From the IMG/VR virus record IMGVR_UViG_3300035698_017044, positions 1 to 21,712 of that record: DNA of 21,712 nucleotides; one strand, written 5' to 3'. Both the position numbers and the translations under genes were made by a program. Source of the DNA: a virus. The notes below the pieces were generated by a model. The model ran no database searches. It saw only the letters and a list, made by a program, of their open reading frames with translations, and was not told the DNA's origin. Within the stretch, counting starts at the first letter, position 1. Every line of letters begins with the position of its first letter. Shown piece after piece: positions 1 to 21,712 of the stretch.

Positions 1-600
1 AATTGAACCGCCACGCACAGGTTGTCCATATTTAGCTTGGAAAGCTTTTTGGCCAGTGCTGTGAGTTACTAGATTTGCAAAAAAACCTTGATATGCCAAA
101 AGGTTTACCATGACGGTTGCTGAATTTTCACCACTAGCATTTGTTTCAGCACTGAATATTTCACCACCATTAACTCGGTATGAGTATTGGTAATAATTAC
201 CGTCCACAGCGGGCAATGTAATTTCGGGGATATCAAGAACCGTCGGTGTGCAGTCTGTTTGATTTGCAACAAAGTATCTTCGGAAACCACGGGAATTACT
301 GCCAGAAGCTGTAATTGTTAATTCGTACATCCCAGCTGTGTTGAAACTATTCTCACTAGGCGGATCTACCCAATCTGGCAAATTATTTAAATCCACAAAC
401 CATCTTGATCCATCTTCAGATATATTAAGTCCACCACCGCTGTAAACGTTGAATACTCGACCATTACCACCCAATTGAGTTTCACTTTTGTACCATTGGA
501 TATTAAAAGTCAAAGTTAAGTCTGTACGTGGCGGTGAAATAGTTCCTTCATAAATATGGTCAGAAGGCTGCATTCCTTTATCATCTACTGTAAGTATCAA
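1..600 (-). pseudogene. 3' part of an unrecognised, probably phage structural, protein (runs off window)
   Basis: The minus strand is open without a stop from about 648 down to base 1, giving some 200 residues from 600 onward. The product is rich in Gly, Ser, Thr and aromatic residues, with many short beta-strand-like stretches (LTLTFNIQWYKSET, RWFVDLNNLPDW, MYELTITASGS) and a YGQPVRGGS stretch at the window edge. This composition suits a tail tip, fibre or other beta-rich virion protein, but I recognise no family. No convincing start codon with a ribosome binding site begins the frame: ATG 573 has AAAGGA directly abutting it, and TTG 600 has none. The frame emerges, shifted, out of the truncated sheath gene, so I read it as the 3' remnant of another gene joined there. 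An intact gene starting at 573 is the alternative. The frame is certain; its identity is not. Confidence 0.5.
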
Positions 601-881
601 GATGGTATTGGAAGTCCCGACTTTCCCACGCTTTGTACCTCGACAGTTCTATTGGTCTTAATTGCTGCCGTTATCATGCGACCTGTAATGGAATTTTCGC
701 CAAACATCTGATCCGCTTGGGCTTTATCATAAATACTGATAGGCAAACCATTGACTGAGTTTTGCCCATCATCGGTGATGAATAAAACTTTATGAATATT
801 CGCTGGTAATCCAGTTCGTTGAGTGTTCGTATTTACATCAAAGTAAGTACCCGGTGTTTTTAAATTAGCTGGAATTGGCAT
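597..881 (-). pseudogene. Mu gpL-like contractile tail sheath protein, N-terminal fragment
   Basis: The 94 residues match the start of Mu-type sheath proteins in style: a PANLKTPGTYFDVN opening, then a strand leading to VLFITDDGQ, then AQADQMFGENSITGRMITAAIKTNRTVEVQSVG. Mu gpL has the comparable pattern of an early Y-x-E/D strand, VLMFGQSG, and a 'xxNRVAEVW' segment. Sheath subunits normally run to roughly 400-500 residues, so only about the first fifth remains. The frame meets TGA at 597-599 soon after the conserved segment, ending in KSGLPIPS, which does not look like sheath. The start ATG 881 has AGGA about 7 nt upstream and follows the DUF1834 stop by 3 nt, as expected in the late operon. 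The full-length protein would form the contractile outer tail tube; this fragment cannot. Confidence 0.8.
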
Positions 882-884
882 TGC

Positions 885-1499
885 TTAATCCTTTTTTAAT
901 TCAACTAAATCCGAAGCACCAACGCTTTCATAGTCTTTCGGATCAAAGTAATAATCTATGTTGACACGCTCTAAATAAGCATCTGTATCGGCTTCTTCAC
1001 GGTCACGATCTGAAGCTGTGATGGTGTATTGCGTAGTAAATTCTTGTGCCAAAACACTCAAAGATTGACTGCGAACGGATGTATTAAAAATTGTTCGTGT
1101 TTTACCCAGTTCCAAAGGTACTAAGCCTTTTACACCAACAATTGATAAATCATTTTCAGTCAGTAGGTTTTGTACATTTGCTAACATCTGATATGTGCCA
1201 ATATCTCGACCAGCACCTTGACGACGAGCTTCTTCATTCCTGACTGAACGTGCGCCTACCAAAATCACAAATTTAATTGGGTACTGTGTTTTGTTATGAC
1301 TGATTTTTTTAGGCGTTCCAGAACCCTCAAAAGTAATCCAGATGGCAGGGAAAGTATTAATGACTGTAGATAAATCTTCAGCATCGAACTCTCCACCATA
1401 AGTTTTGACTTCACGAATCCACGGCCATTTTTTAGACTTGATCTGCTCAGCCATGACATCTTTGATTGCTTGTTCAACAATACCTAGATCTAGATTCAC
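885..1499 (-). CDS. DUF1834 (Mu gp37-like) tail-module protein
   Basis: This 204-residue protein has the organisation of the Mu gp37/DUF1834 family: an N-terminal helix (IVEQAIKDVMAEQI), a strand block with FPAIWITFEG, an FVILVGARSVRNEEARRQG segment, and a GTYQMLANVQNLL helix. The family sits between gp36 and the tail sheath in Mu-like phages and is thought to act at the head-tail or tail-terminator step. Gene order here is the same: gp36-like upstream, sheath downstream. The start is GTG 1499, backed by a GGAGG about 9 nt upstream and a 4-nt overlap (GTGA) with the gp36-like stop, which implies translational coupling. The C-terminus is acidic and polar (DPKDYESVGASDLVELKKD). Length and frame look intact. 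Confidence 0.8.
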   Translation of the reverse strand: MNLDLGIVEQAIKDVMAEQIKSKKWPWIREVKTYGGEFDAEDLSTVINTFPAIWITFEGSGTPKKISHNKTQYPIKFVILVGARSVRNEEARRQGAGRDIGTYQMLANVQNLLTENDLSIVGVKGLVPLELGKTRTIFNTSVRSQSLSVLAQEFTTQYTITASDRDREEADTDAYLERVNIDYYFDPKDYESVGASDLVELKKD

Positions 1500-1921
1500 C
1501 AGCCTTTACCTCCAAAGTCACGACGACCTACGCCAAACATCACATTATTAGATGCAGTACTGACTGGAGCTGCATTACCAGCGGGTGTACCGCCTACAGT
1601 CAAATCACCTTTGGCAATGTCTTTTAAAGTTCTTTTGGCTTCCAAGTACTTGAGCTTAATCGGATCGTTATCCGACATTGCACCTGTACAAGCGTAATAG
1701 CGGGCGATATCACAAGCGATATGTTTTAAAAATGGTGGGATGGTCTGTAACGGTAGAGTGAATCGTGCAAGATAACCGTCGATCTCACTATTTGCAGCTT
1801 CTAAAGCTGAATTTAGTTTGTCGTGGTTAATTACATCCTGATAAGGTGCTTCATTATCAGTAAGTTGAATAAGTTCTCGTTCACCGAATTTTGAAAGCAT
1901 TGCCTCTACCGTTACATACAT
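1496..1921 (-). CDS. DUF1320 (Mu gp36-like) head-tail joining protein
   Basis: The 141-residue protein begins MYVTVEAMLSKFGERELIQLTD, the signature opening of DUF1320/Mu gp36 proteins. It continues with SEIDGYLARFTLPLQTIPPFLKHIACDIARYY, a helical region typical of head-completion or connector adaptors. It sits between the major capsid gene and the DUF1834 gene, as in Mu. It probably joins the portal ring to the tail; this role is inferred from family and position rather than from a catalytic motif. ATG 1921 has GGAGG about 9 nt upstream, inside the end of the capsid gene region, and the 3' end overlaps the next start by 4 nt. The C-terminal 40 residues are Gly/Ala/Asn rich and probably flexible. 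Confidence 0.85.
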   Translation of the reverse strand: MYVTVEAMLSKFGERELIQLTDNEAPYQDVINHDKLNSALEAANSEIDGYLARFTLPLQTIPPFLKHIACDIARYYACTGAMSDNDPIKLKYLEAKRTLKDIAKGDLTVGGTPAGNAAPVSTASNNVMFGVGRRDFGGKGW

Positions 1922-1924
1922 GGC

Positions 1925-2833
1925 TTAAGCCTCCGTACCATCTGAACCAAATACGGTTTGCCAGAATCCATATCCAGCCGCACCACGAGCTTCCACACCA
2001 AAGTAAAAAACACCTTCCATAAATACATTGGATGAGTCGGAATTGGTTTGCTGAACAAAGACTGGTTTCTTACGTACCTGATAAACAAATGGTTTCACTG
2101 GCTTAGTGGTATCAAGCAAGAACCAAGCATTGTCATCCGTTAAACGTGCAGAAACTTGAACCTTAGCCGTACCTTTATATGGATTTGGTTTACCGTCCTC
2201 CAAGCGATCAACTGTCATCAAGGCATTGGCAATATCTTCAAGTGCAGCAGGGACAAGTAATACACTTGGTGTAATATTTAAAGGGCGACCTGATTCATCT
2301 TTAAACTTGCGCATCGTAGTGCGTGCAGCGCCAAATGATTCTTGTGCTTTAGCTAAAGATTCAATTGATAACTTTTTCTTGCCTTTATTACTGACAGTTA
2401 ATTTTCCGACCTTATGATCAGTCGCAATCATATTCTTGCCATCATAACATTTGGCGGAAAATGCCTTATTTACTGCATCAAAGACTAATTCATCAGGATG
2501 CTGCTTGGCAGAAAATGCAGCACTTTCAGCTTGAGGTTTGTAGATCCCCAATTGATCATCTTCAATATCATTACGACGAACTTCAATGGTTGCCGCAAAG
2601 TCTTTATTACGGATGACATAATCATATTCTTCAAGTTTGGTAATATATTTTTTACCAATCCATTCTTTCATCTGTGGAAAGTTAGCTAACCAACGATAAT
2701 CGACATAAGCACCATTACTTGGTACTTCCATGGCAATTCCAGTCCACTCGGTTGGAGCTTGTGCAAATGCTTGGTTATAAGCAGTGCTCATACCCAAAAA
2801 AATTGCATTTAATACTGCGCCATTTACTTTCAT
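1925..2833 (-). CDS. Major capsid protein, Mu gpT-like
   Basis: This is the Mu gpT-type major head subunit (302 residues from ATG 2833). The recognisable start is MKVNGAVLNAIFLGMSTAYNQAFAQAPTEWTGIAMEV. The body includes YRWLANFPQMKEWIGKKYITKLEEYDYVIRNKDFAATIEVRRNDIEDDQLGIY, matching the conserved gpT region. I chose ATG 2833 rather than an in-frame ATG at 2842 because 2833 overlaps the upstream DUF2190 stop as ATGA and has GGAG at a normal distance, while the longer start has GGAG only 1-2 nt away. About 400 copies build the icosahedral head in Mu. It lies downstream of protease/scaffold and the DUF2190 gene in the usual order. No frameshift is visible. Confidence 0.9.
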   Translation of the reverse strand: MKVNGAVLNAIFLGMSTAYNQAFAQAPTEWTGIAMEVPSNGAYVDYRWLANFPQMKEWIGKKYITKLEEYDYVIRNKDFAATIEVRRNDIEDDQLGIYKPQAESAAFSAKQHPDELVFDAVNKAFSAKCYDGKNMIATDHKVGKLTVSNKGKKKLSIESLAKAQESFGAARTTMRKFKDESGRPLNITPSVLLVPAALEDIANALMTVDRLEDGKPNPYKGTAKVQVSARLTDDNAWFLLDTTKPVKPFVYQVRKKPVFVQQTNSDSSNVFMEGVFYFGVEARGAAGYGFWQTVFGSDGTEA

Positions 2834-3240
2834 TCTACCCATACTCCATTTTCATCAATACCAACCACACGACCAGCTTTAGACAACTTACCCGCACCAT
2901 CTGTAGCAGCAACAGTTTCGCCATCTTGTAAATAACAAGCTTTCCCAAAAGAGGCTTGTACTACTGGATCACTTGAACTATTGGCAAAATGGAATGCGCT
3001 ATCATTACGCACCAGTACATATACATCACCATCAGCGCCATTGGTGTTATCAACGCTATCTTCATATCGCCCCAAGTAAGTGAGGTCACTGGCTACAGAG
3101 ACAGGAACTGCATGCCCAGTTGCATCTACAACAGCTGCAAAGCCTGCAATGATCACAGCGCCAGCCTTAACAGGAACACCGAATAGACCTAAATCACGAC
3201 GTTCTGTTTGACGCTCTTGCTGATTCAAAATACTACTCAT
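2830..3240 (-). CDS. DUF2190 head decoration-type protein
   Basis: The 136-residue protein shows the DUF2190 pattern: an N-terminal tail (QQERQTERRDLGLFGVPVKAGAVIIAGFAAVVDATGHAVP), then short beta strands (YLGRYEDSVDN, GDVYVLVRNDSAFHFANS), a CYLQDGETV segment, and a terminal AGRVVGIDENGVWVE. Family members are small beta-rich virion proteins encoded beside the major capsid, and several are described as decoration or fibre-like proteins. It is translationally coupled on both sides: ATGA overlap with the protease stop at 3237-3240 and ATGA overlap with the capsid start at 2830-2833. The assignment rests on protein pattern plus position between protease and capsid; the exact structural role is inferred. 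Confidence 0.75.
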   Translation of the reverse strand: MSSILNQQERQTERRDLGLFGVPVKAGAVIIAGFAAVVDATGHAVPVSVASDLTYLGRYEDSVDNTNGADGDVYVLVRNDSAFHFANSSSDPVVQASFGKACYLQDGETVAATDGAGKLSKAGRVVGIDENGVWVE

Positions 3241-3791
3241 GATGTTTTTGCTCCTAAATCAACGCCCATGAGTCCAGCCACTTCAAGTGCTTCAGGTGAA
3301 TGTTGCTGATGGTTTGCTGCTTTATTAAGTTCAACTGTGGATGTTTGTGTTTGAGTCAAAGCCGCAATTTTGGGAAGGCTTTCGAGCTGAGTTTTAACAA
3401 AATCAGGATTGGTTTTGGCTTGTTCCTTGTACCAGTTAATTGTGGCTTCACCAGTTAATCGACCATCACTACAAGCAGCTGTAATTAAATCTTCTAGTTC
3501 TTTGGTTTTATTTGCTGAAGCAGCATTATTGGCTTTTGCAATTGCTTCGCTATAAACCGCCATTGGTACATATTTTGTTGGGTCAGGGGCAGCTTGTGCA
3601 TTTGCAGCAGTTTTTACTTCAACTGCTTTATCAATGGCTTGGTCTAGCGTTTGCTCTGTTGAAGAAAGCGCTGTACCCAAAGCACCATCCATTTTGGTAA
3701 AAGCACTATTTGCAGCGGCAATGGCGTCTGTTTCTGTAACAGTTTCAGCCAGCCCCAGTTTTTTAAGCATGAGCTTGATAAACTCATTCAT
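3237..3791 (-). CDS. Internal in-frame start: scaffold protein, Mu gpZ-like
   Basis: Inside the protease frame, ATG 3791 (MNEFIKLMLKKLGLAE) is preceded by GAGGA at 3799-3803 with a 7-nt spacer, a better ribosome binding site than that of the full-length gene. Translation from it would give a 184-residue protein equal to the C-terminal scaffold half. In Mu the scaffold Z is produced from an in-frame start within I, so the same two-product arrangement is likely here. Its composition (Ala, Lys, Glu, Gln; no aromatic core) suits a coiled, proteolysed scaffold. The start signal is seen directly; production of a separate protein is inferred. Confidence 0.6.
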   Translation of the reverse strand: MNEFIKLMLKKLGLAETVTETDAIAAANSAFTKMDGALGTALSSTEQTLDQAIDKAVEVKTAANAQAAPDPTKYVPMAVYSEAIAKANNAASANKTKELEDLITAACSDGRLTGEATINWYKEQAKTNPDFVKTQLESLPKIAALTQTQTSTVELNKAANHQQHSPEALEVAGLMGVDLGAKTS

Positions 3792-4322
3792 TGTTGAATC
3801 CTCATGATCTGATTGGTATTGAGAGTTTTGAGACAAAAAGTTCTGAGCCGCAGCAGCCAGTTGTGCTTCGGGCAGTTGATCTAAATTCGGGGTATTGGTT
3901 AAAGCGACATGGAGAAGAGCAACGACATCGCCAGTTTTTGTATAGAGAAAAACTGGCGATAAATATAAATATTCATCCGACTCAATATAGCCTTTGGCTT
4001 TATTCGTCCATTCAAATTGAGTGCTACATAATCCAACTCCATTAATATATTCAAATGATTTTAACCAGCCCGCAGCGGGTGCTTCATTGCCTGTTTCTTG
4101 GGCTTTTAAAGTTGCATGCTCATAATCAATCACCATTTTGATATTGCGCTGGTTTAATACAGCCGCAATTTCACGACCACGCTCTGGCGTTAAATTCCAA
4201 TGTGGTGCGTCAAAAGGACGTCCATCAATCCCGCGAAAAATTCCTTCAGGAATGAGTACCAGACGGTTCGGTAAAACGGTTATGTCGAATGAGCATGAAG
4301 CTGCGAGTAGTGTTGTATTCAT
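3237..4322 (-). CDS. Mu gpI-like head maturation protease with C-terminal scaffold
   Basis: The protein is about 361 residues from ATG 4322 and belongs to the Mu I (protease) family. It opens with LPNRLVLIPEGIFRGIDGRPFD and GREIAAVLNQRNIKMVIDYEHATLKAQETGNEAPAAGWLKSFE, where the DYEHA-type stretch is the conserved protease region. It continues with GYIESDEYLYLSPVFLY and VALLHVALTNTPNLDQLPEA. From about residue 178 the sequence becomes Ala/Lys/Glu/Gln-rich and helical, as expected of a scaffold that shapes the procapsid and is then degraded. The frame extends upstream to TTG 4400, but ATG 4322 matches the family start; its ribosome binding site is weak, so the start is less certain than the product. 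It lies between gpG and DUF2190, as in Mu. Confidence 0.8.
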   Translation of the reverse strand: MNTTLLAASCSFDITVLPNRLVLIPEGIFRGIDGRPFDAPHWNLTPERGREIAAVLNQRNIKMVIDYEHATLKAQETGNEAPAAGWLKSFEYINGVGLCSTQFEWTNKAKGYIESDEYLYLSPVFLYTKTGDVVALLHVALTNTPNLDQLPEAQLAAAAQNFLSQNSQYQSDHEDSTMNEFIKLMLKKLGLAETVTETDAIAAANSAFTKMDGALGTALSSTEQTLDQAIDKAVEVKTAANAQAAPDPTKYVPMAVYSEAIAKANNAASANKTKELEDLITAACSDGRLTGEATINWYKEQAKTNPDFVKTQLESLPKIAALTQTQTSTVELNKAANHQQHSPEALEVAGLMGVDLGAKTS

Positions 4323-4380
4323 ACTGAGACTAAGGGTATTCAAGAGCCTACAGTATGAAATTGATCTACATAGAAGATTA

Positions 4381-4398
4381 GGCGGAAAGGTTTCCGCC
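4381..4398. repeat. Perfect inverted repeat GGCGGAAA-GG-TTTCCGCC
   Basis: Two 8-bp arms with a 2-bp centre sit in the leader of the protease gene, between the gpG stop and ATG 4322. No strong T-run follows on either strand, so a simple terminator is not evident. It is the most symmetrical of five related AG-YGGAA-N4-TTCC-type motifs in the window (also 8022, 9117, 10043 and 14478). Confidence 0.6.
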
Positions 4399-4424
4399 AA
4401 GTTTTGAGATGTATAAAATTTTTA

Positions 4425-4898
4425 TTATATGAATGAATTTGAAATAAACATGCCAGCAATATAATCCACGGCTCGTTCCGCTTCAGGTTGTAAAATACCT
4501 TGAGTGGTGATCGGTAGATAAGGACGGGCTTTAATCTTGACTTTACGACCACGACCAGCCATACCACCAAAATGTTGTATTGCAGCATAGGCAGCACTTG
4601 CTCCCGATCCAGCCTGAATCGTCACAGAATCTTTATCTGAGTCGCCCTGAATACTGTTTCGCAATGCACCTGTTACTTGCAATATTGCTGAATTATGAAT
4701 ACCACGCTTGGCATACATTTGAATTGTGACTGTTGATAAGCCAGCCCATTTTGGGCGACCTTGTGCGTGAAAGTTTTGCAAGGTTTGGCTAATCAAAGCT
4801 CTTTCTAATTGTTCTGTTAAAACTTCAGTACGCTGTACACGATTTGCAGCGAGAGCAAGTCGTTGTGACAATTGATCACCGATTTGAATAATAGTCAT
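4425..4898 (-). CDS. Phage virion morphogenesis protein, Mu gpG-like
   Basis: The 157-residue product matches the phage virion morphogenesis family (Mu gpG): helices in the first 45 residues (QLSQRLALAANRVQRTEVLTEQLERALI), then FHAQGRPKWAGLSTVTIQMYAKRG, the LQVTGALRNSIQGD segment, AAIQHFGG, and KARPYLPIT. The 'L-T-G-x-L-R-x-S-I' and 'H-F-G-G ... R-P-Y-L' elements are typical of this family, which acts in head completion or tail attachment. The start ATG 4898 has AGGTG at about 5 nt. Upstream, the 125-nt gap to the MuF stop holds a tRNA-like structure; downstream lies a perfect 8-bp inverted repeat before the protease gene. Confidence 0.8.
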   Translation of the reverse strand: MTIIQIGDQLSQRLALAANRVQRTEVLTEQLERALISQTLQNFHAQGRPKWAGLSTVTIQMYAKRGIHNSAILQVTGALRNSIQGDSDKDSVTIQAGSGASAAYAAIQHFGGMAGRGRKVKIKARPYLPITTQGILQPEAERAVDYIAGMFISNSFI

Positions 4899-4940
4899 AT
4901 TGCACCTGTCTAATTTGTGTTCTAAACTAATTCTAAGGAT

Positions 4941-5020
4941 GGGCTTTAATCAAAGTAGGCTATTGGAAGCCAGCCGTTATGCGGTATATGCGGGTTCGAG
5001 TCCCGAACAGATTAAAGTCC
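4941..5020 (+). ncRNA. tRNA-like cloverleaf between MuF and gpG genes (non-canonical)
   Basis: An 11-bp closing stem pairs 4941-4951 with 5010-5020 (GGGCTTTAATC with GATTAAAGTCC, one G-U). Inside are three small hairpins: GGCT-ATTGGA-AGCC (4958-4971), GCCG-TTATG-CGGT (4973-4985), and a T-arm look-alike CGGG-TTCGAGT-CCCG (4991-5005) whose loop has the T-T-C-G-A-N-N pattern of real tRNAs. An A-C-C follows at 5021. It is not a normal tRNA: the T-arm is not adjacent to the acceptor, the middle hairpin has a 5-nt loop, and no anticodon can be placed. It fills the intergenic space on the strand opposite to the late genes. It could be a decayed tRNA or a structured regulatory RNA. Confidence 0.3.
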
Positions 5021-5023
5021 ACC

Positions 5024-6328
5024 TTATTTTTTTGTCGCTAAATATTCATAATCAGAACTTTTTAAAATATTGTCAGGCTCTTCAACAATCAAAGTCCGAA
5101 TAACATTCCCGACAATATTTTGTTTAACACCATCCACATCCCGACCTTTTAATTTCTGATTGATCTGAAGAACTAATTTATAAAATGCGCCAGCTTCTTG
5201 AACATCAAAAACCAGCAGCGGTGTGGCATGTGGTTTATCCCAATACAAATCGTGCTTCCCGTTAAGGTGCAAAACAATATTTTCAACCCATTCACGGTTG
5301 TGGGTTTTACGACTTTGATTGATGTGCCTTAACGTCTCTCTGTCATGTACCGTAATGACCGAGCTTTCAAGTTCAACGCCTTTTTTCTTCTTTAAAACAT
5401 CTAAAAATTGTTTGTCCAAAGTACCCACTGGGCGCATTTCACCACGTGGTTTTTGTGTGTCTACACTTTTGATCCATTGCTTAACTTCATCATTGTATTG
5501 CTTAACAATCTCTTTATTTTTAAATGCTTCTCTAACAACATTACTGGAAATGATCGGATCAGCTTTTGCCGCTTTTTCTAAAAGTTGCTCAGTTGGATAT
5601 TTCCCTGGTCTACCAACCCAGCCCGCATCCGTTCTGAATGAAGCACGATCAGGAAAATCTAAACGTGCGATTTGAGCGACACCACCATTTTTAGTATCAA
5701 CATTTTCAATGTGTAGATAGCCTGAACTGTCATAAATTTTTTGTCCACGAATATCCATTTCCATCATTTCAATGACAGTGCAGCGGCAGTTGTAACCATT
5801 TTTTGGCGCAATCGCAGGCCATGCTGGATCGGACTTCTTCATGATTACGCCATGCAATGACCGATGCTGTGGACGGGTTTTATTGTCTAAAATTGCGCTA
5901 TACATGACATAGGGAAAAATCCTATCGTCTTGCCACATTTTTTCCTGACGAGCCGCTTCATAAGCCTGCGCCATATTGGTTTGATAAATGGTTTTAAGTC
6001 GGTATGGATTGCCTAGTTGGACTGTGCGCTGACCGTCTTCGGTCATAATGTCTTGTTTTCCCCACCAACCTCGCTGTTTCATTTTGGGTTCAATTTCTTG
6101 CGACCAACGCTTTAAATCCCAGCCATTTTTCTGCGCATCAACCAAGGACTTACGCACGTCTTCAAGCAAATCAATCTGTGTCATGTGGGCAACAACAAAA
6201 GCCTTGTTATGCGAATTACCTTGAACTTGCCACCAGTCCTGTGAGGGCATGATTTGTTTTTGTTCTAAATATTCAATGGCTTTTCTAGGTGGTTGACCAA
6301 AGACAGTTTGCATGGTGAGCTGATCCAT
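5024..6328 (-). CDS. MuF (Mu gpF-like) head morphogenesis protein with C-terminal toxin-like domain
   Basis: In this 434-residue protein, residues 1-240 form the Mu F/SPP1 gp7-type minor head domain, with the family signature TRPQHRSLHG (151-160) and GYNCRCTV (178-185). MuF proteins associate with the portal and can be ejected with the DNA. After a linker, residues about 295-430 form a separate domain (GTLDKQFLD, SSVITVHDRETLRHI, LYWDKPHATPLLVFDV, FYKLVLQINQKLK, IVGNVIRTLIV). This resembles the phage Barnase-EndoU-ColicinE5/D-RelE (BECR)-type domains found at MuF C-termini, the MuF polymorphic toxin architecture. The domain call is from pattern memory only; candidate residues include H329, H335, K365 and H367. 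The start ATG 6328 lies 3 nt after the portal stop. No adjacent immunity gene is obvious. Confidence 0.8.
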   Translation of the reverse strand: MDQLTMQTVFGQPPRKAIEYLEQKQIMPSQDWWQVQGNSHNKAFVVAHMTQIDLLEDVRKSLVDAQKNGWDLKRWSQEIEPKMKQRGWWGKQDIMTEDGQRTVQLGNPYRLKTIYQTNMAQAYEAARQEKMWQDDRIFPYVMYSAILDNKTRPQHRSLHGVIMKKSDPAWPAIAPKNGYNCRCTVIEMMEMDIRGQKIYDSSGYLHIENVDTKNGGVAQIARLDFPDRASFRTDAGWVGRPGKYPTEQLLEKAAKADPIISSNVVREAFKNKEIVKQYNDEVKQWIKSVDTQKPRGEMRPVGTLDKQFLDVLKKKKGVELESSVITVHDRETLRHINQSRKTHNREWVENIVLHLNGKHDLYWDKPHATPLLVFDVQEAGAFYKLVLQINQKLKGRDVDGVKQNIVGNVIRTLIVEEPDNILKSSDYEYLATKK

Positions 6329-6331
6329 CGC

Positions 6332-7963
6332 TTAGTCCTCTTTCACAGCCTTGCGACTTTCTTGGATTGAAAGACGTCCTAAAACATCACTGGCAAAAAT
6401 CAACTTCTCAAGATCATCTTGTAATGCTTCAAAATCTTTATTCGGGTAGATTTCTGCAAGCATTGCTAAAGCAGCGTCTATATTTTCCGCAGAACTTAAC
6501 TGAGCAATCAAAGTTGGTAAAAAGTTTTGAGCTTGTTGTTGTAAGTGTTGATTGTTGAGCTGCTGTTGCATTTGCTGATCCAGCAACATTTGCGCACGGA
6601 TAGCGGTGAGTTCAGCGGGATTGGTTGTAATGGGTAACTGACTAAGGGCAGCAAGATTCGGCAACCCCATGCCCGAATACAAAAATGAATTCGTAGCTTG
6701 AGCCACTTGGGGTTCAGTCTTTGCAAGAATAGGTTCATTATCATCAGCGGGTTCAGGTATGCCGAGTTTTTCTTGTGCCCATGACCGTGGGATTTTTAAA
6801 CCAATTTCTACAAGCTTTGGTAAAGATTCACTAAAAGTTGATAAATCTTCAGTATCTGAAGTATCAAATAGAAAATCAGGATAACGATCTGCTGTGATTT
6901 GTGGATAATTCAAACGCATTAAATGGCTGATCAAACTATCTGAAATAGATCGAGCAACTTGCTTTGCATCAGATTTAATAATTTTGGTTAAAGTTATTTC
7001 ATGAATATTACCCAATGCATTGGTGCTAGATTTGCCATCCGATTGAGACAATAAAGTACCGCCAACAATCACTTTTGACTCAGTCTTTTCACACCAATTG
7101 ACTAAATCAAAATGATTTTTTGTGTCGCCATCGGTTGCTGCCTGAAAATCTATCGACATCCCATTGGGAATAATGCCACCAGCATTACGTCCAATCATCA
7201 TGACAGCACGTAGCAATGTCATTTTTTCTTCATTGGTTGCGCCAGCTGGATACTTACCAATTTTATTAGGCAAACCATAAGTTTCCAAAAACTCCATGAC
7301 ATCGCGAATGCCGTAGTTCTTAAACAAAAACGGCCATGACAGAACTCGATGTAATCCCGAACGGGCAATATAGCCAGATTTGGCTTTATGACGATGAACC
7401 ACCCAGCCAAAATCCAAGAAATCTGCACCTTCAGGTGTGCCATCGTTTAAACGTAATACATTCGGCTGGTTGTATGGGGTTAAGAAATGGCGAGGTAAAA
7501 CATGATTAAAACTCTTAGGAATCCAAATATTACCAAGCCGCTGCCAATTGATTTCTTGTGCACTATAGCCATGACCCACAGCATCCAACGCATCAAATAA
7601 AAACATTTCAAAGTCTTTGATATCGTCAAGCCACTCATTGACTTCAGCTGCAATTTTGCGCTCTACATCATTGGCATTTCGGGGAGGAACAACAGACCAA
7701 GATAATCCATTGACACCTTTTTTTCGTTTATCCATTTCACTGAAGATATGACCGTCTCGTTCTTCCATATCAGAAAACAAATCAGCTTGAGCTTGTAGGT
7801 CGCCTTGTTCTGCGCCTGTCAATAACTGGTGTAAACGTTGGGGTGTCATTCCAACAACTGGATGTTCTTGCCACTGATTTGCTAACCAAGTGACTTCAGC
7901 TGTTTGAGTGGTTTCAAGTGCTGTTAAATCAGGTTTTTCAGAATTGGATTTTTTCTTAGCCAT
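6332..7963 (-). CDS. DUF935 portal protein, Mu gp29-like
   Basis: The protein is about 543 residues from ATG 7963 and belongs to the DUF935/Mu gp29 portal family. Visible landmarks include HPVVGMTPQRLHQLLTGAEQGDL and FSDMEERDGHIFSEMDKRKKGVNGLSW near the N-terminus, FGWVVHRHKAKSGY, GLHRVLSWPFLFKNYGIRDVMEFLETYGLPNKIGKYP in the middle, and the QSDGKSSTNALGNIHE region. A Gln/Asn-rich stretch (MLLDQQMQQQLNNQHLQQQ) near the C-terminus is likely flexible. The portal forms the dodecameric DNA channel at one head vertex. The frame continues to TTG 7978, but MAKKKSNSEKP is the more plausible start; neither has a clear ribosome binding site. In Mu, portal follows large terminase directly; here an accessory block has been inserted between them. 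Confidence 0.9.
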   Translation of the reverse strand: MAKKKSNSEKPDLTALETTQTAEVTWLANQWQEHPVVGMTPQRLHQLLTGAEQGDLQAQADLFSDMEERDGHIFSEMDKRKKGVNGLSWSVVPPRNANDVERKIAAEVNEWLDDIKDFEMFLFDALDAVGHGYSAQEINWQRLGNIWIPKSFNHVLPRHFLTPYNQPNVLRLNDGTPEGADFLDFGWVVHRHKAKSGYIARSGLHRVLSWPFLFKNYGIRDVMEFLETYGLPNKIGKYPAGATNEEKMTLLRAVMMIGRNAGGIIPNGMSIDFQAATDGDTKNHFDLVNWCEKTESKVIVGGTLLSQSDGKSSTNALGNIHEITLTKIIKSDAKQVARSISDSLISHLMRLNYPQITADRYPDFLFDTSDTEDLSTFSESLPKLVEIGLKIPRSWAQEKLGIPEPADDNEPILAKTEPQVAQATNSFLYSGMGLPNLAALSQLPITTNPAELTAIRAQMLLDQQMQQQLNNQHLQQQAQNFLPTLIAQLSSAENIDAALAMLAEIYPNKDFEALQDDLEKLIFASDVLGRLSIQESRKAVKED

Positions 7964-8021
7964 GAGATGCAAATACAAAGTGGATTTTGCATCATGTTGG
8001 ATTGATTAAAGGGAAATGATC

Positions 8022-8043
8022 AGACGGAAATGCTTCCACCGAG
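8022..8043. repeat. Border motif copy (AGACGGAAATGCTTCC)
   Basis: This 22-bp segment matches 9117-9138 at 19 of 22 positions in the same orientation. The pair flanks the methyltransferase gene. The core GGAA-ATGC-TTCC can form a small stem. It belongs to the five-member motif family discussed in the findings. Confidence 0.5.
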
Positions 8044-8050
8044 TTCTTCA

Positions 8051-8077
8051 AAACTCGATTTTCCTAAAATCGAGTTT
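8051..8077 (-). terminator. 12-bp perfect hairpin between methyltransferase and portal genes
   Basis: Arms AAACTCGATTTT and AAAATCGAGTTT (8051-8062 and 8066-8077) flank a 3-nt loop. On the minus strand the 3' arm ends in GAGTTTTGAAG, giving a short T-tract. This could be an intrinsic terminator or attenuator downstream of the methyltransferase, or, because it is symmetrical, a bidirectional one. The T-tract is weak, so late readthrough into portal is plausible. Confidence 0.5.
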
Positions 8078-8080
8078 AAG

Positions 8081-8150
8081 GCGATTTAAGCGCTCTAAAG
8101 AGAAAGCATGCGTCATTTATGCTGAATCATCTTTAAAGCGCATAAATCAC
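8081..8150 (-). ncRNA. Long imperfect stem-loop in the methyltransferase-portal gap
   Basis: Positions 8081-8100 and 8131-8150 form a 20-bp stem when read on the minus strand: 19 of 20 pairs including two G-U wobbles, which would be A-C mismatches on the plus strand. That asymmetry favours a minus-strand RNA. The 30-nt loop contains a second small stem, AGCAT (8105-8109) with ATGCT (8119-8123). A perfect 14-bp palindrome, AGATTTATAAATCT (8159-8172), lies just before it in the transcript and the 12-bp hairpin just after. No coding frame is convincing here. Function unknown. Confidence 0.4.
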
Positions 8151-8186
8151 TTTTATAAAGATTTATAAATCTACAAAAGCCACCGC

Positions 8187-8957
8187 TTAGTAATTGGTGA
8201 TGATTAATTCCTGTTTTTGTTCCCGACCAGCGCCAGAGTTGCCCACAGTGTAATTAATTTTTGTGGTACTGATTTTAAGATCAGCAAAAGCATCTCGAAT
8301 GTCTGGATGATCATTGATTGACAACATGACTTTGCTTTGACAGGTTTTCATTAAGGTAGCCATCTTTAAATAATGATCCCATCCAAACTCAACCCCGTAC
8401 CCCGCCAATTTCCAATAAGGTGGGTCAGCATACATAAAACTATGAGGTCGGTCATACTTCGTCCAGCAATCATCCCAACTTAGGTTTTCAACTGTGACAC
8501 TTGAGAGCCTATAGTAAGCTTCGGTCAATTGATCTTCAATGCGCAAGAAACTCGGTGCTTTTGATGTCGTCGCTGTGCCAAATGTTTGACCAGAAGATTT
8601 TGCACCAAATGCAGTATGTTGCAGATAATAAAAACGAGCTGCACGTTGAATATCAGTCATTAAATCAGTACTGGCTGCTTTCAACCATTCAAACATTTGA
8701 CGACTTATAATTGCCCACTTAAATTGACGAATAAACTCTTCGAGATGATGTTGAACAACTCGATAGAGATTCACCAACTCGCCATTTACATCATTAATCA
8801 CTTCAACTTTTGAAGGTTGTTCTCGCATAAAAAACAGTGCTGCGCCACCAGCGAATAGCTCCACATAACATTTATGTTCAGGCATTTTTTGAATCAGTTG
8901 CGACACCAGACGACGTTTACCACCTAACCATGGAACAATTGGTTTAGTTTTCATCAT
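8187..8957 (-). CDS. D12-class (Dam-type) N6-adenine DNA methyltransferase
   Basis: The 256-residue protein has the D12/Dam-type order: PWLGGKRRL (9-17) near the N-terminus, the AdoMet-binding FAGGAAL (35-41), and the catalytic DPPY (178-181), with the target-recognition region between. It would methylate adenine at N6 in a short DNA site, possibly GATC, though specificity cannot be read from sequence. There is no restriction partner beside it, so it is probably a phage orphan enzyme that masks phage DNA from host restriction or alters host methylation. It lies on the late strand inside the accessory block between terminase and portal. AGGTGA precedes two adjacent ATGs (8957 and 8954); the second is better spaced. 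Both motif sets are intact, so an active enzyme is likely. Confidence 0.9.
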   Translation of the reverse strand: MMKTKPIVPWLGGKRRLVSQLIQKMPEHKCYVELFAGGAALFFMREQPSKVEVINDVNGELVNLYRVVQHHLEEFIRQFKWAIISRQMFEWLKAASTDLMTDIQRAARFYYLQHTAFGAKSSGQTFGTATTSKAPSFLRIEDQLTEAYYRLSSVTVENLSWDDCWTKYDRPHSFMYADPPYWKLAGYGVEFGWDHYLKMATLMKTCQSKVMLSINDHPDIRDAFADLKISTTKINYTVGNSGAGREQKQELIITNY

Positions 8958-9004
8958 TTCACCTACTGCAAAAGCTTTTCATTTTCTGATAGCCTCTATT
9001 TATC

Positions 9005-9129
9005 CTGTACAGGGTGCGAGGCTTTGCCTGCGGTAGTCGCTTACCAAAGGAGGCGGATCTTGCTCTAACAAGGTTCGTCGCCTCGTTTTATTATTTATGT
9101 TTATAACTTTCTAATAAGACGGAAATGAT
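9005..9129 (+). promoter_or_regulatory. Structured leader, copy 1, upstream of the DUF4145 gene
   Basis: This copy aligns along about 120 nt with 9941-10056. Its core is a 16-position stem, 9047-9062 with 9069-9084, closed over a CTCTAA loop (9063-9068), with 14 of 16 positions paired, followed by T-rich DNA (9085-9098). No + strand gene lies upstream, since the methyltransferase runs leftward from 8957. The hairpin therefore does not terminate a known gene: it is a leader/attenuator or the end of a small RNA. The conserved TATAAC-TTTCTAATAAGA stretch near 9103-9119 may hold the promoter, but I cannot place -35/-10 boxes confidently. Confidence 0.55.
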
Positions 9130-9138
9130 TCCAGTGAG
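9117..9138. repeat. Border motif copy (AGACGGAAATGATTCC)
   Basis: This segment is 19/22 identical to 8022-8043 in the same orientation, and lies between leader copy 1 and the start codon at 9147. It is the right-hand partner of the pair flanking the methyltransferase. Confidence 0.5.
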
Positions 9139-9146
9139 AATTGTGA

Positions 9147-9872
9147 ATGAGTACATTTGTTTTTGATTGCCCAAGCTGTAATGCTAAAAAAAGCACATTT
9201 GATGTTAAAGGACACACTCTAAGACCTTCATCTATTGAATATTTTAGTTGGGTTCTTTTTTCAACTTGTAGAGTTTGTTCTGAATCCTTTAGTGTTAATG
9301 CTGAAGTTGAATTACTTAAACATTCTACTTTAAAGCGACTCAATACTAGTAACCCTCAAGGAGTGTTTGTTAGTATCAAAAATTTTTTAGACACACATGT
9401 AGATATTTCTGGTTGGTTTGACGAATTTAATTATTCTCCAATTTTACCAAATGCAGAACTTCCACCAGAATATATTCCTTCCGATATTGAGGAAATTTTT
9501 AATGAAGCTGCTAAATGTTTTGCTATAGGTTGTTTCAATGCATCAGGAGCCATGTTTAGACTTTGTCTAGATATCACAACAAAACATATTCTTGTTCAAA
9601 ATCATAATTTAAGTCCATCAGCTAATGATAATAAATCTATACATAGTCGGTTGAATTGGATATTTAGTAAAAATATTTTACCTAGAGATTTAGAAGACTT
9701 ATCTAGAGGTATAAAAGATGACGGTAATGATGCTGCACACGATGGCACATTAACTAAAGATGATGCTGCAGATCTGCTAGACTTTACTTATATTCTACTA
9801 GAGAGAGTTTATACAGAGCCTGCTCGTGTTCAAAATGCGCAACAACGAAGAATAGCTCGTAGACAAAATTAA
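9147..9872 (+). CDS. Zinc-ribbon DUF4145 protein (accessory gene)
   Basis: In this 241-residue cytosolic protein, residues 8-44 carry two CxxC pairs (CPSC at 8-11 and CRVC at 41-44), a zinc ribbon. The rest fits DUF4145: a helical region (FNEAAKCFAIGCFNASGAMFRLCLDITTKHIL), LNWIFSKNILPRDLEDLSRGI, the hallmark GNDAAHDG (193-200), and TKDDAADLLDFTYILLERVYTEPARV. DUF4145 domains are often found with restriction or defence genes; the biochemical activity here is unknown. The gene is more AT-rich than its neighbours, stands on the strand opposite to the late operon, and has its own structured leader, all signs of a moron. The ribosome binding site is weak (GTGAG about 9 nt before ATG 9147). It may be expressed in the lysogen to exclude other phages; that is inference. 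Confidence 0.75.
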   Translation: MSTFVFDCPSCNAKKSTFDVKGHTLRPSSIEYFSWVLFSTCRVCSESFSVNAEVELLKHSTLKRLNTSNPQGVFVSIKNFLDTHVDISGWFDEFNYSPILPNAELPPEYIPSDIEEIFNEAAKCFAIGCFNASGAMFRLCLDITTKHILVQNHNLSPSANDNKSIHSRLNWIFSKNILPRDLEDLSRGIKDDGNDAAHDGTLTKDDAADLLDFTYILLERVYTEPARVQNAQQRRIARRQN

Positions 9873-9940
9873 TATTATATTGATTTTGATTATTTCAACA
9901 ACTGCAAAATAATTTCAATTTCTGGTGGTTTGAAGATAAT

Positions 9941-10056
9941 CTGTATAGTTTGACAAGGCTTTTACTGTGGTAGTGCATTTACTAAAGGTGATGAATCTTA
10001 CTCTAATAAGATTTATCACCTTATTTTTATAACCTTCTAATAAGATGGAAATTGAT
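9941..10056 (+). promoter_or_regulatory. Structured leader, copy 2, upstream of the membrane-protein gene
   Basis: This is the homologue of 9005-9129. Positions 9985-10000 pair with 10007-10022 as 16 continuous base pairs (one G-U) over the same CTCTAA loop (10001-10006), followed by ATTTTTAT. Relative to copy 1 the stem contains compensatory changes: C-G replaced by T-A at 9992/10015, and G-C by A-T at 10000/10007. Single changes elsewhere keep pairing through wobbles. A TTGACA at 9950-9955 resembles a -35 box, but no good -10 lies 16-18 nt downstream and the hexamer is not conserved in copy 1. The hairpin could also act as terminator for the preceding DUF4145 gene. Confidence 0.55.
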
Positions 10057-10058
10057 AC

Positions 10059-10817
10059 ATGTCTGTAATTAAAACATATTCCAAAATTTTACCCTTGGTA
10101 TTTGTATCTTTCCTATATTTAATTTCTATATTAATTTTGGGACTTGGTAACATTCCAGAAATAAAAGAAATGAAACCTAATGAATGGGGAGATTTCTTAG
10201 CTGGTACTTTTGCACCATTAGCTTTTATGTGGTTAGTATTTGGATATAAGCAACAAGGTGAGGAACTTAAACAAAATACAATAGCTCTGCGTTTACAAGC
10301 TGATGAGCTAAAAAACAATGTTGAGCAGCAAAAAATATTAGTTGCCGCTGCTAAAGATGAGTTGGCTCTAATTCAAAACAAAGATAAACGTCAAATAAAA
10401 TTAGAAACTCTTCAAGCTCAACCTTACTTTCATATTGATCAAATTACTTTAGCAACACATAGGTTGAATAATGAAATACAACTACATATTCATTTAAGCT
10501 TTAAGAATAGTAGAGCTTTATGCAGAAGTTTGTATTTTCTTTATAGTTTAGATGATATGGAGGAAAATCATATTTTAACTCATCAAAAATTTTCTATAGT
10601 TGATGGCGATATTAATGTAAATTATAGAACTAATATTATGATTCCTATAACCAATGAAGATTTAAGCTACTTCCCTAAAAAAATATTTTTAAATTTTAAC
10701 TACACTGACTTATATGATATTCCACAAATACAAAGTCTCTTGTTAACAATTGATGAAAAAATTCCTGATCATGAAAACCAACCATATCAGTGGATGATTA
10801 AATCTTATACTCATTAA
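10059..10817 (+). CDS. Two-TM coiled-coil membrane protein (accessory gene)
   Basis: The 252-residue protein has two hydrophobic segments: residues about 9-29 (ILPLVFVSFLYLISILILGLG) and 46-63 (FLAGTFAPLAFMWLVFGY), joined by a short polar loop with PNEWGDF. A coiled coil of about 50 residues follows (QQGEELKQNTIALRLQADELKNNVEQQ onward), then a soluble C-terminal domain of some 130 residues. The W-G-D-F-L-A-G-x-F-A-P-L-A-F motif is common in bacterial and prophage proteins of unknown function. Low GC, own leader and strand opposite to late genes mark it as a moron; a membrane sensor or exclusion protein is possible but unproven. Its stop and that of the convergent large terminase share the palindrome TTAA at 10814-10817, a very tight insertion. 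Confidence 0.7.
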   Translation: MSVIKTYSKILPLVFVSFLYLISILILGLGNIPEIKEMKPNEWGDFLAGTFAPLAFMWLVFGYKQQGEELKQNTIALRLQADELKNNVEQQKILVAAAKDELALIQNKDKRQIKLETLQAQPYFHIDQITLATHRLNNEIQLHIHLSFKNSRALCRSLYFLYSLDDMEENHILTHQKFSIVDGDINVNYRTNIMIPITNEDLSYFPKKIFLNFNYTDLYDIPQIQSLLLTIDEKIPDHENQPYQWMIKSYTH

Positions 10818-12364
10818 AGACATCCTACATCACTAACCCAATCAAAATCTTCAGGGTTCATTTCCATTTGCTCATGGGAAGGAAGTGCAATAAATTCAAT
10901 CGGTGTAGATGGGTTCTTACTCGCATAATCAGCCAATAAATGTGCAATACCACTATCACCGTGACGGTCTTTATTATTGCTGTTTGATCCAGTTGCGGGA
11001 ATACGCGCCACACCCTTGATCATAATAAAAGCGCGATGGTCTTCAATGATGTCCTGATCTGCGGGCATATTGACAATATCACCGTCTTCAAGTGCAGCTT
11101 TAAAATGTGGTGTATGTTCTCGATACCATGAATCTGTCAGCATAATTGCTTCAATACGGTCACCGAATTGGACTTGCATTGCTTCAGCTAAGAAGCCACC
11201 ATTTCCGCCAGCATCATGTGCGCCTTTGCTAAAGTTGGGTAACATTGCCACAATCAACTTTAAAAATTCTTCTTGTTGCTTATAAGGCGTTTTAAACATT
11301 TCAAAGACAAAGGGACAAGTCTTTTTCATGTTTTGTTCTTCAGCTAAAAGCCAAAATGAACAGGCGTTTTTTTTACGCGCAAAGTCTAGACCATAATAAC
11401 TTTTAATCTTCGGATTTAATTTTTCTAATAAAGGTTTTAGATTTTCATTGAAAAACTCTAGTACTTCGGCATTACGTGTATCTTCACTGACCTGCTCGAA
11501 ATTATCCCAACCTTCAGGTGCATTAAATCGAATGACTGGAATATCATCCTTTTTACGTGCATCCAATAATGCTTGGCTTAACCATTTACCGCCACTTTTT
11601 GAAGGAATTACATCAAGTTCCTCACCTGAAGCATCACCATAAAATTTATAAATTCCCTCAACCCATATTTTTTCTTCAACAATGTCATACTTTATTTTTT
11701 TGCGTAGGCAAACACGTTTGTATAGCCCCTGATCTACAGCTTCTTTAAATGTTGTACGATGAACAGTACCTTTACGTTTCCCTGATCGGACTTCTTTAAT
11801 CAGCTCATTGAATGGATTATCTTCACCATCATGTGTACTAATTACCCGAACACATCCACCCCAAATAAGTAATGCAATTGCAGCTTTTAACAATTCAGCT
11901 TGATCATCATGGAAAGCAAACTCATCCATGACGACACGTCCTTGCCGACCACGCATGTTGGAAGGTCTGGAAGTTAAAGCTTCAATTCGTTTGCCTGATT
12001 TTGGAAAACGAATAATATAGGTTTGGATATGTTTATCACCATCCTCCCATAAACCTTCTTCAACATCACAACATGCAGCATCAAAGGCTTTTGCCCACAT
12101 TGCACAAGCCTGAATAAATTCGACTGTCATATCTTTATTGTAGCCAAGATAATAACAATTCTGTCCACCTTCACTTGCCGCATCCAATACAGCATCGGCA
12201 GCTTCTGCCCAAGTTAAACCGATTCGACGTGATTTTTCTGCAATTTTTAGTTGGCTTTTATCTTCAATCCATGCCTGTTGATATGGGAGTAATACACTAG
12301 GAACATCACTGTAGCCCGCAAAGTTAAGCAACTCTTTAGGGTCAGTGACTTTAATCTCATTCAT
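10814..12364 (-). CDS. Large terminase subunit, Mu gp28-like
   Basis: This is the 516-residue DNA-packaging motor. The ATPase half has a Walker A-type EKSRRIGLT (43-51), the arginine-rich variant usual in terminases, and Walker B VVMDEFA (144-150) with the catalytic Glu; ISTHDG (175-180) follows as the coupling motif. The nuclease half shows acidic residues D327 in GLDFAR, D384 in HDAGGNGG and D470 in RHGDSG, in the expected order. The protein cuts and pumps DNA into the procapsid through the portal; Mu-type terminases package headful into flanking host DNA. The gene overlaps the small terminase stop by 4 nt (ATGA at 12361-12364). It ends head-on against the + strand membrane-protein gene. 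All motifs are intact. Confidence 0.92.
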   Translation of the reverse strand: MNEIKVTDPKELLNFAGYSDVPSVLLPYQQAWIEDKSQLKIAEKSRRIGLTWAEAADAVLDAASEGGQNCYYLGYNKDMTVEFIQACAMWAKAFDAACCDVEEGLWEDGDKHIQTYIIRFPKSGKRIEALTSRPSNMRGRQGRVVMDEFAFHDDQAELLKAAIALLIWGGCVRVISTHDGEDNPFNELIKEVRSGKRKGTVHRTTFKEAVDQGLYKRVCLRKKIKYDIVEEKIWVEGIYKFYGDASGEELDVIPSKSGGKWLSQALLDARKKDDIPVIRFNAPEGWDNFEQVSEDTRNAEVLEFFNENLKPLLEKLNPKIKSYYGLDFARKKNACSFWLLAEEQNMKKTCPFVFEMFKTPYKQQEEFLKLIVAMLPNFSKGAHDAGGNGGFLAEAMQVQFGDRIEAIMLTDSWYREHTPHFKAALEDGDIVNMPADQDIIEDHRAFIMIKGVARIPATGSNSNNKDRHGDSGIAHLLADYASKNPSTPIEFIALPSHEQMEMNPEDFDWVSDVGCL

Positions 12365-12909
12365 AAGCCAATGATTCCTAAGATTTCTTTTTTAACTTCA
12401 TTAACAATGTCTTTTGACATTCCACCTTTTTTAGCAATTGCATCTACAGCCTTTGCCGCTTTTTCTACACGCTCTTTGACCTCGCTTTCCCATTTTTTCT
12501 GATTGACAGAAGCCTTGGCAATTTCTGCGATTCCTTTACCCGCTTTAGCCATAAGCATGATCCGATCTGCTGGAGATGCATCTTCACTGTCAGCTTCTTG
12601 TAATGCAATCAGTGCATTAAACATCTCAGTTTGCACTAAAGATAAAACCGCAGAGCTACGCATATCACTATCATCTGGTGCAGCGTCAGCAATCATCATT
12701 GCGGCTTGAGTACTTGCTTGAACTGCTGCAAGTTTATTTTCAAGCTTTTGACCATAACGATGTACTGAAGACTTGCTGACTGAATATCCCATATCTGCAA
12801 GCTTTTCAGCAATTTCTACATAGCCGCAAAAACCTTTATCCATCAACCAACGGTCAAGCATTTGCCTGTCTTCAGGCTTTAATTGATCAATTGCAGATTC
12901 ACGCCCCAT
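12361..12909 (-). CDS. Small terminase subunit, DUF3486 (Mu gp27-like)
   Basis: The protein is 182 residues from ATG 12909: MGRESAIDQLKPEDRQMLDRWLMDKGF, then a helix-turn-helix-like stretch (GYVEIAEKLADMGYSVSKSSVHRYGQKLENKL). A long helical, Ala/Asp-rich oligomerisation part follows, ending in a charged Lys/Glu region. DUF3486 proteins occupy the small-terminase position in Mu-like phages and recognise packaging DNA. The frame is open to 12963, but ATG 12909 fits the family start and has GGGTGA at about 5 nt; ATG 12921 is the alternative. It overlaps the upstream winged-helix gene by a few bases if the longer start is used, and the large terminase by 4 nt. Confidence 0.8.
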   Translation of the reverse strand: MGRESAIDQLKPEDRQMLDRWLMDKGFCGYVEIAEKLADMGYSVSKSSVHRYGQKLENKLAAVQASTQAAMMIADAAPDDSDMRSSAVLSLVQTEMFNALIALQEADSEDASPADRIMLMAKAGKGIAEIAKASVNQKKWESEVKERVEKAAKAVDAIAKKGGMSKDIVNEVKKEILGIIGL

Positions 12910-12913
12910 ATCA

Positions 12914-13225
12914 TCACCCATTCCAGTACTTGGCTGGGCGAGCAATACCAGCAAAACATTCAACTGTATACTCGACGATATCTACACCGTAATGGGTTAA
13001 TTTACTATGCCAGTTACCAATCGCTTTTTTATCAATATTGACCAGTTTACGGTCTTCAAGATATTCAAGCTCTGTGTGTAATTCTTTGGCAGTACAATCT
13101 GAATAAATATCTTGCATTACAGAGAGTAATAGCACATCCAAAGCACCAATTGGTCGGGCTTTATTTAAAGCATTGAGCAACTGCCAACGCATTGATTCAC
13201 GACGAGCTTTAGCTAAGTCAGTCAT
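12914..13225 (-). CDS. Small winged-helix late protein
   Basis: The 103-residue protein begins MTDLAKARRESMRWQLLNALNKARPIGALDVLLLSVMQDIY, then CTAKELHTELEYLEDRKLVNIDKK, LTHYGVDIVEYTVECFAGIARPAKYW. The order of three helices plus a strand pair resembles a winged helix. The ending 'GVD-VEYTV-C-GIARP-KYW' recurs in small proteins just before the terminase genes of many Mu-like phages, where it is usually left as hypothetical. It could bind DNA as a packaging accessory or a regulator. It is coupled to the preceding gene by ATGA at 13222-13225. The family is recognised by pattern; the function is not known to me. Confidence 0.75.
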   Translation of the reverse strand: MTDLAKARRESMRWQLLNALNKARPIGALDVLLLSVMQDIYSDCTAKELHTELEYLEDRKLVNIDKKAIGNWHSKLTHYGVDIVEYTVECFAGIARPAKYWNG

Positions 13226-13566
13226 TTCTGCATTCCTTGTATAATTTGTACGTTTTCAAGCTTTTGAGCAATTGAATCAACCTTTGCTTCAAGGACTGTT
13301 TGTCCACGAATGTAGTCATCACGGGCAATGTATCGAAATGGCATATCAGCCTTAAACTCTAGAAATTGACGCTCTAAGGCTCTGATTTCTTTTTGACCTT
13401 CAGCAGCTTGTTGAGCAACATTTTCAATTTTTAGATTGGTCGACTCAAAGTTCTGTTGAATGTTTTTATTGATCTGATTACCCATGATTTTAATCATGCC
13501 AACCACGCTACCTAAAATGCCTGAAAGCACCATGAACGCTTGGTATGATTCAAGTTCGATTATCAT
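13222..13566 (-). CDS. Membrane-anchored coiled-coil phage protein (DUF2730-like)
   Basis: The protein is 114 residues from ATG 13566. A single N-terminal hydrophobic segment (YQAFMVLSGILGSVVGMIKIMG) is followed by a coiled coil (ENVAQQAAEGQKEIRALERQFLEF), then MPFRYIARDDYIRGQTVLEAKVDSIAQKLENVQ. The 'R-DYIRGQT-LEAK-D' region is typical of a small Mu-like phage protein in the lysis-to-terminase interval. Anchor plus coiled coil also resembles an i-spanin (Rz type), so a role in outer-membrane disruption is possible. The frame is open to GTG 13575, but ATG 13566 has GGGTGA 5 nt upstream. The start lies inside the 3' end of the holin gene (stop at 13550), implying coupled translation. Confidence 0.7.
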   Translation of the reverse strand: MIIELESYQAFMVLSGILGSVVGMIKIMGNQINKNIQQNFESTNLKIENVAQQAAEGQKEIRALERQFLEFKADMPFRYIARDDYIRGQTVLEAKVDSIAQKLENVQIIQGMQK

Positions 13567-13951
13567 CAGAATCACCCGCAGTTACCAAAGGCAATGGCTT
13601 AGTTCGGTTTTGATCAATGAAACGGCAAATAATTCCTAAAGCTGACATCATCGGGATAAAGTTCTCACGATTTGCTTCAGGGATTAAGGCTATGATCTCT
13701 GGCGGCACACCATAGATCGCCACCCAAGCGATGGCAGCAAACATCCAATTTGATAACCAAAGCCAGCCACGACGCCAGTTTTGAACAATCCAGCCTGAAT
13801 ACTGTTGCACTTCTAAAGTTCCTAAAACATATTGAGGGGTTAAAATTCTTTGATCTGTAGCTACTGAAGAAGATAAAGCCTCTTTTACAGCTGCATCAAT
13901 ACGACGCTGAACTTTGACTGATTGAGGAACTTTACGATTTACTTTTTTCAT
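13550..13951 (-). CDS. Probable holin
   Basis: The 133-residue protein has a charged N-terminus (KKVNRKVPQSVKVQRRIDAAVKEAL). A first hydrophobic segment runs WLWLSNWMFAAIAWVAIYGVPPEIIALIP, and a second, shorter one NFIPMMSALGIICRFIDQNR, with a polar tail. Arrangement, length and position right after the endolysin gene fit phage holins of the 'W-S-N-W/xx...PPE..ALIPE' type seen in proteobacterial prophages. It would open the inner membrane at the end of the lytic cycle. The start ATG 13951 lies 12 nt after the endolysin stop. Identification rests on topology and neighbours rather than a unique motif. Confidence 0.7.
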   Translation of the reverse strand: MKKVNRKVPQSVKVQRRIDAAVKEALSSSVATDQRILTPQYVLGTLEVQQYSGWIVQNWRRGWLWLSNWMFAAIAWVAIYGVPPEIIALIPEANRENFIPMMSALGIICRFIDQNRTKPLPLVTAGDSDDNRT

Positions 13952-13963
13952 TAAATATTCCCC

Positions 13964-14419
13964 TTAAGCCAGCTCAAAGTGCGGATAGTCTTTCGTTTTT
14001 TTCCAGTCTCCACCCCATGACATTTTGACATTGAGTTCATTTGCAGCTGCTTTCATGGCAAAAGCGATTGTTCTAAATTTATTTAAATCATTCCAGTCTA
14101 CAGGGTATGGAACTAAGTCCACTGCATTGCCTGAAACATGCTTACTACCTAACGGATCATTGAGCCATGTCACTTTAGGAAGGTTGGGTTTAGCGTACTC
14201 AATTGGAACGTTTTTCGCTCGACACTGAGTTGCTGTGCGACCTTTACCAAAGTTGATCCAACATTGTTCTTTTGTACGAATTCCTTCAACAACGAGAAAA
14301 TCTTGAGTTGTTAGCTCAATTGCTCGTTTAACAACATTGAGTAATTCAGGATTTAAACCGTCGAGTCGGCTAAGACTCAGTTTTGAAAGTATATATTTTG
14401 GCTTATGTGAATTTGACAC
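13964..14419 (-). CDS. Endolysin, M15-type D-Ala-D-Ala/L-Ala-D-Glu peptidase
   Basis: The protein is 151 residues from GTG 14419. The fold signature is SRLDGLNPELLNVVKRAIELT, FLVVEGIRTKEQ, then the zinc site HVSGNAVD (H94, D101) and PHFEL (H147): the H-x6-D ... H ligands of M15 peptidases. It cleaves peptide cross-links or stem peptides of the cell wall; there is no signal peptide, so it needs the adjacent holin. The start is unusual. ATG 14434 lies inside the 3' arm of a terminator hairpin, whereas GTG 14419 has GATGAGG about 9 nt upstream, and that Shine-Dalgarno is itself in the hairpin. Folding would therefore block translation as well as end transcripts from upstream. Confidence 0.85.
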   Translation of the reverse strand: MSNSHKPKYILSKLSLSRLDGLNPELLNVVKRAIELTTQDFLVVEGIRTKEQCWINFGKGRTATQCRAKNVPIEYAKPNLPKVTWLNDPLGSKHVSGNAVDLVPYPVDWNDLNKFRTIAFAMKAAANELNVKMSWGGDWKKTKDYPHFELA

Positions 14420-14420
14420 A

Positions 14421-14446
14421 ATAAAAAACCTCATCAAATGATGAGG
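14421..14446 (-). terminator. Intrinsic terminator ending the repressor-lipoprotein transcript
   Basis: On the minus strand CCTCATC-ATTT-GATGAGG is followed directly by TTTTTTAT: a 7-bp stem, 4-nt loop and U-run, a textbook Rho-independent terminator. It lies 50 nt past the lipoprotein stop. Its 3' arm holds the ribosome binding site for the endolysin GTG at 14419, so readthrough transcripts must open it. Confidence 0.8.
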
Positions 14447-14477
14447 TCATATTGCTGCTTTAGCTGCTTTTAAATTA

Positions 14478-14493
14478 GGCGGAAGTGCTTCCG
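14478..14493. repeat. Border motif copy (GGCGGAAGTGCTTCCG)
   Basis: The inverted repeat CGGAA-GTGC-TTCCG lies 2 nt past the lipoprotein stop codon and before the terminator. It is related to copies at 4379, 8022, 9117 and 10043. It stands at the border between the lysogeny and lysis modules. Confidence 0.5.
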
Positions 14494-14494
14494 T

Positions 14495-15013
14495 TTATTT
14501 TGAATTATTCACTATATTTTCAAGTTGCTTTATTTTTTCAGGATCTTTAAGCATTTTATGAATCTCTTCTAAACCCAATAAGGAATCAGTATGGTTTTGA
14601 ACAGTTCTTGAAACAACATATTGGGATAAATAAGTTGCCAATCCATCCACAGTGTGACCATCTTTCATCGGATAAGCTTTATCACTTATGCTTTGTTGAG
14701 CAACGTCAATAACTTCCCAAATATTTGTAGATAGTTTTTTTTCTTCAAGTTGTTTTTTTACAGTAATAAGCATAGCTGCGATTTTATGATCATCTATACC
14801 AGTTTGTTGCGCAATATATTCAATTTTACCGTTTATTGCATTAATTCTAGGGTCACCCACAGATGGCTGCTTATGATCTTCCAATGCTATTAAATCAAAA
14901 CCTATCGATTTTTGAATGTTTTCATTTTTGACCTCTTCATCAACTTTTTCAGCTACTTGGTTAGAACATCCCAATATACTAAAAAAAATACAAACTAATA
15001 AAAAAAATTTCAC
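14495..15013 (-). CDS. Lipoprotein, probable lysogenic-conversion gene
   Basis: The 172-residue protein starts MKFFLLVCIFFSILGCSNQ, a short signal peptide with lipobox ILGC; Cys16 would be the lipidated first mature residue. Position +2 is Ser, which favours outer-membrane sorting. The mature part is charged and helical (QPSVGDPRINAINGKIEYIAQQTGIDDHKIAAMLITVKKQLEEKK, then GHTVDGLATYLSQYVVSRTVQNH) without a family I recognise. The start is GTG 15013 with GAGAAAG upstream. It lies 25 nt behind the repressor stop on the same strand and is followed by a terminator, so it should be expressed in the lysogen. By analogy with other prophage lipoproteins it may block superinfection at the cell surface; that is inference. 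Confidence 0.7.
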   Translation of the reverse strand: MKFFLLVCIFFSILGCSNQVAEKVDEEVKNENIQKSIGFDLIALEDHKQPSVGDPRINAINGKIEYIAQQTGIDDHKIAAMLITVKKQLEEKKLSTNIWEVIDVAQQSISDKAYPMKDGHTVDGLATYLSQYVVSRTVQNHTDSLLGLEEIHKMLKDPEKIKQLENIVNNSK

Positions 15014-15038
15014 TTTAGCTTTCTCACTAAATTATTGT

Positions 15039-15701
15039 TTAATAAAAATTCTTACTAGAGTTTACTACTTTACCCAATATTTCAACATCTTGAGCAATCT
15101 CTAAATCTAATGTCATGGGTGGATAAGCTTTATTATCTGAAATCAAAAGCAATGTATTGTCCAATTGTTTTTGAATTCTTTTTACAAAATGAGTATCACC
15201 ACTTCGAATAACAAAAATATGACCATCTTGGGGGATTTTATCAGCTTCTGATCTATGTGTAAGAATTGGTTCTCTATCTTCAATCGTCGGACTCATTGAA
15301 TCTCCACGCGCAATATAAACACATAAATCTTTTAATAAAAATCCACGTTCTCTTAACCAATCATTTCTAAAAGCCATGTAAGAAGTGGGTTCACAATGAT
15401 CTTCAACTAAAGACCCATGCCCCGCAGAAATCATTACATCTGCAAAAACTGGAACTACTGAAAAACCATCATAACCACTTGGCAAGTCACTATGCTCTGA
15501 TAAAGCTTTTCTATGTCCAGTAATTACATAGTTTATATCAACACCAATCTCATTTAGTGCAGATAATTGCACAGCTGTGGGGGATGAAACATTTTTTTCC
15601 CAATCAATCAATGTTCGCTTAGAAGCTTTAGCAACTTGAGCAAAATCTGTTTGATTAAGCCCTAATCTATTACGCTCTTCTTTAATTCTTTCGCCAATCA
15701 T
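15039..15701 (-). CDS. CI-like repressor, XRE helix-turn-helix plus S24 self-cleaving domain
   Basis: The protein is 220 residues from ATG 15701. Residues 1-60 are an XRE-type DNA-binding domain (MIGERIKEERNRLGLNQTDFAQVAKASKRTLIDWEKNVSSP). The C-terminal half is a LexA/CI-type S24 peptidase: cleavage site Ala93-Gly94 in ISAGHG, nucleophile Ser135 in ARGDSMSPT, general base Lys174 in THFVKRIQ. It would therefore be inactivated by RecA-stimulated self-cleavage, linking induction to DNA damage, unlike the Mu c repressor. The frame stays open to ATG 15779, which would overlap the divergent promoter; MIGERIKEER is the standard family start, with GTGAG upstream. It faces the Cro/Ner-like gene across about 100 nt and represses early transcription. 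Confidence 0.88.
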   Translation of the reverse strand: MIGERIKEERNRLGLNQTDFAQVAKASKRTLIDWEKNVSSPTAVQLSALNEIGVDINYVITGHRKALSEHSDLPSGYDGFSVVPVFADVMISAGHGSLVEDHCEPTSYMAFRNDWLRERGFLLKDLCVYIARGDSMSPTIEDREPILTHRSEADKIPQDGHIFVIRSGDTHFVKRIQKQLDNTLLLISDNKAYPPMTLDLEIAQDVEILGKVVNSSKNFY

Positions 15702-15722
15702 GAAAAAAATCTCACATACATA

Positions 15723-15751
15723 TTGATTAGTGAACATATCTGCACTATATT
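15723..15751 (+). promoter_or_regulatory. Early rightward promoter
   Basis: TTGATT (15723-15728), a 17-nt spacer, then TATATT (15746-15751) is a good sigma-70 promoter pointing toward the Cro-like gene at 15805. TGCA-containing boxes at 15741, 15755 and 15775 overlap or follow it. I could not place a convincing leftward repressor promoter in the same region. Confidence 0.55.
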
Positions 15752-15772
15752 TATTGCATACATTCAATTTAA

Positions 15773-15790
15773 TGTGCATTTATTCGCACA
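15773..15790. promoter_or_regulatory. Candidate operator, inverted repeat TGTGC-N8-GCACA
   Basis: A dyad with 5-bp arms lies between the early promoter and the ribosome binding site of the Cro-like gene, where a repressor or Cro dimer would bind. The arms are short, so this is only a candidate. Confidence 0.4.
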
Positions 15791-15804
15791 CTCAAGGAGC
15801 AAAG

Positions 15805-16011
15805 ATGCAAATTAAAACACCTGATCAAGTTAAACAGGATTTTGAAAACAGTGGGAAATCTATTGCTAGCTGGGCATCTAAGCATGGATTTCGTGAAACA
15901 GATGTCTACAAAGTTCTAAACGGTCAATCCAGATACAAACGAGGTATTGGGCATCAAATTGCTGTGGCTCTAGGTATCAAATCGGATAAACAAAGCCAAT
16001 CTACTTTATAG
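15805..16011 (+). CDS. Cro/Ner-like DNA-binding regulator
   Basis: The 68-residue protein reads KTPDQVKQDFENSGKSIASWASKHGFRETDVYKVLNGQSRYKRGIGHQIAVALGIK. This is a helix-turn-helix family common as the first early gene of Mu-like and other prophages, divergent from the repressor. SIASWASKHGF and ETDVYKVLNGQ form the two helices of the HTH. It is likely to turn down repressor and early transcription during lytic growth, like Ner or Cro. I chose ATG 15805 because AAGGAG lies 5 nt upstream; the longer open frame to 15730 would run through the promoter. Phased TGCAT boxes lie on both sides of the gene. Confidence 0.8.
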   Translation: MQIKTPDQVKQDFENSGKSIASWASKHGFRETDVYKVLNGQSRYKRGIGHQIAVALGIKSDKQSQSTL

Positions 16012-16014
16012 CAA

Positions 16015-16051
16015 TTTGCATAATTTTGAATATTTTTGCATGTTTTTGCAC
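16015..16051 (+). promoter_or_regulatory. Cluster of phased TTTGCA boxes
   Basis: TGCA[T/C] occurs at 16017, 16037 and 16047, each preceded by a T-run, with 20- and 10-bp spacing that places them on one DNA face. They lie in the gap after the Cro-like gene. TGCAT at 15755 and 15775 on the other side of that gene shows the same 20-bp step. This is a possible binding array for the Cro-like protein, repressor or transposase; direct evidence is lacking. Confidence 0.35.
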
Positions 16052-16122
16052 AACTGGAAAGGTGAAAATGAAATTTCTCTCACTTCTTGTTTAAAAAGTG
16101 CATAAAAATGGGACGAATAGTT

Positions 16123-16287
16123 ATGAAATCAGATGACATCCTTTCAATAGCACTTTTGGTGTTAGCAATTTTTAGTTTTTCTGGTTGGTATCTCGCACAA
16201 CAAGATAATCAGCTTCTGCGTCAAGAACTTGAAGCTCAAAAGAATACCCAGTTTGTTCACCGTTATAACCTCAATGAGGACAACTAA
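16123..16287 (+). CDS. Small single-TM early protein
   Basis: The protein is 54 residues from ATG 16123: a short head MKSDD, a membrane helix ILSIALLVLAIFSFSGWYLA, then a polar tail QQDNQLLRQELEAQKNTQFVHRY that may form a short coiled coil. No family recognised. GGACGA lies about 8 nt before ATG 16123; the frame is open back to TTG 16087, with another ATG at 16108. It is in the early operon between the Cro-like and IclR-type genes, ending just before the latter's start. It could interact with the inner membrane of the host; nothing more can be said. Confidence 0.6.
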   Translation: MKSDDILSIALLVLAIFSFSGWYLAQQDNQLLRQELEAQKNTQFVHRYNLNEDN

Positions 16288-16288
16288 C

Positions 16289-16612
16289 ATGACAGAAAAA
16301 TCAACAGTTAAGTCAGCAGAAAAAATACTCAAAGTATTAAAAGCTCTAAAAGGTCACAGTTTGTCAGGAGTCAAATCAAATGACATTGCAAAAAGCCTTA
16401 AAGAGAATCCAAGTCAAATTTATAGAGCACTTCAAACACTTGTAGCCGAGGGTTTTGCACAACAGTTAGATGATGGTAGCTATGCACTTGGTAATACGCT
16501 TGTATCAATCGCTCATGCGCATTCAGATGAAATCCATCGTGCACAAAATCATCTTACTGAACATGTGCAACGTATTGCAGCTGGTGCAAACCAAATCAAG
16601 AAGGATGCTTAA
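16289..16612 (+). CDS. IclR-type winged-helix protein, DNA-binding domain only
   Basis: The 107-residue protein reads KSAEKILKVLKALKGHSLSGVKSNDIAKSLKENPSQIYRALQTLVAEGFAQQLDDGSYALGNTLVSIAHAH. This is the N-terminal winged helix-turn-helix of the IclR family: recognition helix around PSQIYRALQTLV, wing at DDGSYAL. True IclR regulators have about 250 residues with an effector-binding domain; here only a short helical tail follows, so this is a stand-alone binding domain. It sits in the early operon, 3 nt before the next gene, suggesting control of early transcription or a DNA-architecture role in transposition. ATG 16289 has GAGGA 8 nt upstream. Comparable small IclR-HTH proteins occur in transposable phages. 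Confidence 0.8.
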   Translation: MTEKSTVKSAEKILKVLKALKGHSLSGVKSNDIAKSLKENPSQIYRALQTLVAEGFAQQLDDGSYALGNTLVSIAHAHSDEIHRAQNHLTEHVQRIAAGANQIKKDA

Positions 16613-16615
16613 CTC

Positions 16616-17539
16616 ATGTCTGAATTAGACCAAAACCAACTTGCTCAAATTGAGCAATCTGTACTAGTGGAACAAATTCAACTTTCTGAAAAGTTAGGGG
16701 CAATTAAAGCAACTAGCTTTATTAAAAAACTGGTAACTGTTACCGAAATTAAACTCATAGCTGATATTAAAGAAACCAAGCAATACAAAGGCTTAAAGAT
16801 TCTTGATGCAACAGGAAAACTGGTAACCGTTACCACTTTTGAGGAGTTTTGCCAGTATTTAGGTATGAGTCGAGAAAAAGTTGATCAAGATATTCTAAAC
16901 CTTTCTACTTTTGGGGAGGAGTTTTTAGAAACCAGTCAACGTATGGGGTTGGGCTATCGTGATCTCCGCAAACTACGTAAATTAGATTCCGCAGATCGTG
17001 AAATCATCATCAATGGTGAATCAGTAAAAACTGAAGATCGTGAAAGTTTAATTGATCTTATTGAAGAAATGTCAGCAAAGCATTCTAAAGACAAGGAAGC
17101 ACTGACTAAAAAAGTAAGTGACTTGAATTCTGATGTTGAAGCAAAAGACCAAATCATTAAAAGTAAAGATGAAAAATTAAATCAAATGGACACCGAGCTA
17201 ACTAAGCTTAAAAGTCCTGTTCAAATCAAGAAACGTGCAGAGTTAGAACCACAGCTAATTGCAAAAAAAGCATTGGAAGATATGCATGCTGCAAGTATGA
17301 CTATGCTGAATGCGACAACACGTTTTGTAAATGATGCAAACTCTATTTTAGAAGTTGTAAGTGAAAATTCACTATTCAATGTTCAAGAGCAAATCACACA
17401 AAACTTAGTCTCTATTTTTCAACAAATTGCCCAAACCGCATCTGACTTAAATATTCAAATAGATTTTGAAGATATGGTCACCCCATCATGGACACTTGAT
17501 GAAGAAGAAAAACAACAAGCTTCTGAGTTGGAGGCTTAA
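16616..17539 (+). CDS. Early coiled-coil protein, unknown function
   Basis: The protein has 307 residues. Residues 30-125 form a mixed domain (KATSFIKKLVTVTEIKLIADIKETKQYKGLKIL, FEEFCQYLGMSREKVDQDILNLSTFGEEFLETSQRMGLGYRDLRKLRKL) that recalls HTH-containing phage and plasmid proteins. Residues about 140-200 are a charged coiled coil, and the C-terminus is helical and acidic (LDEEEKQQASELEA). It lies 3 nt after the IclR-type gene and 2 nt before the transposase, so it is in the transposition operon and may help target or regulate it. The peptide KLVTVT occurs twice, 30 residues apart, encoded by nearly identical palindromic DNA (see repeats). No family name can be given with confidence. Confidence 0.7.
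   Translation: MSELDQNQLAQIEQSVLVEQIQLSEKLGAIKATSFIKKLVTVTEIKLIADIKETKQYKGLKILDATGKLVTVTTFEEFCQYLGMSREKVDQDILNLSTFGEEFLETSQRMGLGYRDLRKLRKLDSADREIIINGESVKTEDRESLIDLIEEMSAKHSKDKEALTKKVSDLNSDVEAKDQIIKSKDEKLNQMDTELTKLKSPVQIKKRAELEPQLIAKKALEDMHAASMTMLNATTRFVNDANSILEVVSENSLFNVQEQITQNLVSIFQQIAQTASDLNIQIDFEDMVTPSWTLDEEEKQQASELEA
16727..16834. repeat. Pair of 13-bp palindromes, exactly 90 bp apart
   Basis: GGTAAC-T-GTTACC (16732-16744) and GGTAAC-C-GTTACC (16822-16834) sit inside identical 18-bp contexts with one mismatch (16727-16744 and 16817-16834). Both are in the coding sequence of the coiled-coil protein and encode KLVTVT. Identical codon choice in both copies suggests selection on DNA as well as protein. 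Confidence 0.6.
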
Positions 17540-17541
17540 TC

Positions 17542-19290
17542 ATGTCAACCCCAAATCTAGCCGAACTCGACTATTTGCGCCAAATTGCCGCAGAGCTTAC
17601 CGAAGCTGGTCACGGTAAGAAAGGGGCAATAATTGAACGTGCTTGCAAACAATTAAGTATTAGTCGACCACAACTTTATCGTGATCTAGAAAGTGTTGGA
17701 TTCGCATCAGCACGTAAACAACGTTCAGATAAAGGCAAGACTATTGTCTCAACAGATGTTGCTGAAATGATTGGTGGCATGGTGCATGTTGCAACCCGTG
17801 CAAATGGCAAAAAGACATTACCAGTTACAACAGCTTTGGATATTTTGATAGCGGATGGAAAAGCGCCAAAAGTTTCAGCGTCAACAATTGCCCGTGTCAT
17901 GAAGCAAAACATGTGTCATCCAAAGCAACTGGCTACACCATCAGCGCATAATCAACAAAAGTCACTTTATCCAAATCATGTTTGGCAAGTTGATGCTTCA
18001 GTGTGCGTGATCTTCTATTTGCCAAAAAGCGGCATGCAAGTGATGGATGAGAAAAAGTATTACAAAAATAAGCCCGCAAATATTAAGAAAATCGAAAATG
18101 ACCGTGTCATTCGCTATGTCATGACTGATCACTATAGCGGGTCAATATATGTTGAATATGTGACAGGTAGTGAAAGCTCGGAAAATTTAATTCAAGTTTT
18201 TCTAAATGGTATTCAAAAACGATCTGCGCAAGAACCGATGTACGGTGTGCCTAATATTCTTTACGCAGATAAAGGTAGTGCCAACACTGCTGGTTTATTC
18301 AAGAATTTACTTGAGCGCTTAGACGTTACTTTTATTGCACACGCAACAGGTAATTCTCAAGCCAAAGGTCAAGTGGAAAATGCCCAGAATATTGTAGAAA
18401 CACAATTTGAAGGTCGTCTTCGTTTCATGCAAATCAGCAACATTGAACAACTCAATGCAGCCGCTGAAAAATGGCGTATTTTTTGGAATGAAAGCAAAGT
18501 CCACAGTAGAACTAAACGTACACGCAATGCTGTTTGGCAAAGCATCAAACCTGAATTTTTACGTAAACCGCCAGCACTTGAGCTTTGTAGAGAGTTAGTC
18601 AATACATTCCCTGTTGAAAAAACGGTAACTGGAAATTTAACAGTTAGTCATTCGATTAAGGGCTATGGCTCACAAGATTATGACGTTCGCCATGTTGACG
18701 GGGTTTATCCAAAAGCAAAACTCAAAATCGTTGTAAACCCTTTCAGAGCGCCATGTATTGATGTTTTAACCATTGATCAATATGGCAATGAAATTGCCGT
18801 GACTTGTGAACCAAACCAAGTCGATTGGGTTGGCTTCAGCCATGATGCAGCTGTAATTGGTGAAGAAATGAAAGCCATGCCTCAGAGTGCCATTGATGAA
18901 AATCGCAAGCGCATTATCAAAAAAGCATACAACGCTGAAACCCTAGAACAAGCCGATAAAGCCATTGCTAAAAAGACAGCAGCCTATGACGGTCAACTTA
19001 ATGTTATGGCAGATGTGAAAGCAGTTGATGTTCCAACCTACTTGAACCGAGCTGGTGAGCAAATGACTACACCACAGCAACGTCGTCAAGTTGCTCCAAT
19101 GAACCTAATTCAAGCTGCAAAAACTATCCGTGGATTAGTTGGTGATCTTTGGACAACTGAACAAATGCAAGCACTTAAAAGATCATTCCAGACAGGCGAA
19201 GTGCCAGTGGATGTGATTCCAGAAATTGTGGCTGGTATTAAATCTGCCGCAGAAAGACCAAAACCTACATTACGTGTTGTTGGGGAATAG
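17542..19290 (+). CDS. MuA-type DDE transposase
   Basis: The 582-residue catalytic transposase has an N-terminal helix-turn-helix part (KKGAIIERACKQLSISRPQLYRDLESVGF), then a linker, then an integrase core (rve). The catalytic acids are D151 in WQVDAS, D243 in YADKGSAN and E279 in GQVENAQ: exactly D-x91-D-x35-E, the canonical D,D(35)E spacing. A beta-barrel and a C-terminal part able to contact the MuB-like ATPase follow (AAKTIRGLVGDLWTTEQMQALKRSFQTGEVP). It binds phage ends, cuts and joins them to target DNA for both integration and replicative transposition. GGAGG lies 7 nt before ATG 17542. The MuB-like gene follows 2 nt after the stop. Intact by all visible criteria. Confidence 0.95.
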   Translation: MSTPNLAELDYLRQIAAELTEAGHGKKGAIIERACKQLSISRPQLYRDLESVGFASARKQRSDKGKTIVSTDVAEMIGGMVHVATRANGKKTLPVTTALDILIADGKAPKVSASTIARVMKQNMCHPKQLATPSAHNQQKSLYPNHVWQVDASVCVIFYLPKSGMQVMDEKKYYKNKPANIKKIENDRVIRYVMTDHYSGSIYVEYVTGSESSENLIQVFLNGIQKRSAQEPMYGVPNILYADKGSANTAGLFKNLLERLDVTFIAHATGNSQAKGQVENAQNIVETQFEGRLRFMQISNIEQLNAAAEKWRIFWNESKVHSRTKRTRNAVWQSIKPEFLRKPPALELCRELVNTFPVEKTVTGNLTVSHSIKGYGSQDYDVRHVDGVYPKAKLKIVVNPFRAPCIDVLTIDQYGNEIAVTCEPNQVDWVGFSHDAAVIGEEMKAMPQSAIDENRKRIIKKAYNAETLEQADKAIAKKTAAYDGQLNVMADVKAVDVPTYLNRAGEQMTTPQQRRQVAPMNLIQAAKTIRGLVGDLWTTEQMQALKRSFQTGEVPVDVIPEIVAGIKSAAERPKPTLRVVGE

Positions 19291-19292
19291 AT

Positions 19293-20480
19293 ATGAGCAT
19301 ATTCAAAAAATTACTAGACGATCAACCGATCAGTCAAACATGGATTGCAAAAAAGTTAGATGTTAGCCCTGCAACAATCAATTTGATTGTTAAGCACGGT
19401 AAGTATCCAAAAAAGAATGCTGCCCAACTTAAGCAGCAAATAATAGAACTTCTTGTAAGCAAAGGACTTACTGAAACTGAAATTTTAACAGCAATGGATG
19501 CTGTACAACTCAACTCGGAAAACGACCAAGCCTCTGTTGTTGAGTGTACAGCTGCCCCACAACTTGAGGAGGAGCAATTAATGCTACTACGCAAACAGAC
19601 CCTAACACCAGCAGCAAAAAAACAATTTATGTTGTTTAAGAATATTTTTACTGAAGATATCCGTAATGCCGAGGAACTTTTTAGTAACTCTGACATCAAT
19701 TATGTGCGTGAAAGCATGTGGCAAGCAGCAAAAGGAAATACTTCCTTTATCGCAGTTGTCGGGCAGTCAGGTGCTGGTAAATCAACATTACGTGAAGAGT
19801 TACATGACCGCATAAATCGTGAACGTGAGTCTGTTGTTGTAATTGAGCCATATGTATTGGCAACGGAAGCAGACGATATAAAAGGTAAAACTTTAAAATC
19901 ACTGCATATCGCAGAATCTATTTTATCGGCACTTGCACCAAGTACCAATGCTAAACGCTCACCTGAAGCACGTTTTCGCCAGATTCATAATTTACTCAAA
20001 GAATCGAGTCGAGCTGGACATCATCACCTTTTAATTATTGAAGAAGCACATAGCTTGCCAATTCCAACGCTTAAACACTTGAAGCGTTTCCTTGAGTTAA
20101 AAAATGGCTTTACACCTTTATTGTCAATCATCTTGATTGGTCAGGATGAACTCAAAATTAAACTGGCTGAAAATAATCAAGAAGTTCGTGAAGTTGTACA
20201 ACGTTGTGAAATCGTGACCCTAGAACCTTTCACGCAAACTTCATTGGTGGATTATTTAAAACATCGCTGTATAGCAGCTGGTCGTCATCTGAATGAGTTT
20301 ATTGACCAATCGGGTTTAGATGCCATTTGCACAAAATTAACTCGAAATGTTGGACGTAATAACCAGCATGAAAGCCTTTTATACCCATTAGCAGTTGGCA
20401 ATTTATTGACTGGCGCACTCAATGGCGCAGCTGATCTTGGTGCAGATGTCGTTACTGGCGACTTGGTCATGGAGGTCTAA
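19293..20480 (+). CDS. MuB-type AAA+ ATPase, transposition target activator
   Basis: In this 395-residue protein, residues 10-40 form a helix-turn-helix (SQTWIAKKLDVSPATINLIVKHGKYPKK), as in MuB. The AAA+ core has Walker A GQSGAGKST (157-165), Walker B LLIIEEAH (246-253), and a sensor-like ILIGQDEL (280-287). In Mu the ATP-bound protein coats target DNA, stimulates MuA and gives target immunity. The C-terminus (VGRNNQHESLLYPLAVGNLLTGALNGAADLGADVV) is a helical AAA lid. GGGGA precedes ATG 19293 by 6 nt. It is the second half of the transposition cassette. MuB itself is about 312 residues, so this relative is longer, mainly between HTH and ATPase. Confidence 0.9.
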   Translation: MSIFKKLLDDQPISQTWIAKKLDVSPATINLIVKHGKYPKKNAAQLKQQIIELLVSKGLTETEILTAMDAVQLNSENDQASVVECTAAPQLEEEQLMLLRKQTLTPAAKKQFMLFKNIFTEDIRNAEELFSNSDINYVRESMWQAAKGNTSFIAVVGQSGAGKSTLREELHDRINRERESVVVIEPYVLATEADDIKGKTLKSLHIAESILSALAPSTNAKRSPEARFRQIHNLLKESSRAGHHHLLIIEEAHSLPIPTLKHLKRFLELKNGFTPLLSIILIGQDELKIKLAENNQEVREVVQRCEIVTLEPFTQTSLVDYLKHRCIAAGRHLNEFIDQSGLDAICTKLTRNVGRNNQHESLLYPLAVGNLLTGALNGAADLGADVVTGDLVMEV

Positions 20481-20483
20481 TAC

Positions 20484-20588
20484 ATGGCTTTTAACTTTAA
20501 AAACGCTGCAATTGTGAATTTTATACTTTCAGGTTTAGCAGTCCTTTTAATAATTTTGGTGGCATCACTTGGAGGTTGCAATGGTTGA
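20484..20588 (+). CDS. 34-residue hydrophobic membrane peptide
   Basis: This reading frame is below the usual length cut-off: a polar head (MAFNFKNAAIVN) followed by one hydrophobic stretch (FILSGLAVLLIILVASLGGC) and the last two residues NG. GGAGGT lies 7 nt before ATG 20484, a strong ribosome binding site, and the stop overlaps the next start by 8 nt, so translational coupling is likely. The SLGGC near the end looks a little like a lipobox, but only two residues would follow the Cys. It lies in the early operon between MuB and the zinc-finger gene. Function unknown; a membrane-acting host-takeover or toxin-like peptide is possible. Confidence 0.6.
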   Translation: MAFNFKNAAIVNFILSGLAVLLIILVASLGGCNG

Positions 20589-20790
20589 TTTTGCAGATGT
20601 AGCAAGCGATCTGGAGCAAGAGCGACTTCAGCAATCACTTCAAAACCGCGCCCAATTTGAAGGCGAAAGTGAACATGAATGTATTTATTGTGGCAATGAA
20701 ATTCCACTGCAACGGCGAGCTTTAGGCAACGTAAAACTTTGCATTGACTGCCAAACAGCCGTTGAAAACGACTCAAAACATTTTAGATAG
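20581..20790 (+). CDS. DksA/TraR-type C4 zinc-finger protein
   Basis: This 69-residue protein has an N-terminal helix (MVDFADVASDLEQERLQQSLQNRAQFE) and a four-cysteine zinc finger (ECIYCGNEIPLQRRALGNVKLCIDCQTAVE), the layout of short TraR/DksA relatives. TraR-type proteins enter the RNA polymerase secondary channel and adjust promoter choice without ppGpp; phage versions could favour phage promoters. ATG 20581 has GGAGGT 4 nt upstream, inside the 3' end of the 34-residue peptide gene. The frame is open to TTG 20569, but that start would lose the ribosome binding site. The next gene starts 9 nt downstream. Confidence 0.85.
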   Translation: MVDFADVASDLEQERLQQSLQNRAQFEGESEHECIYCGNEIPLQRRALGNVKLCIDCQTAVENDSKHFR

Positions 20791-20799
20791 GTGGCATAT

Positions 20800-21042
20800 A
20801 TGAATACAAATCAAAAACGCCAGAATTTTGCAAAAGACTTAGACAAATTGATGAGTGATCAATATGTCTTAGTACCTAAGCACTTAAATTTAGATGAATC
20901 ATTTGATCATTACATTGGTGATGTTTGCGGCATTGAACCAACAGATCATGAGAATGAATACGGATTTACAACAGATGGTTTACGTCAATTGTGGGCAGCA
21001 GCTGTTGCTCACACACAAGCACAATCTAACAAACAATTTTAA
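20800..21042 (+). CDS. Hypothetical early protein
   Basis: This 80-residue acidic protein begins MNTNQKRQNFAKDLDKLMSDQYVLVPKHLNLDESFDHYIGDVCGIEP and ends GLRQLWAAAVAHTQAQSNKQF. There is no membrane segment, metal site or known motif that I recognise. ATG 20800 has AGGTGG about 5 nt upstream; the frame also opens with GTG 20791. It is packed between the zinc-finger gene and the Gam-like gene and so is part of the early operon. Real by spacing, ribosome binding site and codon pattern; role unknown. Confidence 0.65.
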   Translation: MNTNQKRQNFAKDLDKLMSDQYVLVPKHLNLDESFDHYIGDVCGIEPTDHENEYGFTTDGLRQLWAAAVAHTQAQSNKQF

Positions 21043-21057
21043 TTTTAAGGAACAGAT

Positions 21058-21561
21058 ATGGCACGTACAAGTTTAAAAGAACCTCAACTTAAAAGTTGGG
21101 AAGCTGTAGATCAGGTATTGATTCAGGTAGCTGAAATTAAGCGTGACATTGATTTGGAACAAGCAGCTTGTAATGAACAAGTTGATCAAATCAAAGAAGC
21201 TAGTAAGAAAAAAATTAAGCCTTTAACTGATCAGCTAAAAGCACATGAACTGAAATTAAAAGAGTTTTGTGAGCATCGTAAAGCTGAATTTACTCAGCTC
21301 AAAACAAAAAAATTGACGCATGGTTCTGTAGGTTTTCGTTTATCTACAACTGTGTCAATTCCAGACCCAACTTATACATGCCAAGTTCTTAAACAATTAG
21401 GACTTGATCATTGTATCCGACTAAAAACTGAACCAGACAAGGAGGAAATTAAACAACTCACTCAAACACAACTTGCCGAAATTGGGGCAAGTGTAAATAC
21501 ACGCAACTCTTTTGGATATGAGATTGCAATAGTTGACCCTACTGCAACCTCTGCACATTAA
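21058..21561 (+). CDS. gam: Mu Gam-like host-nuclease inhibitor
   Basis: The 167-residue protein is close in size to Mu Gam (174). A long N-terminal coiled-coil helix pair (AVDQVLIQVAEIKRDIDLEQAACNEQVDQIKEASKKKIKPLTDQLKAHELKLKEFCEHRK) is followed by the conserved strand region LTHGSVGFRLSTTVSIPDP, then LGLDHCIRLKTEPDKEEIKQL and a terminal IGASVNTRNSFGYEIA. Mu Gam is a Ku-like dimer that binds DNA ends and shields them from RecBCD-type exonucleases during infection and transposition. The ribosome binding site is AAGGAA, about 7 nt before ATG 21058. Position after MuA/MuB and before later early genes matches Mu-like phages. Confidence 0.9.
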   Translation: MARTSLKEPQLKSWEAVDQVLIQVAEIKRDIDLEQAACNEQVDQIKEASKKKIKPLTDQLKAHELKLKEFCEHRKAEFTQLKTKKLTHGSVGFRLSTTVSIPDPTYTCQVLKQLGLDHCIRLKTEPDKEEIKQLTQTQLAEIGASVNTRNSFGYEIAIVDPTATSAH

Positions 21562-21583
21562 AAAATTTTCTAGGAATTAATCA

Positions 21584-21712
21584 ATGAATAAATCAGAACT
21601 TATTGAACATATTGCCAAATCTGCTGGCATCAATAAAACCCAAGCAACAGCTGCTCTTCAGGCTGTTGAAACAGGTGTCATTGATACGCTTGCAAATGGT
21701 GGTGAAGTCACT
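21584..21712 (+). CDS. HU-family DNA-binding protein (5' part, runs off window)
   Basis: The 43 residues visible, MNKSELIEHIAKSAGINKTQATAALQAVETGVIDTLANGGEVT, are the N-terminal helical dimerisation region of an HU/IHF-type protein ('NKSELI--IA--AG--K--A--A--A'). The beta-arm region lies beyond the window. AGGAA precedes ATG 21584 by about 7 nt. Mu transposition needs HU/IHF to bend the phage left end and the enhancer, so a phage-encoded copy in the early operon would make the reaction less dependent on the host protein. Whether it is full length cannot be seen. Confidence 0.9.
   Translation, partial: MNKSELIEHIAKSAGINKTQATAALQAVETGVIDTLANGGEVT

Follow-up and report, generated by a model that had tools for sequence, protein, structure and literature searches.

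Known systems resembling the locus studied here are found in phages Mu and P2. In Mu, the Mor dyad is located at -43.5 and the C protein moves RNA polymerase from the divergent promoter momP2 to momP1 (PMC4287176). In P2, the interval between the replication endonuclease and the portal gene is a published defence hotspot (PMC9519451). At the protein level, DUF4145 is counted among the members of the HEPN superfamily (PMC3710099), and a DUF4145-like N-terminus is present in BxaP, an anti-phage protein (PMC10799925).

The window, that is, the whole stretch of DNA analysed, comes from a Mu-like virus record (IMGVR_UViG_3300035698_017044), of which it is a 21.7-kb fragment (21,712 nucleotides). 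Here, 2.8 kb separate the terminase from the portal; dam occupies the late strand of this interval, and the opposite strand carries two AT-rich genes (Table 1). The initial annotation had described this accessory block, and its ORF positions as well as the opposite orientation of the two + genes were borne out by the ORFs and family matches. The AT-richness was also confirmed, the two + genes having a GC content of 32.4% and 28.1% versus 38.4% for the window. Among named phages, the closest Dam proteins belonged to Acinetobacter phages (63% identity), and a host search by DNA match returned no match.

Table 1. Coordinates of the features of the terminase–portal block and of the predicted late promoters in the window
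Feature	Coordinates	Strand	Evidence
Terminase large subunit	10814..12364	-	PHROGs phrog_2, 6.9e-33; 3' end is one slot border in 36 records
Cargo gene 1, family F1: two-TM, long coiled coil, C-terminal beta-sandwich	10059..10817	+	phrog_9267, 2.9e-42; AlphaFold model
Decayed second copy of late promoter and dam leader	9884..10058	-	RNA model match 10030-9924, 81 bits
Cargo gene 2, family F3: N-terminal zinc-ribbon-like domain and DUF4145 (HEPN-like fold)	9147..9872	+	DUF4145 profile, 7.9e-11
Late-promoter dyad GGAA-N4-TTCC-NYCT upstream of dam	9117..9132	-	Motif; -10-like AATAAT at 9095-9090
Structured 5' leader of dam	8988..9092	-	RNA model, 100 bits; compensatory changes across 34 sequences
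dam, Dam-type (D12 class) DNA adenine methyltransferase	8187..8957	-	MethyltransfD12, 2.5e-28
Late-promoter dyad upstream of portal	8022..8037	-	Motif search
Portal, other block border	6332..7978	-	Portal_Mu, 1.1e-92
Late-promoter dyad preceding the 13964-14437 gene, where the lysis/late region starts	14477..14492	-	Motif search
Late-promoter dyad preceding the 3237-4400 gene, in protease/scaffold position	4380..4395	-	Motif search

We have collected close relatives through Dam and through the leader, and compared the 36 records in which the stretch from terminase to leader was complete (27 distinct at 95% identity); these were picked mainly by the leader pattern and do not represent a sample of all relatives. 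The gene order in close relatives was terminase, opposite-strand cargo, leader, dam and portal. In four of the 36 records the slot was empty; the others contained six cargo families in various combinations, almost all of them oriented opposite to the late genes: the two-TM coiled-coil family F1 in 21 records, F2 in 10, and the DUF4145 family F3, F4, the HNH family F5 and F6 in two records each. Cargo GC content was 32.6%, compared to 42.6% for the upstream terminase stretch. Judged by its conserved flanks and its exchangeable or absent content, the slot is a cargo (moron) hotspot in a group of Mu-like prophages. The search for alternative cargo proposed in the initial annotation thus returned a varied set. 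The dam gene had been counted as part of the accessory block; it does lie there, but on the late strand and behind a leader conserved in the group, so that the variable cargo consists of the two + genes only. The location inside the head operon could suggest that the cargo encodes late-expressed assembly or packaging functions; with genes on the opposite strand, missing from four relatives and swapped for unrelated ones, this explanation is already largely refuted and we regard it as hardly tenable.

Late-strand ORFs of at least 80 residues were confined to two slots, one of which contained transposase-like ORFs. In the slot of L201, transposase-like ORFs were inserted on the late strand between -2217 and -1072 from the leader anchor. 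L068 breaks the orientation rule with a late-strand membrane-type gene of 152 residues (3485-3943). Four two-TM paralogues were found in the single slot of L285 (3974-7426), which had no dam match, and two each in L261, L294 and L068. Two-TM cargo in records lacking a dam match was also seen in L260, L263 and L294.

The Dam proteins of some relatives were 89-91% identical to that of the window and were encoded beside terminases just 35% identical to the window's, and identical cargo families occurred beside both terminase lineages (35% and 71-81% identity). The dam/cargo module therefore moves between phages. The initial annotation considered terminase and portal to be normally adjacent in Mu-like phages. 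This holds for more distant ones (PhiKM, KP12, Halomonas-type), with the exception of L005, where other genes lie in between, whereas a gap is usual within this phage's own group.

The two + genes had also been credited with matching leaders. The two intergenic stretches do match (69% identity over 177 bases), but the main reading direction of the repeat is that of the - strand, and the alignment with relatives showed that the conserved sequence ends at the dam start codon. The element therefore belongs to dam, as its late promoter and 5' leader, and does not lead the + genes. The conserved sequence opens with GGAA-N4-TTCC-NYCT-NA. This motif had 42 sites in seven records, six per record and always on the late strand, one of which may fall inside coding sequence, against 0 in the reversed control. 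The window contained four exact sites, each of them on the late strand (4380, 8022, 9117 and 14477), and eight matches with at most one mismatch versus 0.5 expected. A -10-like NAnnnT followed the dyad at fixed spacing (A in 91% and T in 97%), placing the dyad near -44.5. A Mor-family gene (PF08765) was encoded in seven of nine records; it was absent from the window, which is itself a fragment. Having a dyad around -44 and a -10 NAnnnT in several late-strand copies, together with an encoded Mor-family activator, the motif is compatible with a Mor/C-type promoter and we infer that it is an activator-type late promoter predicted to drive dam. A hairpin, mostly followed by a T-run, coincided with the late start predicted ahead of the lysis region, both at position 14477 of the window and in L143-L148.

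The leader RNA, which lies downstream of the late promoter and is ~75 bases long, has a closing helix around two inner hairpins. In the alignment, 97.5% of the cells were paired and double changes occurred in 12 of 19 pairs versus 1.9 in shuffles. One strong copy preceded dam in every dam-bearing relative searched. An Rfam search with the leader gave nothing above gathering scores, just chance matches below, and its DNA had no match among phages and plasmids. In L003 (3821-4604), the same leader precedes a Com-like zinc-ribbon gene (PF10122), and another DNA methyltransferase stands in place of dam. Com was considered as a general partner of the dam leader and rejected, as it was found in this record only.

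The window (81 bits), L173 (30 bits) and L285 (32 bits) had decayed leader copies with cargo genes on either side. The copy in the window has lost the dam start codon, and the first dam codons are still recognisable, adjoining the end of the DUF4145 gene. Such copies may represent scars of cargo addition. Their position, separating the two genes in the window and flanking the DUF4145 gene in L173, points to separate arrival of the DUF4145 and two-TM genes. This bears on the proposal that the two proteins form one two-part system, for which speaks the presence of an adjacent two-TM gene in both slots holding a DUF4145 gene. Consistent co-occurrence was, however, not observed: the two-TM gene was found without DUF4145 in 19 of 21 records, and no two-TM gene lay near DUF4145 in P2-like loci. 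Hence, the two-part system put forward in the initial annotation is not supported, and we consider it very improbable.

With regard to function, the DUF4145 relatives were mostly in P2-like prophages, and in 31 of the 43 retrieved loci the relative adjoined a P2-type portal gene and was convergent with it. The best match of the DUF4145 protein in the defence library was PADLOC PD-T7-4 (PDLC04109; 6.8e-10, 36.8 bits), a partial match covering only positions 60-181 of the 211 of the profile. The structural model, of good confidence, had an HEPN-like fold with top PDB matches to 2q00 and 1o3u (probability 1.00, E about 0.03), the latter an annotated HEPN protein; no solved relatives were found by sequence. 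The protein resembles HEPN-superfamily DUF4145 proteins in its Pfam domain and predicted fold and differs from them in lacking the R of the catalytic R-x4-6-H: the invariant motif is G-N-D-x-A-H, with no R 5-7 residues before H and K/R further upstream. The DUF4145 gene first met in a P2-like prophage (L229) was present in 42 of 5,426 complete E. coli genomes (e.g. NC_011993.1, 2758544-2759242).

The two-TM protein has a conserved N-x-x-GDFLAG-x-F-x-PLAF motif between its helices, along with the coiled coil and the beta-sandwich (AlphaFold model, mean pLDDT 81). It belongs with the phrog_9267 two-TM coiled-coil proteins, a family without known function. Its relatives are widespread, occurring in many unrelated kinds of prophage. 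No model of the defence library matched the family, no solved relatives were found by sequence, and the fold search with the beta domain gave generic beta-sandwich matches only. The defence or exclusion role initially proposed for both genes received indirect support from the DUF4145 protein, through the P2 portal hotspot, the PD-T7-4 profile and the HEPN-like fold.

The wide distribution of the two-TM family, with no link to known defence genes here, would also fit lysogenic-conversion genes that do not act against phages but alter the fitness, membrane or stress physiology of the host, and variable AT-rich genes on the opposite strand are the general moron pattern. We regard this as a real possibility, albeit a minor one, given the concentration of DUF4145 relatives in the P2 defence hotspot, the PD-T7-4 match, and the presence among the other cargo families of an HNH nuclease resembling ZorE. 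This HNH gene was seen in L190 (5379-6053) and L201 (6557-7228), where the ZorE-like match was weak (4.8e-7 and 7.5e-5). The DNA-modification enzyme in the same slot, and the Com-like gene and different methyltransferase in dam's place in L003, could instead indicate counter-defence, with dam and the cargo shielding the phage itself on entry from host restriction, CRISPR or abortive systems. This is unlikely, considering that the cargo is directed away from the late operon and outside late promoter control, and that an HEPN-fold protein would suit an effector better than an inhibitor.

We therefore favour, with modest confidence, a reading in which each of the two + genes is accessory cargo (a moron) in its own right, located in a hotspot bounded by the end of the terminase gene and by a mom-type late promoter driving dam, and in which they most likely protect the lysogen from other phages. 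If the cargo has such anti-phage activity, the DUF4145 protein could be a stand-alone zinc-ribbon/HEPN-fold effector acting on RNA or translation in infected cells, and the two-TM protein an effector of exclusion or abortive infection, anchored in the membrane and using its C-terminal beta domain to sense or bind a target. The cargo would be expressed in the lysogen, as the initial annotation had proposed, although the sequence lent no support to this: no significant sigma-70-like promoter was found on the cargo strand in 21 upstream regions (median p 0.64). In most slots, a constant distance separated the cargo start codons from the leader, and they often followed the dyad immediately. Late in lysis, a Mor/C-type activator would occupy the dyad and switch transcription to dam and away from the cargo, as C shifts the polymerase in Mu. 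Starting from the position of the cargo start codons at the dyad, which is read directly from the sequences, we put forward as a tentative and rather doubtful extension that the slot may be a built-in lysogeny/lysis defence switch, in which the phage's own late activator at the dyad overlapping the cargo start would shut the cargo off and turn dam on via the structured leader. The conserved leader would be the recombination joint by which cassettes are added and cargo arrays grow, leaving decayed scars.

The regulatory neighbourhood is the new part of this finding. The evidence indicates a hotspot where a group of Mu-like prophages carries cargo from several small families of unassigned function; it also links this hotspot to a definable late regulon and to an RNA leader matching no Rfam family at gathering score.

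Compared with P2 prophage defence hotspot #1 (PMC9519451), the slot shares variable cargo beside and convergent with a portal/terminase gene, DUF4145 relatives included; it differs in belonging to another phage family, Mu-like phages, and in adjoining an activator-type late promoter and a structured dam leader. Compared with the Mu mom operon and its C/Mor-activated promoters (PMC4287176, PMC4461284), it has dam instead of mom, another dyad sequence to which activator binding is only predicted, and Com restricted to L003. Both have a DNA-modification gene behind its own late promoter, and the position of the dyad resembles that of the Mor site in the Mu middle promoter (near -44 here versus -43.5), with a Mor-family gene present. 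A divergent unit also lies at the same place in both, the cargo here and the momP2 unit in Mu, which suggests a possible use for divergent units at mom-type promoters such as momP2.

Follow-up and report, generated by a model that had tools for sequence, protein, structure and literature searches.

A probable small-RNA gene head-to-head with DNA-modification genes in Mu-like Acinetobacter phages

Phage DNA modification guards against restriction and can be toxic early, and the com-mom operon of Mu is the textbook case of its tight control. The window analysed here, a whole stretch of 21,712 nt of viral DNA (IMG/VR record IMGVR_UViG_3300035698_017044), carries two unrelated accessory genes, each preceded by a copy of one hairpin-bearing segment and lying near a DNA adenine methylase gene, dam; this raises the question of what the segment is and which of its neighbours it serves. 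Domain and phrog profile searches mark the window as a Mu-like transposable phage (Mu portal, MuF and Gp27 domains, and a transposase), and its relatives are Acinetobacter prophages. The explanation that we favour as a whole, at a probability of roughly 0.55, is that an RNA gene lies antisense to the leader of the modification operon and would hold down modification until late transcription. An RNA outside Rfam at the same place in unrelated phages of Proteobacteria would add an RNA layer to modification control.

The two copies and their accessory genes

9002–9089, plus strand: predicted structured small RNA, copy 1, intact (97.5 bits against model R1, of which it is itself a member; fold, family covariation, strand test)
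9147–9872, plus strand: accessory gene 1, a DUF4145 protein, PD-T7-4-like (PF13643; phrog_1305; PADLOC defence model PDLC04109 PD-T7-4)
9938–10027, plus strand: copy 2 of the RNA, apparently decayed and displaced, with stem P3 lengthened to a perfect 16-bp terminator-like hairpin (79.8 bits against R1, itself a member)
10059–10817, plus strand: accessory gene 2, phrog_9267 family (146.5 bits), the commonest accessory gene at the site

A sequence-only reading of this DNA had described two diverged copies of a structured leader, and both are present where it placed them. The alignment of about 120 nt that it reported is real but too short, since homology spans 8948/9884 to 9126/10052: the 5′ part, from 8948/9884, shows 71% identity over 65 nt, copy 2 being there a relic of the start of dam, and the 3′ part, ending at 9126/10052, shows 91% over 32 nt. 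The T-tracts and the segment TATAAC-YTTCTAATAAGA-YGGAAA were likewise borne out, as was the lack of relationship between the downstream proteins (DUF4145 for gene 1, phrog_9267 for gene 2). The stem of 16 positions around a CTCTAA loop, read by eye, is fully paired in copy 2 (16/16) but only at 14/16 positions in copy 1, where the fold leaves a conserved mismatch of purines. For both hairpins stability exceeds that of dinucleotide shuffles (z −3.95 and −7.43 for the two copies).

Compensatory changes in the stem had been taken from the two copies alone. Because 23 of the 27 differences between them (two of which are one-base gaps) run from GC to AT, and none from AT to GC, pairwise compensation is weak evidence; it is covariation at the level of the family, described below, that is decisive. 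That the leader is the conserved unit, and that accessory genes accumulate beside it, was correctly seen. An integron attC-like cassette was considered and dropped, there being nothing similar after gene 2, and members without genes exist.

The RNA: structure, promoter and distribution

Pattern scans first showed the element in other phages, and the first covariance model was built from seven aligned sequences. RNAalifold, applied to seven sequences, gives a 5′ hairpin (P0) and, after it, a three-way junction that P1 closes, with double changes in 10 of 31 pairs; P0 and the P1-closed junction had been missed in the pairwise view of the two copies. The parts of copy 1, all on the plus strand, are these.

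9002–9015: P0
about 9016–9021 with 9081–9086: P1
about 9027–9050: P2
about 9052–9079: P3
9086–9089: U-tract

The search of Acinetobacter genomes with a covariance model that the sequence-only reading proposed returned further copies with their downstream genes, and where that reading had set its claim against a lack of such copies or of compensation, a family was found whose stems are kept. Across 42 distinct Moraxellaceae sequences, 97.1% of cells are paired, compared with 79.2% in shuffles, and 236 cells carry double changes, compared with 65, in a test that leans towards structure, the alignment having been fitted to the model; pairing falls to 41–48% once the partners are shifted by a single base. 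These sequences contain 24 covarying pairs, and a 20-sequence covariation test gave the same result. Pairing is also a property of one strand: 97.1% of cells pair on the plus strand as against 85.0% on the complement, with 166 G-U cells to 8 A-C, and all 42 sequences favour the plus strand. Covariation in P0, P1 and P2 as well led us to reject a terminator-only reading, and a DNA operator at the P0 dyad is unsupported, no second good copy occurring within the window. Within Acinetobacter, the core sequence of P2 is conserved beyond the needs of a purely cis-acting RNA.

A promoter for this RNA is predicted immediately upstream.

8967–8995, plus strand: putative RNA-gene promoter, TGCAAA (8967–8972), 17-nt spacer and extended −10 TGATAGCCT (8987–8995), by conservation

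In 52 of 61 family members TGNTANNNT is found 6–7 nt ahead of the position at which the modelled RNA begins (shuffles would give 2.3), and many members have a TGCAAA-like box 16–17 nt ahead of the −10. The element is thus predicted to be an extended −10 promoter of sigma-70 type. A generic consensus promoter scan did not list it, because its hexamers are far from TTGACA/TATAAT, and the argument for the promoter is one of conservation, not consensus. An extended −10 at fixed spacing would give the RNA its own promoter opposite the strand of dam, as in cis-antisense leader RNAs, so far as sequence can tell. Taken together, 9002–9089 is very probably a free-standing small-RNA gene of about 90 nt.

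With the first model the element was found in 15 of 176 Acinetobacter genomes, one of which (L170, 23.6 bits, within an open reading frame) was counted as a chance match. With a second model, 22 of 349 Moraxellaceae genomes gave the element, and a promoter-based pattern brought in new IMG/VR loci, 13 of which carry the RNA. Searches with less of the element were uninformative: blastn of the leader against phage and plasmid collections gave chance matches or none, and patterns of the tail motif or the loop motif alone gave mostly chance matches.

Further afield, com loci were drawn from Proteobacteria genomes and named phages, and dam loci from further phages. In a held-out test, a model trained on Moraxellaceae only was run unfiltered on 16 held-out phage loci, and its 13 top matches all fell at the predicted place and strand, off-target matches beginning at 14.9 bits. 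The loci matched were those of Pseudomonas phages B3, UMP151, JD024, PAN70, Komp_PAO1_1, Phipami28 and Bise, Burkholderia phages KS5 and Mana, Vibrio VP882, Halomonas phiHAP-1, Shewanella MuM16-1 and Curvibacter TJ1; Mu, Smp131 and DVM-2008 gave no RNA match with this Moraxellaceae-only model. The seven best matches among the genome com loci were at the predicted place, as were six clear and two weak matches in nine further dam phages, whose folds have the same layout. A homologue lies beside a prophage dam in 552 of 5,426 complete Escherichia coli genomes (for example L281:1244–1352 and L282:1248–1354); it has the same fold layout, one of two examples scoring weakly against the model, and in the records examined only the methylase, and no RNA feature, is annotated under the match. 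Strict-filter scans of whole genomes across the order and the phylum returned no member outside Moraxellaceae, so the wider spread rests on the com- and dam-anchored searches and, scores being low, the homology of distant members is argued from the combination of position, strand, fold and promoter. Between phages of different hosts the sequence has changed greatly, and fold and position are retained.

It is possible, if hardly probable, that a single undescribed class of structured RNA is common to the DNA-modification modules of temperate phages of Proteobacteria, either with Com or replacing it. Were this so, the class would be a dedicated RNA switch, or a counter-defence RNA, deciding when phage DNA is modified. 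Roughly one complete E. coli chromosome in ten carries the RNA, and laboratory E. coli offers a system for testing it directly.

Neighbouring genes and possible roles

8187–8957, minus strand: dam, D12-class DNA adenine methylase, head-to-head with the RNA (PF02086, 99.9 bits)
9090–9132, minus strand: late-promoter-like element aimed at dam, with palindrome GGAATCATTTCC (9132–9121) and AATAAT (9095–9090), containing the recurring TTARRCGGAANNNNTTCC
10814–12364, minus strand: terminase large subunit (terL; phrog_2, 115 bits), far border of the accessory-gene slot

The sequence-only reading framed the element as a leader of accessory genes. This was the wrong frame, since some members have no accessory gene, and the constant neighbour, prophage remnants excepted, is the first gene of a DNA-modification operon lying head-to-head with the RNA. 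In most Mu-like Acinetobacter phages that gene is dam, whose start codon in the window is 43 nt from the RNA 5′ end and whose ribosome-binding site the RNA does not cover. In other phages it is com (PF10122), and the gene or genes after com encode a D12 methylase, an N6/N4 methylase, or a formyltransferase together with an ABC/GNAT protein; com is present beside the RNA in many relatives, and PF10122 has no match in the window record. Inserted accessory genes excepted, the genes on either side of the unit formed by the RNA and the modification genes run antisense to the RNA. Two prophage remnants (L178, L181) have kept the RNA and accessory genes and lost dam. In four members (L175, L176, L206, L211) no accessory gene lies between the RNA and terL, and in the first two of these the RNA abuts the 3′ end of terL; the RNA is therefore not always followed by a gene on its own strand, as an attenuator or leader would be.

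Accessory genes, where present, lie between the RNA and terL, and are relatives of phrog_9267 in most cases and of DUF4145 in several. Homologues of gene 2 adjoin the RNA in most Mu-like Acinetobacter prophages; phrog_9267 proteins, which have no assigned function, occur in L177–L190 and L200–L218, sometimes two per phage, and DUF4145 relatives of gene 1 occupy the same slot in L178, L179, L186 and L200. Protein searches of viral contigs with genes 1 and 2 returned only one contig (L003), which carries the same sequences.

Several other features of these loci were recorded. A two-gene unit, an ABC-ATPase/GNAT fusion and a formyltransferase-like protein, follows the RNA (and com) at L175:6545–8168, L209:3275–4898, L201:7796–9404, L212:655–1387 and L224:7892–9497, and is possibly a Mom-like DNA modification pathway. 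In Pseudomonas phage Bise a gene annotated as reverse transcriptase family (L230:766–1797) lies directly beyond the RNA and the com-dam pair. At L238, a com-like locus, the sequence divergent from com contains a long inverted repeat of very high stability (z −4.75 and −6.63), which has no relation to the RNA.

The segment shared ahead of the two accessory genes proved to be one of four intergenic copies of TTARRCGGAANNNNTTCC (4378–4395, 8020–8037, 9115–9132 and 14475–14492), all in the same orientation and preceding head-protease, portal, dam and endolysin-side late genes; GGAANNNNTTCC occurs five times against 0.22 expected. Other Mu-like Acinetobacter phages have the same set of motifs, with an A+T-rich −10-like box about 26–32 nt further on, and in this group, the only one examined for it, a motif directed at dam lies about 35–45 nt beyond the RNA 3′ end. 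These are likely to be sites of a phage late activator (Mu C-like), and a Mu-type late activator would act at them. With a dam-facing motif just past the RNA 3′ end, and AATAAT beside it, the late dam mRNA is predicted to start at the 3′ border of the RNA, in which case its leader would carry the full complement of the RNA. An RNA gene with a late promoter beside it is easily misread as the leader of whatever accessory gene is inserted alongside.

Copy 2 stands differently.

9884–9937, plus strand: remnant, ahead of copy 2, of the start of dam and of the RNA promoter (repeat family D1)

Its −10 has changed from TGATAGCCT to TGGTGGTTT (9923–9931), making it the only one of 42 Moraxellaceae members without the extended −10, and the palindrome of its late motif is lost (GGAAATTGATAC). 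It keeps 28 of 31 consensus pairs, but its lowest-energy fold swaps P1 for a longer P3 (minimum free energy −26.4 without P1, −16.8 with it). Copy 2 has lost its promoter and its place beside dam. Given the lost −10, the lost palindrome, the drift from GC to AT and the dam relic upstream, it looks displaced and decaying; a second insertion, bringing a fresh RNA (copy 1) with gene 1, may have pushed the older copy off dam, its promoter being lost thereafter.

From RNA structure, strand, promoter position, neighbourhood, late-promoter motif and the state of copy 2, all of them computational observations, we infer transcription of the RNA, the start of the dam mRNA and an antisense effect. An RNA of about 90 nt would be made from its own extended −10 promoter, fold into a 5′ hairpin and a three-way junction, and end at a U-tract, lying head-to-head with, and antisense to, the leader of dam or, elsewhere, of com with a methylase or other modification enzyme. 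The late promoter of dam would start transcription at the RNA 3′ border, giving a dam mRNA leader complementary to the entire RNA. Transcribed in the lysogen or in the early phase of infection, the RNA would base-pair with that leader and keep DNA modification low until outrun by late transcription; accessory genes would have been inserted beyond the late promoter. That the RNA is a cis-antisense regulator of the modification operon has, in our estimate, about an even chance. It is favoured by the fixed head-to-head position and the late promoter at the RNA 3′ border, and because the fold outlasts sequence between phages and the RNA occurs where a modification gene sits in a late operon. As the ribosome-binding site of dam is left uncovered, any inhibition would need an indirect route, and conservation of the P2 core fits an RNA with a trans target or a protein partner just as well.

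The first of these, a trans-acting phage sRNA (C4-like or Hfq-dependent) with targets among host mRNAs or other mRNAs of the phage, its place beside modification genes reflecting co-inheritance, is unlikely but to be taken seriously. A free-standing gene with its own promoter and a core conserved within Acinetobacter would suit it, and phage sRNAs such as VpdS of VP882 do act in trans (PMC12197685); against this, Rfam C4 gives no match, and drift of sequence across hosts with retention of fold and position is the pattern of a cis-antisense or protein-binding RNA. Conservation of fold above sequence would also fit an RNA whose partner is a protein, either the zinc-ribbon protein Com or a defence protein of the host, and which serves a modification or counter-defence module as decoy or co-factor. 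Com, with its zinc ribbon (PF10122), adjoins many members, and Com of Mu is annotated as a translational regulator of Mom; yet in the window, which lacks PF10122, and in Mu-like dam-type phages, the neighbour is dam, not com, and we hold this reading improbable.

As to the three roles offered by the sequence-only reading, a small RNA with its own terminator gains support, whereas an attenuator and a cassette leader for foreign genes do not. As the primary role, that of structured leader or attenuator for the accessory genes is refuted, and the reading is very improbable: both copies do precede accessory genes on their own strand and contain terminator-like hairpins, and by read-through the RNA promoter is the only plus-strand promoter seen for gene 1, but members lack accessory genes, the genes downstream are unrelated, the segment on the start-codon side is a late-promoter-like motif for the other strand, and copy 2 has no promoter. 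Least probable is that divergent transcription alone, by a polymerase sitting or firing as at momP2 of Mu with its momP1/momP2 shift (PMC4287176), controls the operon and the RNA is a by-product, for in that case neither the 24 covarying pairs in 42 sequences nor the marked strand bias in G-U would be seen.

Comparison with known systems

The window has no match above gathering threshold in Rfam 15, and in E-value mode only sub-threshold chance matches; no description of this RNA was found in open-licence papers. C4 antisense RNAs lie upstream of an antirepressor (ant) operon that they control in trans, and are processed by RNase P at a GGW motif. RF01695 (C4) has no match at E≤5 in the window, in six other Moraxellaceae members or in eight com/dam phage loci, and the neighbours here are DNA-modification, late and accessory genes, not an ant operon, so identity with C4 was rejected. 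The likeness to C4 of P1/P7 and to the Acinetobacter baumannii Group 1 sRNAs (PMC5320573) is that of phage-borne RNAs of about 80–100 nt with three stems, in Acinetobacter; the difference is that the RNA of the window has a divergent methylase neighbour, its own putative promoter and a U-tract, where C4 has an antirepressor operon.

Phage VP882 carries a member of the family (L269:1356–1453) and also encodes VpdS, a trans-acting phage sRNA listed as Hfq-dependent and about 50 nt long (PMC12197685), which may be related to it. At Mu mom, polymerase shifts between the divergent promoters momP1 and momP2 (PMC4287176), an earlier example of divergent transcription at an operon of this kind, even though Mu lacks the RNA. 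Mu com-mom and the window alike have a modification operon led by com or a modification gene, with an opposite-firing promoter just upstream; they differ in that no such RNA is found at the Mu locus by model or eye, and the window has dam and no com. Genes 1 and 2 resemble phage morons, being single accessory genes between late genes in opposite orientation, whereas the RNA is independent of accessory genes and occurs also without them.

In FinP/traJ and CopA/CopT, a small structured cis-antisense RNA is transcribed from a promoter of its own that lies within the leader of its target gene. The RNA of the window, whose effect is a presumed one, differs from these in avoiding the ribosome-binding site and in belonging to temperate phages with a link to DNA modification; like them it is small and structured, with a putative promoter of its own, and it would lie inside the dam leader if the late dam mRNA starts at the RNA 3′ border as predicted.
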